Shown here piece after piece: positions 1 through 64,000 of a DNA stretch of 64,000 nt. Within the stretch, counting starts at the first letter, position 1. Every line of letters begins with the position of its first letter. Source of the DNA: Nostoc linckia FACHB-104 (lineage in GTDB: Bacteria; Cyanobacteriota; Cyanobacteriia; Cyanobacteriales; Nostocaceae); the NCBI RefSeq assembly GCF_014696615.1, contig NZ_JACJQJ010000027.1:1-64000 (forward strand). Reading direction: 5' to 3'. The notes under the pieces are model-generated. The model did no database searches and was not told the DNA's origin. It saw only the letters and a list, made by a program, of their open reading frames with translations. Both the position numbers and the translations under genes were made by a program.

Positions 1-17
1 ACTCTTAATTTGGTTTG

Positions 18-91
18 GGGAAAAGGTGAAAGGGTAAGGGTTAAAGGTTTTTTCTTGCCCCTTTACCCCTTCCCCTTTTGCCCTTAACCGA
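18..91. repeat. degenerate purine/pyrimidine heptad repeats
   Basis: A G/A-rich run of units like AAAGGGT is followed by a C/T-rich run of units like CCCCTTT. The two halves are roughly complementary, so the stretch could fold as an imperfect hairpin. It resembles the STRR-type heptad repeats found elsewhere in the window. No gene is seen in the first 250 bases. Confidence 0.5.
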
Positions 92-253
92 CAAGTATTG
101 GGATGAGCTTAAGAAAGCTATTTAAAACTGCTGCTGTGAATGAATTAGAAAGCTATTTTCGCTTTTGGATTTAGCGCCATAGCTTAGTTATTTTGCGATC
201 GCCCTGGTATTAGGGGCAGACTAGCTGATTCAAAAGTGCTGAATTAATTTAAA

Positions 254-266
254 TGCAAATAATGCA
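254..266 (+). promoter_or_regulatory. candidate NtcB (LysR-type) binding site upstream of nirA
   Basis: The sequence is TGCA-AATAA-TGCA, two TGCA half sites separated by 5 bases. As I recall, this TGCA-N5-TGCA form is the LysR-type motif described for NtcB, the nitrite-responsive activator of cyanobacterial nir operons. It lies 38 bases upstream of a perfect NtcA site, which fits joint activation. The assignment rests on motif and position only. Confidence 0.6.
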
Positions 267-304
267 TAGTAGCGATACATTTTTTGCACTATTACTGATT
301 TTTT

Positions 305-318
305 GTAGCGACTTATAC
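305..318 (+). promoter_or_regulatory. NtcA binding site of the nir operon promoter
   Basis: The sequence is GTA-GCGACTTA-TAC, an exact match to the NtcA consensus GTAN8TAC. A TAN3T -10 box follows after 22 bases, the spacing of class II NtcA-activated promoters (site centred near -41.5). NtcA is the CRP-family global nitrogen regulator, so nirA and the downstream genes should be activated under ammonium limitation. Confidence 0.88.
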
Positions 319-340
319 TATTTTAGCAGAAAACCGCCTT

Positions 341-346
341 TAACCT
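341..346 (+). promoter_or_regulatory. -10 box of the NtcA-dependent nirA promoter
   Basis: TAACCT matches TAN3T and begins 23 bases after the last base of the NtcA site. This predicts transcription start near position 353 and an untranslated leader of about 220 bases before nirA. The leader has no obvious gene; the 68-codon open frame at 253-459 starts inside the regulator sites and is not believed. Confidence 0.75.
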
Positions 347-576
347 TAAGAATATGTAAATCGTTACAGTTTTGTTACCACAAAGGCTTTAATACATTTC
401 CAAAATGGATACACAGAAATATCCTTTCTGAAGCAATCATCTCAATACACAAATATTAGTTTATAGATGCATTTGCCCTAGTAGATAGAGGAGCGATCGG
501 ACTACGGGTTAATTGATATTGGGCGAATAACTCACTTAGGTTTACGGGATTAAAACTTTGCAATGAGAGTCAGTTC

Positions 577-2181
577 ATGACAGACACAGCAACTACCACT
601 ACAACCAGCCTCAATAAGTTTGAGAAATTTAAGGCAGAAAAAGATGGACTTGCCATTAAGCAAGAAATCGAAAAATTTGCCTCTATAGGCTGGGAAGCAA
701 TGGATGAAACAGACCGAGACCATCGGCTGAAGTGGGTGGGTGTATTTTTTCGCCCAGTCACGCCAGGTAAGTTTATGATGCGGATGCGAGTACCCAACGG
801 TATTCTCACCAGCAATCAGATGCGTGTGTTAGCAGAAGTAGTACAGCGTTACGGTGATGATGGCAGTGCCGATATTACCACGAGACAGAATATTCAATTG
901 CGGGGGATCAGGATTGAAGACTTACCTGATATCTTCAACAGATTTCATGCAGTTGGTTTAACCACCATCCAATCGGGTATGGACAACATCCGCAATATTA
1001 CAGGCGATCCCGTGGCTGGATTAGATGCGGATGAGTTGTTTGACACGCGAGAGTTGGTACAACAAATTCAGGATATGATCACCAACAAAGGTGAAGGTAA
1101 TCCCGAATTTACCAACCTTCCACGCAAATTTAACATTGCGATTACCGGCGGAAGAGACAATTCTGTTCATGCAGAAATCAACGACTTAGCATTTGTACCA
1201 GCATTTAAGAATGTTACTGATTCTTCTTCCCACTCAGAACTCAGAACTCAGCACTCAGCACTAAAATTCGGGTTTAACGTTTTAGTGGGTGGCTTCTTCT
1301 CTGCAAAACGTTGTGAAGCGGCGATTCCGTTGAATGCTTGGGTTGCTCCCGAAGATGTGGTTGCTTTATCTAGAGCGATTGTAGAGGTTTTTCGTGACAA
1401 TGGCTTCCGCGCTAATCGCCAGAAATCACGTTTGATGTGGTTGATTGACGAATGGGGTTTGGAGAAATTTCGTGTAGAGGTCGAAAAACGTTTGGGTAAG
1501 TCACTGTTACCCGCAGCACCAAAAGATGAAATTGATTGGGAAAAACGCGACCATGTTGGTGTATATAAACAAAAGCAGCCAGGATTAAATTACGTAGGTT
1601 TACACATTCCGGTTGGTCGCTTGTATGCGGGTGATATGTTTGAAATTGCCCGTTTAGCAGGAGTTTATGGTAGTGGAGAAGTCCGCTTAACCGTTGAACA
1701 AAACGTCATTATTCCCAATATTCCTGATTCTAGATTGGCAACATTTTTAACTGAGCCATTACTAGAAAGATTTGCAATTAATCCTGGGTTATTGACGCGA
1801 TCGCTAGTTTCTTGCACAGGCGCACAATTCTGCAACTTTGCCCTGATTGAAACCAAAAATCGCGCCTTAGCAACAATCAAAGCACTAGAAGCTGAGTTAA
1901 CCCTAACTCATCCGGTGCGAATTCACTGGACTGGTTGTCCCAACTCCTGCGGACAACCCCAGGTTGCAGACATTGGCTTAATGGGAACTAAAACCCGTAA
2001 AAACGGCAAAACAGTGGAAGCTGTAGATATCTATATGGGCGGCAAAGTTGGTAAAGAAGCGCAATTAGGAACTTGCGTTACTAAAGCCATTCCCTGCGAA
2101 GACTTGCAATCAGTACTGCGAGATTTACTCATCCAACACTTTGGGGCAAAACTCAGCCAGGAAGTATTGATGACTCATTGA
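577..2181 (+). CDS. nirA: ferredoxin-nitrite reductase NirA
   Basis: A 534-residue enzyme that reduces nitrite to ammonium with six electrons from reduced ferredoxin in the cytoplasm. The siroheme/[4Fe-4S] ligands are visible as C413-x5-C419 and C454-x3-C458, within SCTGAQFC and TGCPNSC. Two sulfite/nitrite reductase half-domain pairs are present and the length is normal for cyanobacterial NirA. It is the first gene of the nitrate operon, behind the NtcA/NtcB promoter. Odd: residues about 219-230, just before the conserved KFGFNVLVGG segment, are encoded by five tandem heptads (1231-1265), so an intergenic-type repeat sits in frame in a variable loop. Identity is certain; the effect of the loop is unknown. 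Confidence 0.97.
   Translation: MTDTATTTTTSLNKFEKFKAEKDGLAIKQEIEKFASIGWEAMDETDRDHRLKWVGVFFRPVTPGKFMMRMRVPNGILTSNQMRVLAEVVQRYGDDGSADITTRQNIQLRGIRIEDLPDIFNRFHAVGLTTIQSGMDNIRNITGDPVAGLDADELFDTRELVQQIQDMITNKGEGNPEFTNLPRKFNIAITGGRDNSVHAEINDLAFVPAFKNVTDSSSHSELRTQHSALKFGFNVLVGGFFSAKRCEAAIPLNAWVAPEDVVALSRAIVEVFRDNGFRANRQKSRLMWLIDEWGLEKFRVEVEKRLGKSLLPAAPKDEIDWEKRDHVGVYKQKQPGLNYVGLHIPVGRLYAGDMFEIARLAGVYGSGEVRLTVEQNVIIPNIPDSRLATFLTEPLLERFAINPGLLTRSLVSCTGAQFCNFALIETKNRALATIKALEAELTLTHPVRIHWTGCPNSCGQPQVADIGLMGTKTRKNGKTVEAVDIYMGGKVGKEAQLGTCVTKAIPCEDLQSVLRDLLIQHFGAKLSQEVLMTH
1231..1265. repeat. in-frame heptad repeat inside nirA
   Basis: Five head-to-tail 7-base units of the type CACTCAG / AACTCAG lie within the coding sequence. 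The same unit family occurs inside narB (11132-11187) and between genes near 60400. The insert keeps the nirA frame. Confidence 0.85.
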
Positions 2182-2206
2182 TGGGGATTGGGGACTGGGT
2201 AATAAA

Positions 2207-2276
2207 CCTTTGACCCTTGACCTTTGACCTTTGACCTTTGACCCTTGACTCTTACCAAATACCAAACACCAAATCT
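2207..2276. repeat. CCTTTGA-type heptad repeat array (nirA-nrtA gap)
   Basis: Ten contiguous 7-base units: six CCTTTGA/CCCTTGA units, one CTCTTAC, then three CAAATAC-like units. The array fills almost the whole gap between nirA and nrtA and ends 16 bases before the nrtA start codon. It is typical of cyanobacterial STRR sequences. Confidence 0.85.
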
Positions 2277-2292
2277 GCTTAACAACCGAACA

Positions 2293-3618
2293 ATGACTAA
2301 TTTTTCACGAAGAAAATTTATCTTTACTTCCACTGCGGCGGCGGCGGCTTCTATTCTGGTTCATGGTTGCGCTTCTAATGGTTCTAATTCAGCAACGACA
2401 GGAGACAACGCACCTTCGGCTGCACCTGCGGCTAACGTCTCTACGGTAGCTAATGCACCGAAAGTAGAAACCACCAAAGCCAAGCTAGGATTTATCCCTC
2501 TGACTGATGCTGCACCTTTGATCATTGCTAAAGAAAAGGGTTTCTTTGCTAAGTACGGTATGACTGATGTTGAAGTCATCAAGCAAAAATCTTGGCCTGT
2601 TACCCGCGATAACTTAAAAATTGGCTCGGCTGGTGGTGGTATTGATGGCGCGCATATCCTCAGCCCTATGCCTTATCTGATGACTATCAACGATAAAGTA
2701 CCAATGTATCTCTTGGCGCGTCTAAATACTAACGGTCAGGCTATATCGGTGGCTAATAAACTCAAAGACCTGAAAGTAGGTTTAGAAAGTAAAGGGCTGA
2801 AAGCTGCTGCGGATAAAGCTAAAGCTGATAAGAAATCGATGAAAGTAGCCATAACCTTCCCTGGTGGAACTCACGATTTATGGATGCGCTATTGGCTAGC
2901 GGCTGGCGGGATCAATCCCGATCAAGATGTGGTATTGGAACCTGTACCACCACCACAAATGGTAGCCAATATGAAAGTTGGTACAATTGATGCTTTTTGT
3001 GTGGGAGAACCTTGGAATGCTCAATTGGTCAGCCAAAAATTAGGTTATACAGCCCTCGTCACAGGTGAGTTGTGGAAAGACCACCCCGAAAAAGCTTTTG
3101 CAATGCGGAAAGAGTGGGTCGATAACAACCCTAACGCCGCCCAAGCATTGTTAATGGCAGTTTTAGAAGCGCAACAGTGGTGCGATAAAGCAGAAAACAA
3201 AGAGGAAATGTGCAAAATCTGCTCCGATCGCAAATACTTTAACGTTGCAGCCGCAGATATTTTAGAACGGGCTAAGGGGAATATTGACTACGGTGATGGT
3301 CGCACACAACAAAATTTTGGCGATCGCATGAAGTACTGGGCAGATAATGCCTCTTATCCTTACAAGAGCCATGATACTTGGTTCTTAACCGAAGAAATTC
3401 GCTGGGGCTATCTGCCAAAAGATACCAAGGTGAAGGAAATTGTCGATCAGGTAAATAAAGAAGACCTGTGGAAAAAAGCAGCTAAAGCACTTGGTGTAGC
3501 TGATGCGGAGATTCCTACTAGTACTTCTAGAGGAGTTGAGACTTTCTTTGATGGTGTGAAATTTGATCCAGAGAAACCAGAAGCATATCTCAGCAGTTTG
3601 AAAATTAAAAAAGTCTGA
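2293..3618 (+). CDS. nrtA: nitrate/nitrite ABC transporter substrate-binding lipoprotein NrtA
   Basis: The 441-residue periplasmic binding protein that captures nitrate and nitrite for NrtBCD. The N-terminus has a twin-arginine-like SRRKF, a hydrophobic alanine-rich stretch and a lipobox-like cysteine (C26 in LVHGC), so it is probably an anchored lipoprotein. The mature domain shows the family segments LGFIPLTDAAPLI and FCVGEPWNAQLV. I chose the ATG at 2293; an in-frame TTG at 2245 would place 16 repeat-derived residues before the signal peptide. It follows nirA and is followed by a heptad array and hairpin before nrtB, which may let it be expressed more than the membrane and ATPase subunits. 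Confidence 0.95.
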   Translation: MTNFSRRKFIFTSTAAAAASILVHGCASNGSNSATTGDNAPSAAPAANVSTVANAPKVETTKAKLGFIPLTDAAPLIIAKEKGFFAKYGMTDVEVIKQKSWPVTRDNLKIGSAGGGIDGAHILSPMPYLMTINDKVPMYLLARLNTNGQAISVANKLKDLKVGLESKGLKAAADKAKADKKSMKVAITFPGGTHDLWMRYWLAAGGINPDQDVVLEPVPPPQMVANMKVGTIDAFCVGEPWNAQLVSQKLGYTALVTGELWKDHPEKAFAMRKEWVDNNPNAAQALLMAVLEAQQWCDKAENKEEMCKICSDRKYFNVAAADILERAKGNIDYGDGRTQQNFGDRMKYWADNASYPYKSHDTWFLTEEIRWGYLPKDTKVKEIVDQVNKEDLWKKAAKALGVADAEIPTSTSRGVETFFDGVKFDPEKPEAYLSSLKIKKV

Positions 3619-3623
3619 TAACA

Positions 3624-3686
3624 ATTCGTAATTCGTAATTCGTAATTCGTAATTCGTAGTTCGTAATTTTGAATTACGAAATTTCA
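3624..3686. repeat. ATTCGTA heptad array with terminal hairpin (nrtA-nrtB gap)
   Basis: Five exact ATTCGTA units and one GTTCGTA (3624-3665) are followed by decayed units. The end forms a perfect 9-bp hairpin: TTCGTAATT (3660-3668), loop TTG, AATTACGAA (3672-3680). There is no T-run after it, so it looks more like an mRNA-stabilising or processing hairpin than a terminator. Confidence 0.8.
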
Positions 3687-3734
3687 CAAAATTGTTTTTG
3701 AATTTAACTAAATCTGCCCAGGAGTAAGAAAAAA

Positions 3735-4574
3735 ATGACAGCTATTGCTGGTAGTCGGATCAACAGAAAAAAGTCTCAAAAGGCGCTTAATAAATTATTC
3801 TGGAAAAAAATTGTACCGCCACTGGTAGCATTAGCGATTTTTTTGGTGATTTGGCAACTACTTTGTTTAAATCCTAACTTTAAGTTACCTGGGCCAATTG
3901 AAACAGTTTCGGAAACTTGGAACCCTTTTATTATTAATCCATTTTTTGATAATGGCGAAAGTGATAAAGGTTTAGGTTGGCAGATACTTAGCAGTTTGGG
4001 CAGAGTTGGTTTAGGATTTTCGCTGGCAACAATTGTCGGCATTACATTGGGAATATTAATTGGTGCAAATCAATTAGTTTATAATGCCGTAGATCCTATC
4101 TTCCAAGTATTGAGAACTGTACCGCCTCTAGCATGGCTACCTATCTCACTCGCAGCATTTCAACAGGCTAATCCTTCAGCAATTTTCGTAATTTTCATTA
4201 CCTCAATTTGGCCAATTATTATCAACACTACAGTTGGTGTACAGCAAATTCCCCAAGACTACATTAATGTAGCTAAGGTTTTAAAATTAAGAGGGCCAAA
4301 GTATTTCTTTAAAATCGTCTTTCCCGCCACAGTACCTTATATATTTACAGGGTTAAGAATTGGGATTGGTTTATCTTGGTTAGCTATTGTTGCGGCTGAA
4401 ATGTTAGTGGGCGGTGTGGGTATTGGCTCGTTTATTTGGGATGCCTACAACACTACTACAGAAACCAATATGAGCGAGATTATTATTGCCCTCGTTTACG
4501 TTGGTTTGGTTGGCTTAATGCTTGATAGATTGGTAGCATTTATCGCCAGCAAAGTTGTAGCTGAACAAAAGTAA
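3735..4574 (+). CDS. nrtB: nitrate/nitrite ABC transporter permease NrtB
   Basis: A 279-residue inner-membrane permease of the nitrate/sulfonate/taurine ABC family. It has a hydrophobic segment near residues 24-45, several more membrane spans, and the cytoplasmic EAA-type loop (around residues 180-205, FKIVFPATVPYIFTGLR) that docks the ATPases NrtC and NrtD. The start is supported by an AGGAG ribosome site 11-14 bases upstream. Length matches known NrtB proteins. It lies between nrtA and nrtC in the canonical order. Confidence 0.95.
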   Translation: MTAIAGSRINRKKSQKALNKLFWKKIVPPLVALAIFLVIWQLLCLNPNFKLPGPIETVSETWNPFIINPFFDNGESDKGLGWQILSSLGRVGLGFSLATIVGITLGILIGANQLVYNAVDPIFQVLRTVPPLAWLPISLAAFQQANPSAIFVIFITSIWPIIINTTVGVQQIPQDYINVAKVLKLRGPKYFFKIVFPATVPYIFTGLRIGIGLSWLAIVAAEMLVGGVGIGSFIWDAYNTTTETNMSEIIIALVYVGLVGLMLDRLVAFIASKVVAEQK

Positions 4575-4681
4575 TCAATTTTGAATTTTAGATTTTGGAT
4601 TCAGCAGATATTTAAATCCACAATCTACAATGCCCCAGTCAATAGTTCAAATTCAAAACTCAAAAGTAGATTATTGGCTCT

Positions 4682-4730
4682 TAACAAATAACAAATAACA
4701 AATGACTAAGGACTAAAGACAAATGACTAC
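4682..4730. repeat. TAACAAA-type heptad array carrying the nrtC start codon
   Basis: Seven contiguous 7-base units (three TAACAAA, then TGACTAA, GGACTAA, AGACAAA, TGACTAC). The nrtC ATG at 4723-4725 lies across the last two units. Only weak ribosome-site-like bases (AGGAC) precede it. The gap before it (4575-4681) holds another phrase, AATTTTAGATTTTGGAT, that recurs near 23791. Confidence 0.8.
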
Positions 4731-6711
4731 TTTTGTGGAAGTTGATCACGTTGACCGCATCTTTGATTTACCAAACGGCGATAAATATATTGCTCTGAAA
4801 AATATTGAATTAAAAATTAAACAAGGAGAATTTGTTTCTCTTATTGGGCATTCTGGTTGCGGTAAATCTACCTTACTCAATATCATTGCAGGTTTAGATA
4901 GAGCCAGTATTGGAGGCGTGACTTTAGAAGGGCGAGAAGTCAGAGAACCAAGCCCCGATCGCATGGTGGTATTTCAAAATTACTCGTTGCTTCCCTGGTT
5001 AACAGTCCGCGAAAACATCGCCTTGGCTGTGGATGAAGTCTATAAGAATCACCCCAAGGGCGAACGTCGCGGGATTGTTGAAGAACATATTGATATGGTA
5101 GGACTGCGCCTAGCTGCAAATAAACGTCCTAGTGAATTATCGGGGGGGATGAAACAACGGGTAGCGATCGCCCGCGCCTTGGCTACTCGCCCGAAGTTGT
5201 TACTGCTAGACGAACCCTTTGGGGCGTTGGATGCCTTAACCAGAGGGAGTTTGCAAGAACAATTAATGAAAATCTGCAACGAACACAACGTTACCTGCGT
5301 GATGGTAACGCACGATGTAGACGAAGCCCTATTGTTGAGCGATCGCGTTGTCATGCTTACCAATGGGCCAGAAGCTCATATTGGGCAAATTCTCGAAGTC
5401 CCAATTCCCCGTCCACGTCAGCGTTTGGAAGTAGTCAAACATCCCAGTTACTACAATCTGCGGAATGAGATGATTTACTTCCTCAACCAGCAAAAACAGG
5501 CGAAAAAACGCCGGATGCAGCAAACTCCAGTCGCTGTAACTACATCTCAGAATGGCTTAGAAAAAGCTAATCTGGAAATCGGCTTTATGCCTCTCACTGA
5601 TGCTGCACCTTTAATCGTTGCTCAAGAAAAAGGCTTCTTTGCTAAATACGGCTTAGAAAATATTAGTCTGCGCCGTGCAAGTAGTTGGCAAGAAATCGCT
5701 AAAGGTGTGGTTACGGGTAAATTAGATGCAGCCCAAATGGTAGCCGGAATGCCTTTAGCCTTAACTTTAGGCGCTGGCGATCAAAAACCAATTCCCGTAA
5801 TTAATGCCTTAAACCTTTCGCGTAATGCTAACGCCATTACCTTAAGCAAAAATTTATATAATCAAGGTGTCCGCGACCTAGCTAGCTTAAAAGCGGCAAT
5901 TAACCAAAATCCTGACCAAATTATGACCTTGGGTGTGGTTCATTCCACCTCTATGCAGAACCTCGTGCTGCGTTATTGGTTGGCTGCTGGTGGTATAGAT
6001 CCTGATAAAGATGTCAGTTTGGCAGTTATTCCACCAACAGAAATGGTTTCGCAACTCAAAGCTGGCAATATTGACGGTTATTGTGCGGGAGAACCCTGGA
6101 ATTACCTTGCTGTTGAACAAGACTTAGGCTTTGTTGCAGCTACAGCCTTAGAAATTTGGTCAGGACAGCCGAAAAAAGTCCTGGGAGTGCGGGAAGAGTG
6201 GGCGCAGAAATACCCCCAAACCTATCTCGCGCTGATCAAAGCCCTATTAGAAGCTTGCCAATACTGCGACGACATCCGCAACCGCCAAGAAATTATAGAA
6301 TTACTCTCTCGTTCTGAATATTTGAATATTGACCCTGCATACATCCGCCCTGGATTTATCGATCCCTACGATCGCGGCGACGGTAAAGCACCTCAAGAAC
6401 TAACAGGCTACAACCAGTTTTACCTGCATCAAACCAACTATCCCAACCGCACCGAACTGTTGTGGATGGTAACTCAAATGGCGCGCTGGGGCTTAATACC
6501 CTTCCCGAAAAACTGGGTAGAAGTCATTGAAAGAGTCTGTCGTACAGATATTTTTGGTACAGCCGCACGGGATCTCGGCTTACTCGATATCGGTGAAGAT
6601 GACCCAATTCATTTATTTGATGGGAAAATTTTCAACCCTTCCGAACCAATCGAGTACCTCAAAAGCTTAGAAATAAAACGACCCATTCGCGTGGAAGAAG
6701 TGTTTATTTAG
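4723..6711 (+). CDS. nrtC: nitrate ABC transporter ATPase with fused NrtA-like regulatory domain, NrtC
   Basis: A 662-residue protein with two parts. Residues 1-255 are an ABC ATPase with Walker A GHSGCGKST (42-50), signature LSGGMKQRVAIARAL and Walker B LLLLDEPFGALD. Residues about 284-662 resemble NrtA (IGFMPLTDAAPLI, CAGEPWNYL) and form the cytoplasmic domain known from other cyanobacteria to mediate ammonium inhibition of nitrate uptake. Length and fusion match known NrtC. The start codon lies inside a heptad repeat, and the stop codon shares its last G with the next heptad array. Confidence 0.96.
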   Translation: MTTFVEVDHVDRIFDLPNGDKYIALKNIELKIKQGEFVSLIGHSGCGKSTLLNIIAGLDRASIGGVTLEGREVREPSPDRMVVFQNYSLLPWLTVRENIALAVDEVYKNHPKGERRGIVEEHIDMVGLRLAANKRPSELSGGMKQRVAIARALATRPKLLLLDEPFGALDALTRGSLQEQLMKICNEHNVTCVMVTHDVDEALLLSDRVVMLTNGPEAHIGQILEVPIPRPRQRLEVVKHPSYYNLRNEMIYFLNQQKQAKKRRMQQTPVAVTTSQNGLEKANLEIGFMPLTDAAPLIVAQEKGFFAKYGLENISLRRASSWQEIAKGVVTGKLDAAQMVAGMPLALTLGAGDQKPIPVINALNLSRNANAITLSKNLYNQGVRDLASLKAAINQNPDQIMTLGVVHSTSMQNLVLRYWLAAGGIDPDKDVSLAVIPPTEMVSQLKAGNIDGYCAGEPWNYLAVEQDLGFVAATALEIWSGQPKKVLGVREEWAQKYPQTYLALIKALLEACQYCDDIRNRQEIIELLSRSEYLNIDPAYIRPGFIDPYDRGDGKAPQELTGYNQFYLHQTNYPNRTELLWMVTQMARWGLIPFPKNWVEVIERVCRTDIFGTAARDLGLLDIGEDDPIHLFDGKIFNPSEPIEYLKSLEIKRPIRVEEVFI

Positions 6712-6752
6712 TCATTGGTCATTGGTCATTGGTCATTTGTTCTTTGTTATTT
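6711..6752. repeat. GTCATTG heptad array (nrtC-nrtD gap)
   Basis: Six 7-base units: three GTCATTG, then GTCATTT, GTTCTTT, GTTATTT. The first base is the last base of the nrtC TAG stop codon. Confidence 0.85.
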
Positions 6753-6780
6753 CTCTTCTTCCCTCCTCTCTGCGCCTCTG

Positions 6781-6831
6781 CGCGACGGACACTTTGCTCA
6801 AGTCGGCAAAGCCGCCCACACAAGTGTCCTC
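6781..6831. repeat. palindromic repeat element interrupting a CTCTGCG phrase
   Basis: Between two copies of CCTCTGCG lies a ~45-base GC-rich element with an 8-bp inverted repeat, GGACACTT (6787-6794) and AAGTGTCC (6822-6829). The flanks look like one CTCTGCGCCTCTGCGTGAG phrase split by the element with a short target duplication. It shares the edge GCGCGACGG with the element at 9366-9412. Confidence 0.55.
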
Positions 6832-6878
6832 CTCTGCGTGAGTAAATCATAAATTCATTCATCAAAGCAAAAAATATC

Positions 6879-7718
6879 ATGCAAATAGTTAATAGAAATA
6901 ATCAAATCGAAAAATTACAAACACAGAAAGCAGATAATTTTCTGGTAATTGAAGGCGTAAGCAAAATTTACCCAACTCCCGAAGGCCCTTACACTGTACT
7001 GGATGGTGTTGACCTGAAAGTTCGGGAAGGCGAATTTGTTTGTATTATTGGTCACTCTGGTTGCGGTAAATCTACGCTGCTCAATATGGTGGCTGGATTT
7101 AACACTCCCAGCGAAGGTATTGTTCTCTTGCAAGACCAACCAATCACTGAACCAGGCCCAGACAGAATGATGGTTTTCCAAAACTACTGTCTACTACCTT
7201 GGTTAAGTGTATTTGATAACGTTTACTTGGCGATTGATTCAGTATTTCCCAAAAAGTCCCAAGCCGAAAAAAGAGCGATCGCTAGAGAACATTTAGCAAT
7301 GGTGGGACTAACAGAAGCGGCTGACAAAAAACCTAGCCAAATTTCTGGCGGGATGAAACAGCGAGTTGCGATCGCCCGCGCCCTCTCGATTCGTCCCCAA
7401 GTTTTGATTCTCGATGAACCCTTTGGTGCATTAGACGCAATCACCAAAGAAGAATTACAAGAGGAATTGCTGCAAATTTGGCGAGAACATCAAGTTACGG
7501 TATTAATGATTACCCATGATATTGATGAAGCGCTGTTTCTTGCAGACAGAGTAGTGATGATGACTAACGGCCCGGCTGCTCAGATTGGCGAAATCTTAGA
7601 GGTTCCCTTTGCCCGTCCCCGCAATCGTCGCCGCATTATGGAAGACCCCGAATATTACAACCTCAGAAACTACGCTCTAGATTTCCTCTATCGCCGCTTT
7701 GCTCATAATGATGAGTAA
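6879..7718 (+). CDS. nrtD: nitrate ABC transporter ATPase NrtD
   Basis: A 279-residue ABC ATPase, the second nucleotide-binding subunit of the nitrate importer. Walker A is GHSGCGKST at residues 58-66, the signature is ISGGMKQRVAIARAL, and Walker B ends in DEPFGALDA. Unlike NrtC it has no solute-binding-like C-terminal domain. It is closely similar to the ATPase half of NrtC and pairs with it on NrtB. It is the last ABC gene before the MFS nitrate permease, 115 bases downstream. Confidence 0.95.
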   Translation: MQIVNRNNQIEKLQTQKADNFLVIEGVSKIYPTPEGPYTVLDGVDLKVREGEFVCIIGHSGCGKSTLLNMVAGFNTPSEGIVLLQDQPITEPGPDRMMVFQNYCLLPWLSVFDNVYLAIDSVFPKKSQAEKRAIAREHLAMVGLTEAADKKPSQISGGMKQRVAIARALSIRPQVLILDEPFGALDAITKEELQEELLQIWREHQVTVLMITHDIDEALFLADRVVMMTNGPAAQIGEILEVPFARPRNRRRIMEDPEYYNLRNYALDFLYRRFAHNDE

Positions 7719-7833
7719 AAACTCGGCAATCTAAGGTATTTATTTACGCTCAAAATATGCTTCTGGTGCTTAACAATCCTGGGCTAACGTCCTGACTACG
7801 AACTCATTACCCCTTTCGCTAAGGAAGATTGCA

Positions 7834-9336
7834 ATGCTTAAAGGATTATTTTCATTCAGGGATCGTTATCGCATCTTACATCAGACGTGGTTTGCGTTTT
7901 TTCTTACCTTTGTCTGTTGGTTCAACTTTGCTCCCTTTGCAACCACGATTGGTAAGGAATTACATTTAGCACCTGAGCAAATTAAGACTTTGGGCATTTG
8001 TAATCTGGCTTTGACAATTCCAGCGCGGTTAATTATTGGGATGTTGCTGGATCGTTTTGGCCCCAGAATTACCTACTCAATACTGTTGATGTTTGCGGCT
8101 GTTCCTTGTTTAGCAACAGCGCTGTCACAAGACTTTAATCAATTAGTCATCAGTCGTTTACTGATGGGAATTGTTGGTTCTGGGTTTGTCGTAGGTATCC
8201 GCATGGTAGCAGAATGGTTCCCACCTAAAGAGATGGGAAGCGCTCAAGGTATTTACGGAGGTTGGGGTAACTTTGGGGCTTTTGGTGCAGAGTTCGCCCT
8301 ACCAATGATTGCTGTGGCGACAGGCTTTTTAGCTGGTGGTGGTTCAAACTGGCGGTTAGCGATCGCACTCACTGGGATAATTGCCGCTATATATGGCGTA
8401 ATTTATTACAACACCGTTCAAGATACACTTACTGGCAAAGTTTACAAGAAACCCAAGAAGAATGGTGCTTTGGAAGTCACCAGCGTGAAAAGCTTCTGGG
8501 CGATGATTGTTTCAAATTTTGGTTTAATTTTCGCCTTGGGTTTACTAGCTTGGCGGCTGGAACAAAAGAATATTCACTTCCTCAATCAAACCCAAATGTA
8601 TTTAACTTGGTTGGCGTTAGCAGGGTTATTTGCTTACCAAACCTACAAAGCTTACCAAGTTAACAAAGAATTACTTTTGGGTAAAAAAACTTACGCACCA
8701 TCTCAACGCTATCAATTTAGTCAAGTTGCATTACTGGAATTTACCTACATTACTAACTTTGGTAGTGAGTTAGCAGTTGTTTCCATGCTACCGGCATTTT
8801 TTGAAAAAACCTTTGGTTTAGAACACGTAGTAGCTGGAATGATTGCTGCTACCTATCCCTTCTTAAACTTAATTTCCCGTCCTAGCGGTGGCTTAATTTC
8901 CGATAAATTCGGTTCCCGCAAATGGACAATGACAATTGTTAGTGCTGGTATTGGTGTTGGCTATTTAATGGCACATTTTATTAATAGCAGCTGGCCAATT
9001 CCCTTAGCTATCGCAGTCACCATGTTTGCTGCTTACTTTGCTCAAGCTGGCTGTGGTGCAACCTATGGTATCGTCCCCATGATTAAAAAAGAAGCTACCG
9101 GACAAATCGCCGGGAATGTTGGTGCTTACGGTAATTTTGGTGGCGTAGTCTATCTCACAATTTTCAGCTTAACGGACGCATCAACGCTGTTTACCACAAT
9201 GGGTATCGCCGCCTTAATTTGCGCTTTTATGTGCGGCTTCTTCCTCAAAGAACCTCAAGGTTCCTTTGCTGGTGCTTATGAAAGTGAATCAACCGAAACA
9301 TTAGCACCACCCGCACCAATTTTGGCGGAGGAATAA
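7834..9336 (+). CDS. nrtP: MFS nitrate/nitrite permease NrtP (NNP family)
   Basis: A 500-residue major facilitator with about 12 membrane spans, of the nitrate/nitrite porter family (NrtP/NapA). The two glycine-rich family signatures are visible: SAQGIYGGWGNFGAFGAEFA near residues 137-156 and GNVGAYGNFGGVVYLT near 428-443. A larger central segment (about residues 205-300) separates the two halves, as in cyanobacterial NrtP. It begins 8 bases after an AAGGAAG ribosome site. Its position between nrtD and narB gives this operon two independent nitrate uptake systems. Identity is strong; relative affinity for nitrate and nitrite cannot be read from sequence. Confidence 0.93.
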   Translation: MLKGLFSFRDRYRILHQTWFAFFLTFVCWFNFAPFATTIGKELHLAPEQIKTLGICNLALTIPARLIIGMLLDRFGPRITYSILLMFAAVPCLATALSQDFNQLVISRLLMGIVGSGFVVGIRMVAEWFPPKEMGSAQGIYGGWGNFGAFGAEFALPMIAVATGFLAGGGSNWRLAIALTGIIAAIYGVIYYNTVQDTLTGKVYKKPKKNGALEVTSVKSFWAMIVSNFGLIFALGLLAWRLEQKNIHFLNQTQMYLTWLALAGLFAYQTYKAYQVNKELLLGKKTYAPSQRYQFSQVALLEFTYITNFGSELAVVSMLPAFFEKTFGLEHVVAGMIAATYPFLNLISRPSGGLISDKFGSRKWTMTIVSAGIGVGYLMAHFINSSWPIPLAIAVTMFAAYFAQAGCGATYGIVPMIKKEATGQIAGNVGAYGNFGGVVYLTIFSLTDASTLFTTMGIAALICAFMCGFFLKEPQGSFAGAYESESTETLAPPAPILAEE

Positions 9337-9365
9337 GCTACTCTGTATCTCTATTACATTAACCT

Positions 9366-9412
9366 CGGCGCGACGGCAGTCGCTACAACGGGGGGAACCC
9401 CCGCAACGCGCA
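9366..9412. repeat. GC-rich palindromic element (nrtP-narB gap)
   Basis: A GC-rich block in an AT-rich setting, with a perfect 6-bp stem CGGGGG (9389-9394), loop GAA, CCCCCG (9398-9403), flanked by GCGCGACGG and AACGCGC. It shares the GCGCGACGG edge with the element at 6781-6831. Probably a dispersed extragenic palindrome. Confidence 0.6.
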
Positions 9413-9455
9413 GCCTCCCCTTTGCGTTTAAATCCTAACCTCCCACAAAACTACC

Positions 9456-11696
9456 ATGAGTGAATTTACCAAAACCCTATGTCCATACTGTGGTGTTGGC
9501 TGCGGGCTGGAAGTTTCGCCCCCAGCACAACACGGTAAAGCGACTAATCGGGATAGTCAAGGAACTCCAATTTGGCGGGTGCGGGGCGATAAAGCGCACC
9601 CATCAAGCCAAGGTATGGTTTGTGTGAAAGGCGCGACAATCGCTGAGTCTTTAGATAAAAGTCGGCTGCAATATCCAATGATTAGAGAATCTTTGGATCA
9701 AGATTTTCGTCGCGCCAGTTGGGAGGAAGCTTTTGAGTTGATTGTGCAGCGGATTCAAACAGTACGCTTCACTCAGGGGCCAGAAGCTTTATGTATGTAT
9801 GGTTCGGGACAGTTTCAAACTGAAGATTATTATATTGCTCAGAAACTGATGAAAGGTTGTCTGGGCAGTAATAATTTTGATGCAAATTCGCGTTTATGTA
9901 TGTCTAGCGCTGTGGCTGGCTACATTCAAAGCTTTGGCGCAGATGGCCCTCCCTGTTGCTATGAAGATTTAGAGTTAACTGACTGTGCATTTTTAATTGG
10001 TACTAACACCGCCGAATGTCATCCCATAATTTTTAATCGGCTGGAAAAATATCGCAAAAAAAATCGCAAAGTCAAATTGATTGTGGTCGATCCTCGACGC
10101 ACACCTACTGCAGAAAATGCTGATTTACATTTAGCAATTCGCCCAGGTACAGATATCGACTTATTAAACGGTATCGCCCACTTGTTGATGCGCTGGAATC
10201 AGATAGATGTGGGATTTATTGATGACTGTACTAGTAACTTTCCCGCCTATGCAGAAGTGATTCGTCACTATTCCCCGGATGTGGTAGCCCATCGCTGCGG
10301 AATTAGCGTTGCAGATTTAGAAACCGCAGCCCGCTACTGGGGACAGTCTCAAAGAGTCCTGTCTCTGTGGTCGATGGGGATAAATCAATCAAGCGAAGGT
10401 ACAGCTAAGGTCAGAACTATCATTAATCTGCACCTGATGACGGGACAGATTGGTAAACCTGGTTCCGGCCCTTTTTCTTTAACTGGTCAGCCAAATGCAA
10501 TGGGAGGAAGGGAAGCTGGCGGTTTATCGCATTTGTTACCTGGTTATCGCTTGGTAAAAAATCCCCAGCATCGCGCAGAAGTAGAAAATTTTTGGGGACT
10601 GAAGCCAGGACAAATTTCATCTGAACCGGGAATGACAGCTTGGGATATGATTACTGGCTTAGAAAATGGCACAGTGGGGTTACTGTGGATTGCTGCGACT
10701 AATCCCGCCGTCAGTATGCCAGATTTGGAACGGACAAAAAAGGCATTATTGCGATCGCCTTTCACAATTTACCAAGATGCATACTATCCCACAGAAACCT
10801 CTGCCTACGCTCATGTGTTGTTACCTGCTGCCCAGTGGGGCGAAAAAACTGGCGTAATGACCAATTCTGAACGCCGAGTAACTTTATGTTCAGCATTCCG
10901 CGTTCCTTGGTGGGAAGCGAAAGCCGATTGGGAAATTTTTGCGGAAGTCGGACGCAGATTAGGCTTTACCAAAGAATTTGCCTTTGCTAACTCCGCTGAA
11001 GTCTACGCCGAATTTGTGCAACTCACACGCGATCGCCCCTGTGACATGACGGGTATGAGTCATGAGCAATTACAAACCCAAGGCCCCACTCAATGGCCCT
11101 TTCCTTCTAATATTGCTGATTCCCTGGTTAACACTCCAAACTCAGCACTCCAAACTCAGCACTTAGCACTCAGCACTCAGAACTCAAAAAGGCTTTACAC
11201 TGATTTACGCTTTCATACTCCCGATGGTAGGGCGCGGTTTGGTGCATATCATTCACGGGGTTTGGCGGAACCGCCAGATCCTAATTATCCTTTTGTGCTG
11301 ACTACTGGGCGGTTGTACGGACATTGGCACACCCAAACTCGTACTGGTCGCATAGAAAAAACTCGCGCTATGCACCCAGAACCGTTTATTGAGATTCATC
11401 CCCGTGACGCGGCTGGTTTAGGAATTACAGATAACCAGTGGTTAGAAGTGCGATCGCGTCGGGGTAAAGCAAAATTTCCCGCCAAAATTACCAAGGCGAT
11501 CGCCCCTGGTACCGTTTTTGTCCCCATGCATTGGGGTACGTTATGGGCAGACGAGGCTGAAGCTAATGCTCTCACCCATTCAGAATCTTGCCCCGATTCT
11601 CTACAACCAGAACTAAAAGCTTGTGCGGTGCAACTCACACCGATTTCTGTAGAAGTTACACTCAAAAATTATCAACTCCAGTCCTCACAATGGTAA
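9456..11696 (+). CDS. narB: ferredoxin-nitrate reductase NarB
   Basis: A 746-residue cytoplasmic molybdoenzyme that reduces nitrate to nitrite using ferredoxin. The N-terminal [4Fe-4S] ligands are C9, C12, C16 and C56 (CPYCGVGC and MVCVKG). C148 in NSRLCMSSA is the expected molybdenum ligand, as in NapA-type enzymes. The bis-MGD domains and C-terminal molydopterin-dinucleotide domain ([17 protein letters not shown]) are intact. Eight perfect heptads (11132-11187) encode about residues 559-578, just before the C-terminal domain, so a repeat has lengthened an interdomain linker. It is the last gene before the terminator. Confidence 0.96.
11132..11187. repeat. in-frame heptad repeat inside narB
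   Basis: Eight consecutive units, alternating CACTCCA, AACTCAG, CACTTAG and CACTCAG, then AACTCAA. The unit family is the same as the nirA insert at 1231-1265. It reads through in frame as a Ser/Thr/Gln/Asn-rich linker. Confidence 0.88.
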
Positions 11697-11775
11697 GCTG
11701 CTAAATAGATAACTAAACATTAAGTTGATAATTTAACCCATAGTTAATAGTCAATAGTTATGATTATTTTTTCTA

Positions 11776-11803
11776 ATCCTGTAGATTTATCTATAGGGTT
11801 TTT
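11776..11803 (+). terminator. intrinsic terminator of the nir operon
   Basis: A 9-bp stem CCTGTAGAT / ATCTATAGG (one G-T pair) with a 2-base loop is followed by GTTTTTATTTT. It lies about 80 bases after the narB stop. The stretch between it and 11976 also has the inverted repeat GTAGTTG...CAACTAC near 11903-11927. Confidence 0.75.
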
Positions 11804-11976
11804 ATTTTATATTTTGACTTTTAACTTGGGACTAATACGCTGGGGATAAAAGTCATTAACTGCCAATATATGCCAATAAATGCTGAATATTTTATCAAAA
11901 TTTGTAGTTGTTTTATAACACCAACTACCTAATATTAAGCAGCTTCAAAAGTAAATTGACAAATAGGGTGTAGTAG

Positions 11977-12537
11977 ATGAAAAAAATTCTCAAACAAGTA
12001 TTAGATACTACAAATTTGAAAAAGGATTACGAGAAATGGATTGCTAAATACGATTATCAATCCATTTTTCAGAATCGCAAATCAAAAATCCGCAATCCCA
12101 AACCAGAGAAGATGCAGGATGAGAAATTTATGCACTTCATTGAAAATATTGAGGTGCTAGTTTCTAAAGTACTATCTTTATTTATGGTAGTGGTTATTTT
12201 GGCTGCTATCTGGGATTTGGCAGTATTTCTGCTGAAAGAGCTATTTACTGCACCTTATGGGAAATTTAACACCACATTATTTAAAATTTTTGGATTATTT
12301 TTAAATGTTTTAATAGCTTTAGAAATTTTAGAAAATATTACTGCCTATCTCAGGAAGCATGTTGTTCAAGTAGAATTAGTTATTGTTACCTCGTTAATAG
12401 CTGTCGCCAGAAAAATTATCATCCTAGACCTAGAAAAAGTAACAGGAATTGATATCATTGGTTTAGGTATTGCTGTTTTAGCACTATCAATTAGTTATTT
12501 AATAATTCGTTTTAGTAATTCACGGGGCCCTCATTAA
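11977..12537 (+). CDS. PsiE-like (phosphate-starvation-inducible E family) membrane protein
   Basis: A 186-residue protein. After a charged, cytoplasmic-looking N-terminus there are about four hydrophobic spans (from residue 60 on). The segments LEILENITAYL and VTSLIAVARKIIILDLE are typical of the PsiE family (PF06146), whose function is unknown. Residues about 32-43 are encoded by five heptads (12071-12105). An internal ATG at 12112 would remove the repeat-derived part, so the true start could be there. It sits between the nir operon terminator and narM. Confidence 0.72.
   Translation: MKKILKQVLDTTNLKKDYEKWIAKYDYQSIFQNRKSKIRNPKPEKMQDEKFMHFIENIEVLVSKVLSLFMVVVILAAIWDLAVFLLKELFTAPYGKFNTTLFKIFGLFLNVLIALEILENITAYLRKHVVQVELVIVTSLIAVARKIIILDLEKVTGIDIIGLGIAVLALSISYLIIRFSNSRGPH
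12071..12105. repeat. heptad repeat in the 5' part of the psiE-like gene
   Basis: Five 7-base units (AGAATCG, CAAATCA, AAAATCC, GCAATCC, CAAACCA) sit just upstream of the internal ATG at 12112. If translation starts at 11977 they are coding. Confidence 0.6.
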
Positions 12538-12624
12538 AAATCCATCATAATTGGTGATTTGTGATTGGGTATTGGCAAAAAGCATCAAGGTAGAAATAGC
12601 CTTGAATTTTGGTTTTTAACTTTT

Positions 12625-12659
12625 ACTAAACACCAAATAACAAATGACAAATAACAAAA
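12625..12659. repeat. AACAAAT heptad array carrying the narM start codon
   Basis: Five units (ACTAAAC, ACCAAAT, AACAAAT, GACAAAT, AACAAAA). The narM ATG (12644-12646) and its first codons, reading MTNNK, come from the repeat. No good ribosome site is visible. Confidence 0.8.
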
Positions 12660-13105
12660 TTTTTTTTGAATTTGAAGCAGATTTCGTGACATCCCTGCGT
12701 TGTATACCTATGCAGGTACGCTACAAACTAGATACTTGTGGTATTAAGCTGAAATTATCTGATTGGAATCAGATGTCTCAAACTGAACGTGAAGCTTTAG
12801 TTGAATTACCTTGTAATACAGAAGGGGAAATTCAATCTTATAGCCAATATCTTGAACAGTTGATTGTAAACCGCACAGGTACACCACCTGCAAAATTGCC
12901 GATTGAACACAATCCTGCATGGATGGACTCTACTAATTTACCAGTTACTGTTCAAGAGCAAGCCCAACAAAATGGTATTACTCTAACAGCACCACAGTGG
13001 GAATCTTTAACACCCTTAGAGCGATTTGCACTAATTAAACTTAGCCGTTCTGGACATGAAAATAAAAATTTTCCTAAAGCAATGGCAGAATTTCATCTGG
13101 CTTAA
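12644..13105 (+). CDS. narM: nitrate reductase associated protein NarM
   Basis: A 153-residue soluble protein matching the nitrate-reductase-associated family (PF09655/TIGR02664). The hallmark N-terminal region FFEFEADFVTSLRCIPM and the repeated pattern C/NGIxLxxxxW (GIKLKLSDW, GITLTAPQW) are present. In Synechococcus elongatus narM is needed for active nitrate reductase without being a cofactor-synthesis gene, which fits its place beside narB here. It is about 950 bases after narB, beyond a terminator, so it may have its own promoter. The first four codons come from heptad repeat sequence. Confidence 0.85.
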   Translation: MTNNKIFFEFEADFVTSLRCIPMQVRYKLDTCGIKLKLSDWNQMSQTEREALVELPCNTEGEIQSYSQYLEQLIVNRTGTPPAKLPIEHNPAWMDSTNLPVTVQEQAQQNGITLTAPQWESLTPLERFALIKLSRSGHENKNFPKAMAEFHLA

Positions 13106-13649
13106 AAATATTGTTGACTGTTAACTGTTGACTTTTGACTGTGTAAGTATTATTTGAACTCCCAATTCACTCAAATCCTGATAAATATAGATTTTTCGTA
13201 GAGGTTTAGCATTGCTAAACCCTGTTCCACTTGTTCATATAATTACAACAAATTGTTAAGTATAAGAGCTAAAAGATTAATCATATAACTCTTGTGGAGT
13301 GAGCATCTTGCTGACTAATGCTGTAGTCACTCATATAAAATTCTTTGCGTTATAGTAAAATAATATACGTAAATTTGCAATTACATAGAGAAAAGTCTAC
13401 GGGCACAGTGCTGCTGTGACCTAACATTAATATGGTTGAAGGAGTTGAAAACAGAGGAGGTGTTTAATAAGCTTTGCAAAGAAACAAAACAGAAAATGCA
13501 ACATTTGCTTAATCTAACTATTTTTTGATGCAAAATAGTGTTCTCAAGTTTTGTGAGTATTATTTTATTTAGCTTTGACAGTAGTCAGCAATTGCTTGGT
13601 CTAGATTGGAAAATTATATTTTAAACTCGTAACTTAGGATTTATATAGT
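13106..13649. other. 544-base intergenic region between narM and the cyclase gene
   Basis: It starts with four TTGACTG/TTAACTG heptads (13114-13141). The rest is AT-rich without a convincing open frame. A GTA-N10-TAC sequence near 13370-13385 has the wrong spacing for NtcA. Nothing else is recognised. Confidence 0.6.
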
Positions 13650-15941
13650 ATGCGGGCAAAGCTGAAACAGCTACTATGGCAATGGCGCGGAGTTTTGCTA
13701 GCAGTACCCAATGTGACAGGGATTGTGATTGCGCTGCGGTTTATGGGCTTGCTGGAATTCTTAGAGTTAACAGCACTAGATCAGTTTTTTCTTTTACGTC
13801 CACAACAACCTGTTGATGAGCGCATCGTCATAGTTGAGATTAATGAATCAGATATTACTAAATTGAAGGGTTGGCCAATCAATGATGATGTACTGGCTAA
13901 AGTTTTAAATAATATTAAACAACAACAACCCCAAGCTATAGGTCTTGATATTTATCGAGATTTACCTTTAAACCCTGGTTATCAAAACTTGGTCAAGACG
14001 TTTAAGACTACACCCAACTTGATTGGAGTAGAAAAATTATCTGATACTTCTGATAGTTCTTCTGTAAAACCGCCTCCAGAACTGAAAAAACTCAATCAGG
14101 TAGGAGCAAATGATTTTCCCTTAGACAAAGATGGTAAGATACGCCGAGCTTTACTATATGCAGGTTTACCTGATGGCAGCAATCTTGAAAGCTTTGGTTT
14201 GAAACTCTCATTATTATATTTAAAACCTCGAGGAATTACTGAAAAACCAGCAGCCAATAATCCTAACTATTTGCAGTTAGGTAAAGGTGTTTTTCCTACT
14301 TTTGAAGCTAATGATGGTGGTTATTTCCGGGCGGATGATCGCAGCTACCAAATCCTTTTAAACTATCGAGGAGGAATTAATCGGTTTTCTAGGGTATCTA
14401 TCTATGATGTTTTAGAAAACCGAATTCCCCCTGGTTTAATGCAAGGAAAGATAGTTTTAGTTGGTGCTACAGCAGAGAGTTTGAAGGATCTATTTTGGAC
14501 ATCTTATAGCAGTAAGGTCATGGGTGCGCCAGAAAGAATGGCTGGAGTTGCAATTCATGCCAATTTGATTAGTCAAATTTTGAGTTCGGCTTTGGAAGGT
14601 CGCCCACAAATTAAAACATTACCTGAAGCGATAGAGTGGTTGTGGATTTTATTTTGGTCGATGGTGGGTGCTACTTTATGTTGGCAACATCGACATATTA
14701 CTAATGAAACCAAGAAATTTTCATTAACTAATACTACTAGCAGTATTGTAATAGCAACTAGTTGTTTAGTAGGCGGGAGTTATTTAGCTTTTCTGTTTGC
14801 TTGGTGGATTCCTATTGTACCGCCTCTATTTGCTTTAACTGGATCTGCGATCGCAGTTACTCAGTATATCGCGCGTAGTGCTGCGGAAATGCGCCGCACC
14901 TTTGGTCGCTACGTTACAGATGAAGTAGTCGCTAATTTACTAGAAACTCCTTCTGGCCTCAAGCTAGGAGGAGAACGCAGAAAAGTCACAGTTTTAATGT
15001 CTGATTTAAGAGGATTCTCTGCTGTATCCGAACGATTACCACCAGAACAAGTGGTAGCCATCCTCAATGTTTATTTGGGTGCAATGGCAGATGTTATTAA
15101 CCATTACAACGGTACTATTAATGAGTTTATTGGTGATGGTATCTTTGTCATGTTTGGTGCGCCTGTGAGCCGCGAAGATGACTCTCAAAGAGCAATTGCT
15201 TGTGCTATTGCTATGCAATTAGCGATGAAACCTGTAAATGAACATAATCAACAAATGAATTTACCAATTATCGAAATGGGAATTGGTATTCATACAGGCG
15301 AAGTTGTAGCGGGTAATGTTGGCTCTCAAAAGCGTGCTAAATATTCAGTTGTTGGGAGCCATGTTAACTTAACTTCCCGGATTGAGTCTTATACTGTTGG
15401 CGGTCAAATTTTGATTTCTGAAGAAACTTTAAAAGATGCCACTATTGACCCTTATATTAACATTAGAATTGATGGAGAATTACGGGTAGAACCGAAAGGA
15501 ATTAAGGCTCCAATTACAATTTATGACATTGGCGGCATTGGTGGTAAGTACAATCTTAACTTACCTAAATCTGATGACAATATGCTGCAATTGTCTGAGG
15601 AAATTTTTGTAGAATATACAATTTTGGAAGGTAAACACGCAGTAGGAACCATATTTAAGGGCGAAATTGTTAAATTATCCGAGCATGGTGGAATATTGCG
15701 ATCGCCAAATTCCCTAGATTCTTTAACTAACCTCAAGATGAGATTGTTAAATGCACCAGAAATTGCTCCCGGTGAAGGCGATATCTATGCCAAGGTTTTG
15801 AAAAAATCCTCTGATGATGACAGTTATTTTCTGATTCGATTTACAGCCATGCCTCCCCAGCCAAAAGCAATACTTGATAGCCGACTTAAAGCTGAATCTA
15901 GTAATCATCATATGGAACAATCAGGAAATACAAAAAATTAA
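13650..15941 (+). CDS. CHASE2 class III nucleotide cyclase, guanylate-type residues (Cya2-like)
   Basis: A 763-residue membrane sensor cyclase. An N-terminal span (about 14-37) is followed by an extracytoplasmic CHASE2 domain (about 40-320), a cluster of spans (about 332-410), a class III catalytic domain (about 440-615) and a C-terminal PilZ-like segment (about 650-745, F-x-G-x-I-x-x-LSEHGG). Metal-binding Asp are D452 and D496; transition-state N573 and R577 are present. The residues that select the purine are E492 (Lys in adenylate cyclases) and S566 (Asp/Thr there), as in guanylate cyclases. Architecture and the position of the Glu resemble Synechocystis Cya2, a guanylyl cyclase with Glu at 488 as I recall. 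Calling it adenylate cyclase by family alone could be wrong. Confidence 0.88.
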   Translation: MRAKLKQLLWQWRGVLLAVPNVTGIVIALRFMGLLEFLELTALDQFFLLRPQQPVDERIVIVEINESDITKLKGWPINDDVLAKVLNNIKQQQPQAIGLDIYRDLPLNPGYQNLVKTFKTTPNLIGVEKLSDTSDSSSVKPPPELKKLNQVGANDFPLDKDGKIRRALLYAGLPDGSNLESFGLKLSLLYLKPRGITEKPAANNPNYLQLGKGVFPTFEANDGGYFRADDRSYQILLNYRGGINRFSRVSIYDVLENRIPPGLMQGKIVLVGATAESLKDLFWTSYSSKVMGAPERMAGVAIHANLISQILSSALEGRPQIKTLPEAIEWLWILFWSMVGATLCWQHRHITNETKKFSLTNTTSSIVIATSCLVGGSYLAFLFAWWIPIVPPLFALTGSAIAVTQYIARSAAEMRRTFGRYVTDEVVANLLETPSGLKLGGERRKVTVLMSDLRGFSAVSERLPPEQVVAILNVYLGAMADVINHYNGTINEFIGDGIFVMFGAPVSREDDSQRAIACAIAMQLAMKPVNEHNQQMNLPIIEMGIGIHTGEVVAGNVGSQKRAKYSVVGSHVNLTSRIESYTVGGQILISEETLKDATIDPYINIRIDGELRVEPKGIKAPITIYDIGGIGGKYNLNLPKSDDNMLQLSEEIFVEYTILEGKHAVGTIFKGEIVKLSEHGGILRSPNSLDSLTNLKMRLLNAPEIAPGEGDIYAKVLKKSSDDDSYFLIRFTAMPPQPKAILDSRLKAESSNHHMEQSGNTKN

Positions 15942-16321
15942 ACAAATATCAATTAAGAGGCATAAATATTGTTTGAGGTAAATCATCATAGTTTTGTGCC
16001 TCAACAAATGATTTATTCCTCAGTTTTGGTTGATTGATATTAGACATATCATGCTAGTAGCCTGCGTTAAGTAAGTGTAACACAGGCTTTTAAGATGCTT
16101 GGCAATTTGAGAGTACATCAATATATTCTAGAGGGTATGGCAATGCCATGCCCCCACCATCTGTCCCATGTTTTTTCAAATGGGTATTAGAACATCATAA
16201 ATTAAATATTAGACCGTATTAATTATTTGCAGAATTATGTAAAATTACAGTTATTAAACCAAATAAAACTAATTAGTAGCTTAATAGTACAGCCATAAAT
16301 GCGGGATGGGAGCGCAAATAA
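15942..16321. other. 380-base intergenic region after the cyclase gene
   Basis: It contains a terminator-like hairpin (listed separately). The remaining AT-rich sequence up to the TPR-CHAT gene shows no gene and no clear promoter. Confidence 0.6.
16059..16091 (+). terminator. terminator-like hairpin after the cyclase gene
   Basis: An 11-bp stem with one mismatch, AGCCTGCGTTA / TAACACAGGCT, has an 8-base loop and is followed by TTT. It lies about 120 bases downstream of the cyclase stop. Confidence 0.5.
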
Positions 16322-19300
16322 ATGCCAAAGAGATATTTGCAACTTTTTACAAGTCGCACTTTTACTGTATTGCTTAGTATGATGTTGGTTTCAGAATCTC
16401 TGGTGATATCAGTAAGTGCAAAAACTGTAAAAATAGCTCAACAAGCTGCACCCACCCCACAAAATGTTAATCCAGAGAGACAACAAGCTTACGAACGGGT
16501 AAAACAACTATTCCAAGAAGCACAACAACTGCGTCAAAAAGCAACCGCAGAGTTTTGGCAACAGGCAATGCAAAAGTATGATGAAGCATTGCAAATTTCG
16601 CGAAAATTAGGCGATCGCTCGTTAGAACATACCACACTCTATGTTATTGGTAGTGCTTACTCACAGCGTAGTGAACATGTTAAAGCACTGTCCTATTTCC
16701 AGCAAGCACTCAATATTATTTCAGAACTGAAACAGCCAATATCACAAGCTAGAACTCTCTGGTCGATTGCAGCTAGTTATTCTTATTTATGGGAAAAGCA
16801 AAAAGCGCTGGAATATTACAATCAAGCACTATTAATATTTAAAACCGTAAAAGCAACTGACATGGTTGCTTTTACGCTTTTTACTATGGGTATAGTCTAC
16901 GAAGATTTAGGTGAGAGCGCAAAAGCTCTAGATTATTTAAATCAGGCTTTAACAATTCAGCGGACTCAAAATGATCCTCAATCTCAGGCTGCAACCCTAT
17001 CTATTTTAGGAGGAGTTTACACTTCTTTAGGTGAGAAGCAAAAAGCGCTGGATGCGTTAAATCAAGCTCTAGATATCTACCGTCAAACAAATAATATCAC
17101 GGGACAAGCAGATATTTTTACTAACTTGAGTACAGCTTATGTTTCATTAGGCGATTATCTCAAAGCCCGAGAATTATTAAACCAAGCCCGAGAATTAAGA
17201 CAAAAGGTATCGCCAACTGACCTTTTAAGCCAAGCCACAATTTTGATGAGTTTAGGCGGTACCTACTTAGCAGAAGGCAATTTTCCGAAGGCTCTAGAAT
17301 ACTATAATCAAGTGCGATCGCTCTCGCAAAAGTTAACCAGACGAGATTTAGAAGCTGCTGTACTTTCACAAATCAAAAACGTTTATGATTCATTAGGAGA
17401 GCTGGATAAAGCACTCAATTATTTACAAGCAGCGCAAAAATTACAACGTAGCATTAATGATCGCTCAGGTGAAGCTTACACTTTAACTTCAATTGCCGAT
17501 TTATATCAATCCAAAGGTGATTATCAAGAAGCACTGAATACCTACAACCAAGCCTTAGAGATTCAACGTCAAATTAAAGACCTACCTCAAGAAGCTGAGA
17601 CTTTGGGGAGTATAGCTAATCTCTACAGATTATTAGGTGACTATAAATTAAGCTTAGATACCTATAACCAGGTGCTAAACATCTTTCAGCAAATACAAAA
17701 TAATAGAAAAATAGCCCAAACTTTTAATGATATTGGTGCTACTTACTTAACATCAAAAGATTATGAAAATGCCCTCAAATATTATAATCAAGCGCTAAGT
17801 TTGTGGAGTAAACAAGGCACGAGTAATGAAAAAATATTGGCACTTGTGGGGATAATCATAGCTCATAATTCATTAAAAGATTATCCCCAAGCAATGGCAG
17901 CAGCTAACCAAGGATTATCTGTAGCACGAGAGAAAAAGAACCTCTCTTATGAAGTGACAATGCTTGGTTATCAAGCTATGGTTTACCAAGGATTGGGAGA
18001 TTATCATAAAGCACTATCATTAGCACAAGATGCAATATCTAAAGCACATAAATTAGGCACGCGTCAGTTACAAGCCAATGCCTTCTATGGTTTGGGTGAT
18101 GCATATAAATCCTTAAAACAGTACGAACAAGCCATCGATGCTTATAAGCAAGAACTAACCATTAGGCAAGCAATCAGCGATCGCAATGGGCAAGCTCATA
18201 CACTATATAGAATTGCAACTAGTGAACGCGATCGCAATAACTTAGAAGCAGCCCGCACTCAAATCGAAGCCGCAATTGCAATTTTAGAAAATATCCGCAC
18301 CAAAGTTACCAGCCAAGACTTGCGTACCTCTTACTTTGCTTCCATTCAAAGATATTATGAGTTTTACATTGACCTATTAATGCAGTTGCATAAGCAGCAA
18401 CCATCTCAAGGCTATGATGCTCTTGCCTTACAAGCTAACGAACGCGCCCGCGCCCGTACGCTTTTGGAACTACTTACAGAGGCTAATGCAGATATTCGTC
18501 AAGGCGTAGATCCTCAGCTATTAGAAGCAGAACGCAACTTACAGCAACAACTTGATGCTTTAGAAAAGCGGCGGCTGAAATTATTTACTGGCGACTACAC
18601 CGAAAGCCAAGCCCAAAGCTTTGAAAAAGAAACAGAAGCATTACTAGAAAAATATCGGCAACTGCAAGCCAAAATCAGAACTACCAGCCCTCGTTATGCA
18701 GCTTTGACACAACCCCAACCCCTTTCGCTCAAACAAATTCAACAACAAGTATTAGATGAAAATACTCTGTTGTTAGAGTATGCTGTGGGCGAAGAACGCA
18801 GTTATCTTTGGGCTGTGAGCAAAAACAGCATTACCAGTTACGAACTACCCAAACGCTCAGAAATTGCGATCGCAGTCCAAAAATTCCGCAATATTTTAAT
18901 CTCACCTATTGCCAAAGCGAAACCCGACAAGGCTGCCAAAGCCTTATCCGATTTGATATTGGCACCCGTCGCCCAGAAATTAGGACAGCAACGCTTACTC
19001 ATAGTTGCTGATGAGGCTTTGCAGTACATACCCTTTGCAGCTTTGAATACACCCAGCGCCAACAATAGTAGCTATGAACCATTAGCGGTAAACCATGAAA
19101 TCATCACTTTGCCTTCAGCTTCAACAGTCGCCATACTCAGACAAGAAATTGCTGGACGCAAACCCGCCCCAAAAGCATTAGCTGTAATTGCTGATCCCAT
19201 CTTTTCTGCCAATGATGAACGGATTCAAGGTAAAACCCTAAGTCAAGAAAAAAGCAATCAGAACCTAGATTTACAACAATTATCCAGGTCTGCTAGAGAA

Positions 19301-19891
19301 TCAAGTATCGCCTTTGAGCGTTTGCCATTTACTCGCCAAGAAGCCGACACTATTCTCTCTCTCGTACCAGAAAACGAACGCAAACAAGCCTTTGACTTTG
19401 CTGCTAACCGTGCTATCGCTACCGATGCACAGTTGAGCCAATACCGAATGATACATTTTGCCACTCACGGCATCCTCAACAGTCAAAACCCAGAATTATC
19501 AGGAGTTGTACTGTCGCTATTTGATGAAACAGGCAACCCTCAAAATGGATTTTTGCGTCTACATGATATTTTTAACCTCAAACTGCCAGCAGAATTAGTT
19601 GTGTTGAGTGCTTGTGAAACTGGTTTAGGTGAAGATGTTAAAGGAGAAGGATTAATTGGCTTGACAAGAGGATTTATGTATGCGGGTAGCCAGAGAGTAT
19701 TAGTAAGTTTGTGGAGTGTAGACGATGAAGCCACTTCGGAATTAATGAAAAAGTTTTATAGCAAAATGTTGCAAAAAGGCTTAAAACCTGCTGCGGCATT
19801 ACGGGCAGCCCAGGTAGAAATGTGGCACGATCCTAAATATAATTCACCCTATTTATGGGCAGCTTTTACTCTTCAAGGTGAGTGGCGATAA
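16322..19891 (+). CDS. exported TPR-CHAT protein (caspase-fold), copy 1
   Basis: A 1189-residue protein. An N-terminal basic-hydrophobic signal-like segment (about 1-34) is followed by at least a dozen TPR repeats of about 34-40 residues (about 50-660, recurring ALxYYNQAL), a coiled linker (about 690-790) and a C-terminal CHAT domain (about 880-1189). The CHAT protease dyad is intact: H1049 in HFATHG and C1098 in LSACETG. CHAT (caspase HetF-associated with TPRs) is a cysteine protease fold used in regulated proteolysis and in cyanobacterial differentiation (HetF). Substrate unknown. It stands 331 bases upstream of a close tandem copy; the C-terminal halves are nearly the same and the TPR parts have diverged. 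Confidence 0.88.
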   Translation: MPKRYLQLFTSRTFTVLLSMMLVSESLVISVSAKTVKIAQQAAPTPQNVNPERQQAYERVKQLFQEAQQLRQKATAEFWQQAMQKYDEALQISRKLGDRSLEHTTLYVIGSAYSQRSEHVKALSYFQQALNIISELKQPISQARTLWSIAASYSYLWEKQKALEYYNQALLIFKTVKATDMVAFTLFTMGIVYEDLGESAKALDYLNQALTIQRTQNDPQSQAATLSILGGVYTSLGEKQKALDALNQALDIYRQTNNITGQADIFTNLSTAYVSLGDYLKARELLNQARELRQKVSPTDLLSQATILMSLGGTYLAEGNFPKALEYYNQVRSLSQKLTRRDLEAAVLSQIKNVYDSLGELDKALNYLQAAQKLQRSINDRSGEAYTLTSIADLYQSKGDYQEALNTYNQALEIQRQIKDLPQEAETLGSIANLYRLLGDYKLSLDTYNQVLNIFQQIQNNRKIAQTFNDIGATYLTSKDYENALKYYNQALSLWSKQGTSNEKILALVGIIIAHNSLKDYPQAMAAANQGLSVAREKKNLSYEVTMLGYQAMVYQGLGDYHKALSLAQDAISKAHKLGTRQLQANAFYGLGDAYKSLKQYEQAIDAYKQELTIRQAISDRNGQAHTLYRIATSERDRNNLEAARTQIEAAIAILENIRTKVTSQDLRTSYFASIQRYYEFYIDLLMQLHKQQPSQGYDALALQANERARARTLLELLTEANADIRQGVDPQLLEAERNLQQQLDALEKRRLKLFTGDYTESQAQSFEKETEALLEKYRQLQAKIRTTSPRYAALTQPQPLSLKQIQQQVLDENTLLLEYAVGEERSYLWAVSKNSITSYELPKRSEIAIAVQKFRNILISPIAKAKPDKAAKALSDLILAPVAQKLGQQRLLIVADEALQYIPFAALNTPSANNSSYEPLAVNHEIITLPSASTVAILRQEIAGRKPAPKALAVIADPIFSANDERIQGKTLSQEKSNQNLDLQQLSRSARESSIAFERLPFTRQEADTILSLVPENERKQAFDFAANRAIATDAQLSQYRMIHFATHGILNSQNPELSGVVLSLFDETGNPQNGFLRLHDIFNLKLPAELVVLSACETGLGEDVKGEGLIGLTRGFMYAGSQRVLVSLWSVDDEATSELMKKFYSKMLQKGLKPAAALRAAQVEMWHDPKYNSPYLWAAFTLQGEWR

Positions 19892-20222
19892 GATAATTGC
19901 ACATCAAAAAACCATCTATCGCTTTGGTGAGTAGCAGGCGCAAGGAAGCAGGGGAACAGGGAATAGAAAATAAGCCTCTTTATAAGAGAGTACAGAACCG
20001 TTGAAATTTTAAATTAAAATATTTCAATCCTAAATTTAAAATCTACAATTCGGTAATTGATACTCCTAAGCTAATGCGCGTCTAAATTGCATAACTACTA
20101 ATAAGGGCTGTTAACTGTTAACTGTTAACGGTCAACTATCAACAGCCCTCACGATGGATTGTGCAACTTAAAAGTAGAATAGCTTATTTCGATAGATCAT
20201 CAATCCAAGGGAAATTAAATTA
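19892..20222. other. 331-base gap between the two TPR-CHAT genes
   Basis: It holds three CTGTTAA heptads (20108-20128) inside a larger imperfect inverted repeat with arms GGGCTGTT (20105-20112) and AACAGCCC (20141-20148). This could be a terminator for copy 1 or simply a repeat. No gene is seen. Confidence 0.6.
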
Positions 20223-23200
20223 ATGCAAAGGCGACTTATATCCATTTTTAGACATCGTACTCTTGTTGTCTTTGTTAGCATGATGTTGTTGTCTGAATCT
20301 GTAGGGATGACAGCAAGAGCAATAAATGTAGAAATATCGCAAAAACCTACAAATACTCCCCAAAATCTTAGTCCTGCTCAACAAAGAGCCTACGCCCAAG
20401 CAAAGCAACTATCAGAAGCAGCAAACCAACTATTCAATCAGGGAACAGCGGCTTCTCGACAGCAAGCTCTAGCTAAATATTTGGCAGCACTAAAAATTTG
20501 GCGGGAAATAGGCGATCGCTCTCAGGAAGCTAGTACGCTTTTAAGCATTGGGACTCTTTATTATTTCCAAAGCGAAAATACAAAAGCTCTGGAATATTAC
20601 AACCAAGCTCTATCTCTAAGACAGCAATTAAAAGACCGTCTGGGAGAGGCTATTATGCTCCAGTCTATTGCTGGGGCATATTACAGCTTAGGAGAAAAGC
20701 CCAAAGCATTACAATATTACAATCAAGCTCTATCTATATTTAAAGCTGAGAAACAATCTGATTTGGCGGCTGGTGCTTTACTGGGGATTGGCAGAATTTA
20801 TTTTACTTCTGGTGAAACAAAGAAGGCATTAGATTCCTACAATCAAGCTTTAGAACTGCAACGTGCTAGTAAAGATTTAAATGGGCAAGTTGACACCTTA
20901 GAAATCCTTGGGCAAGTTTATATCCAATTAGGTGAAGCACAAAAGGCTTTAACAGCTTTAAATCAAGCTTTAGAAATTCAGCAGACAACAAAGAATATCG
21001 CAGGACAAGCAGATACTCTAACATTGATAGCTACCCTTTATAGTTCATTGGGTGACAATCAAAAAGCGAGGGAATCTTTAGCTCAGGTGCTAGCACTGCA
21101 AAAACAGTTACCACAACCAGACCCTAGCAAGCAAGCATTCACTTATATGAGTATGGGTGCAACCTATACGGTTGCTAACGATTATCAAAAAGCACTGGAA
21201 TATTTTAACCAAGCGCGATCGCTCTTTCAAAAGTCAGGTAGCGCTAATTCAGAAGCTGAAGCTTTAACAGACATTAGCTTTGTTTACAATCAATTAGGAC
21301 AACAGCAAAAAGCTCTAGATGCTCTCAATCAAGCACTAACTATCCAGCGTACCCAAAAGAATCGCGCTAGAGAAGCTTTTACACTCAACAATATCGGTGG
21401 GATTTACGCATCTTTTGGTAATTATCAACAAGCCCTGGATTTTTACAACCAAGCACTAACTCTCCAGCGTCAGCTCAAAGACTTACCAGGAGAAGCAGCT
21501 ACATTAACTTATATCGCTAAACTCTATCAGTCTTTGGGGGATGATAAGTTAAGTGTTGATACTTATAACCAAGCACTAGATAAATTTCGTGCTATTGGCG
21601 ATCGCAGCATGGTAGCCCAAACCCTCGATAATATTGGTAACGTTTATCGATCAGCACAAGCGCCAGCAAAAGCCTTGGACTATTACAATCAGGCTCTTCA
21701 ATTGTGGCGTGAACAAGGGGCGCTATTCCAGGAATTTAATACACTCACCGGTTTGATTAGAACCTATGAGTCACTTAAAGATTATCCCAAGGCCCTAGAT
21801 ACTGGCAACCAAGCTTTAACATTAGCGAAAAAACAGCAAAGTCCTTTCAGCGAAGCTTCTGCCCTGGGTTTATTAGGAAGGGTATACTTAGCATCTGGAG
21901 ATTATCAAAAATCCCTCGATTTCTCCACCCAGGCGAACTCTAAATTCCGGGGATTAGGTGTGCCCAGTGGGGAAGCTAACACTCTCCGTAATATCGGTAA
22001 AGCCTACAATGCCTTAAAGCAGTATCAACAAGCCATAGATAATTACAATCAAGAACTCAAACTTTTGCAACAATTAGGCGATCGCACAGGTGAAGCCGAA
22101 ACTCTGTATAATATCGCCGTCAGCGAACGCGATCGCAATAACCTAGAAGCTGCCCGCAACCAAATAGAATCAACCATTAAAATTGTCGAAGATATCCGCA
22201 CCAGAGTTACCAGCCAAGACTTGCGGACTTCCTACTTTGCCTCAGTGCAAAAATATTATGAGTTTTACATCGATTTGTTGATGCGATCGCACAAACAGCA
22301 ACCATCTAAAGGTTACGATGCCCTAGCCCTACAAGCCAGTGAACGCGCTCGTGCCCGTAGCCTTTTAGATTTGCTAGCGGAAGCTAATGCAGACATTCGC
22401 GAAGGTATAGATCCTAAATTACTAGAAACGGAACGTAGCTTGCAAAAACAGCTGGATGCTCAAGAAAAACGCTCGCTGAAATTATCTAGTAGTGGTAACA
22501 AAACTGAAATTCAAAACCTAGAAAAGCAAACACAAGCACTACTGGAACAGTATCGGCAGCTGCAAGCCAAAATTAGATCCACCAGCCCCCGTTATGCAGC
22601 TTTGACGCAACCGCAAACTCTTTCACTCAAGCAGATTCAGCAACAAATATTAGATGATAACACCCTACTATTAGAGTATGCTGTGGGCGAAGAACGCAGT
22701 TATCTTTGGGCGGTCACCAAAAATAGCATTACCAGTTACGAACTACCTAAGCGCGCCGAAATTGCCGCCGCCGTCCAAGAATTTCGCAAGGTTTTAATCT
22801 CACCCATACAAAGAACTAGCCCAGATGCAGCTGCTACTCCCCTGACACAGTTGATATTGGCACCCGTCGCTCAACAACTAGGACAGCGCCGCTTAGTGAT
22901 TGTTGCAGATGGGGCTTTGCAATATATTCCCTTTGCAGCTTTGAATACACCCAGTGCCAAAAATGGCAGCTATGAACCATTAGCAGTCAACCATGAAATA
23001 ATTACTTTACCCTCAGCCTCTACTCTGGCTGTTCTTAGACAAGAAACAGCTGGACGAAAACCTGCCCCAAAAGCATTAGCCGTGATTGCTGACCCGATTT
23101 TCTCTCCCAACGATGAGCGGGTTAAGAGGGGAACGTCTCCAGAAAACAGTAATCAAAACTTAGACTTACAACAATTATCCAGGTCAGCCAGAGAATCTAG

Positions 23201-23786
23201 TATCGCCTTTGATCGTTTACCTTTTACGCGCCAAGAAGCCGATACTATTCTGTCTTTAGTACCTGCCAAAGAACGCAAACAAGCCTATGACTTTGCCGCT
23301 AACCGTTCTGTGGCTACCGATGCTCAGTTGAGTCAATACCGAATCATACATTTTGCTACTCATGGCATCCTCAACAGTCAAAACCCAGAATTATCAGGAG
23401 TTGTACTGTCGCTATTTGATGAAACTGGCAAACCCCAAAACGGCTTTTTGCGCCTACATGATATTTTCAACCTGAAACTACCAGCAGAATTAGTAGTACT
23501 CAGTGCTTGTGAAACTGGTTTGGGTGAAGAAGTCAAGGGGGAAGGATTAATTGGCTTGACAAGAGGGTTTATGTATGCAGGTAGTCCCAGAGTGCTGGTG
23601 AGTTTGTGGAGTGTAGATGATCAAGGAACTTCGGAATTAATGAAAAAGTTTTATAGCAAAATGTTGCAACAGGGTTTAAAACCTGCTGCGGCATTGCGGG
23701 CGGCACAGGTAGAAATGTGGCGCAACCCCAACTACAGTGCACCTTATTTCTGGGCACCTTTCACTCTCCAAGGCGAATGGCGCTAA
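20223..23786 (+). CDS. exported TPR-CHAT protein (caspase-fold), copy 2
   Basis: A 1187-residue tandem paralogue of the preceding gene with the same order: signal-like N-terminus (about 1-34), TPR array (about 60-660), coiled linker, CHAT domain. The dyad is H1047 (HFATHG) and C1096 (LSACETG). The start is an ATG at the matching place and the N-termini share the pattern SMMLxSES. Both copies keep the catalytic residues and full length, so both are likely functional. The TPR arrays differ more than the CHAT domains, which suggests different partners for the same protease activity. It ends facing the phosphatase gene on the other strand. Confidence 0.88.
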   Translation: MQRRLISIFRHRTLVVFVSMMLLSESVGMTARAINVEISQKPTNTPQNLSPAQQRAYAQAKQLSEAANQLFNQGTAASRQQALAKYLAALKIWREIGDRSQEASTLLSIGTLYYFQSENTKALEYYNQALSLRQQLKDRLGEAIMLQSIAGAYYSLGEKPKALQYYNQALSIFKAEKQSDLAAGALLGIGRIYFTSGETKKALDSYNQALELQRASKDLNGQVDTLEILGQVYIQLGEAQKALTALNQALEIQQTTKNIAGQADTLTLIATLYSSLGDNQKARESLAQVLALQKQLPQPDPSKQAFTYMSMGATYTVANDYQKALEYFNQARSLFQKSGSANSEAEALTDISFVYNQLGQQQKALDALNQALTIQRTQKNRAREAFTLNNIGGIYASFGNYQQALDFYNQALTLQRQLKDLPGEAATLTYIAKLYQSLGDDKLSVDTYNQALDKFRAIGDRSMVAQTLDNIGNVYRSAQAPAKALDYYNQALQLWREQGALFQEFNTLTGLIRTYESLKDYPKALDTGNQALTLAKKQQSPFSEASALGLLGRVYLASGDYQKSLDFSTQANSKFRGLGVPSGEANTLRNIGKAYNALKQYQQAIDNYNQELKLLQQLGDRTGEAETLYNIAVSERDRNNLEAARNQIESTIKIVEDIRTRVTSQDLRTSYFASVQKYYEFYIDLLMRSHKQQPSKGYDALALQASERARARSLLDLLAEANADIREGIDPKLLETERSLQKQLDAQEKRSLKLSSSGNKTEIQNLEKQTQALLEQYRQLQAKIRSTSPRYAALTQPQTLSLKQIQQQILDDNTLLLEYAVGEERSYLWAVTKNSITSYELPKRAEIAAAVQEFRKVLISPIQRTSPDAAATPLTQLILAPVAQQLGQRRLVIVADGALQYIPFAALNTPSAKNGSYEPLAVNHEIITLPSASTLAVLRQETAGRKPAPKALAVIADPIFSPNDERVKRGTSPENSNQNLDLQQLSRSARESSIAFDRLPFTRQEADTILSLVPAKERKQAYDFAANRSVATDAQLSQYRIIHFATHGILNSQNPELSGVVLSLFDETGKPQNGFLRLHDIFNLKLPAELVVLSACETGLGEEVKGEGLIGLTRGFMYAGSPRVLVSLWSVDDQGTSELMKKFYSKMLQQGLKPAAALRAAQVEMWRNPNYSAPYFWAPFTLQGEWR

Positions 23787-23790
23787 AGTA

Positions 23791-23842
23791 AATTTTAGAT
23801 TTTGGATAATGTGAAATTTTACATTATCCAAAATCTAAAATT
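23791..23842. terminator. bidirectional terminator, perfect 22-bp inverted repeat
   Basis: Arms 23791-23812 and 23821-23842 are exact reverse complements with an 8-base loop; each arm begins or ends with AATTTTAGATTTTGGA. It fills the 59-base gap between convergent genes and is T-rich in both directions. The same phrase occurs near 4588, so the arms derive from a dispersed repeat. Confidence 0.75.
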
Positions 23843-23845
23843 GCG

Positions 23846-25300
23846 TCATTTCACAGGATTCCAACGCACAGATAGCATTGTAATATCATCAAACTGTGGT
23901 GCATCGGCAATAAAGGCGAACAAATGGGTTTTAATCCGCTCTAACAAATCACAAGCTGAGGAACATGGTTGTTCTAGGAGCGATCGCAGTCTTTTATCGG
24001 TAAATAACTCGCCATCAGGGTTTTTACCTTCAGTCACACCATCGGTATAACCAATTAAGATGTCTCCAGGCTCCATCTGCACTTGCTGAATTTTAAATTT
24101 CATCCCTGCCATCATCCCCACAGCTGGCCCGGTAGACTTCAGAGTTTTCTTAATACCAGACTCACCGAGAATAAACAGCGGTTCATGCCCCCCATTAATA
24201 TAAGTGAGTATGCCAGTATCCGGCTCTAGTACGCCAAAAAACAGCGTGGCAAACATACTCAATTGCCAGTGATTTTGGGCGACATATTCATTAGTCCTGG
24301 TAACTGCTTGCAGTGCATTGAGATGGGATAAGTTAGCAGACATAGACTTGCCAATCCACCCATCTGGAAGCGGTTTATTATGTTCTAGAATTTCGTGAGC
24401 GATACCGCGTAATTGGGTTTCCGCAGAGAAGATGCGAATTAAGCTCCGCATTAAAGCCATAAATAGCGCTGCACCTACGCCTTTGTCACAGACATCTGCA
24501 ATCACTAATCCTATCTGTTTATCATCAAGCTCAAAAGTGTCGTAGAAGTCGCCAGCTACTTGACGCGCAGGGTAAAAACAAGCCGTAATCTCGCAATTGG
24601 GCTGCTGAACAATTTCATAGGGCAGAAAATCTATCTGAATCTGCCGCCCTTTTTCCATTTCTGCATCCAGCGCTTTAGAATATTTCTCTAGTTTTGAGTA
24701 AAGCCGCGCATTTTCTAAAACTAAAGACATCTGATCGGCTGTCACCTGCATGAGGTTAGCTGCTTCATGGCTAAAATGTCCCGGTTCAGAATGTAGTAAG
24801 GTAATAATCCCTAGTAATTCATCTCCCCGAAGAATGGGAACAGCCAAAGCAGAACGCACAATGTAAGGTTGATTGGGTAAGGTCAACCAGCGATCATCAT
24901 TTTCGGTATCATCAATTAATCCTAATTGACGATGACGGATGACCCAGCCAGCCAAACCCTTATCTATGACTGTACCAATGAGACGTTTTCTCTGTTCTGC
25001 TGTCACTTCGGTACGTGACAAAATCGCGTCTGAGACTTTCCCTGAAGGCTCAAGTAAAAAGAGGCTGCCTTTTTCTGAAGCTGTTTGATCGGCTGCAACA
25101 TCTAATGTCATTTGTAATGCCGTTTTTAGCACTTCCTCTGTAGAAGAACGCGCCATCATCACGAACTTTTCGAGCAATTTTGATTGAGCTTGAAAAGCGG
25201 CTTCTTCATTTTTGAGTGCTGTTTTCAGTTCTGCTACCTCTTGGCGCAGTGCTACTAATTCATCTTCATCACATTCTTTGAATTGATTTTGCACACCCAT
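23846..25300 (-). CDS. GAF-domain PP2C/SpoIIE-type serine phosphatase (IcfG/HmpU/RsbU type)
   Basis: A 484-residue cytoplasmic phosphatase. A short coiled coil (about 10-50) precedes a GAF domain (about 55-210), then a PP2C-like SpoIIE catalytic domain (about 245-484). Metal-binding motifs are visible: IADVCDKGVGAALFM, GYTDGVTEG and FDDITML. Such enzymes dephosphorylate STAS anti-anti-sigma proteins, reversing RsbW-type kinases. The neighbours (RsbW-like kinase, two STAS proteins, glgX, AGE homologue) match the icfG cluster of Synechocystis, tied to glucose/inorganic carbon control, and the HmpUWV partner-switching set of Nostoc punctiforme. It is probably last in the cluster, 251 bases after the kinase. 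Confidence 0.87.
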   Translation of the reverse strand: MGVQNQFKECDEDELVALRQEVAELKTALKNEEAAFQAQSKLLEKFVMMARSSTEEVLKTALQMTLDVAADQTASEKGSLFLLEPSGKVSDAILSRTEVTAEQRKRLIGTVIDKGLAGWVIRHRQLGLIDDTENDDRWLTLPNQPYIVRSALAVPILRGDELLGIITLLHSEPGHFSHEAANLMQVTADQMSLVLENARLYSKLEKYSKALDAEMEKGRQIQIDFLPYEIVQQPNCEITACFYPARQVAGDFYDTFELDDKQIGLVIADVCDKGVGAALFMALMRSLIRIFSAETQLRGIAHEILEHNKPLPDGWIGKSMSANLSHLNALQAVTRTNEYVAQNHWQLSMFATLFFGVLEPDTGILTYINGGHEPLFILGESGIKKTLKSTGPAVGMMAGMKFKIQQVQMEPGDILIGYTDGVTEGKNPDGELFTDKRLRSLLEQPCSSACDLLERIKTHLFAFIADAPQFDDITMLSVRWNPVK

Positions 25301-25551
25301 CTTGTTACCTACACAGGGATTTAAATAATTAATTGAAAATAAGTTTGACTCGAATGATTTTTTAAGGTAAGGTGAAGTAAATATTTTAACAAATAGACAA
25401 GTATATTTTCAGCTGCTGTTTTCAATAATACTTACTACTGAAAATTTTGGCAACAGCTTTAACTAGTAATATTCAAGCCATTAAGATAGATCTACCTTAA
25501 TATAGCCTATACCAGGTGGTTAATAATTTAACTTTGGTTGTCTTAATCTGC

Positions 25552-25968
25552 TCAACAGTTAACAATAAAAATATTACGGTTGCGGTTGCCAACTCTCTCA
25601 AAAAGATACTTATCGACTCCTTGAATTGCTAGATATACACCCAACCCACCTATAGGTCTCTCGTCTAAGGGCTTTTTCAATTGTTCTTCTTCTACGGCTA
25701 CTGTTTCATAAGGATCGTATTTAGCGCCTGTATCTTCAATAATGATGGTTAAGCGTGACTCATCAATATCAGCAGACAGATCTATTTCTCCTTCCAAATG
25801 TGCTTCTTCATAGCCATGAATAATAATATTAGAGGCTATTTCATCCACGGCTAAACGCAGCTTATAGGTAGCTTTTTTATCCAACCCAGCTGTTTGTGCT
25901 GCTTCCATGACATATTTAGCGATCGCGCCTAAAGAGTCGAGAGTTCCTGGTAAAGTTACAGTTGTCAT
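25552..25968 (-). CDS. RsbW-like anti-sigma factor/serine kinase (HATPase)
   Basis: A 138-residue GHKL-fold kinase. The N box is AVDEIASNIIIHGY, the G1 box is EDTGAKYDP and the G2 box is PIGGLGVYLA. Proteins of this type bind ATP, phosphorylate a STAS partner on serine and sequester a target when the partner is phosphorylated. It lies between the phosphatase and a STAS gene, the expected partners. No cognate sigma factor is encoded nearby, so the final target is unknown. Confidence 0.87.
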   Translation of the reverse strand: MTTVTLPGTLDSLGAIAKYVMEAAQTAGLDKKATYKLRLAVDEIASNIIIHGYEEAHLEGEIDLSADIDESRLTIIIEDTGAKYDPYETVAVEEEQLKKPLDERPIGGLGVYLAIQGVDKYLFERVGNRNRNIFIVNC

Positions 25969-26326
25969 ACCTAGCGCTTCCTTTGCTTAATAAGCATAAA
26001 TATGAAAATTTTTGCTGAATAGCTTAGCTATTGTGAAATTATTAGCTTTGCTTAATTAGGATTCCCAATATTAAACAAAGTCATAGCATCTTATATTTGT
26101 AATGGCAAAATATTTCTTGGTTTGCCCAGATATTAAAAATTTATCTACGCCAATAATTTTGATTACTAATTTAACTACTAAGTGCGAGCTTTCTTAAAAC
26201 TAGTAATACAGGCTGAACGCCGCCTGCTATGAATCAAATAAACACTAGCGCCTAGCCGCTGATCTTCGTGAGACAGGATTGAAGTGTAAAGGATAAAAAT
26301 TCTACTTCACACTTCATCTTTGTCAT
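25969..26326. other. 358-base gap between STAS and RsbW-like genes
   Basis: AT-rich sequence without a gene. It is long for an operon gap, so the kinase and phosphatase may have a separate promoter here; no clear motif was found. Confidence 0.5.
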
Positions 26327-26665
26327 CTAAACATTTTCTATCACAGCTGCGTCATACTCATCCAGCGCAATCACGCTGTGATGGAAGCCAGTCTTGGTGA
26401 TAGTATCCAGAACCATTTCCTGAGTTCCTACCACATACATGTCAACATCTTTACCCATCTTTTGTTTAGCAAAGATTAATACCCGTAATCCTGCACTAGC
26501 CATATATTCCAATTCGTTGAGAATTAGCACTAACCGTTTGGGTTCTTGTGCTGCTGCCTCCTCAACTTTATGCTTAAAATCGGGTGCGGTACTCGCATCT
26601 AGTTCGCCAGCTAAGGTGATTTTAGCGACATTACCAACTGTTTCGAGAGTTGCTGAAAAAGCCAT
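26327..26665 (-). CDS. STAS-domain anti-anti-sigma protein, first copy
   Basis: A 112-residue single STAS domain of the SpoIIAA/RsbV family. The likely phosphorylated serine is S57 in the loop YMASAGLRVL. It should cycle between the RsbW-like kinase and the PP2C phosphatase encoded just downstream. It lies 91 bases after glgX. It is the closer of the two STAS genes to the kinase gene. Confidence 0.88.
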   Translation of the reverse strand: MAFSATLETVGNVAKITLAGELDASTAPDFKHKVEEAAAQEPKRLVLILNELEYMASAGLRVLIFAKQKMGKDVDMYVVGTQEMVLDTITKTGFHHSVIALDEYDAAVIENV

Positions 26666-26756
26666 GATCTTTTTTGAGTTATGAGTTCTTAGTTGTTAGT
26701 TATTAATCAGAGATAAAAGGTTAAAAAATGGCAATTGAACTTTGCCAACTTTTAAC

Positions 26757-28877
26757 CTATTTACCTACTAAAATTGCCACAGAGCGATCGCCCATCAGCA
26801 ATGCAGCTTGATTGTCTAGTACTGGTTCTTTTCCTGGTTCCCAGCTATCATCTGGTGGATTTGCGCCAGTATTAGCAAAGACATGCCACTTCATTCCCGG
26901 ATGCAATCGGGGAATTTCAAACCACTGGGCTTGCCAGTGCATATTCATTGCTACATAAATGTAGTTATCTGCTACTGTTCCCTGTTTGGCGTGTTTGCCA
27001 CAAAGCATAAAAGCTATAGTACGACAGGAATCAGACCAATCAGCATTCCAAGCTTGAGTGCCATGCCAGGTAATATCTGCATAGCCACTACCTACATAAT
27101 CCCGATTTTGGAAATGCCATTCGTTTCTCAAGACTGGATGGGCATTGCGGAAGGCGATGCAGTGTTTAAAAAACTTAAACAAATCTGCATTCTTTTCTAG
27201 CAGTTTCCAGTCTAACCAGTTCAACTCATTATCGTGGCAATAAGTGTTATTATTGCCTTTCTGAGTGCGTCCTACTTCATCTCCCATGAGAATCATCGGC
27301 ACACCCTGAGAAACCATCAACATGGCGATCGCATTTTTAATCTGGCGATGGCGTAAAGCATTAATGCCTGGATCGTCGGTTGGCCCTTCCCAACCACAGT
27401 TCCAGCTATCATTATCATTGCTGCCATCGTTGTTGTTTTCACCATTGGCTTCATTGTGTTTCCCATTGTAGGAAACCAAATCCATCATGGTAAAACCATC
27501 GTGGGCAGTAATGAAATTAATGGAAGTTGCTGGCGCACGACCAGACCAAGCGTATAAATCGGGAGAACCTTGTAAACGTTGAGCTGCATCGCCAACGCTA
27601 CCATCTCCTTTTAAGAATTTACGGATACCATCACGGTATTTACCATTCCATTCTGCCCAACGTCCATAAGCTGGGAAAGAACCTACTTGGTATAAACCGC
27701 CTGCATCCCAAGCTTCCGCAATCAGTTTACATTTAGCCAAAATTGGGTCAAAGGCCAAAGATTCTAGCAGTGGCGGATTTGCTAAGGGTGCGCCCCAAGG
27801 ATCACGCCCTAAAATGGCGGCTAAGTCAAACCGGAAACCGTCTATATGATATTCTGATGCCCAGTAACGCAAACAGTCTAGTACTATCCCCCGTACTACT
27901 GGGTTATTACAATTGAGAGTATTACCAGTACCACTGAAGTTATAATAATACCCTTCAGGGGTCAACATATAGTAAGTTTTATTGTCAATGCCACGGAAAG
28001 AAATGGTCGGCCCGTTTTCGTTGCCTTCCGCAGTGTGGTTGAATACTACGTCTAAAATTACCTCAATCCCGTTTTTGTGTAATTCCTTGACTAAAGATTT
28101 CAACTCATCAACCTGCATCCCAAATTTGCCTGTAGCTGCGTAACCAGCTTTGGGAGCAAAAAAACCAACTGTACTATAACCCCAGTAATTGTAAAGAGTT
28201 TCTCCTGTTTGCGGGTTAGGACGACTGTTTTCAAATTCATCGAATTCATAAATGGGCATCAATTCCACCGCATTGACACCCAATTCTTTTAAGTAAGGAA
28301 TTTTTTCCCGAATCCCGGCAAATGTTCCTTTATGATTATCTTTGACTCCCGAAGAAGGATGACGGGTAAAGCTGCGGACGTGCATTTCATAGATAATCTG
28401 ATCCGCTGGTGGAATTTCTAAAGGACGGTCATCTTCCCAATCAAAATCGTCAAAGGAAATTCTAGCTCGATGGTGATAAATATCATTCCAATCTGGGGTA
28501 ACTCCCCAAACATCCCGACCACCAATAATTTTGGCGTAGGGGTCCATCAAGATTTTAGCTTTATCAAACCAGTGACCTTCTCGGAAATTATTTGGCCCGT
28601 CCATACGATAGCCGTATTCCAGATTTTCGTAATCTAGGTCAAATACGACCATGCAATAGACATTACCAATCCGAAACTCCTGCGGAAAAGGAATTTCTAC
28701 CAACGGTTGTTTGGCGTGCTTCTTAAACAGGACTAAAGTACAGGATGTGGCTTGACTCGAAAAAATAGAGAAGTTAACCCCTCCCGGTACTAAGGTTGCA
28801 CCGAACGGGAATGGTTTGCCATTACGTAATTTAAAACCTTCATAAGTATGCGTTGGATGAATATCAATTCTTTCCAT
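26757..28877 (-). CDS. glgX: glycogen debranching enzyme GlgX (isoamylase type, GH13)
   Basis: A 706-residue enzyme that hydrolyses alpha-1,6 branches of glycogen. An N-terminal carbohydrate-binding-like domain (about 10-120) precedes the GH13 barrel. The catalytic triad is intact: nucleophile D351 in GFRFDLA, acid/base E388 in IAEAWDAGG and D460 in TAHDG. Length is normal. It lies between two STAS genes in the icfG-like cluster, the arrangement known from Synechocystis, which links regulated phospho-signalling to glycogen use. The distance to the upstream STAS gene is 48 bases, so they are probably co-transcribed. Confidence 0.93.
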   Translation of the reverse strand: MERIDIHPTHTYEGFKLRNGKPFPFGATLVPGGVNFSIFSSQATSCTLVLFKKHAKQPLVEIPFPQEFRIGNVYCMVVFDLDYENLEYGYRMDGPNNFREGHWFDKAKILMDPYAKIIGGRDVWGVTPDWNDIYHHRARISFDDFDWEDDRPLEIPPADQIIYEMHVRSFTRHPSSGVKDNHKGTFAGIREKIPYLKELGVNAVELMPIYEFDEFENSRPNPQTGETLYNYWGYSTVGFFAPKAGYAATGKFGMQVDELKSLVKELHKNGIEVILDVVFNHTAEGNENGPTISFRGIDNKTYYMLTPEGYYYNFSGTGNTLNCNNPVVRGIVLDCLRYWASEYHIDGFRFDLAAILGRDPWGAPLANPPLLESLAFDPILAKCKLIAEAWDAGGLYQVGSFPAYGRWAEWNGKYRDGIRKFLKGDGSVGDAAQRLQGSPDLYAWSGRAPATSINFITAHDGFTMMDLVSYNGKHNEANGENNNDGSNDNDSWNCGWEGPTDDPGINALRHRQIKNAIAMLMVSQGVPMILMGDEVGRTQKGNNNTYCHDNELNWLDWKLLEKNADLFKFFKHCIAFRNAHPVLRNEWHFQNRDYVGSGYADITWHGTQAWNADWSDSCRTIAFMLCGKHAKQGTVADNYIYVAMNMHWQAQWFEIPRLHPGMKWHVFANTGANPPDDSWEPGKEPVLDNQAALLMGDRSVAILVGK

Positions 28878-28925
28878 TGTTACTTGTCCTTATTTTCCTG
28901 TTGTCAGTAGTCACTGCCAATCCTC

Positions 28926-29258
28926 CTATGTCAGTATTGCTAATGCTTCATCAATAGTTTCGCTAGTCGTAAAAAAGTCAAGGAATCCTGTGACTGACAT
29001 GGTGTCTCGAATATCCTCAGTTAAGCCAACCAATACTAGCTTGCCTTCTTTGGCAGTTGCTTGGCGATACAGAGACAGCAACATCCGCAAGCCAGCGCTG
29101 GACATATAAGGTACCGCAGTCATATCGAGAAGAATCTTACTTCCTGGTTGAGCCAGAGGTAAAACTTTTTCTGTCACAGATGGTGCTGTACTCGCATCTA
29201 CGTCACCTGTAAGCTCAGCTACCTTTACGTCTTCAATTGTCTTGATGTTAATTTCCAT
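28926..29258 (-). CDS. STAS-domain anti-anti-sigma protein, second copy
   Basis: A 110-residue single STAS domain. The phosphorylation loop is YMSSAGLRML with S54 aligned to the usual phosphoserine. I use the ATG at 29258; a TTG four codons upstream is possible but poorly placed. It is only moderately similar to the other STAS protein (26327-26665), so the two may answer different kinases or phosphatases. It lies between the AGE homologue and glgX. Confidence 0.87.
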   Translation of the reverse strand: MEINIKTIEDVKVAELTGDVDASTAPSVTEKVLPLAQPGSKILLDMTAVPYMSSAGLRMLLSLYRQATAKEGKLVLVGLTEDIRDTMSVTGFLDFFTTSETIDEALAILT

Positions 29259-29345
29259 ATTTATTGCCAAGTTCCACTGAATTCGTAATGAAGGAATGGG
29301 AATAAAGAGAAGGGTTTTCTCTTACCCCCATTGTTTCATCTATAG

Positions 29346-31160
29346 CTACACAGGTACAATCTGCACCTTAACTTTTACCCGTTCGTTAGTCTTGGGTAAA
29401 TTGACAGTTAGAGCTTGAGCATCAAAGTTGCTGTAAGGTTCTCCGTCGATTTCACACTTGCCAATTTTAATACTTCCAGGTGGGAGAATATCCGGTGATA
29501 CTCGGAGAATATTATCAGGGAAGCCACCAGGAATAGGCTTAAAGTAAAAGTCCATTGGCTGCTTAGTAATTAGCAAGTTGGTATAAACTGCTGCTAAATA
29601 GCATAGCTCAAAGGAGTGGTAACCACTCATGGAGTGCGACCCTTTACCCCGTTCGTTACCACCAGCCAGATAAGGAATACCATTGGCAAGAACGTTAAAG
29701 TAAACGCCACCTTCTTCTAAATCGAGGAACCAAGCATTGTAAAAGGCTGCGGATTCACGGGCTAAACGGTGATATTCTTTGTTGCCCACAATGCCAGTTA
29801 AGATTAAATAAGCTAAGATGGCTTGTTCTTGTTGCCACCAAGCTTTGCGATCGTGCCATACAAAGCGGTAATATTTTTCCCCTTCCCCTAGCAATCTTTC
29901 TACAACGTCATACCAACCGCCACGTTGTTGATCGCTACCTACACTAGGCATAATATCAGCGATTTTTTGGGCTAAATTAGCATAGCCATCCTTGGCTTTG
30001 AGGCTGTGCATCCGCATCAAGTTCCAAGAAATCTTCAAGTTATGACCAACTACAGCCCGATTTTGCTGCCAACCCCAAGTTGTATCAGCAGACCAATCTT
30101 GATAGAAACGTTCTTGCACAAATGGGCTGTTGGCATAATCTGGGAAGCGTTTCTCGATGGTGTCGAAGGTATACTCCAACATATCGGCATATTCTTGCTT
30201 ACCTGTAGCCAACCATAAGTTAATTAAATAAGCTGGGGCGTGGTCACCAACAGAGTTCCAGTTCTTTTTACCTTTATTATGGCCTAGGGAATCGCTGAGA
30301 GGATCTAGGGTAAAGGGATCGAGGTGAGAGAAGTATCCACCTTCTGGGCCTTTATCCAAGAAGAAGTTGTTAAACAACTTAATCGTCTTCTCGGTATCAT
30401 CCATAATTTTGGGATCGCCAGTACAGCGATAGGTTTGGATGGGGCCAGCTAAGGCATAAATTTGTTCGTAGGCGGGAATCGCGTAGTAGTCATCCCCAAA
30501 TTCGGAAGCAAAGATTTTTTCTTCGCGATCGCCATTCACGTCAATACCGTGATACCAATAAACGATGCCTTCGTCTGAGTCTACAAACCGCATGTGTTCG
30601 CGCAGGTATTCGGTACCTCTTTCAGCGGCTCTCAAAAAGCTATCATTACCAGTCATCAAGAAAGCTGTGGCGAAACCATATACTAAGCGGGAAATAGTAT
30701 CGGTTTCTTGACGAAAATTGGTAGTTGATAGAACTCCGCTCAAACTGAGAGTGGTGCGATAGTTACGATAGTCGTATTCTTTATCACCAAATTGGGCTTT
30801 GAGGTAGAATTTACCCAAAGCATTAACTTGCTTAATCCACCAATCTTGTTTTTCAAATACGTAATCGCCTTTTTGCCGACCTGCAAATACTATTTGTTTA
30901 GCATCAAACAAATCGCTATCTGGATAAAATACGCCGTAGGCAAACAAAAATCTACCTGGAGCCAGCATAGATTTCATGCTACCAGTCGCATCAGGGTAGC
31001 CTTCGTCAAAATTCTGAATTAGTTTGGCATAGGCCATCGGACTCAGCTTGGCTTTAAACTCTCTACCATCAGAGGTTTTGAGTCCAAACACATCGCCATT
31101 TGCGTCATAGTGAGTAACGTAACCAGCGATCAAATCTGAGAAGGGGAAATCGATACTCAT
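29346..31160 (-). CDS. AGE-family (N-acylglucosamine 2-epimerase-like) alpha/alpha-barrel protein
   Basis: A 604-residue protein. After an N-terminal ~110-residue segment it has the (alpha/alpha)6-barrel pattern of N-acyl-D-glucosamine 2-epimerases and cellobiose/mannose isomerases, with features such as RFVWHDRKAWWQQEQA and GGWYDVVE. The real substrate is unknown; the cyanobacterial homologue beside icfG in Synechocystis is also uncharacterised. I chose the ATG at 31160, with GGAG nine bases upstream, over a TTG five codons earlier. It is probably the first gene of the icfG-like cluster. Confidence 0.8.
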   Translation of the reverse strand: MSIDFPFSDLIAGYVTHYDANGDVFGLKTSDGREFKAKLSPMAYAKLIQNFDEGYPDATGSMKSMLAPGRFLFAYGVFYPDSDLFDAKQIVFAGRQKGDYVFEKQDWWIKQVNALGKFYLKAQFGDKEYDYRNYRTTLSLSGVLSTTNFRQETDTISRLVYGFATAFLMTGNDSFLRAAERGTEYLREHMRFVDSDEGIVYWYHGIDVNGDREEKIFASEFGDDYYAIPAYEQIYALAGPIQTYRCTGDPKIMDDTEKTIKLFNNFFLDKGPEGGYFSHLDPFTLDPLSDSLGHNKGKKNWNSVGDHAPAYLINLWLATGKQEYADMLEYTFDTIEKRFPDYANSPFVQERFYQDWSADTTWGWQQNRAVVGHNLKISWNLMRMHSLKAKDGYANLAQKIADIMPSVGSDQQRGGWYDVVERLLGEGEKYYRFVWHDRKAWWQQEQAILAYLILTGIVGNKEYHRLARESAAFYNAWFLDLEEGGVYFNVLANGIPYLAGGNERGKGSHSMSGYHSFELCYLAAVYTNLLITKQPMDFYFKPIPGGFPDNILRVSPDILPPGSIKIGKCEIDGEPYSNFDAQALTVNLPKTNERVKVKVQIVPV

Positions 31161-31303
31161 GGTAGTCTTCTCCAAGGAATTTTAGAGGAGGATGAGAGAA
31201 AGGCTAAAGGCTGAAAAAAATTGTTATATTTTCAGACTGGAAGTAGAACTTCTTATCGATGGGTTTGTTACTTATACTTCATAGTTCCTACTTCATCCTT
31301 CAG

Positions 31304-31981
31304 TTAGCGATCAAAACGGCTGGATAATTTTTGAAACCGCTTGCGGTCTAAAGGATTGGGCAGTATGTAGTACAAGGCAACAATGATAAAAACCAATTTT
31401 GCTAATGTGAGGCTGACAAAAGATATGGCGATCGCAAATAAATAGGCTAAGGGTGCAATTAAGTTACGACGGTGAACAAAAGCAATAAAGTTTTTATCCT
31501 CTTGAGTCTCATCTAAGAGGCGATAAGTTGAAGCATACCACCACATCACATCCATAGCTATGCCAGCTAGGACTAAAGTTGAAGCGTAGGCAATGATTGC
31601 GATTCTTTGATTAGGATACTCGCTAAGTAGTGCAGTTGGAAAAGGCATAGAAGCAACACATAGCAAGAAGAGAATATTCAGCCATAGCAGCACTCTGTCA
31701 TGGCGTTTGATATGCATAAATGTGTTGTGATGGCCGATCCAATAAATGCCTAAGACTACAAAACTGATGATATGAGCGATAATTTTCGGTAACAAATGCA
31801 TTAGTGCATGAGGCAGTTCTTTATCTACCAAACCAGGTTCGATATGGGGAACTTTAATCTCTAGCACTAACAAGGTGATGACAATAGCAAAAACGCCATC
31901 ACTTAAGGCTATTATGCGCTCATTTCCATGAAAAGCAGCGGTAGGTTTTTCACTTTTAACAGTATTGTCTTCGTTAGACAT
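31304..31981 (-). CDS. TMEM175-family (DUF1211) potassium channel-like protein
   Basis: A 225-residue membrane protein with about six spans. The family signature, R-x3-LSDGVFAIxITLLVLEI, lies at residues about 23-43 in the first span; it forms the pore in characterised bacterial TMEM175 channels. A GGAG site lies ten bases before the ATG. It is 143 bases upstream of the AGE gene in the same direction but has no obvious link to partner switching. Potassium channel function is inferred from family only. Confidence 0.82.
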   Translation of the reverse strand: MSNEDNTVKSEKPTAAFHGNERIIALSDGVFAIVITLLVLEIKVPHIEPGLVDKELPHALMHLLPKIIAHIISFVVLGIYWIGHHNTFMHIKRHDRVLLWLNILFLLCVASMPFPTALLSEYPNQRIAIIAYASTLVLAGIAMDVMWWYASTYRLLDETQEDKNFIAFVHRRNLIAPLAYLFAIAISFVSLTLAKLVFIIVALYYILPNPLDRKRFQKLSSRFDR

Positions 31982-32105
31982 TAGCGGCGATCTCCTGAAT
32001 CTTCATCCTACTGTTGTGTCAGTATGGCATACATAATGTAGGTAGAGTATAGATTATTGAAGTCCTACGCAAAAATTTGAAAATCCAATAACTGGCTCTC
32101 CAAAA

Positions 32106-32540
32106 CTATAGAGGGGGAGGATTATCTTCATCAGTAAAACCTTGGCTGATTTCTACAATATTGCCATCGGGATCGGCAACCCAAACAGTACGCCATCCAG
32201 GAATATAATCATCAAAATTTAAAGGGCCAAGAGTGATTTTGGCATCGTCTCCCATTTCTGCGAGTTTGCCATCTACGCTATCAACTTTAAAAGCGAGTTG
32301 ACGTACTCCTGGGTACTGCGGCCCATCATTAATTGGTGGTGGTACGGGAGATTCTTCTTTGGCTTTAAATAGTTCTAAATAAAAGGCACTATCTGCCATT
32401 TTAATAAACACTATTTGATCACCGTCAGGGAGTTTGGCTACCCTAGCGCGTTTAAAACCAAAATATTGGCTGTAAAATTTTTCAGTTGCGATCGGATCTT
32501 TACAAGTAAGTGCAACTTGAGAAAAGATTTGTAAACCCAT
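32106..32540 (-). CDS. VOC-superfamily (glyoxalase/dioxygenase-like) protein
   Basis: A 144-residue protein with two beta-alpha-beta-beta-beta modules of the vicinal oxygen chelate fold (first near 5-60, second near 75-135). The two positions that are usually metal-binding His are Gln here (SQVALTCKD and RQLAFKVD), while the two Glu (YLELF, NIVEIS) remain. It may bind metal atypically, as some glyoxalases use Gln, or serve another role. It lies 24 bases after the DJ-1-like gene and is likely co-transcribed with it. Confidence 0.8.
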   Translation of the reverse strand: MGLQIFSQVALTCKDPIATEKFYSQYFGFKRARVAKLPDGDQIVFIKMADSAFYLELFKAKEESPVPPPINDGPQYPGVRQLAFKVDSVDGKLAEMGDDAKITLGPLNFDDYIPGWRTVWVADPDGNIVEISQGFTDEDNPPPL

Positions 32541-32564
32541 AACTCTGTTTAGCCTTAATTTTTC

Positions 32565-33134
32565 TTAACGTTCTGCCAAGATTTCAATGATTTTTTTGGC
32601 GAATAGGTGAGCATGACCGCCACTACGCCCAGTCACCAAATCACCATCGACAACGACATCTTCGTTGGTATAGATAGCGCCCATATTTACTACATCACCA
32701 TGTAGGTTGTTATGACAAGTTACGGGGCGGCCCTTGACTAATTCTGGTACAGGAGATACTAACCACATCCCATGACAAATGATTCCTTTGAGGATATTTT
32801 TGTCTGCGAATGCTCTTTGAAGAAACTCACAGGCGGGAGGCATTTGAGTCACATCTTCTGTATATCGCAGGCGGTCAGAAACCATAGCAGATGGAACTAT
32901 GATGGCAGCATAGCTTTTCAGTTCTTCATCATCTATCGTTTCAAAACTTTTGTGACACTCAAAGGGTGCATGATATTCATGTCCTTTGAAAGTTAGATAT
33001 GATTGACCCCAAAGGCGACTGAGAAAATGCAGTTCTGCACCTTCTTCGGGAAAGCGGTAATTGTAATACCAAATCTCGTGTTCGTAAAAGTCGCTTTCAA
33101 TTAGGATACCAATCTTTTTTCCCTTGAGTTTCAT
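32565..33134 (-). CDS. DJ-1/PfpI-family protein
   Basis: A 189-residue cytoplasmic protein of the DJ-1/PfpI/ThiJ superfamily. The nucleophile elbow is at C120 in IICHGMWL, and an acidic residue lies in LIESDFYEHE near residue 13. Family members are glyoxalases, deglycase-like proteins, chaperones or amidases; the exact activity is not readable. It lies 14 bases after the MDR oxidoreductase and 24 bases before the VOC gene, suggesting a small reactive-carbonyl or quinone detoxification operon. Confidence 0.85.
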   Translation of the reverse strand: MKLKGKKIGILIESDFYEHEIWYYNYRFPEEGAELHFLSRLWGQSYLTFKGHEYHAPFECHKSFETIDDEELKSYAAIIVPSAMVSDRLRYTEDVTQMPPACEFLQRAFADKNILKGIICHGMWLVSPVPELVKGRPVTCHNNLHGDVVNMGAIYTNEDVVVDGDLVTGRSGGHAHLFAKKIIEILAER

Positions 33135-33148
33135 AATCTTGACTTACC

Positions 33149-34132
33149 TTAAGGATCTATTTGAGCAACTATTTTTCCCCTGACATGGCGACCTGAAAGA
33201 CGCACCAATGCTTGAGGAATTTCTTCTAAAGAAATTACTTCTTGGAGGATGGGATTAATTTGATGATGGGTAACTAATTTAGCTAATTCTTGACCAATTT
33301 CTGCAAGTTCTGCTTGGGCTTTAATATCACCTAATAAATAAGCCATCCCTAAAGCTATATCATGGACAGAAATTGCTTTACCAAAGGATTGCATTTGACT
33401 GAAATTAGGTAATCCCGCTACACAGGCAATACCACCACCAAAAGCTAGCAAATCAAGTCCAGCGGTGGCATTAGCAGAACTGACTGTATCAATTATGGCA
33501 TCAACGCCTCGTCCTTGAGTAATTTCCCTGACTCTAGCGCTAACATCCTCACTGTTGTAATCGATGACTTCACTAGCGCCTAGCTGACGCACCCATTCTC
33601 TATTACGTGCAGAACAGGTAGAAATCACTTTGAGTCCGGCGAGGGCAGCTAACTGCACGGCAAAGCCTCCCACCCCTCCTGCAGCTCCGTGAATGAGGAT
33701 GGTGTGGTCTGGTTGGATATGTAATTTGTGATAGAGAACTTGGTAGGCGGTAAAACCTGCACAGGGTAAAGCTGCTGCTGCCGTAAAAGAGAGACTATCG
33801 GGTAGAGAAGCAATAGTATGGGCGGTGGTAATTGCCCATTGGGCGAACCCACCTGGCTTGGAGAAATCGCCGTGATAATAAATGCGATCGCCTATTTCCC
33901 AACCAGTGACATTGGCACCGATAGCGTCTATAGTACCAGCCACGTCTAGACCAGGAATAAAGGGATAATTCCAACTAGGAAATCCCCGCCCCATAAATTG
34001 GTAATCTGCTGGATTTAAGCCGACAGCCTTGACTTTAACTCTGACTTCTCCCTCACCGGGTTCGGGCTGAGGTACTTGGGCAAGGCGGAGGGTTTCTGGA
34101 GAACCTGGTCGGTCGAGAATCAGTGCTTTCAT
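33149..34132 (-). CDS. quinone-oxidoreductase-like MDR protein, copy 1
   Basis: A 327-residue medium-chain dehydrogenase/reductase with a GroES-like N-terminal half and an NAD(P)-binding Rossmann half (HGAAGGVGGFAVQLA near residue 145). No structural zinc cysteine cluster is seen, which fits the zeta-crystallin/QOR type. The ATG at 34132 gives the usual MKALIL start; an upstream GTG is possible. Two more MDR genes of this type (53502, 57102) lie beside CoxS- and CoxL-like genes; this one lies next to the CoxM-like gene. Confidence 0.85.
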   Translation of the reverse strand: MKALILDRPGSPETLRLAQVPQPEPGEGEVRVKVKAVGLNPADYQFMGRGFPSWNYPFIPGLDVAGTIDAIGANVTGWEIGDRIYYHGDFSKPGGFAQWAITTAHTIASLPDSLSFTAAAALPCAGFTAYQVLYHKLHIQPDHTILIHGAAGGVGGFAVQLAALAGLKVISTCSARNREWVRQLGASEVIDYNSEDVSARVREITQGRGVDAIIDTVSSANATAGLDLLAFGGGIACVAGLPNFSQMQSFGKAISVHDIALGMAYLLGDIKAQAELAEIGQELAKLVTHHQINPILQEVISLEEIPQALVRLSGRHVRGKIVAQIDP

Positions 34133-34338
34133 TAAATCTGTTTGCACCTCAGCAACCCTTTTGATGAGTAGACAATTCAGTTACCGCTATCCTCAAGCTT
34201 TGGTAAGTACTGTTTTTTCTTTCTTCTCTACAATTTCTCAGTCTGACTTTACGGAAAGTCTCGTTTTTATCTATATGCCCAGAATTTGTTCATGACCTCA
34301 AGCAGATCTAGAATCTGGAGGAATCAACAAAGCTGAAA

Positions 34339-35217
34339 CTAAGCAAATACAATACCAGATCTTTCTAAAGCTCGAGTTAAGGTGCGTTTAGTGTTAACCT
34401 CCATAATGTGGGCACGATATTCTGCGGAAGCATAGCGATCGCCTACTATAGAACCCACACTTGCTTTTGCCAACTTAGAGGCTGCTGCTATATTTTCAAC
34501 TGTGGGTGCTTTACCCTCTATAGCGGCCTCAACTTGAGTTAGTCTCACAGCATAGGGGGTAACACCAGTCACTGCTACGCGACATTTGTCTACTATGCCA
34601 TTGTTGATTTTTGCAACTGCGGTGGCAATCCCACAAAGAGTATAGCCAGTTGCAGGATGCTTAAAAGCTTGATAAGCACTGCCCTTACCAGAAGCATCAG
34701 CTGGTAAATCAATTGATGTGACAATTGCTTTTGATTGCCAATTACTTTGAAAAGATTTAGCAATCAATGGCGCTGCCTCAATCTGATGGCTACCTTCTGT
34801 ATCAATAGTGTTAAAACTCGCCTCTAGTACTAAAGCCACTGCTGTGAAATCACAAGCTAGGTCGCGATAGGCAAAAACATCACCGATTGTTTGCCAGTTG
34901 CGGATTTGAGCGTCTCCAATGTTGTTAACAGCCTCAAAAAGTGCTGGATAATTCTCCTGAATTTCGCGGGATGCTGCTACTTGAGCATAAGTAGTCATGG
35001 CATTGATTTGCAGGATATTCCCTGGATAGTTAATTCCTCGCAAACTAATAATTTTACCTAAATCTACCAACAGAGAAGGAGAGACATTGCCTCGTTTCAT
35101 TTCTGCAATCAGGCTGTGACTACCAGCTAAAATCAAAGCCTCTGCGTTATCTTTTAAGAACTTTACTGCAGCGTCCAGGCTTTCTGGCGCTACATAGTCA
35201 AATTGAACGGGAAGCAT
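34339..35217 (-). CDS. CoxM-like FAD subunit of a molybdenum hydroxylase, altered FAD motifs
   Basis: A 292-residue protein aligning end to end with the flavin subunit of CO dehydrogenase/xanthine dehydrogenase-type enzymes (start LPVQFDYVAPxS, then LVDL, AMTT, AEYRAHIM). The first FAD motif, usually AGGHS/AGGTD, is AGSHS (about 31-35). The second, usually TIGGN or TIGGD, reads TIGDV (about 111-115), and the following conserved DP is also changed. FAD binding is therefore doubtful. Its normal partners, CoxS-like and CoxL-like, are 15-22 kb away on the same strand. Confidence 0.82.
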   Translation of the reverse strand: MLPVQFDYVAPESLDAAVKFLKDNAEALILAGSHSLIAEMKRGNVSPSLLVDLGKIISLRGINYPGNILQINAMTTYAQVAASREIQENYPALFEAVNNIGDAQIRNWQTIGDVFAYRDLACDFTAVALVLEASFNTIDTEGSHQIEAAPLIAKSFQSNWQSKAIVTSIDLPADASGKGSAYQAFKHPATGYTLCGIATAVAKINNGIVDKCRVAVTGVTPYAVRLTQVEAAIEGKAPTVENIAAASKLAKASVGSIVGDRYASAEYRAHIMEVNTKRTLTRALERSGIVFA

Positions 35218-35785
35218 ATTAATTTTTACTCTTGATTATGGCTGTTTAAACATCAGGGACGAACTAAATGATTTTGATACCGATAAATCTCCCTATCTCT
35301 ATACTGGGTAATTATTTTATCAGGTGTCTGCTAATATTTGTTTTTAGTTCTAATAAGAATTTAATAGAAATTATGCGGTTTCTCTAGTTAATATTTCTAG
35401 CTAGAAAACCTTAAGATTTTCTATATTTTTAATATTTCGTATGCGAATAAATTATTTGTACATTTCAGATATGGAAATTCTAAATTCAAGATTCTATGCT
35501 ACTAGATTTATCAAATATTTAACTCTTTGTTAATCAGCTAGAATCCAAAATTTGCAATTTTTCAATGACATTGGTTAGTTATACACTTATATAAGTAAAT
35601 AATATAAGTCAATATTATCTTTATATCTAGCTATTTTTTGAATGCCTTTAGAGATTTATAACTGTATGTGAATATAACTTTTCTAATTTGAAAATTGAAA
35701 CTAGGTAAAAAAGGTTTTTATGCCATCTTGGTGTGATTGATCACATAGCAGTCTAGCGTCAAAGTCACGCCAGGAAAGAGCATAA
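35218..35785. other. 568-base intergenic region between CoxM-like gene and sufU
   Basis: Very AT-rich, without a credible open frame. TGTGA-TTGA-TCACA at 35732-35745 resembles a CRP site but has four, not six, central bases. No other signal is seen. Confidence 0.5.
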
Positions 35786-36253
35786 CTATGTCATAGGTTC
35801 TGAAGATTCTATTGCTGCTTTCAGCGTTTTCCAACCCAAGGTTGCACATTTTACTCGCAAAGGAAATTTAGATACTCCTTTAAGAATATTGAGCTTTTGT
35901 AATTCTCTTGGAAATTCCGTTTCTCCTTGCATCATGCTATGAAAAGATTCGATCATATTGAGGGCTTCGCTAATGCTTTTCCCTTGAACATAACCAGCCA
36001 TTAAATCAGCTGACGCGATTGAGATAGCACAACCTTCACCCTGGAATTTAATCTCCTCAATAGTGTCGCTAGCTTGATTGAGTTTTAAAGTTAGTTCGAT
36101 AGTATCGCCACAATAGGGATTAGAACACTTGTGATAACGATGAACTGGAATTGTTGTACCTCTATACCTGGGTTTTTTAGACCGTTCCTGAATCACCTGC
36201 TCGAAAGTGTGTCGCTGATTCTCCGGAGAGGCCGTTGCCCTTTGGGAAGCCAT
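35786..36253 (-). CDS. sufU: SufU-type iron-sulfur cluster scaffold/sulfur acceptor
   Basis: A 155-residue IscU/SufU-family protein. The zinc/cluster ligands are C48 and D50 (PYCGD), C75 (GEGCAIS) and C136 (RVKCATLGW), the SufU arrangement. It probably receives sulfur from a cysteine desulfurase in Fe-S assembly. It is single here; no suf operon surrounds it. It lies beside molybdenum-hydroxylase-like genes, one of which has lost its Fe-S ligands, but no direct link is visible. Confidence 0.83.
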   Translation of the reverse strand: MASQRATASPENQRHTFEQVIQERSKKPRYRGTTIPVHRYHKCSNPYCGDTIELTLKLNQASDTIEEIKFQGEGCAISIASADLMAGYVQGKSISEALNMIESFHSMMQGETEFPRELQKLNILKGVSKFPLRVKCATLGWKTLKAAIESSEPMT

Positions 36254-36645
36254 TTCACTCTTGATGATCTAGTAATTAGATTAGACGAGTGTAATATAAC
36301 ACTATTCATTCCCCGTGAATGTAAATTTTTCAATCATCGCTAGCGAAATTCTGCCATCTTGATGTTTTGCCTAATATAAATAGATTTCAAGCTAGCAAAA
36401 TTTGACTCTAGCTGAGTTCTAGGATGCCAGCATTACGATTGATTTCCCTCTAATAGATGAGGTTGTTAATATAAATTATTACACCTTTAAATAACTAAAT
36501 GGCTATAAACACATATAGCGAACCTTAACTAAAAAGGCCTTTTTCGACCCTCTAAAACGTGTTTTTATAGATATAAATCAAGCCCGCCTAAGCGGGCTTG
36601 GAAATTAACAGAATTTGAGACTATAGAAAACGCGGAAATTCTATA
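36254..36645. other. 392-base intergenic region between sufU and the RTX gene
   Basis: It holds the perfect palindrome AAAAAGGCCTTTTT (36531-36544) and the terminator hairpin listed next. The remainder is AT-rich upstream sequence of sufU with no gene. Confidence 0.6.
36579..36600 (-). terminator. terminator-like hairpin after the RTX gene
   Basis: A perfect 9-bp GC-rich stem, CAAGCCCGC / GCGGGCTTG with a 4-base loop, lies 46 bases past the stop of the RTX gene. The bases that follow on the minus strand are A/T-rich but not a clean T-run. Confidence 0.6.
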
Positions 36646-39600
36646 TTAGCCAAACACAAATTTAGCGCTTTCGGCTTGTAGTTGAGCTTGGGTAATCCCC
36701 AGGAAAGTAGCGAAATTAGTACCATTGATACCCAGAATAGCGTTGCTTTGAGCATCTTGGCTAAAGGTGAGGTCATTTAGTTTATATGTCTTACTGCCAA
36801 TTCCCACAACATCTATACCTAGTACAAAATCACTGATGGTGTTAGCAGCAGTTGGGATGTCCCCAGTGATCACCCAGAACTGGTCAGCACCAGCACCACC
36901 AGTCAGGACATTATTTCCGCCTTCTTGAACATAGAATTTGTCGTTACCTTCACCACCCAAAGCGCGATCGCCGGCACCCAGGAAGAATGTATCATCACCC
37001 ACACCACCTGAAATGCGGTTACCACCTTGACCCTCAGTAGCGTCGAAGGTGTCGTTTCCTGAACCACCAAACACGCGATCGCTCTTGCTGACATAGATAA
37101 TATCGTTATTGCTGCCACCAAAAACACGATTGCGTCCGATTTGCGAAGTGGCTAGATCTACTTCATCATCACCTGCGCCGGTGAAAATTATCTCTCGGTT
37201 GCCATCAAATCCATTTGACCCTGCAATTAATATATCTTTATTAGGTGTACCAAAATTGAGATTTTGCGGGTCAGCCATAAAATCAGATGAATCAAGCTGA
37301 ACTGCACCCTTAATTACAGCCAATACTTTTTGAGTGTCAGTTACCTTGATTTCCACATTCCCATTAGTAGGGGTAATAGTTAACTGATCAAAAGACAAGT
37401 CGTTCAAGAGTTTGATTTTGTCTTGACCTTTTTCAAAGTCATTGATTGTGTCAGTTCCATCACCAGCAGCAAAAGCAAATGTGTCTTTACCCGCATTACC
37501 CCAGATATTATCGTTACCTAGTCCACCTGTTATCAGGTCGTCACTGCTACCGCCCCAGATAACATCGTCGCCAGCGCCACCATTGATTGTGTCCGCTCCT
37601 TGATAACCATAGATGACATCTGAAGCATCAGTACCAGTGTAGTTATCCCCCCCATTACTACCAAAGGTCAGCTTCTGCCCAAAGCGAGTCCAGCTACCTT
37701 CTGTTCTTAGCGCAGTTACAATATCGTAGCTATTTTCAAAGAATTCATAGCGACTTATCTTGTTATCTTTTATGTCAATATTGATGGCAAAAGGAATATC
37801 CTGAGCTAAATTTTGCGTCCGGTTATTTTGATAATCAAAATTGCCGAACACGACCACAGTGTTACCTTCCGCATAGGTTTGCTCAATCTTAAAGTCGAGG
37901 ATTTTGAACTCTTGAACTAATTGTTGCAGGAAGCTCTTGATTTCTTGAGAACCAGTATGGACTGTTGTCCAAGGTAGAATACGATTTCTTTCATGGAAAA
38001 ATGAAGTTTCTGAGTAGTCATTATCAGCGCGCCCGACTATATACTGAGCATCGTTGGTAAAATTAGCATCTATGTATTGATTAGCATTGCCAGTGAGAAC
38101 GGCATTAAAGAAGCCTTGTACTACCTGTAAATTAGCATCTTCATCAGCTGGTGCTGGTGCAACAGTCGGATCTTTAGGCGCTGGGTATTGTAAGCTAGGC
38201 CCAGTCGGAATTTTGATAAAATCGCTCTGATCAATTTTCCCTGCGGCTCCCTTGATCACAGCGAGAATTTCTGATGTAGCAGTGACTGTTACTACTGCAT
38301 CAGCGCCATTATTACTAATAGTTAACTCATTGAAGTTTAAATCTGTGGTTGTAGGTTGAAAAGTATTGTTGTTAACAGCGTAGGATACTTTTCTGCCTAA
38401 ACCGATTTTGTCTACTCCATCTTCAAAGTCAACAATGTTATCGGTGCCTTCTCCTTTTACTAAAACAAAGGTATCGCTACCAGCACCACCAGAGATAGTG
38501 TCATTACCACTACCACCCCAAATTTCATCATTACCAGATACAGCACTGATATTGTCAGCTTCTTGATAGCCATAAATTAAGTCTTGTCCGTCCTTACCCG
38601 TTAAAGTTTCGGCAAATCGGCTGCCAAAGATCACATTGAGGGCAGGTAGGGGATTACCTTGACTATCTTGCCCAAAAAGCCGCTCCCAGTTACCGCCATC
38701 TCGTTCGCCGCTGATACTAGCCCAAGCATCCTCACGAATAAAATACTTGCTAATTTTGCCATCTTTGACTTCTGCCTCTAGCGCCCAAGGAGTGATGACG
38801 TAATTACCAGTGGTCTTACTTAAATGAACATAATCTCCAAAGGCTGCAATTTTATTGCCATCTACTACGTATTTATCAACGTTGTAGCGTAATACTTGTC
38901 TAAATTGAAATAGGCCATCACTAAATTGGATAGCTCCGGCTTTTCCTGTAAAGGGGAAGATGGCAGGATTGATTAAATTGCTTTCATGAGCATGAGAATT
39001 TTCATTGTAGTTGACATCTTGAGTGACGATAAAGAATTTGACATCATCAGTGAAATTAGCATTCACGTAGTCAGCAACACCTTGAGGGCCACCTAAGTAA
39101 GAATTAAAGTAGCCTTGGAGTAAATTGATGTTTTGTTGTTCTTGCGCTGAACGAACATGGACAAAATCGCTCTGAGTGATGTTGCTGGCTTGAACTCCTT
39201 TTAAAGTTGCTAGGACTTCCCCTGTCTGGGTAATTTTGATTTCGGTATCTTGATTATTGGTGTTGATGGTGAGTTGGTTAAAGCTCAAAGACCCAGCTAG
39301 ACCTATTTTGTCTTGACCATCTGTGAAGTCAACAATGGTATCAGTTCCCTCACCTGGAGTTAAGACAAAGATGTCGTTACCTCCACCACCGTAAATCTTG
39401 TCATTACCTTTTCCACCGTTGATTGTATCGTCACCTTGATAGCCGTAAATTTCGTCGGTGCGATCGCCACCAGTTATGTTGTCTCCCCCTGTGGTGCCAA
39501 AGGTAAAATCAACTGTTTGGTCTGCACTCAAATTAGCAGTCCAAGTACCACTTTTACGAGCAGCGATACTATAAGAATAGGCATCTTCATAAAAATGGAT

Positions 39601-41313
39601 AAAATCTACTTTGCCATTTGTTGGGTTGACATGAAAGTCATAGGCAAAGGGCACATCATGAACGTTTTTAGTATTTTTATCCCGGTATTCAAACCGCCCA
39701 AATAAGGCTAAATCAGGCCCATTTTGGAACACGTCATCAATCAAGAATTTAGTGACTGAATCCGTTAAGTCGTTAGCTTCGCCAAGACTACTGATAAATC
39801 CCTGAGCACCTGCTATTCCTTGCCATTCTTGAGTGGGAGGAGTAATGCCATAACGCTCGTGAGAGAAGGATACAGAGTAACCGTCTATATCAGAATTGTA
39901 TTCTTCAAAATAGGAGTTTTGACTCTCAATGATGATGTACTTAACATTGGGATCAAAATTGGACGCTATATAGTCCAATATAGTGCCGTTGCCGAAAGCG
40001 TTAAAGAAGCCGAGAACTGTTTGGCGATAACCTGCTTCTGCTTGTGGAGTAAAGTTTGCTGGGTCAGGATTGTCTGTTGGGTAACCTCTAAAAGCAGGAA
40101 ATTCCTGTAAAACAGTAGATTTAGTCTGATCGCCAGCTTCAATGAAGTCATCTGCGGTAATCTTGGTGGCATCAACATTCTTCAGAAGTGCTAGCTTTTC
40201 ATTTGTGCTAGCAAGACTAATCGCTGTATCAGCACCTTGTTGCTCAATTTTGAGCTGACTAAAGGTGATTTTAGGAGCTAATTCAGTGACATTTGTTCCA
40301 TTTGTCGAATCTAATAAGGCTGGTGCTCCCACCAACTTATCTACACCATCGACAAAGTCCGTAACTGTAAAAAATCCTTCGTCTGTGGGTTTAGCAACTT
40401 TGGCATCGGAGTACAGCACGAAGAAATCACTACCAGCACCCCCAGTAGCAGTATCAAAACCAATACCACCCCAGAGAATGTCATTACCATCGCCACCAGT
40501 TAGAGAATCGTTACCACTACCACCGTTGAGGTAGTCATCACCGCTACCACCAGTTATGGTGTCATTACCTTGGTAACCATAAATGACATCCCTGAGTTGG
40601 TTGGGATTACTGTCACCATTTAAAGCTTCGCTGGCTCTAGTACCCCAGCGAATATTGACGGGATGGATTGCGCCTAGAGGACTGTTTGCATTTTGCTCCC
40701 ATAGGTTGACTCCATACTGTCCTTGCCAAGTACCACCTTCACGGGAACCAGCAGCGTAAGCAAAAGAGTTATCGAAGTAGTGATAAAGCTGTATCTTGCC
40801 ATCATTACTCATCGTAATGTTGATGGCAAAAGGTGTACTGACAAAGTTGCCTGTACGGGAGTGAACATACCGCAGATAGCCGTAGACTGCGACTTTATTA
40901 CCTTCAGCAATATATTTCTGATCATTGAATTGAAAGAACTTGCTATCAAAATCAAAGTCAGATGAAAGAGCAGTGATAAAATCCTTCACACCTGCCGGGC
41001 CGATGTATTCTTTTGTTTCTGGAACCAGCGCATTGCGCTCGTGAGAAAATCGATCATCAGCATAAGCATTGGTCTCATCTAGATTTTTCTGTGGTGTTTC
41101 TCCACCAGGAATAGCTAGTTGAAATACGACATTACCGTTTGCGTCTTTGCCATCGTATAGTTCTTTACCACCACGGACGATGATAAATCTGCCATCAGAT
41201 GTGACATTACCATCAATGTATTGATTTAATGCTGTAGAATCTTTCTGGCGAAAAGATGCGAAAAAGCCTTTAACTACATTGATATTGTTTTGTTCTTGGG
41301 TAGTGTAAGCCAT
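36646..41313 (-). CDS. giant RTX calcium-binding protein with four NTF2/SnoaL-like domains
   Basis: A 1555-residue, probably secreted protein with no N-terminal signal. It is built of four repeats of: an NTF2/SnoaL-like domain of about 190-200 residues (starting near 1, 420, 720 and 1056; pattern NxxVVxGFF...Y/F), an RTX block of GGxGxDxxx nonapeptides, and a short beta segment (FVLxxGEGTDTIVDF..DKIGL...ATLKG). A longer RTX tail (about 1345-1500) and a C-terminal segment end the protein, as expected for type I secretion. RTX repeats fold on binding calcium outside the cell. The interleaving with NTF2 domains is unusual. The start has GAGG five bases before the ATG. No type I exporter is encoded in the window. 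Confidence 0.85.
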   Translation of the reverse strand: MAYTTQEQNNINVVKGFFASFRQKDSTALNQYIDGNVTSDGRFIIVRGGKELYDGKDANGNVVFQLAIPGGETPQKNLDETNAYADDRFSHERNALVPETKEYIGPAGVKDFITALSSDFDFDSKFFQFNDQKYIAEGNKVAVYGYLRYVHSRTGNFVSTPFAINITMSNDGKIQLYHYFDNSFAYAAGSREGGTWQGQYGVNLWEQNANSPLGAIHPVNIRWGTRASEALNGDSNPNQLRDVIYGYQGNDTITGGSGDDYLNGGSGNDSLTGGDGNDILWGGIGFDTATGGAGSDFFVLYSDAKVAKPTDEGFFTVTDFVDGVDKLVGAPALLDSTNGTNVTELAPKITFSQLKIEQQGADTAISLASTNEKLALLKNVDATKITADDFIEAGDQTKSTVLQEFPAFRGYPTDNPDPANFTPQAEAGYRQTVLGFFNAFGNGTILDYIASNFDPNVKYIIIESQNSYFEEYNSDIDGYSVSFSHERYGITPPTQEWQGIAGAQGFISSLGEANDLTDSVTKFLIDDVFQNGPDLALFGRFEYRDKNTKNVHDVPFAYDFHVNPTNGKVDFIHFYEDAYSYSIAARKSGTWTANLSADQTVDFTFGTTGGDNITGGDRTDEIYGYQGDDTINGGKGNDKIYGGGGNDIFVLTPGEGTDTIVDFTDGQDKIGLAGSLSFNQLTINTNNQDTEIKITQTGEVLATLKGVQASNITQSDFVHVRSAQEQQNINLLQGYFNSYLGGPQGVADYVNANFTDDVKFFIVTQDVNYNENSHAHESNLINPAIFPFTGKAGAIQFSDGLFQFRQVLRYNVDKYVVDGNKIAAFGDYVHLSKTTGNYVITPWALEAEVKDGKISKYFIREDAWASISGERDGGNWERLFGQDSQGNPLPALNVIFGSRFAETLTGKDGQDLIYGYQEADNISAVSGNDEIWGGSGNDTISGGAGSDTFVLVKGEGTDNIVDFEDGVDKIGLGRKVSYAVNNNTFQPTTTDLNFNELTISNNGADAVVTVTATSEILAVIKGAAGKIDQSDFIKIPTGPSLQYPAPKDPTVAPAPADEDANLQVVQGFFNAVLTGNANQYIDANFTNDAQYIVGRADNDYSETSFFHERNRILPWTTVHTGSQEIKSFLQQLVQEFKILDFKIEQTYAEGNTVVVFGNFDYQNNRTQNLAQDIPFAINIDIKDNKISRYEFFENSYDIVTALRTEGSWTRFGQKLTFGSNGGDNYTGTDASDVIYGYQGADTINGGAGDDVIWGGSSDDLITGGLGNDNIWGNAGKDTFAFAAGDGTDTINDFEKGQDKIKLLNDLSFDQLTITPTNGNVEIKVTDTQKVLAVIKGAVQLDSSDFMADPQNLNFGTPNKDILIAGSNGFDGNREIIFTGAGDDEVDLATSQIGRNRVFGGSNNDIIYVSKSDRVFGGSGNDTFDATEGQGGNRISGGVGDDTFFLGAGDRALGGEGNDKFYVQEGGNNVLTGGAGADQFWVITGDIPTAANTISDFVLGIDVVGIGSKTYKLNDLTFSQDAQSNAILGINGTNFATFLGITQAQLQAESAKFVFG

Positions 41314-43111
41314 ATTATCCTCTTAGTTGAGTATTTATGATATTTGACAATCCAAAAAGTTACTACTTCTCCAGTATTATTTCTACAAAATCATCATCAA
41401 ATAAAGTTCTGCGATTGAATTATGCATGGTGATTTTTGACAATTACCATGCTAATTTGTTAATTGATTTTTAGTAAATTAACTACTATTTAGTAGGTTTT
41501 CAAAATTTTAGCTCTGAGCAATTTAGTCTCTAAACCTCAATCTCAAAATAACGAAAATATTGCTGAAAATTTTTAATTTTTCAATAGATTTTAACTGAGC
41601 TTATAAAACCTAGTATTGCCAGACTGCAGGAAAAATCAAAAATATAAATAGCATCTTTTCTATTACTTTGAAGTTGCTTAGACGCTCTCTATATGTTACC
41701 AAGCCGCAAATAGTATACTATGTACTAAATAACCAAATTTTTGCAGTCATGAATCTGGTACAGCCTTGCGCCAGTGGTTTAGAATAGCGGATTTAATTGC
41801 ACAGGTTAAGTTAGATACACATTACAGGAAATTCACCTTTTCTTGTGATGATGTTCCGAAAAATTGAAAATATCTCAATACCTTCAAATAGTGTTTTACC
41901 CTCTAAAGCATCAGCTGGTTTTATAGCTGATATTTGGATAATTGCCCACTTTTAGCTTGATATTTGATATCTTCAATAGTCCTAGTAATGTAATTGAATT
42001 ACCTTGTCGGATAGATGCTGTCAATACAGTCAGAATTATAACATTTATCATACCTATGAACGCGATAGACTTTTATCTCTCTGATAAGGTGTCTGAGATC
42101 TTTCTCGAATAGCTTGCTAGCAATCGGTTCTTTGATGACATTGAGGAATGATTTACCTTAGGCGTGCCATGACAATATTGATGAGCTAGTAATTACTGAG
42201 ACATGTATAATCTAAATTCGATTTACTGCTTGGTTTGGGTAGATTTAAGCATAAAAACCGATTGGTTTGGTAGCTTCCATATCTAATTACATCACCAGGG
42301 CGGCAAGATGCCAACCCCATAAAAGTTGCATTTTATAAAGTATTAAAAAATACAAAAGCTCAGTATTATAACTGAGATAAATATAAAGCAAATTTAAAGA
42401 TGCTGCACTAACGTCGAGTCAAACCTATAAAATTGGCTGAGTTTGACGATTCAAGTGCATGTGGCAATCAATCTCAACTTTATTAAAACTTTATATAAGT
42501 GCTTACCCTGATGTTACAGTAAATAATATTACTAAATTGATATCTTCCTATGCAGTTAAGTATTTGCGATCGCAGCCTCTGAAAGTTAAGTAATTCCAAC
42601 TAAAAAAATATTCCGTCACTCTGTTTGAGACTATCATTTGTCCCTTGTCTAATGTAAATACAAATGACGAATGACTAATGAAGAAGGAATACCTTCATGG
42701 GTAGTTATGTAATTTAGATGTTTTTTAGCTTATTTCACCATTCAACAGAGGATTTTTGATTGCTCTGTTGGGCAAAGACGTGATCGCAAAGAGGGAGCAA
42801 AAATTTATTTGCCATAACTATCAAAGACCGTTACTACAAAGCGAGAGACTATATAGTTGGTTAATTACGAGTTATTTTTCTTTACTATTCAGACATCCTA
42901 GACTACTGTATGATTTGACAAAGGTATATCTTGCAACTTATAAGAATGTCTGGAAGGTCTTAAGAGGAGACAATTCAATACTAAGTGATAGCGACTGTAA
43001 TAGCCGCCCAAAAGACTAGTAAATAATACTTCTCAGGTATCCTATTAAATACTTATGAGTTGGTGCTTGTGAATTCTGTGGCGAAGATTTAAAAACAGGT
43101 GTGAGAATTCC
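41314..43111. other. 1.8-kb region without convincing genes
   Basis: AT-rich sequence between the divergent RTX and porin genes. It has many stop codons in all frames and only one weak open frame (42756-43019). It may hold the promoters of both flanking genes or small RNAs, but no motif is clear. Short repeat phrases (ACAAATGACGAATGACTAATGA near 42661) occur. Confidence 0.5.
42756..43019 (+). CDS. doubtful small ORF upstream of the porin
   Basis: An 87-codon frame starting at TTG, with AGAGGA only three bases before it. The predicted product has a hydrophobic/aromatic middle (WLITSYFSLLF) and a basic part, and no domain I recognise. It could be a decayed gene end or chance. Listed only because it is the best frame in this 1.8-kb gap. 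Confidence 0.2.
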   Translation: MIALLGKDVIAKREQKFICHNYQRPLLQSERLYSWLITSYFSLLFRHPRLLYDLTKVYLATYKNVWKVLRGDNSILSDSDCNSRPKD

Positions 43112-45109
43112 ATGTTGAATAATTTAACTCATTGGCAAGCTAAACTTGCTGAATTAAAAGCTGTATGGATTGCTTTGCTGCTCTCTTCGGGTGTGATAGC
43201 CAACCCTCTACAAGTATTAGCTCAGGCTGAGGGTGATGCAGTAAATAATATTAAATCAGAGAATACTAGTACAGTAGAACAGCCACTGACTACTCCTCAG
43301 CAAACTGTAGTCGATCAAAATCCTTTAAATCACTTAAATCCGTTAACCAATGACTCTAGTTTGGGTGAGAACAAACAGGAATTAGGATCGCCTCTGACAA
43401 TATCCGATCTCACCCCAGCTGAAGGGTTAAGTCAGTTTAGCTCTAATGCTGCTGACCTCAGCTTAACCCCAGATGAAGAGGATACTAATAGTGGTATGGC
43501 GCAGGTAAATTCCGTATCGCAGTTACGGGATGTGTCACCTGGAGATTGGGCCTTTACAGCTTTGCAAAGCTTGGTAGAACGTTACGGCTGTATCGCAGGT
43601 TATCCAAGTGGAACTTTTTTGGGTAACCGCGCCATGACTCGTTATGAATTTGCAGCGGGTCTGAATGCTTGTTTAGAACGAGTTCAAGAATTAATTTCTA
43701 CAGCTACCTCTGATCTAGTTAAAAAAGAAGACTTGGGAACTTTACAAAAGTTACAAGAAGAATTTTCGGCTGAACTAGCAACTTTAAGAGGACGTGTAGA
43801 TCAGTTAGAAGCGCAAACCACTAAACTAGAAAATCAACAATTTTCCACCACTACGAAACTGTATGGTTTTGCTTGGTTCAACCTAGCAGCAGGATTTTCT
43901 GGAGGTGATATTCAGCGGGAGACTGGGAACCGAGTAGTTAGAGGAAGTAGCGATCGCGAAATCGCCAGAGTTGACGACCCCAATGCTACCCTCACAGGTT
44001 TAGTCTGGCTGGACTTTGTTACCTCTTTCACAGGTAAAGATAGCCTAGTACTACAACTATCAATGGGTACTAGCAGTGCATTTCCTGGCCCCTTGGCTAA
44101 TTCTTATGCTTCTGCTGGCTTAGATTATTCATTCGCTGATTTTACTACTGGACCTGGGGCTATCATCCCTAATGAGATCACGATTAGAGAACTTTACTAT
44201 CAATTTCCCGTTACCAATAACCTTCAGCTCGTAGTAGGGCCCAGGTTTAACTTCTTCCGCTTCTTAGAAGGAAACCAATTCTCCTTTACTTTCACCCAAG
44301 GACCACCAATCTTTAACTACATGACATTCAACTCTGCTAACAGTACCTTAGTAAATGCCATTGACCGTGGTGCTGGTGCAGTAGCAATGTGGGATATTAA
44401 TAAAAACTTTCTGCTCAAACTGGCTTATCTCAGTGAGACAGATGAATATTTACCTAGTCCACCGTTTAACTCAGCTAGCAATCCGTTTCAGGGTTTATTT
44501 GGTGGGACTAACACCCTAACTGCTGAACTAACTTTTAGACCTAGTAATACATCTAATATCAGATTTCTTTACACCCGTACCAATATTGAAGGCTATCGGT
44601 TAAATAGGGATGGCGTGAGACAACTTGGTTATGGACTTACAGAACCTTTTTATGGCGTAGCCGATGACGGTTTTGGTGGCGATCTCAATAATGGGACAGC
44701 AGACACCTTTGGCATTAACGCTGATTGGCGAATTACCCCTAAATTTGGCGTTTTTGGTCGTTATACTTACGGTAGCACCGCTATTCGTCCAGTTAACCCC
44801 AATATCCCCAGAGGAGAAATCAATACTCAGTCATTCCAATTTGGTATGGCTTTCCCAGATTTAGGTAAACCAGGTGCAATGGGACAGCTTTCTTTCCTCA
44901 TCCCGATGGATATTTTATCGGGTCGCCAGTACCTAGTATCTGGAGGCGGTAATGGTGGTACTTGGTATGAGGTTGAGGGCAGTTATTTCTTACCGATATC
45001 AAGCAATATCGCCCTCGTTCCTTCTTTTTCTGTGGTAATGAATCCCAATAACTTCGATAACAACCCAACTATTTTTGTTGGTAACTTAAGGACGCAGTTT
45101 AATTTTTAG
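43112..45109 (+). CDS. SLH-domain outer-membrane porin (cyanobacterial iron-uptake porin type)
   Basis: A 665-residue outer-membrane protein. A signal peptide (about 1-38, ending LAQA) and a Ser/Thr/Gln-rich linker are followed by one SLH domain (about 133-196, VSPGDWAFTALQSLVERYGC then RYEFAAGL), which anchors to the pyruvylated cell wall polymer. A coiled coil (about 205-242) and an OprB-type beta-barrel (about 245-665) ending in FNF complete it. This is the standard plan of abundant cyanobacterial porins, some tied to iron uptake. It is the only + strand gene after 24 kb. Confidence 0.9.
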   Translation: MLNNLTHWQAKLAELKAVWIALLLSSGVIANPLQVLAQAEGDAVNNIKSENTSTVEQPLTTPQQTVVDQNPLNHLNPLTNDSSLGENKQELGSPLTISDLTPAEGLSQFSSNAADLSLTPDEEDTNSGMAQVNSVSQLRDVSPGDWAFTALQSLVERYGCIAGYPSGTFLGNRAMTRYEFAAGLNACLERVQELISTATSDLVKKEDLGTLQKLQEEFSAELATLRGRVDQLEAQTTKLENQQFSTTTKLYGFAWFNLAAGFSGGDIQRETGNRVVRGSSDREIARVDDPNATLTGLVWLDFVTSFTGKDSLVLQLSMGTSSAFPGPLANSYASAGLDYSFADFTTGPGAIIPNEITIRELYYQFPVTNNLQLVVGPRFNFFRFLEGNQFSFTFTQGPPIFNYMTFNSANSTLVNAIDRGAGAVAMWDINKNFLLKLAYLSETDEYLPSPPFNSASNPFQGLFGGTNTLTAELTFRPSNTSNIRFLYTRTNIEGYRLNRDGVRQLGYGLTEPFYGVADDGFGGDLNNGTADTFGINADWRITPKFGVFGRYTYGSTAIRPVNPNIPRGEINTQSFQFGMAFPDLGKPGAMGQLSFLIPMDILSGRQYLVSGGGNGGTWYEVEGSYFLPISSNIALVPSFSVVMNPNNFDNNPTIFVGNLRTQFNF

Positions 45110-45165
45110 TTGGTCAAGGGGTAAGGGGGAAGGGTCAAGGGTGATACATTCTTTGCAATTCCCTA

Positions 45166-46542
45166 TTACCCATTCCCCAATATTGGTAGTAATACCTGAA
45201 AGCTGGTATCGCCTGGTTGAGAGTGGAGATGGATTTGTCCATGATGCTTATCGACTATCAGACTATGCACAATATCCAAACCTAAGCCGCTACCTTTACC
45301 AACTCCTTTGGTGGTGAAAAATGGTTCAAAAATGCGGGTCTGAATTTCTGGGGGAATACCAGGCCCGTTATCGGCTATTTCTACAATCACATAATTATCT
45401 TGTTGAGAAGTACGTATCCAAATTTTGCCTTTACCTTCTAACGCATCAATGGCGTTATCAAGCAGATTCGTCCAAACTTGGTTGAGTTCACTGCCATAGG
45501 TATTAATCAGTGGTAAATTTTGGCTGTACTCTCGCGTAACAGCGATACCTCCTTTTAACTTATGACCGAGCATTGTTAAAGTATTTTCAATGCCTTGATG
45601 TACATCCACTTGATGTTGTTGCAGGGGATTAATATGAGCATAGGATTTGATGGATTGCACCAATTCGGAAATCCTGGCTGTACTTTGTTCAATTTCCCCA
45701 ATTAGTCCCAGAGTGGTTAAATTTGCGCCTAACCAATGCACAACATCGCTGATTGCGACATCTGGGATTTGATCAGCTAAAGCATCTAACTTGTCAGCAT
45801 CTAGTCCAGCATCAACTAAAGTAGAGGTAATTTCCCAAGCTTGATTTACCTGATGGTCTTCTAGCCAATCTGTAATTTCATCTTCGCGATCGCTTTGGCT
45901 AATCAAATCTAATTTATGAGCAACACGGCTATCTTGCTGTAGCTGGTTTAAAAAATCCAGTTGTGCTGGGGTAAATGAATATTGGTTTAAGCGTAGCGCT
46001 AAAGTTTGCGACTCTTGAAACCTTGTCCGCAATTCTTCTGCTACTCTAGCGCCAGCAGCAGCAGGATTTTTCAACTCATGGGCCAATCCAGCCGAGAGTT
46101 TACCCAAAGATGCTAATTGTTCCTGCTGTTGTAACTGCGATTCTACAGCTTTGGTTCTAGCAGCAAAAGTAGAAAGCACAACATCAGCTAAAGGTGGGAA
46201 AGTGGCAATAATTTGTTTAAAAGTCTTCAGTTCTAGCTTTAATACCCGACTAGGCTGAGTTGCATAGCCAGTAGCAAAGGAATCAGCTTCCATTAATATA
46301 GACAATTCACCAATAAACTCACCTCGCTGATGCTTGGCGAGTACCTTTGCTTGTCCCCCTACCTGCTTAGTTACTTGAATTTCCCCATCTAAAACTACAT
46401 GGAAATCGTAACTATGTTCGCCTTCTTTAAATAGATATTCACCTAAATTTAAATCAATCTCAGTCCCATAGTCTTGAAGATGCTGCAACACTTCATCTGA
46501 TAACTGGGGAAAAAGCGCGATCGCATTGGATTCTTGCAGCAT
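45166..46542 (-). CDS. cNMP-binding-domain sensor histidine kinase, copy 1
   Basis: A 458-residue soluble histidine kinase. An N-terminal CRP/cyclic-nucleotide-binding-like domain (about 8-125) precedes the H box (H155 in LAHELKNPA), then the ATPase domain with N box (NQVWTNLLDNAIDA), G1 (ADNGPGIP), F (FEPFFTTK) and G2 (GKGSGLGLDI). An inserted helical region separates the H box from the ATPase part. The last codons (LGNG) fall in repeat-like CCCCAAT/CCCATTC sequence. It follows its paralogue and a response-regulator/TrxR fusion, which it could phosphorylate. Confidence 0.87.
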   Translation of the reverse strand: MLQESNAIALFPQLSDEVLQHLQDYGTEIDLNLGEYLFKEGEHSYDFHVVLDGEIQVTKQVGGQAKVLAKHQRGEFIGELSILMEADSFATGYATQPSRVLKLELKTFKQIIATFPPLADVVLSTFAARTKAVESQLQQQEQLASLGKLSAGLAHELKNPAAAGARVAEELRTRFQESQTLALRLNQYSFTPAQLDFLNQLQQDSRVAHKLDLISQSDREDEITDWLEDHQVNQAWEITSTLVDAGLDADKLDALADQIPDVAISDVVHWLGANLTTLGLIGEIEQSTARISELVQSIKSYAHINPLQQHQVDVHQGIENTLTMLGHKLKGGIAVTREYSQNLPLINTYGSELNQVWTNLLDNAIDALEGKGKIWIRTSQQDNYVIVEIADNGPGIPPEIQTRIFEPFFTTKGVGKGSGLGLDIVHSLIVDKHHGQIHLHSQPGDTSFQVLLPILGNG

Positions 46543-46575
46543 AGAAAATACCTTATAGAAATTAATTTTATAGTT

Positions 46576-46690
46576 TGGGGAATGGGTAATTGGTAATTGG
46601 GTGTTTGGTATTTGGTGTTTGGTGTTTGTTATTTCCCCTCATCCCTCTCATCCCCAGTCCCCAATCCCCAATCCCCAATCCCCAATCCCT
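46576..46690. repeat. CCCCAAT and GGTGTTT heptad arrays between the two kinases
   Basis: Units like TTGGTAA, TTGGTGT and TTTGGTG are followed by CATCCCC and at least four CCCCAAT units. This is the classic STRR1-like repeat of heterocystous cyanobacteria. It reaches within a few bases of the stop codon of the next kinase gene. Confidence 0.8.
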
Positions 46691-46692
46691 GA

Positions 46693-48087
46693 TCAATCCG
46701 TCAATACAACTGGTAGACGAACTTGAAAGCAGGTATTACCAGGACAGGAGGTAAATCGGACATCTCCTTTATGTTTCCCAACTACAGTGCGGTAAACGAT
46801 ATCTAAGCCTAATCCTTTACCTTCGCCTACGCCTTTGGTGGTGAAAAATGGTTCAAAAATGCGTGATTGGATTTCTGGCGCGATTCCTGTGCCATTATCG
46901 ATAATTTCTATTAAAACTTGGTCGTTTTCGCACTTTGTATGTATACGAAGCTGTCCTTGACCTTTAACTGCATCAATTGCATTATCAATCAGGTTAGTCC
47001 AGACTTGGTTTAATTCGCTACCATAGGCGCTGATTCTGGGCAAATTGCCATACTCTCTAATTACCGCTACCCCATCCTTGAGTTTATGGTTCATCATCTT
47101 TAAGGTGCTTTCAATACCGTCATGGACATTCACCTCTTGTAAGGGTGCTTGATCCATGTAAGAGTAGTCTTGCAAAGCTTTGACTAGCTCATAAACACGG
47201 GATGATCCTTCATCGAGTTCGGAGAGTAAGTTTAATCCGCTCAAGCTGGCTTCTAGCCAAGCTAAGATATCCCCTAAAGACTCCGCTGGGATTTGCTGCG
47301 TAATTTTACTGAGGTCACTAGCATCTAGTCCGACTGCGACTAAAGTAGGTGCGAGTTTCCAACCATCACTGACACCATTGTCATCTAACCAATCAACCAG
47401 TTCATCTTCGCGATCGCATCTTGAAAGGGGAGACAATTGAGTAGTTTGCTGCTGCTTGGCAATCACTTCTTGCTGCAAACCACCCAAATATTCTATTTGC
47501 TGCTTGGTGAATTGTCTTTGACTTAGTTGCAATACTAGCGAGGGTAACTGTTGAAATAGCTTTTGCAATTCCCCAGTACCGCGCCTGACTGCGGCCATGG
47601 GGTTATTCATTTCATGGGACAGTCCCGCCGCCATTGTGCCTAAAGCAGCGAGTTTTTCCCGCTGCTGAGACATAGACTGTAACTCTTGTACCCGCTGCGC
47701 CATTGTTTGCAGAATCAAGGTGGTGACAGCCGGCATGGTGGCTAGCATTTGCCAGAATTGATCTTTGTCCAATTCTAAGATGTGGCAAGGCTGCACAGCT
47801 TTGCCACCAGCCCAATAGTGAGTTTCGCCGGTTAAAATTGGCAACTCCCCAAAAAAGGTTTTCGCACCATAGGTAACTAAGACAATTTCTTGATTACCTA
47901 CCTTCTGGGTAACTTGTACCTCACCGTCAATCATGATAAAGACTTGGTCGGCAGGATCGCCAGCGGAGCGATGGATATCGCCAGGTTGCAGCCAAATTTC
48001 TTTTCCTTGTTCGCACAACCACCGCAATTGCTCATCGCTTAAGCTGGCAAACAATTCCACTTGGCGTAATTCTTCTATGTCCAGCAT
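46693..48087 (-). CDS. cNMP-binding-domain sensor histidine kinase, copy 2
   Basis: A 464-residue paralogue of the neighbouring kinase with the same plan: cNMP-like domain (about 6-125), H158 in LSHEMNNP, N box [15 protein letters not shown]1 [20 protein letters not shown]2 [10 protein letters not shown]. Its ATG overlaps the TAA stop of the upstream response-regulator/TrxR gene (TAATG), which implies translational coupling and a shared complex. Both kinases lack membrane segments and so sense a cytoplasmic signal. Whether cAMP or cGMP binds is unknown. Confidence 0.88.
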
Positions 48088-49751
48088 TACAACACCTTAG
48101 CAAGATACTGGTGGACAAAACTAACACAAATGGAGCCTTCACCCACTCCCGAAGCTACGCGCTTCACGGAACCATGATGCACGTCACCCACAGCAAAAAT
48201 TCCCGGTATGCTGGTTTCGAGTAAGTAAGGGTCTCTATCTAAATTCCAGCCTTTGGGACGTTTACCGTCTTTGATCAAATCGGGGCCAGTCAAAATGAAA
48301 CCACGTTCATCCCGTTCTACAATTCCATCTAACCAATCGGTATGAGGAACAGCACCAATGAAAATAAACAGAGAGTTAGCCGGGACGGTTTCTTGTTCAC
48401 CAGTCACATTGTTGAGAATAGTTAAGGCTTCTAAACTTTCTTCGCCTTTGACCTCAACGACGCTGGAATTAAGTTGCACAATAATATTTTCTGTAGCGCC
48501 AATCTGATCGACAAGGTATTGTGACATACCTTTACCGAGATTGTCAGCACGGACTAACATATGCACTTGCTGGGCATACTTACTAAAATGCATGGCTGCT
48601 TGTCCGGCGGAGTTAGCACCACCCACAATGTAGACTTTTTCGTTGCTACATTCCATTGCTTCGGTCATGGCTGCACCATAATACACACCCCGACCTGTGA
48701 GTTTTTCAATTCCAGGGACATTTAACCGCCGCCAAGAGACACCCATCGCCAAAATTAAAGCATGACAAGCGATTTCTGAGCCATCTTTGAGCAGTGCATA
48801 ACGATAGTTGCCGTTGGTGCGAATTCCTGCTACTTCTTGGGGTGTGAGAATTTCCACACCAAAACGTTTGGCTTGGGTAACACCCCGTCTAGCTAAATCT
48901 GCACCACTTAAACCAATGGGGAAACCGAGGTAGTTTTCAATCCGCGAACTGGTTCCCGCTTGTCCGCCTGGGGCTTCGCGTTCAATCATGACTGTTCGTA
49001 GCCCTTCAGAAGCACCATAGACGGCGGCGGCTAACCCAGCAGGCCCGCCACCGACAATTGCTAGGTCATAGAATGGCTGTTTAGCTTGGGTTTGCAATCC
49101 AACTTTGGCGGCAATTTCAATATTGCTGGGTTTTACTAAACGCTCGCCATCTGGCAAAATCACCAAAGGTAATTCGGCGTTATCTACGCCACTATAGTTA
49201 ACTAACTCTTGGGCTTCCTCATCTCTTTCAATATCTAACCATTGATAAGGAACGTGATTGCGGGCGAGGAAATCCTTGATTTTATGGGAATTAGGCGACC
49301 AACGATGACCAATCACGCGAGTCCCCTCAAAAGGTGGGCGATAAGAAGCAAACCAATCATCTAGCAAGTCGTTGAGGATAGGATACAACCGCTCTTCTGG
49401 TGGGTCCCAAGGCTTAGTTAAGTAGTAATTAATACTAGTTTTATTAATAGCTGCGATCGCGGCATCGGTATCTGCATAGGCGGTGAGCAAGGCGCGTTTC
49501 GCTTCGGGGAAGATAGCAATTGCTTGTTCGAGAAATTCTACCCCAGTCATTTGGGGCATTCGCTGGTCAGCCAGAAATAAAGCTACTGTCTCGTTACGTA
49601 ATTTTAACTCTTTGATGGCTTCTAGTGCCGCAGCTCCTGAGTCTGCACGTAAGATCCGGAAGCGATCGCCATATTCCTTTCGCAAATCCCGCGCGATCGC
49701 TTGTAAAACCTGAGGATCATCATCCACGGTCAGAATCATTGGTTTAGCCAT
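48087..49751 (-). CDS. response regulator fused to a thioredoxin-reductase-like flavoprotein
   Basis: A 554-residue fusion. Residues 1-125 are a receiver domain with acidic pocket DDD (10-12), phosphoacceptor D62 (LADQRMP) and the T/K switch (TAYAD, LTKPWDP). Residues about 145-215 resemble a glutaredoxin/arsenate reductase fold without an active-site Cys (RWSPNSHKI). Residues about 225-554 are a TrxR-like domain with FAD motif VGGGPAGLAAAVYG and NADPH motif VGGANSAG. Where thioredoxin reductase has CxxC this protein has GVYYGAAMTEA, so disulfide reduction by the standard route is impossible. Output is probably redox or NADPH-linked, controlled by phosphorylation from the two kinases. Confidence 0.87.
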   Translation of the reverse strand: MAKPMILTVDDDPQVLQAIARDLRKEYGDRFRILRADSGAAALEAIKELKLRNETVALFLADQRMPQMTGVEFLEQAIAIFPEAKRALLTAYADTDAAIAAINKTSINYYLTKPWDPPEERLYPILNDLLDDWFASYRPPFEGTRVIGHRWSPNSHKIKDFLARNHVPYQWLDIERDEEAQELVNYSGVDNAELPLVILPDGERLVKPSNIEIAAKVGLQTQAKQPFYDLAIVGGGPAGLAAAVYGASEGLRTVMIEREAPGGQAGTSSRIENYLGFPIGLSGADLARRGVTQAKRFGVEILTPQEVAGIRTNGNYRYALLKDGSEIACHALILAMGVSWRRLNVPGIEKLTGRGVYYGAAMTEAMECSNEKVYIVGGANSAGQAAMHFSKYAQQVHMLVRADNLGKGMSQYLVDQIGATENIIVQLNSSVVEVKGEESLEALTILNNVTGEQETVPANSLFIFIGAVPHTDWLDGIVERDERGFILTGPDLIKDGKRPKGWNLDRDPYLLETSIPGIFAVGDVHHGSVKRVASGVGEGSICVSFVHQYLAKVL

Positions 49752-50150
49752 AAAGTTTTCCTATGTTGGTTTCTCTTTACTTATTATTGATTGCTTGCTT
49801 GGCGTTATGAATAGAAGAGTGCGCTAATCTGCAGTTAAAACTACTAAAATCACAAATCTTAACGGCTAAAAATGACAGAAAAAGGTGATGGATCAAGCAA
49901 TCAGAATCATTACAATTAGTGATTTGCTCCATTTTTACAGCTAATTGAGCTAGCTTTTTATAGTTGAACTAACTCTTGGTCAACCGGAATTGCTAGAGCA
50001 GGTGAAAACCTTGGCAAAGGAGTTAGCTGCAAAAACAGCCCATAATTTCTAGCCAAATTATAGTCTGATACAAGTCAAGACAACTAGTCCTACTCTCAAA
50101 AGCATAGGATTAGTTGTCCATCTAACAATAGTTAACAGTTGGTAGTGAAT
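49752..50150. other. 399-base gap, with a possible gene remnant
   Basis: On the + strand, 49966-50052 reads as 28 residues (ELTLGQPELLEQVK ... then a stop) with protein-like composition and no start. It may be the tail of a lost gene. The rest is AT-rich and empty. Confidence 0.35.
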
Positions 50151-52523
50151 TTACAGATGATTCATCGCCCGCCAAACTTTTTCTGGTGTCAGAGGCATAT
50201 TTAGATGCTTGACTCCTAGAGGACTAAGAGCATCGCAAACAGCATTCACTATTGCAGGTGCTACAGGTGGATTGCTGACATCCCCAGCTCCTTTGGCTCC
50301 TAGCGGATTATGAGGGGTAGGGGTGACAGTGCGAGCCAGTTCAAAGTGGGGTAAGTCGGAAGGTTTGGCGATCGCATAACTGGTGAGGTCATCTGTGAGG
50401 ATTTTGCCAGACTCATCATATACAGCTTCTTCAAATAAAGCTTGACTAATCCCCAGATAAATATTGCCGTGGGTTTGACCATCAACAATCATCGGATTAC
50501 CGACATTGCCAAAATCATTGACTGCGACATAGCGCACTACTTCAACTTCGCCTGTTTCTTGATCAACCTCAACTACGGCAATATGAGTACCAAAGGGATA
50601 GCTAAAATCTGGTGGATCGAAGAAGGTAATAACTTCTAATCCTGGTTCCATTCCTGGTGGTAAATCCCAAGCATACCAAAGAGCTAAGGCTATATCCTGT
50701 ATAGTCTTGACCTGATCTGGTTGATTTTTAGGATAGAATTTACCGTCCTCAACAATAATCTCTGCTTCTGGAACTTTGAAGATATGAGCTGCCATTTTCC
50801 GGGCTTTTTCGTTAATCTTTTGGGCAGCTTTGTAGACTGTCGCACCTTCAACGCTGAAGCTACGGGAACCATAACTACCCTGAGCGTAAATAGCTCCTCT
50901 GGTATCGGAATGTATTACTTCAATGCGTTCAATATCAATCCCTAGTTCTTGGGCAGCAACTTGAGAGAAGGTGGTTACATGACCTTGACCGTGGGGCTGA
51001 CTACCTGTAATTAAGCTGACATCACCTGTGGGATGTACGCGCAGGTGAACGCTACCCCAGGTACTACCATTGAGACCAATATCTTTAGCCATAATTGGCG
51101 AAGGGCCTACACCAGATATGGCGACAAAGGAACCAATTCCGACACCTAAATATTTACCTCGCGCCTTGGCTTGTTCTTTGAGTTGGGGAATATTTTTGTA
51201 ATCCACCATTTCTAAGGCTTTATCAAGGGCGACTTGATAATTACCGGAGTCATAAGTCCAGCCCAAACCGTTCTTGTAAGGGAACTGATCGGGAGGAACC
51301 ATGTTTTTACGGCGAACTTCTGCTGGATCTAAACCGATTTCATCAGCAAAGAGGTCAACCAAACGCTCAATTACACAGTGGGCTTCTGTCCGTCCTGCAC
51401 CGCGAATTGGGCCTGTTTGGGTAGTGTTGGTGAATACGCAGTAAACTTCATAAAAAGGATGCTCAATGGCATAAGCCCCTGATATGCTGCGGCCTGTCAA
51501 ACTTGTAGGCGCGCCAGGGCCGTTGGTGCCAGAAAAGGCTCCAAGGTTAGCGTAGTTGGTGCAATAGAGGGCAGTAATTTTGCCATCTCTGTTACCTGCA
51601 AGGGTGGCATACTCAATGTGATCGTGGGAGTGGACGGTGGTACGCGCTAACCCTTGACGAGTATCTACCCACTTGACGGGACGACCCAGTTCTTTAGCTA
51701 AAAACAGTGTGATAGCTGTATCTTGATATAGATATCCCTTAGAACCGTAACTTCCGCCCATGTGGGGAACAATTACCCGCAGTTTGTTGAAAGGAATTCC
51801 TAAAACTAATTGTGATAGCAGAAAGCGGTTCCCGTGGGGAATTTGGGTATTTGTCCACAGGGTATAGTCTCCGGTTTCGGGATTGTAATCTGCGATCGTG
51901 GCGCGAGTTTCGCTAGAATTGGCAATCACCCGGGGAATGCGAATTTTTTGCTTGATCACTACCTCAGCAGCTGCGATCGCTTTTTCTGTGGCTTCTTTAT
52001 CTCCATAACTGGCATACTGGTTCAAATTACCCGGTACGTTGTCATATAGTTGCGGTGCATCTGCCTTCAGCGCTTCCTCCGCATCAGTCACAACTGGTAG
52101 CGGCTCGTACTCTACCTTAATGCCTTTAAGAGCGTCATATGCTTGTTGACGGGTTTGGGCAACCACCACAGCCACAAAATCGCCAACATAGCGAACTTTA
52201 TTGATAGCTAAGATAGTTTGACCTGCTGGTAAGCCATAGGGATGGGGTGGGAATTTCGCCGCCGCACCACCAGGATTCATAATCACGGGTAGGGGAAAAA
52301 TCGAGCTAGTATCGGCTCCTGTAATCACCCGCACCACTCCTGGCATTTTTTCCGCCACAGTGGTATCAATGCTCTTAATTAGAGCATGAGCCTCAGTACT
52401 GTGCAAAATTGCCATATGTAACATATTTGGCAAAGTAATATCTGCGGTAAATTTGGCTTTTCCGAGCAATAATTCTGGATCTTCACGTCGTTTAATAGAA
52501 GTACCTAGTATATTTTGATGCAT
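50151..52523 (-). CDS. CoxL-like molybdopterin subunit of a xanthine dehydrogenase/CO dehydrogenase-family enzyme
   Basis: A 790-residue large subunit of the molybdenum hydroxylase family. Molybdopterin-binding segments are present: GGSYGSKG (about 255), IRGAGRTEA (about 370), HGQGH (about 508) and GSYGSRS. The loop IRGAGR is like form II 'CoxL' proteins, not the RCSFR loop of true CO dehydrogenases, so CO oxidation is unlikely. The C-terminal GAKGxGE motif that carries the catalytic Glu base reads GAKGAGD, with D748 in place of Glu. Length is normal. The small subunit (56550) and the FAD subunit (34339) are encoded apart from it. Substrate unknown. Confidence 0.87.
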   Translation of the reverse strand: MHQNILGTSIKRREDPELLLGKAKFTADITLPNMLHMAILHSTEAHALIKSIDTTVAEKMPGVVRVITGADTSSIFPLPVIMNPGGAAAKFPPHPYGLPAGQTILAINKVRYVGDFVAVVVAQTRQQAYDALKGIKVEYEPLPVVTDAEEALKADAPQLYDNVPGNLNQYASYGDKEATEKAIAAAEVVIKQKIRIPRVIANSSETRATIADYNPETGDYTLWTNTQIPHGNRFLLSQLVLGIPFNKLRVIVPHMGGSYGSKGYLYQDTAITLFLAKELGRPVKWVDTRQGLARTTVHSHDHIEYATLAGNRDGKITALYCTNYANLGAFSGTNGPGAPTSLTGRSISGAYAIEHPFYEVYCVFTNTTQTGPIRGAGRTEAHCVIERLVDLFADEIGLDPAEVRRKNMVPPDQFPYKNGLGWTYDSGNYQVALDKALEMVDYKNIPQLKEQAKARGKYLGVGIGSFVAISGVGPSPIMAKDIGLNGSTWGSVHLRVHPTGDVSLITGSQPHGQGHVTTFSQVAAQELGIDIERIEVIHSDTRGAIYAQGSYGSRSFSVEGATVYKAAQKINEKARKMAAHIFKVPEAEIIVEDGKFYPKNQPDQVKTIQDIALALWYAWDLPPGMEPGLEVITFFDPPDFSYPFGTHIAVVEVDQETGEVEVVRYVAVNDFGNVGNPMIVDGQTHGNIYLGISQALFEEAVYDESGKILTDDLTSYAIAKPSDLPHFELARTVTPTPHNPLGAKGAGDVSNPPVAPAIVNAVCDALSPLGVKHLNMPLTPEKVWRAMNHL

Positions 52524-53201
52524 ACTGGTTTGCGTTTAACTCTTCTCAATTAAAGTAATAACACTATCTTACTTCGCACAGTTTGTGTATCAAGTGAATG
52601 ATGTGCTTCTCCTGCCTCTGATAAACTCATTGTTTTATCAATTAATGGCTGAATTTACTTTTTAGCTGAAAATTTCAGAAGAGTTGTTAAATTTTCTAAA
52701 TACCAGTCATGATGTTCTTGTTTAAAAGTAAAAATGACATAAGTTATCCCTCTTTTGTTACCTTCGGGAGAAAACAATCTGGAACGCTTATATCATAAGA
52801 CTTTTACCAAAAAAACAATGATTTCAGCCATTGTGTTAGAAAATAAACGCTCAAATGACCGTTCTATGCTACAGTTCAATATTTGGCTTTGATTTTTCTT
52901 TTCCTGGAGTGACAAAAGCGTCTGAGGAAAGCGATCACATTCCCAATAGATGTAAAGAAACATTTCTGTTTCTTAGAAAAGGGATTATATATAACTAATT
53001 AGTAATTTATAAAATTTAACAAGATTAATTAATATAGATTAAGTATTTTGTAGTGTGCGTTACGGTTTACGCCTAACGCACGAAAAGTTACTCATTGGTA
53101 ATTTATAAAATTTAAAATCAATTGTTGGGTAAAAAGAAGAAATTCAATTTGTCAATTTATCTTCTTTCCTACTGTAATTGAATGCTATCTTCCTATAAAT
53201 T
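52524..53201. other. 678-base non-coding stretch with repeat elements
   Basis: No gene is seen. An 18-base direct repeat (GTAATTTATAAAATTTAA) at 53002-53019 and 53098-53115 flanks a hairpin element (listed separately). Confidence 0.6.
53055..53081. repeat. dispersed palindrome GTGCGTTA...TAACGCAC
   Basis: An 8-bp perfect stem, GTGCGTTA and TAACGCAC, encloses CGGTTTACGCC. From memory this is a widespread small palindromic repeat in Nostoc-type genomes. It sits between two 18-base direct repeats. Confidence 0.65.
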
Positions 53202-53488
53202 TCAACGTCGCAATAACTTCAAGGCAAGTTCTCTACCATAGTTACGTGATATCTGTACCCAAAGTTTAGTTAGGGACTCTATTAAAGGAGCAGTATTTAA
53301 TAGTCCTGCATCCACTACATCAAAACCAAGTTCTTCCCCCAGTTGGGTAACTATAGCTTTAAAGCTTTTACCTTATCACTGTGAGGTTGTCGCACAGCAA
53401 AAAAAAATCTCATGTCCCTTTCCTTTGCTGCCTAGATTTTACCCAGATTACCGCCAATATTACCTGCACCGAGAATTCCGATTTTCAT
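53202..53488 (-). pseudogene. remnant of an NADP/F420-type oxidoreductase gene
   Basis: From the ATG at 53488 the frame reads MKIGILGAGNIGGNLGKI and then hits a stop. Further on, in shifted frames, come FFAVRQP and then a C-terminal part (GEELGFDVVDAGLLNTA, then LALKLLRR and a stop at 53202). These are the start and end of a Rossmann-fold NADP oxidoreductase (F420-dependent-like family, about 200 residues when intact). The piece is 287 bases with a nonsense codon, frameshifts and a large internal deletion. It is a dead gene in the middle of the oxidoreductase cluster. Confidence 0.8.
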
Positions 53489-53501
53489 GATTGAATATTA
53501 A

Positions 53502-54449
53502 CTATGTTGACGATTGTTCGACTTGCAGGACAATTTTTCCCCGAGTCCCGCCATTTTCTATCAATTCGTGCGCTTGACGAGCTGCAGCCAGAGGTAAGAC
53601 TTTACCAACAACAGTTTTAATTTTGCCACTATCTAACAGCGCTGCAATTTCCTTCAGTTGCGAAGCTTGAGGCTGCATCACCAATCCCACCGCACGAACC
53701 CCTTTTTCTATTGCAGTGGCTTGAGAGGGAGGAAGAGAGGAAATTAACGAAACCAAAATGCCATTGGGTTTAATGACTCCCCAAGAACGTTCCCGCGTAT
53801 CGCCACCAATTGTATCTAAAACCATATCTACATTGCTGACGACATCTTCAAATTTGGTGGTTTTGTAATCTATCACCTCATCAGCGCCTAATTCCTTGAC
53901 AAACTCCAAGTTATTAGCTGATGCTGTACCGATAACTTTGGCTCCTTTTAACTTAGCCAACTGTACAGCAAATATCCCAACGCCACCCGATGCTGCATGG
54001 ATGAGTACGGTTTGTCCTGGTGATACTTCCGCGACATCAAATAAAGCTTGCCATGCTGTCATAGCGACTACGGGAATAGATGCGGCTTGAACATAGTCGA
54101 GTGTTTTTGGTTTTGCAGCTAACTTTTGCGGTTGCGCGATCGCATATTCGCCGTAAGCACCAGAACGGCTCACTTCTGCAACTCCATAAACCTCTTGACC
54201 TAAATGGAAGTCTTGCACTTGAGATCCCATCGCTGCGACTTTACCCGACACATCCAATCCCAAAATGAAGGGTTTAGGATAATCAAAAATCGCTTTCATG
54301 CGACCTTCACGGATTTTACAATCTAGGGGATTTACTCCAGCAGCATAAACCTCAACTAAAACTTCTTCCGAACCAATTCCAGGAAGGGGTGCATCTTCAT
54401 AAACAAGGACCTCTGGTTTGCCGTATGCATGAGTGTGTACTGCTTTCAT
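53502..54449 (-). CDS. quinone-oxidoreductase-like MDR protein, copy 2
   Basis: A 315-residue NADP-dependent medium-chain reductase. GroES-like half (about 1-120) and Rossmann half with HAASGGVGIFAVQLA (about 150-164), then GTASANNLEFVKELGADEVIDY. No zinc-ligand cluster. It starts at a clear ATG and ends 13 bases before the pseudogene start. It is one of three MDR genes here, all next to molybdenum-hydroxylase-like genes. The natural substrate (quinone, enone or aldehyde) cannot be told. Confidence 0.87.
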   Translation of the reverse strand: MKAVHTHAYGKPEVLVYEDAPLPGIGSEEVLVEVYAAGVNPLDCKIREGRMKAIFDYPKPFILGLDVSGKVAAMGSQVQDFHLGQEVYGVAEVSRSGAYGEYAIAQPQKLAAKPKTLDYVQAASIPVVAMTAWQALFDVAEVSPGQTVLIHAASGGVGIFAVQLAKLKGAKVIGTASANNLEFVKELGADEVIDYKTTKFEDVVSNVDMVLDTIGGDTRERSWGVIKPNGILVSLISSLPPSQATAIEKGVRAVGLVMQPQASQLKEIAALLDSGKIKTVVGKVLPLAAARQAHELIENGGTRGKIVLQVEQSST

Positions 54450-54520
54450 AAATTTTCCTAAATCCTAATCGCTAGGGGACAAACCAAGCCACAGGCGTGA
54501 TTTTCCTGGGTAATTCTTCA

Positions 54521-55633
54521 CTATCTAGTATGAATTGGTTTTTCATTGTGAGATAGCCGTTCGCCATTCCGCCCGCTTCTGAGGGCAATCACTTCAGCCA
54601 TAATTGAAACTGCTGTCTCTTCTGAGGTACGAGCGCCGATATCTAGCCCAATTGGGGCAGAAATGCGGTTAATTTCCGCCTCAGTTAGTCCAGCTTCTTG
54701 AAGACGGCTGATTCTATCTTTAGTAGTTCTACGACTACCCATTGCCCCAATATAAGCGGCTGGTGTCCTCACAGCGCTAACTAAAGCAGGGACATCAAAT
54801 TTGGGGTCATGAGTGAGAACAACAATCATAGTGCGGTGGTCTATATGAGCATTTTCTAAGTATTTATGGGGCCATTCTACAATCACCTCATCAGCGGCGG
54901 GAAAACGTGCAACTGTGGCAAAGCTATCGCGTGCATCACAGACAGTAACACGGTAACCCAGGACTTTCGCTAATACAGAGAGCGATCGCGTGAAGTCAAT
55001 AGCCCCAAAAATAATCAAGTGAGGTGGTGGAGCAAAAGACTCTATAAAAACTGTGACCTCTGCTTGCCGACATTCTTCATTTAAACTAAAGTCAGACAAT
55101 TTAGTCAGCCCTTGATGCAACATTCCTTGAGCATCATCAGCCACTATGCAATCAATCTCTGCATTACCGAGGGAACCCAAGCGATCGCCCTTTTCGTTGA
55201 CAATCATCTTGGCTCCCGCCTGTATTCCCTCCACCACTGTACAGATAGCTATGGGTTTCTGTAATGATTGGCGAATTGCTTGGAAAATCTCCATCAGACT
55301 GAGATTATTACTATGTAATTTGTCTGAGAACTGCTGGATAAAAATTTGAATTGTACCGCCGCAGGTTAAGCCAACCGATAGACCCAATTCATCACTGATC
55401 CCATAACTTACTAGCCGTGGTTCGCCTGATTGGATGACTATCAGAGCTTCTTCTACCACGGCTGCTTCTACACAACCACCGCTAACAGAACCAAGAACTT
55501 CTCCAGCATCGTTAACCGCCATCACAGCACCGACTTCCCTAGGGCTGGAACCTAAGGTTTTGACCACAGTTGCTAATGCTACAGTATGGCCCAGACTTAG
55601 CCATTGTTCGACTTCATCTATTACTTCTTTCAT
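54521..55633 (-). CDS. XdhC/CoxI-family molybdenum cofactor maturation protein
   Basis: A 370-residue protein of the XdhC/CoxI family, which binds molybdenum cofactor, helps its sulfuration and inserts it into xanthine dehydrogenase-type enzymes. The N-terminal CoxI domain has the conserved GSSPR, SGGCVE and LTCGGT motifs; the C-terminal Rossmann-like domain follows (about 205-345, IIFGAIDF, VVLTHDPKFD, YIGAMGS). All motifs appear intact. This contrasts with the altered CoxM, CoxS and CoxL homologues and argues that a molybdenum cofactor is still delivered, probably to the CoxL-like subunit. Confidence 0.9.
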   Translation of the reverse strand: MKEVIDEVEQWLSLGHTVALATVVKTLGSSPREVGAVMAVNDAGEVLGSVSGGCVEAAVVEEALIVIQSGEPRLVSYGISDELGLSVGLTCGGTIQIFIQQFSDKLHSNNLSLMEIFQAIRQSLQKPIAICTVVEGIQAGAKMIVNEKGDRLGSLGNAEIDCIVADDAQGMLHQGLTKLSDFSLNEECRQAEVTVFIESFAPPPHLIIFGAIDFTRSLSVLAKVLGYRVTVCDARDSFATVARFPAADEVIVEWPHKYLENAHIDHRTMIVVLTHDPKFDVPALVSAVRTPAAYIGAMGSRRTTKDRISRLQEAGLTEAEINRISAPIGLDIGARTSEETAVSIMAEVIALRSGRNGERLSHNEKPIHTR

Positions 55634-55652
55634 CGGTGCTTTACCTCAATTG

Positions 55653-56426
55653 CTATTGCTGTTCTTGCTGCTGTTTTTGCTGCTCCAATATACCTGGTAA
55701 CATCCCTGCAAGGTATTTTTCTATACCTTTAGGATCTTTGAGTAGTTCAGTTGCCAAGTAAGTTGCTTGGTCGCCTGGATAGACATCTTCAACTTCATTA
55801 ATGACGGCATCTATAGCTACTCTAACAACTTCTGCGGGTGCAACCTTTGGCGGTGGATAATACTTAGCAAATTCAGTATCGACTGAACCTGGCATAACGG
55901 CAACTACTAGGGTTCCTTGGGCTGCTAATTCTGCACGCACACATTGAGTTAGGGATAATTCTGCCGCCTTAGACGCGGAGTATGTACCTAAAAAGGGGAG
56001 GTTAATTTTACCTAAGAAAGAAACTAGGTTGACGATTACTCCTCCACCATTTGCTTTTAGCACTGGAGCAAAGGCGCGACACATCGCCATTGTCCCAAAG
56101 TAGTTGGTTTCAATTTCCTGACGCGCACCATTCATATCTGGTGCAGCAATTACTCCTTGGTCATTGCTCATCCCAGCGTTATTGATCAGTACATTGACAT
56201 CTTGGTATTGGGCTGCTGCTTCATTAACTTGAGCTAGGTTAGTAATATCAAGTTTTATCGGCACAATTTTGTCAGGATTAGCTACCTTCAAACTTTCCAG
56301 AGCCTCTACTCTACGAGCTGCGGCGTAGATTTTCCCAACACCAGCGCCTAGTAATCCCTGGATGAACTCTTTTCCAATACCACCACTCGCACCTGTAATT
56401 AGAACTACACTACCTTCAAGTTTCAT
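55653..56426 (-). CDS. short-chain dehydrogenase/reductase, classical type
   Basis: A 257-residue SDR. The cofactor motif TGASGGIG is at about residues 11-18, the NAG motif at about 83-85, catalytic Ser in NLVSFLG and YSASK at about 148-152. The ATG at 56426 has GGAG eleven bases upstream; a GTG four codons earlier is the alternative. The C-terminus is Gln/Glu-rich (about 12 residues of Gln-Lys-Glu). It lies 19 bases before xdhC, so the two are likely co-transcribed. Confidence 0.88.
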   Translation of the reverse strand: MKLEGSVVLITGASGGIGKEFIQGLLGAGVGKIYAAARRVEALESLKVANPDKIVPIKLDITNLAQVNEAAAQYQDVNVLINNAGMSNDQGVIAAPDMNGARQEIETNYFGTMAMCRAFAPVLKANGGGVIVNLVSFLGKINLPFLGTYSASKAAELSLTQCVRAELAAQGTLVVAVMPGSVDTEFAKYYPPPKVAPAEVVRVAIDAVINEVEDVYPGDQATYLATELLKDPKGIEKYLAGMLPGILEQQKQQQEQQ

Positions 56427-56549
56427 AGCTTTATTCACTCCATATGATTTTTATTTAGGGAACAGGGAACAGGGCGTAATTGGGAATATTTTTGTCTCCC
56501 TCATCTCCCACCTCTCCCTTATCGCCCTCATCACTCCGATCAGAACTAC

Positions 56550-57014
56550 CTAGCTTTGCTGTAATTTTTCAGCCGCATATTTAATGGCACTGACAACATT
56601 TTGATAGCCCGTATCCCGTGAATAAATCCCATCTAACCAAGCACGAATTTCTGTTTCTGTAGGATTGGGATTTTTTTGTAAGAGATCCATTGAAGACAAA
56701 ATCATTGCTGGTGTACAAAAGCCGTTTTGCACTGCGTGCTTTTCCCAGAAGGCTTCTTGAATAATGCTCAGTTGCCCGTTTTGAGCAATACCTTCAATTG
56801 TGATAATGTCACCACCATCTGCTTGTACTGCTAGCACAAATGAGCTTTTTACAGATACGCCATTGAGTAGAACTGTACAAACACCAGAAGTTGAACCACC
56901 ATCATCTTTTGTACCTGTTAAACCAAGATGATCTCTGAGAAAGTCTAATAACAGTAGATTGGGTTCAACATCTGCTGTATATTTTTTAGCATTAACTCGC
57001 AAGGAAATTTCCAT
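56550..57014 (-). CDS. CoxS-like small subunit that has lost most [2Fe-2S] ligands
   Basis: A 154-residue protein aligning over its whole length with the [2Fe-2S] small subunit of molybdenum hydroxylases (LRDHLGLTGTK, VLLNGVSVKS, TIEGIAQNGQLS, FCTPAMI, PTETEIRAWLDG, TGYQNVVSAI). In active subunits eight Cys hold two clusters. Here the N-terminal set keeps only C46 (GGSTSGVCTV, then KSS for KSC), and the C-terminal set only C100 (QNGFC for QCGFC; YSRDTGY for LCRCTGY). Neither cluster can form in the normal way. The frame is intact, so it is not a simple pseudogene. I chose the ATG at 57014 over a TTG eleven codons upstream. Confidence 0.88.
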   Translation of the reverse strand: MEISLRVNAKKYTADVEPNLLLLDFLRDHLGLTGTKDDGGSTSGVCTVLLNGVSVKSSFVLAVQADGGDIITIEGIAQNGQLSIIQEAFWEKHAVQNGFCTPAMILSSMDLLQKNPNPTETEIRAWLDGIYSRDTGYQNVVSAIKYAAEKLQQS

Positions 57015-57101
57015 AAATTTAGCTCGTTCTAAATTATTTGTCTGCAATTCCAGACTAAATTTATACCAAAATTTCAGACAAATTTATACCAAGCTAGCAA
57101 A

Positions 57102-58133
57102 TTATCGTGTCAAAGTTATTTTCCCAATTGCCTGACCAGATTCAGCATATTGATGCGCTGCTGCTATATCAGCAAAGCTAAACGATTTTGGATCTATTAA
57201 GGGGCGGATTTTACCTTCATCTATGAGTTGAGAAAGCTTGGCCAATATCTCGCCGTGGTGTGCGCGATCAATACCATAAAGCATAGAAATTTCCCACCAG
57301 ACAGCGTGTAGAGTTACTCCCTTTAAATGAACCGGACTCAGGTCATGATTATTCCAAGCCATCGTGGTGGCAACTATGCCATTGACTGCAACAGCTTCAA
57401 AGGAGCGATCGAGATTATCGAAACCAATAGTATCAAAAACTACATCAAACCCTTTGCCATCTGTATACTCTTTGACGTACTCTGCCACAGTTTGCGTGCG
57501 ATAATTGATAGCAACATCTGCACCTAATTCATAGGCGATCGCTAACTTTTTTTCAGAAGAAGCTGTTGTAAAAACTTTTGCCCCAACCCATTTGGCAAGT
57601 TGCAGCCCAATATGACCTACACCTCCTGTAGCTGCATGTACTAACACATTTTGTCCGGGCTTAATCTGCACTCTGTCTATTAAAGCCAGCCAAGCGGTGA
57701 TTGCAACTAAGGGAAGTGCAGCAGTTTCTGCCATCGTCAGTGACTTAGGCTTTAAAGCTGCTAAATCAGCATCAACCAACATATAGTCAGCTAAAGCCCC
57801 ACCAAAACCTCGCAAACCGCCTGCACAAGCATAAACTTCATCACCAGGCTGGAATTTGTTTACTCCTTCTCCAACTTCTTCCACAACCCCAGCAACATCA
57901 CCATGTATCACTGCTGGTAAGTCTGGTACAATCGCCTGGCTGAAAGCCTGAGCATATCTTTCATCAGTAATATAGGTCATGTACTTGGGATCTCGGATCA
58001 CATAATCCAGTGGGTTAACACTTGAGGCAAACACACGAATTAAAATGTGACCAGGTATAACTTCTGGTTTTGGCAAATCTACTTCTTTGAATACACTAGT
58101 ATCCCCAAGTTCTTCAATTACTTGTGCTTTCAT
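57102..58133 (-). CDS. quinone-oxidoreductase-like MDR protein, copy 3
   Basis: A 343-residue zinc-independent MDR reductase. GroES-like half, then the Rossmann motif HAATGGVGHIGLQLAKW (about 155-171). The segment YMTYITDERYAQAFSQ near residue 50 is an extra loop not seen in the other two copies. The ATG at 58133 replaces a TTG two codons earlier. It lies 87 bases upstream of the CoxS-like gene, likely in the same transcript. Confidence 0.86.
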   Translation of the reverse strand: MKAQVIEELGDTSVFKEVDLPKPEVIPGHILIRVFASSVNPLDYVIRDPKYMTYITDERYAQAFSQAIVPDLPAVIHGDVAGVVEEVGEGVNKFQPGDEVYACAGGLRGFGGALADYMLVDADLAALKPKSLTMAETAALPLVAITAWLALIDRVQIKPGQNVLVHAATGGVGHIGLQLAKWVGAKVFTTASSEKKLAIAYELGADVAINYRTQTVAEYVKEYTDGKGFDVVFDTIGFDNLDRSFEAVAVNGIVATTMAWNNHDLSPVHLKGVTLHAVWWEISMLYGIDRAHHGEILAKLSQLIDEGKIRPLIDPKSFSFADIAAAHQYAESGQAIGKITLTR

Positions 58134-58416
58134 GGGCAAATTTGTGATGTTCTCAAGAAAGGTAAAGGGCAGAAGGCACTCCCAATGAAACAGGTTTCAC
58201 CACCAAATATCCAAATATGAAAATGCAATCCGGGACTACCTATATAGGTATCTGTATAAGAAGCATTTTCAATTTAGCTATTCATGCTAGATTTTGGTAC
58301 TACTAAGGATGAAAATCTTTATCCATGCTTCTGCTCTCTGCCTTCTGTCCTCTAACTTATGCCTTCTTCAATAGCATTCTTGAGAGCGAGATAACTTGCT
58401 ACCTAGCGCTACTATT

Positions 58417-59085
58417 TTAATTGTAATTAGTAGCTTCCAAAGCAGAAGTTCTGATTCGTAAGGCTGTTAACCACCAAAACCAAGTATGGGCTGCCATCCA
58501 TGCTTCTCCTACCCCTCCATTGACACGCTTTTCTAGTTGTGGATTTTTCGGCAAAACAAAATAAGCAAGGTTTGCAGTTTCTGCTAATGGTTGAACTTTG
58601 ATATTCGCAGGAAGTTGAATACCTGCTTGCTTTTCTAAAGCTGTTTTTGGTTCAGTAAAAAGTTGATGCCTTAAAGATTCATCTTGCATGAAGCGAACAA
58701 TGATTAGGGATTCTAAACCTTCTCTGAAAGCTAGAGCGTTCTCTGATTTAGTGCGGTAAATCCACCACCACCATGTATATGTTAACGTCCACCAAACAGA
58801 CATTTGCTGATAAAAGTTTTCCCATTGAGCTTGTGTTGGAGGTAGAGGTGGAATCACAATATAAAAATCATCTTCATTTTCCTCTAGCACTCGAACTTCT
58901 AAGTCTGCAGGGAATTTAATTCCTGTTTCCCTTTCAAACACAGCTTTCGGATTTTTCAGAATTTCTTGTTTGAGGTTTTCATCATTCCAAATAAGATTAA
59001 TTAACCGTGCTTGTAAAGCGTCTTTATAAGGGTCAAATCCAGTTACGTCTACTCCTGCCCAAGTTCTCTTAACTGCACTTAACAT
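58417..59085 (-). CDS. tandem NHLP (nitrile-hydratase-leader-like) protein with Trp-rich tails
   Basis: A 222-residue protein with two NHLP-type domains, at about 22-80 and 117-181, each with the family pattern: helix, KNPKAVFERETGIKFP / TEPKTALEKQAGIQLP, then an acidic strand and VIPP / VLPK. Each is followed by an aromatic tail: the first has W98, W99 and four consecutive Trp (105-108); the second has W196, W202, W204, W205, after a Gly-Gly (190-191). NHLP domains serve as leader peptides of ribosomal natural products (proteusins) and are related to nitrile hydratase alpha chains. No maturase or peptidase-transporter is in the window. The ATG at 59085 has GGAG nine bases upstream. Function unknown. 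Confidence 0.75.
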   Translation of the reverse strand: MLSAVKRTWAGVDVTGFDPYKDALQARLINLIWNDENLKQEILKNPKAVFERETGIKFPADLEVRVLEENEDDFYIVIPPLPPTQAQWENFYQQMSVWWTLTYTWWWWIYRTKSENALAFREGLESLIIVRFMQDESLRHQLFTEPKTALEKQAGIQLPANIKVQPLAETANLAYFVLPKNPQLEKRVNGGVGEAWMAAHTWFWWLTALRIRTSALEATNYN

Positions 59086-59308
59086 TGTGGATAACTCCAA
59101 GCAATTGTTTGGTTGTCTTTCTGATTGTACCAGTTTTTTGCTAAAGCATTTCAAGACTATTTATAAGTAAATCTTAAGTAGGTTTTATTACGGACATGAA
59201 ATAATTTGGTGATGAGAGAAAATGAAATTTAGCCGTAGGAAATAGTCGCATAAATAATGCGTTAGACAACCCCTACAGTAATTTTATTTTTACTTTCTAA
59301 ACAGCCTC

Positions 59309-60025
59309 TTATACTAACCTCGCTCCACCATCTACATCAATAACCGCACCAGTTGTAAACTTGTTGTTGATTAAATATAGAACTGTCTCAGCAATATCTT
59401 CTGGTTGAGCGATCCGCTTTACAGGTAGAGAATCAGCTACATAATTAAAGTAGTTTTGCCGTTGTTCTGTTGGCATTCCTTCATAGAGAGGAGTTGCTAC
59501 TAAACCAGGAGACACAACATTTACGCGAATTGGGCTGAGTTCAACTGCTAAAGAACGAGCTAATGCTTCCAGAGCTCCATTCACAGATGCCATGATAGAA
59601 AGATTAGGTACTGGTTTTTGCGATGCATAACCAGAAAAGAAGACGATCGCACCACTAGGTTTTAGTTTGGCTGCGCCATATTTAGCGGCATAATAGTGCC
59701 CCCAAAACTTATTTTCAAATATCTGGCGGGCTACTTTTGAATCTAATTCCAGAAATGCTCCCATTGCTTCCACAGAAATAGTGATGACTAAACCATCAAA
59801 ACTACCAACTGTGGAAAATAACTTTTGCACTTCTTGTTCATTTGTGATGTCTACACTATATGTAGCTACTCGTTCACCAATTTCAGCTTTAGCAGCATTT
59901 AATTTAGCTTCTGAACGACTAGCAATTATGACATTTCCCCCTGCGGCTGCAACTGCTTTCGCACTTGCTAATCCAATTCCCGAACTCCCACCAATTATGA
60001 CTATTTTTTGATTGGATAAATCCAT
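59309..60025 (-). CDS. atypical SDR-family protein lacking the YxxxK motif
   Basis: A 238-residue Rossmann-fold protein of the SDR family. The cofactor motif GGSSGIG (about 12-18) and the C-terminal RVNVVSPG and DVDGG are typical. Where classical SDRs have Tyr-x3-Lys it reads LSIMASVNGALEAL, so both catalytic Tyr and Lys are missing. Such divergent SDRs exist and may use other residues or only bind NAD(P). It lies between the NHLP-type gene and the NTF2-like genes. Confidence 0.83.
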   Translation of the reverse strand: MDLSNQKIVIIGGSSGIGLASAKAVAAAGGNVIIASRSEAKLNAAKAEIGERVATYSVDITNEQEVQKLFSTVGSFDGLVITISVEAMGAFLELDSKVARQIFENKFWGHYYAAKYGAAKLKPSGAIVFFSGYASQKPVPNLSIMASVNGALEALARSLAVELSPIRVNVVSPGLVATPLYEGMPTEQRQNYFNYVADSLPVKRIAQPEDIAETVLYLINNKFTTGAVIDVDGGARLV

Positions 60026-60435
60026 GATTGTATTAATAATTAGTCAGTTGTCAGTACTGAGTTATGAGTTAATAAATTAATCAGCAATTATTTACTGTAT
60101 AGGTTAACAACTGCTGTGATGGCAATACTTTTCTGTTAAGGGGAAAAAGGTGAAAGTGAAAGGGAAAGAAACAACCTTTAACCTTTAAGCTGTTATGCAT
60201 TTAAATTGTATATTTCGCACTGAGGTTGTCAAAAGTCAAGAGTCCAAAGTCCAAGCTAGCCTTTGACCCTGGACGATTGACCCTTGACAGTCCTAACGCC
60301 AGAATATTTGATTTAGGTGCCTATCAGCTTAACCTTTTTCCCAAAAGCTATTTTGAATTCAAAACGCTTAACCGATTAGTACTGGTTGTGATGGTATTTA
60401 ACTCAGCACTCATAACTCAGTACTCTACAACTGGT
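60026..60435. other. 410-base gap made mostly of mixed heptad repeats
   Basis: It carries several repeat types: GTCAGTT/GTACTGA units (near 60040), AAAGGTG/AAAGTGA (near 60145), TCAAAAG/TCCAAAG and CCTTTGA/CCCTTGA (60225-60290), and AACTCAG/CACTCAT (near 60398-60425). No gene is seen. Confidence 0.65.
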
Positions 60436-60828
60436 TTAGGCTACTGTACCATCGGGATATTGAGTCATTCCAGCAAAGTGAATGGCTATTTTGCCATCTT
60501 TTAAAACCCAGCTATCGGCAAACCGCATTTTAGCTTCTTGTCCGCCAGCCTGCAAAGTGATAGCTTCAACAATCATGAGGGTTTGGGGATTTTCTGTTTC
60601 TGCCCAGAAAGCAATATCTGTTTGTAACCCTTCAATTCCTAGGATGCCTTTAAAGTGTTCTTCTAGTTCTTTGCGTCCGCGGAAATATTTAGGAACTTTT
60701 TCAAAGCTGCTAATTAAAACTGCATCTTCAGTATATTGATTTAATAACGCTTCGATATCCTTTTTGAGGATTAATTGAATGTGTTCTTCGTATAGTCTTC
60801 CTAAAGCAGTATCGGGAGGCTTGGCCAT
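60436..60828 (-). CDS. NTF2/SnoaL-like protein, single copy
   Basis: A 130-residue single-domain protein with the cone-shaped alpha+beta NTF2 fold pattern (Y-x-EHIQLILKKDIEALLNQYTEDAVLIS, then FRGRKEL, FADSWVLKDGKIAIHFAG). It is distantly like the pair at 62068 and 62501. The ATG at 60828 has GGAG ten bases upstream; a TTG eleven codons earlier is unlikely. Members of this fold are ketosteroid isomerases, polyketide cyclases, dehydratases or binding proteins; no catalytic residues can be assigned. Confidence 0.82.
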   Translation of the reverse strand: MAKPPDTALGRLYEEHIQLILKKDIEALLNQYTEDAVLISSFEKVPKYFRGRKELEEHFKGILGIEGLQTDIAFWAETENPQTLMIVEAITLQAGGQEAKMRFADSWVLKDGKIAIHFAGMTQYPDGTVA

Positions 60829-61048
60829 ATTTTCGATTCTCCGTAAATTTTGATTACACAAACCCTTTAGACTCAGGAAAAAGAACTCTTAACAGAGAAG
60901 AAAAAGCAGATACTTTCAGCTTTATTCTGCATTTAGATTCAGCAATAGATGAGATTTTGCCCATGCTATCAGGGACAATTTATTTTGCTAAAAATCTACC
61001 TATGTAATCTTCTAATTTCCAAATTATCTGTTAAGAGTTCTGTGTTAT

Positions 61049-61492
61049 TTACAATGTAGCTGAACCCTCGTAGTATTTGAGTTCATCAACTATATAAACA
61101 GAGATGACTGGTTTATTAGTTTCGGGCGATCGCTTAACTTCCCAGGTTTGATAAGCATCTAAAACAATCCGTTCGCTGTTAGCGGCTGGAGCCTTCCAAA
61201 CACTGGCTTCCCATTTCACAACCACTTGTACATCTGCTTTTTCGGCTGTAGCAGATTTGACTGTCACTTCTTTAACGGTATGAACTTCATCAAAGAAAAT
61301 ATTGATGACGCGATCATACCAACCGCTATATCCTTCAAAGCCTTTAACTGTAGCTTCAGGAAACCTCAATTCCACGTCTGATGCTAACAAGGGAGCATAT
61401 TCTTCCACAGGAACGTGAATGTCTAGTTTTCTATACCAAGCTTTTGCAAATTCTAGAATTTCTGGTTGAGTCAGTGGTGCTAGCTCACTCAT
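61049..61492 (-). CDS. NTF2/SnoaL-like protein, pair A copy 2
   Basis: A 147-residue protein with an NTF2-like pattern (FAKAWYRKLDIHVPVEEYAPLLASD-type helix, ELRFPEATVKG, then a Val-rich strand pair and DELKYYEG). It is a close tandem paralogue of the gene at 61575-62018, with the same length and start (AAGGAAATAAATC before ATG). No function is assignable; ligand binding or cyclase-like roles are possible. Confidence 0.8.
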   Translation of the reverse strand: MSELAPLTQPEILEFAKAWYRKLDIHVPVEEYAPLLASDVELRFPEATVKGFEGYSGWYDRVINIFFDEVHTVKEVTVKSATAEKADVQVVVKWEASVWKAPAANSERIVLDAYQTWEVKRSPETNKPVISVYIVDELKYYEGSATL

Positions 61493-61574
61493 GATTTATT
61501 TCCTTTATTGAACAGTTAATTATTCAAAATCCTGGATAGTTCTACAGAACGTGGATTTCACCAACACATTGACT

Positions 61575-62018
61575 CTACAACTTAAACGAACCCTCGTAGT
61601 ACTGGAATTCATCAACGATGTAAAGTGCAATAACTGGTTGATTAGTTTGTGGCGATCGCTTGACTATCCAGGTTTGATAAGCATCTAAAACAACCCGTTC
61701 GCTGGTGGCTGCGGGTGGCTTCCATAAACTGGCTTCCCATTTGACAACCACCTTGACTTCTGATTGTTCTGGTGTCGATGAGGTTAATTTAACTTGTTTG
61801 ACGATGTGAACTTCATCGAAGTAAGAGTTGATTGCGGAAAAATACCAATCATTAAATCCTGCAACACCTTTGACTGTGGCTTCGGGAAACCTTAATTCCA
61901 CATCTGCTGCTAACAGAGGAGCATACTCGTCCACGGGAGCGTGAACGTCTAGTTTTTTATACCAATCAACTGCGAATTCTGTGAGTTCTGATTCAGTTAA
62001 AAGCCCTGACTCAGCCAT
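61575..62018 (-). CDS. NTF2/SnoaL-like protein, pair A copy 1
   Basis: A 147-residue tandem paralogue of the following gene, aligned without gaps over the full length. Conserved between the two are ELRFPEATVKG, FDEVH, VVVKWEAS and VLDAYQTW. A GGAGATAAATC sequence precedes the ATG. It is 82 bases from its paralogue and 49 bases from the gene upstream, consistent with one transcript. Confidence 0.8.
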   Translation of the reverse strand: MAESGLLTESELTEFAVDWYKKLDVHAPVDEYAPLLAADVELRFPEATVKGVAGFNDWYFSAINSYFDEVHIVKQVKLTSSTPEQSEVKVVVKWEASLWKPPAATSERVVLDAYQTWIVKRSPQTNQPVIALYIVDEFQYYEGSFKL

Positions 62019-62067
62019 GATTTATCTCCTTGCTTCAACAGTTGTTCAGCAACAGCTTTAATTGTTG

Positions 62068-62448
62068 TTAAGCATCTCCTAGCCTGTGAGCAAAACCGAA
62101 GTGACGAGATACCTTACCATCTTTGAGCCACCAAATATCACCAATAGCCCATTTACCTGTTTTGCGAGAAGTCATTGTTGTTTGGAAAGAAATTACATCT
62201 TGCGTTTCCAAAAAGTTGTAGAGAGGATCTACTTGAATTTCGCCTTGATATTCAAGATAAGCCTCAAAAACTTTGATTAATGCTTCTCTCCCCTTAATTA
62301 CATTCGGTGGTGGAGTATCTAAAAAAGGAAAGGCATTATACAGAATTGCATCTTCTGTATAAGTATTGGTCACCATACCAGTCACATCTTTAGTGACGAG
62401 GTAATTTATGTGTTCATCGAAAAACTGGCGGCCAGGTGTAGCAGTCAT
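62068..62448 (-). CDS. NTF2/SnoaL-like protein, pair B copy 2
   Basis: A 126-residue NTF2-like protein. Conserved features shared with its neighbour are GRQFFDEHI, TNTYTEDAILYNAFPFLD, NVIKGREALIKVFE and VSRHFGFAHRLGDA. It is a recent tandem copy of the gene at 62501-62887; even the 3' ends are nearly identical in DNA. The fold matches SnoaL/DUF4440-type proteins. Confidence 0.82.
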   Translation of the reverse strand: MTATPGRQFFDEHINYLVTKDVTGMVTNTYTEDAILYNAFPFLDTPPPNVIKGREALIKVFEAYLEYQGEIQVDPLYNFLETQDVISFQTTMTSRKTGKWAIGDIWWLKDGKVSRHFGFAHRLGDA

Positions 62449-62500
62449 GATTAAAGCATCCTTTGCTCAACAGTTAATTCAGCACCAGCCCAGATTGTTA

Positions 62501-62887
62501 TTAGGCATCTCCTAGCCTGTGAGCAAAACCAAAGTGACGAGATACCTTACCATCTTTGAGCACCCACACATCACCTACTGCCCACTTACCTGTTTTAGGG
62601 GAAGTAATTGTTGCTTGGAAGGAAATTACATCGTCAGTTTCTAAAAAGTTGTATAAAGAATCAACTTGAATTTCACCTTGATACTCTAAGTAACCTTCAA
62701 AAGCTTTGATTAATGCTTCTCTTCCTTGAATTACATTTGGGGGTGGTGTATCTAAAAAAGGAAAAGCATTATACAAAATCGCGTCTTCTGTATAGGTATT
62801 GGTCACCATACCAACTACATCTTTGGCGACGATGTACTTCATGTGTTCATCGAAGAACTGGCGACCTGGTGTAGTAGTAGTACTCAT
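62501..62887 (-). CDS. NTF2/SnoaL-like protein, pair B copy 1
   Basis: A 128-residue protein almost the same as its downstream neighbour, with a slightly longer threonine-rich N-terminus. It lies 52 bases upstream of it. With pair A and the single copy it makes five NTF2-like genes in a row, following a ThDP enzyme gene. Likely first gene after the repeat-filled gap at 62888-63019. Confidence 0.82.
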   Translation of the reverse strand: MSTTTTPGRQFFDEHMKYIVAKDVVGMVTNTYTEDAILYNAFPFLDTPPPNVIQGREALIKAFEGYLEYQGEIQVDSLYNFLETDDVISFQATITSPKTGKWAVGDVWVLKDGKVSRHFGFAHRLGDA

Positions 62888-62928
62888 ACTTAAGGCATCC
62901 TTATGAAACTAGATTCAAAATCGTAAAT

Positions 62929-62963
62929 GGGGCATGGGGCATTGGGCATGGGGCATTGGGCAT
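62929..62963. repeat. GGGGCAT/TGGGCAT heptad array
   Basis: Five 7-base units (three GGGGCAT, two TGGGCAT) lie between the ThDP enzyme gene and the first NTF2-like gene, followed by a CTCTGCGCCTCTGCTTCCTCTGC-like phrase related to that at 6770. Confidence 0.85.
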
Positions 62964-63019
62964 ATTTGATTTCTCCTCTGCGCCTCTGCTTCCTCTGCTC
63001 CCTTATCCCCTAGCTCCTT

Positions 63020-64000
63020 TTATTGACCACACCGAATCCCAATCATGTCAGGGCGAACATCACCCTCTAAGACAACATCGATCAGGAAGGGCCCATTGTG
63101 TGCTAATGCCTGCTTAATTGCTGGGGCAATCTCTTCAGGCTTCTCTACTCTGACGGCTTCAACCCCCATTGAACGAGCCATTTCATCAAAGCGCAGCACT
63201 GGCTTAGACAAGTCAAAACTTATAGGAAAGTCATGCTTGGGTACACTTTGTTCTTGCCAGTAAGCTTGAATATTCAATTGCAATAGCTTGTAAGAACGAT
63301 TATTGCAAATGATGAATATGGCATCTATATTATGACGAGCTGCTGTCCAGAGAGCTTGGATGGTATACATCCCACCGCCATCACCTGTAAAGCCAATCAC
63401 TTTCTTGTCAGGATTAGCCAATTTAGCACCAATTGCCCCAGGAATCCCTACCCCTAGAGAACCTCCACGGGTGAGAAAATAATGATCCGGCAGGCTGGGT
63501 GGTTTATATCTGACGATATTGGGTGAAGAGGTCAAGGCTTCATCAAAGAAGATTGCATCTTCTGGTAACAGAGAGGCAAACTCTTCCATAAACCGAGAGA
63601 AATGCAGGGGAACTTGGTCTCGGACTGCTTTATCCGCTTCTAAGGCTGCGGCTATTTTTGCAGCTTTGGCCTTACCAATCTCTGCGGCTCTTGTTTGAGC
63701 TGCGCTTTGCTCTTCGGCAGTAACGATTTCTTTAATCGCATCTGCTAGTTTTGCTAACGTCAGTTTTGGATCGCAGACAATCCCCACATCTACTGGATGA
63801 TTCTTAGCAATCTCATAGGCGTTCAAATCAATATGAATCACCTTTGCGCCGGGGGCAAATATATTCCCTAGTTCCGGAAAGACCTCTGGCACCATATATG
63901 TGCCACAAACTAGATTGACATCCCCTTTGGTGGTAATTGGCAGACTACTAGAGCCAAACATATGCCCTGTCGCCCCTTGATATAGAGGGTGAGCATAGCT
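63020..64000 (-). CDS. thiamine-diphosphate enzyme (benzoylformate decarboxylase/acetolactate synthase-like), partial
   Basis: The C-terminal 326 residues of a ThDP-dependent enzyme; the frame stays open to the right edge, so the N-terminal part with the catalytic Glu lies outside the window. Visible are the central domain (VCGTYMVPEVFP, VIHIDLN) and the ThDP-binding motif GDGG...NN (about residues 205-232 of this piece), with MYTIQALWTAAR as in benzoylformate decarboxylases. It probably decarboxylates or ligates a 2-oxo acid. It is upstream of, and co-directional with, the NTF2/SDR/MDR/Mo-hydroxylase-like block. Exact substrate unknown. Confidence 0.85.
   Translation of the reverse strand, partial: SYAHPLYQGATGHMFGSSSLPITTKGDVNLVCGTYMVPEVFPELGNIFAPGAKVIHIDLNAYEIAKNHPVDVGIVCDPKLTLAKLADAIKEIVTAEEQSAAQTRAAEIGKAKAAKIAAALEADKAVRDQVPLHFSRFMEEFASLLPEDAIFFDEALTSSPNIVRYKPPSLPDHYFLTRGGSLGVGIPGAIGAKLANPDKKVIGFTGDGGGMYTIQALWTAARHNIDAIFIICNNRSYKLLQLNIQAYWQEQSVPKHDFPISFDLSKPVLRFDEMARSMGVEAVRVEKPEEIAPAIKQALAHNGPFLIDVVLEGDVRPDMIGIRCGQ

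Follow-up and report, generated by a model that had tools for sequence, protein, structure and literature searches.

A stretch of 64,000 nucleotides from Nostoc linckia FACHB-104 (hereafter the window) encodes homologues of the three subunits of a CoxSLM-type complex: a CoxS-like small subunit (56550..57014, (-); 154 aa), a CoxL-like molybdenum subunit (50151..52523, (-); 790 aa) and a CoxM-like subunit (34339..35217, (-); 292 aa). They are accompanied by an XdhC family Moco chaperone with its conserved SGGC cysteine (54521..55633, (-)), an SDR oxidoreductase (59309..60025, (-)), five small SnoaL-like ORFs (60436..62887, (-)) and a ThDP enzyme resembling acetolactate synthase (63020..63961, (-)), which is represented by a 313-aa piece in the window and measures 568 aa in genome G359. 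Three of the five SnoaL-like ORFs were scanned with Pfam, and two of these score over the SnoaL_2 cut-off. The same set recurs in relatives, where the ThDP enzyme, SnoaL-like proteins, SDR, CoxS, XdhC, CoxL and CoxM are found along with VOC and DJ-1 proteins; the ThDP enzyme and the SnoaL-like proteins are conserved neighbours, and the SDR is present in most clusters.

Several further genes were observed at these loci. A 1555-aa protein with SnoaL_2 domains and RTX calcium-binding repeats (36646-41313, (-)) is matched in the fetched stretches of eight of the ten other genomes with a cysteine-poor CoxS. A protein resembling NHLP-leader and nitrile hydratase alpha proteins, with two such stretches (58417-59154, (-)), is part of the cluster in G397, G161, G148 and G197 as well. 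In G357, two extra ORFs lie between the SnoaL-like genes (L150, 4205-7101), and their starts resemble, by eye, GMC oxidoreductase and cytochrome P450. Near CoxM there is a SufU/NifU_N-like protein (35786-36253, (-)) in which the Cys-Asp-Cys-Cys residues, presumably the ligands, are kept; a similar gene occurs in the stretches from four other Nostoc-group genomes and from G357. An Fe-S or sulfur-transfer scaffold beside a cysteine-poor CoxS is an unexpected pairing.

The small subunit is full length, as judged from its Pfam and PDB matches and its predicted fold. Its frame is uninterrupted, and its translation holds cysteine at positions 46 and 100 only. Alignment with relatives shows that these are the two of the eight cluster ligands that are kept, the other six having been replaced or deleted. 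Residues 36-46 (KDDGGSTSGVC; 56877..56909, (-)) once formed the loop of the N-terminal [2Fe-2S] site, in which the motif GTKxGCDxxxCGxC has become GTKDDGGSTSGVC and the loop is shorter by one residue; two ligands are gone from it and C46 is kept, the third lost ligand of this site being S58. The former C-terminal cluster is altered in both of its parts, with NGFC standing for CGFC (residues 97-100; 56715..56726, (-)) and SRD for CRC (residues 132-134; 56613..56621, (-)), the latter within the change of LCRCTGY to YSRDTGY. Although it retains only two of the eight cysteines that ligate two [2Fe-2S] clusters, the protein is homologous to CoxS in sequence and fold over its full length. Pfam Fer2_2 matches it across all 75 positions (E 7.7e-25), and in sequence it comes closest, among PDB entries, to 4zoh_C, 1ffu_A and 1n5w_A. 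The preliminary description had reported exactly this, namely an intact frame and conserved fold motifs with six of eight Fe-S cysteines missing and the YSRDTGY variant among the changes, and the alignments bear it out.

An AlphaFold2 model of the protein (pLDDT 88.9) superposes on 1ffu_A with a TM score of 0.89 and on 4zoh_C with 0.86, and 1n60_A also falls within 0.86-0.89. Because the same rows give a similar result for an eight-cysteine relative, L092 (pLDDT 87.0), the model shows only that the CoxS fold is kept. A dip in confidence at residues 31-50 was considered as the mark of a collapsed cluster loop, and this was rejected since L092, with all eight cysteines, dips there too. The substitutions are concentrated on the cluster ligands. 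Among 42 columns that show no variation across 29 intact relatives, the window protein is changed at 6/8 cysteines and at 7/34 others (Fisher p = 0.006), and the columns changed in at least six of the 11 cysteine-poor proteins comprise 6/8 cysteines versus 6/34 others (p = 0.004), both p values being only indicative because the rows are related. Four of the seven changed non-cysteine columns (G, T, G and L in intact proteins) lie at most three residues from lost cysteines.

Cysteine-poor CoxS proteins were found in 11 distinct cyanobacterial genomes of seven genera and four families (f1, f2, f8 and f9), among them records of Nostoc carneum NIES-2107 and Calothrix membranacea FACHB-236; G396 and G398, which have apparent duplicates in the named records L005 and L006, were counted once each. 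Every one of the 11 carries one or two of the eight cluster cysteines, as against 8/8 in each of 29 comparators, and all 19 aligned relatives from outside the cyanobacteria have the full set. The substitutions are largely shared: C46 is retained in 11/11, C100 in 6/11 (Ser in the other five), C132 in G008 alone and the remaining five ligands in none, while Asp134 is found in 11/11 and Asn97 in 10/11. All 11 genomes have an uninterrupted CoxS frame, even at an identity as low as 66%. Intact eight-cysteine proteins occur in five cyanobacterial genomes (G161, G197, G148, G437 and G448, the last from an assembly that is 38% contaminated). A survey of the order (388 genomes) gave 11 genomes with a close CoxS relative (identity at least 62%, E 5.9e-59 or better), eight of them cysteine-poor and three with eight cysteines. 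A survey of the family (217 genomes) gave eight matches at E 1e-45 or better, six cysteine-poor and two intact, and the four CoxS matches in a survey of the phylum (386 genomes) had all been found in the other two. Within the order, the 11 genomes with a CoxS orthologue are also the ones with a CoxL orthologue, neither being present alone; a twelfth CoxL match (G194) is only 34% identical. Among the open-licence PMC matches listed, neither a cysteine-poor CoxS nor the present cyanobacterial cluster is described in any title or start of abstract.

The cysteine-poor proteins form one clade, supported at 100/99 in the CoxS tree and at 93/83 in the CoxL tree, the latter having 10 rows because the half gene of G169 was left out. 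Its sister is the group of five intact cyanobacterial sequences, 58-65% identical, and a Ktedonobacteraceae row lies outside both; the trees are midpoint-rooted, so the order of losses hinges on this outer position. The genome that contains the window is 9.4 Mb long and 100% complete, and it has single matches for Fer2_2, CoxL and CoxM, all within the window, and no second Fer2_2 match over the cut-off. The window protein is the orthologue of the eight-cysteine CoxS of five other cyanobacteria and of a Ktedonobacteraceae genome with the same cluster, and not a spare paralogue. No other Fer2_2 protein (E 1e-5) was found in eight of the 11 cysteine-poor genomes, an absence that is weak for G357 and G364, which are only 79% and 81% complete. 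A second Fer2_2 protein is present in G396, G397 and G398; that of G396 (L178) keeps its cluster cysteines and has its own M gene and the start of an L gene.

The cysteine-poor CoxS clade is under strong purifying selection. Its dN/dS is 0.033-0.097 for CoxS (13/17 pairs measurable), with 0.076 and 0.144 in intact pairs. The corresponding values are 0.031-0.063 for CoxL (12/17 pairs; intact pairs 0.070 and 0.057) and 0.148-0.266 for CoxM (12/17 pairs; intact pairs 0.235 and 0.208), and the remaining pairs (4/17, 5/17 and 5/17, respectively) gave no ratio owing to saturated dS. Random decay of one genome is ruled out by these ratios and by the single clade spanning 11 genomes.

The molybdenum subunit is altered as well. 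Of the features of a functional molybdenum hydroxylase, CoxL retains the pterin and Mo pocket motifs (TQxPH, RGAGR, GQG and YGSR, with Phe or Tyr at residue 259) and lacks the catalytic Glu of GxGE, which is replaced by D748 in the window (codon 50280-50282). This residue is Asp in 15/15 cyanobacterial copies that cover the site and Glu in 61/61 other rows that cover it. The equivalent Glu of Kdh is strictly conserved and presumed to be the general base (PMC8305194), and the E1265Q variant of mouse AOX1 is inactive (PMC2671166). No Asp variant was noted there; a Glu to Asp exchange retains the acid, and such an enzyme could still work. Seven pocket residues (Q227, G260, R374, G512, Q513, G514 and R554) are kept in 15/15, and residue 259, the pterin-stacking Phe of Kdh, is Tyr in 8/10 cysteine-poor copies. 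In 24 relatives, 122 columns do not vary; 15 of these differ in at least half of the cyanobacterial rows, E748D and F259Y among them. The 23 canonical comparators were hand-picked from 77 loci (L008-L084), among those that have L, M and S, and are thus not a random sample; other such loci, AYRCSFR-type ones among them, were left out of the canonical set, and the key sites of CoxL and CoxM were rechecked on the full row sets. Assignment to the Mo-Cu CO dehydrogenases (form I CoxL) was rejected: the active-site loop AYRCSF, residues 385-390 of the O. carboxidovorans enzyme (PMC8305194), is missing from the window protein, which reads PIRGAGR. The CoxS frame is still open in G169, which carries a CoxL truncated to 365 aa (L151, 15935-17032) next to transposase-like ORFs identified by eye and yielded no CoxM match; the locus can thus be lost. 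The CoxL of G197, from the eight-cysteine group, is split across two frames near residue 70.

In the flavin subunit, the glycine motifs AGGxS and TIGG of functional CoxM proteins read AGSHS and TIGD in the window; those of Kdh are AGGQS and TIGG (PMC8305194). The last Gly of the second FAD motif, residue 113, has given way to Asp or Asn in 15/15 cyanobacterial copies, turning TIGG into IGD or IGN, whereas 66/66 other rows have Gly. The second Gly of the first motif is altered in 6/10 cysteine-poor copies (10 of the 11 genomes, G169 missing) and in 0/5 intact-cysteine ones, being kept in 4/10 and 5/5. Tyr192 is conserved in 15/15 and corresponds to Y193, which shields the flavin of Kdh, and an altered glycine motif does not prove that FAD has been lost.

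Genes for cofactor maturation, on the other hand, persist. XdhC is required for Mo-MPT insertion in the Rhodobacter XDH (PMC2997495). It is found together with CoxS, CoxL or CoxM in 8/11 cysteine-poor genomes (in G357 on the same contig as CoxM), and its conserved cysteine is present in the copies aligned; the fetched stretches of G169 and G364 showed no XdhC. A MocA-like match adjoins XdhC within the cluster in G008 and G096. G282, which yielded no other Fer2_2 or CoxL match, has a more distant XdhC that adjoins a MocA-like gene elsewhere in the genome. The name MocA-like comes from a sub-threshold match: all the matches, present in 16/16 genomes, are below the NCBIfam cut-off, and the same model also matches 14/14 control genomes, once over the cut-off. 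In three intact-cysteine genomes, G161, G148 and G197, CoxS, XdhC and the MocA-like gene lie together about 0.2 to 1.25 Mb from CoxL and CoxM (L156/L157, L158/L159 and L160/L161).

The relay from Mo through two [2Fe-2S] clusters to FAD is a textbook electron wire, and the small subunit of Kdh bridges L and M. The co-occurrence of CoxS and CoxL and the loss of redox features in CoxM and CoxL indicate that the change concerns the whole three-subunit complex and not CoxS alone. Since none of the 15 cyanobacterial copies has the usual second CoxM motif or the CoxL Glu, both changes appear to precede the cysteine loss; the comparison places them in the common ancestry of both cyanobacterial groups, with the cysteines lost in one group only. 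A counterpoint comes from the five eight-cysteine loci with altered CoxL and CoxM, which suggest that clusters may retain a use where the usual flavin motif is missing. The window probably encodes a xanthine-oxidase-family complex whose electron-transfer chain was lost stepwise in cyanobacteria. CoxS and CoxM would persist as structural subunits holding the heterotrimer together, and CoxL would still be loaded with the molybdopterin cofactor, as suggested by the retained XdhC and MocA-like genes and by most of the pocket residues. The chemistry of CoxL would then be independent of the electron wire, a reading to which we assign a probability of about 0.5. CoxL may act in a small-molecule pathway with the ThDP enzyme, the SnoaL-like proteins and the SDR and MDR enzymes. 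In the absence of Fe-S clusters or flavin the usual electron exit from Mo would be closed, making two conjectural options the most likely: a redox-neutral reaction such as hydration, isomerisation or group transfer, or direct reoxidation of Mo by a small acceptor. More tentatively, the complex may be a xanthine-oxidase-family Mo enzyme devoid of Fe-S and flavin altogether, in which a redox-neutral CoxL uses Asp as its base and the former carrier subunits are structural only. This enzyme would represent the last stage in a series of losses, first of flavin motif and Glu and then of clusters, whose steps are seen among living genomes.

The chief competitor, somewhat unlikely in our estimation, is a pseudoenzyme complex: CoxL, CoxM and CoxS would be devoid of every cofactor or of activity and would now serve to bind some ligand or partner, for instance by scaffolding the pathway enzymes encoded in the cluster. 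The replacement of the catalytic Glu and the change in the FAD glycine motif in 15/15, the missing cluster ligands, the Tyr in place of the pterin-stacking Phe in 8/10 cysteine-poor CoxL copies and the continued constraint on the genes would all fit such a complex. However, the seven pocket residues kept in 15/15 argue against it, as does the retention of XdhC with its conserved cysteine and of MocA-like genes, also in G282, in which no further Fer2_2 protein or CoxL was detected. Exchange of the clusters for a different metal or cluster, bound by the remaining cysteines with the new Asp, Ser and Asn, would account for the near uniformity of the replacements (Asp134, Asn97 and the retained C46), but C100 is Ser in 5/11 and C132 survives in G008 only, and C46 and C100 stem from different cluster sites. 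We know of no metal site of such make-up, and this possibility is judged improbable.

Two other explanations are given slightly less weight still. The preliminary description saw in CoxS a cluster-free paralogue with a new role, such as that of a binding or scaffold protein. Taken to mean a CoxS that departed from the complex and acts by itself, this would be in keeping with a predicted fold that is intact without the cysteines and with the remoteness of CoxS from CoxL and CoxM in three intact-cysteine genomes. Such independence is hard to reconcile with the occurrence of CoxS and CoxL orthologues in the same 11/388 genomes, with the position of CoxS immediately before CoxL in G357 and with the redox features lost from CoxM and CoxL. 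Only one CoxS was found in the window's genome, for which the term paralogue is wrong. Equally doubtful is the view that a dispensable operon is simply decaying and that the sampling of close relatives has frozen the picture. The truncated CoxL of G169, the split one of G197 and the patchy spread (11/388 genomes of the order) might be taken as its traces, but low dN/dS (0.03-0.10 for CoxS, 0.03-0.06 for CoxL) and a frame that stays open throughout a single clade of 11 genomes and four families are not what decay would leave. On this point the preliminary description was right in holding that the change is not random decay: orthologues sharing the substitutions exist, their dN/dS is low and the window's genome has yielded no second, normal CoxS. 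Relatives with all eight cysteines, which it had named as evidence against its view, do exist as the sister clade, but none falls inside the cysteine-poor clade. Its interpretation is therefore partly supported, and the observation itself appears larger than it had stated, extending to a conserved CoxSLM complex without an electron relay.

A lineage that keeps the complex and its maturation genes without the wire makes the non-electron roles of the small and medium subunits testable. With intermediates preserved in relatives, it also offers a test of whether this enzyme family can leave redox chemistry. On a practical level, a "[2Fe-2S] binding" annotation drawn from a Fer2_2 match can be wrong, even at the E value obtained here.

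Compared with known systems, the window protein is like the CoxS, CutS and KdhS small subunits (4zoh_C, 1ffu_A, 1n60_A) in length and fold, with 47-53% identity in structural alignments, and like them it is accompanied by CoxL and CoxM. Those subunits hold eight cluster cysteines, whereas six of the eight are replaced or deleted here. The eight-cysteine cyanobacteria G161, G197, G148, G437 and G448 share with the window a CoxL that is 74-76% identical, Asp748 in CoxL and Asp113 in CoxM, and differ from it in a CoxS with all eight cysteines. The Ktedonobacteraceae locus (L007, from the MAG of isolate CP_BM_RX_R7_7) has the order DJ-1 family, ThDP, SnoaL-like, CoxS, CoxL, CoxM, SnoaL-like, the families being assigned from sequence and matches. 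It thus shares the DJ-1, ThDP, SnoaL-like and CoxS-L-M neighbours of the window, with a CoxL that is 60% identical, but unlike the window it has eight cysteines, the catalytic Glu and TLGG; its pocket motifs vary too, with GQS for GQG and RGSGR for RGAGR. Ergothioneine synthase and acetylene hydratase, which we take to belong to another metallopterin family, that of the DMSO reductase type, provide a precedent for redox-free metallopterin chemistry, in a comparison that is our own and claims no homology. The metallopterin-dependent ergothioneine synthase carries out sulfur transfer and the tungsten acetylene hydratase hydration, both of them non-redox reactions at a metallopterin (PMC9516567).
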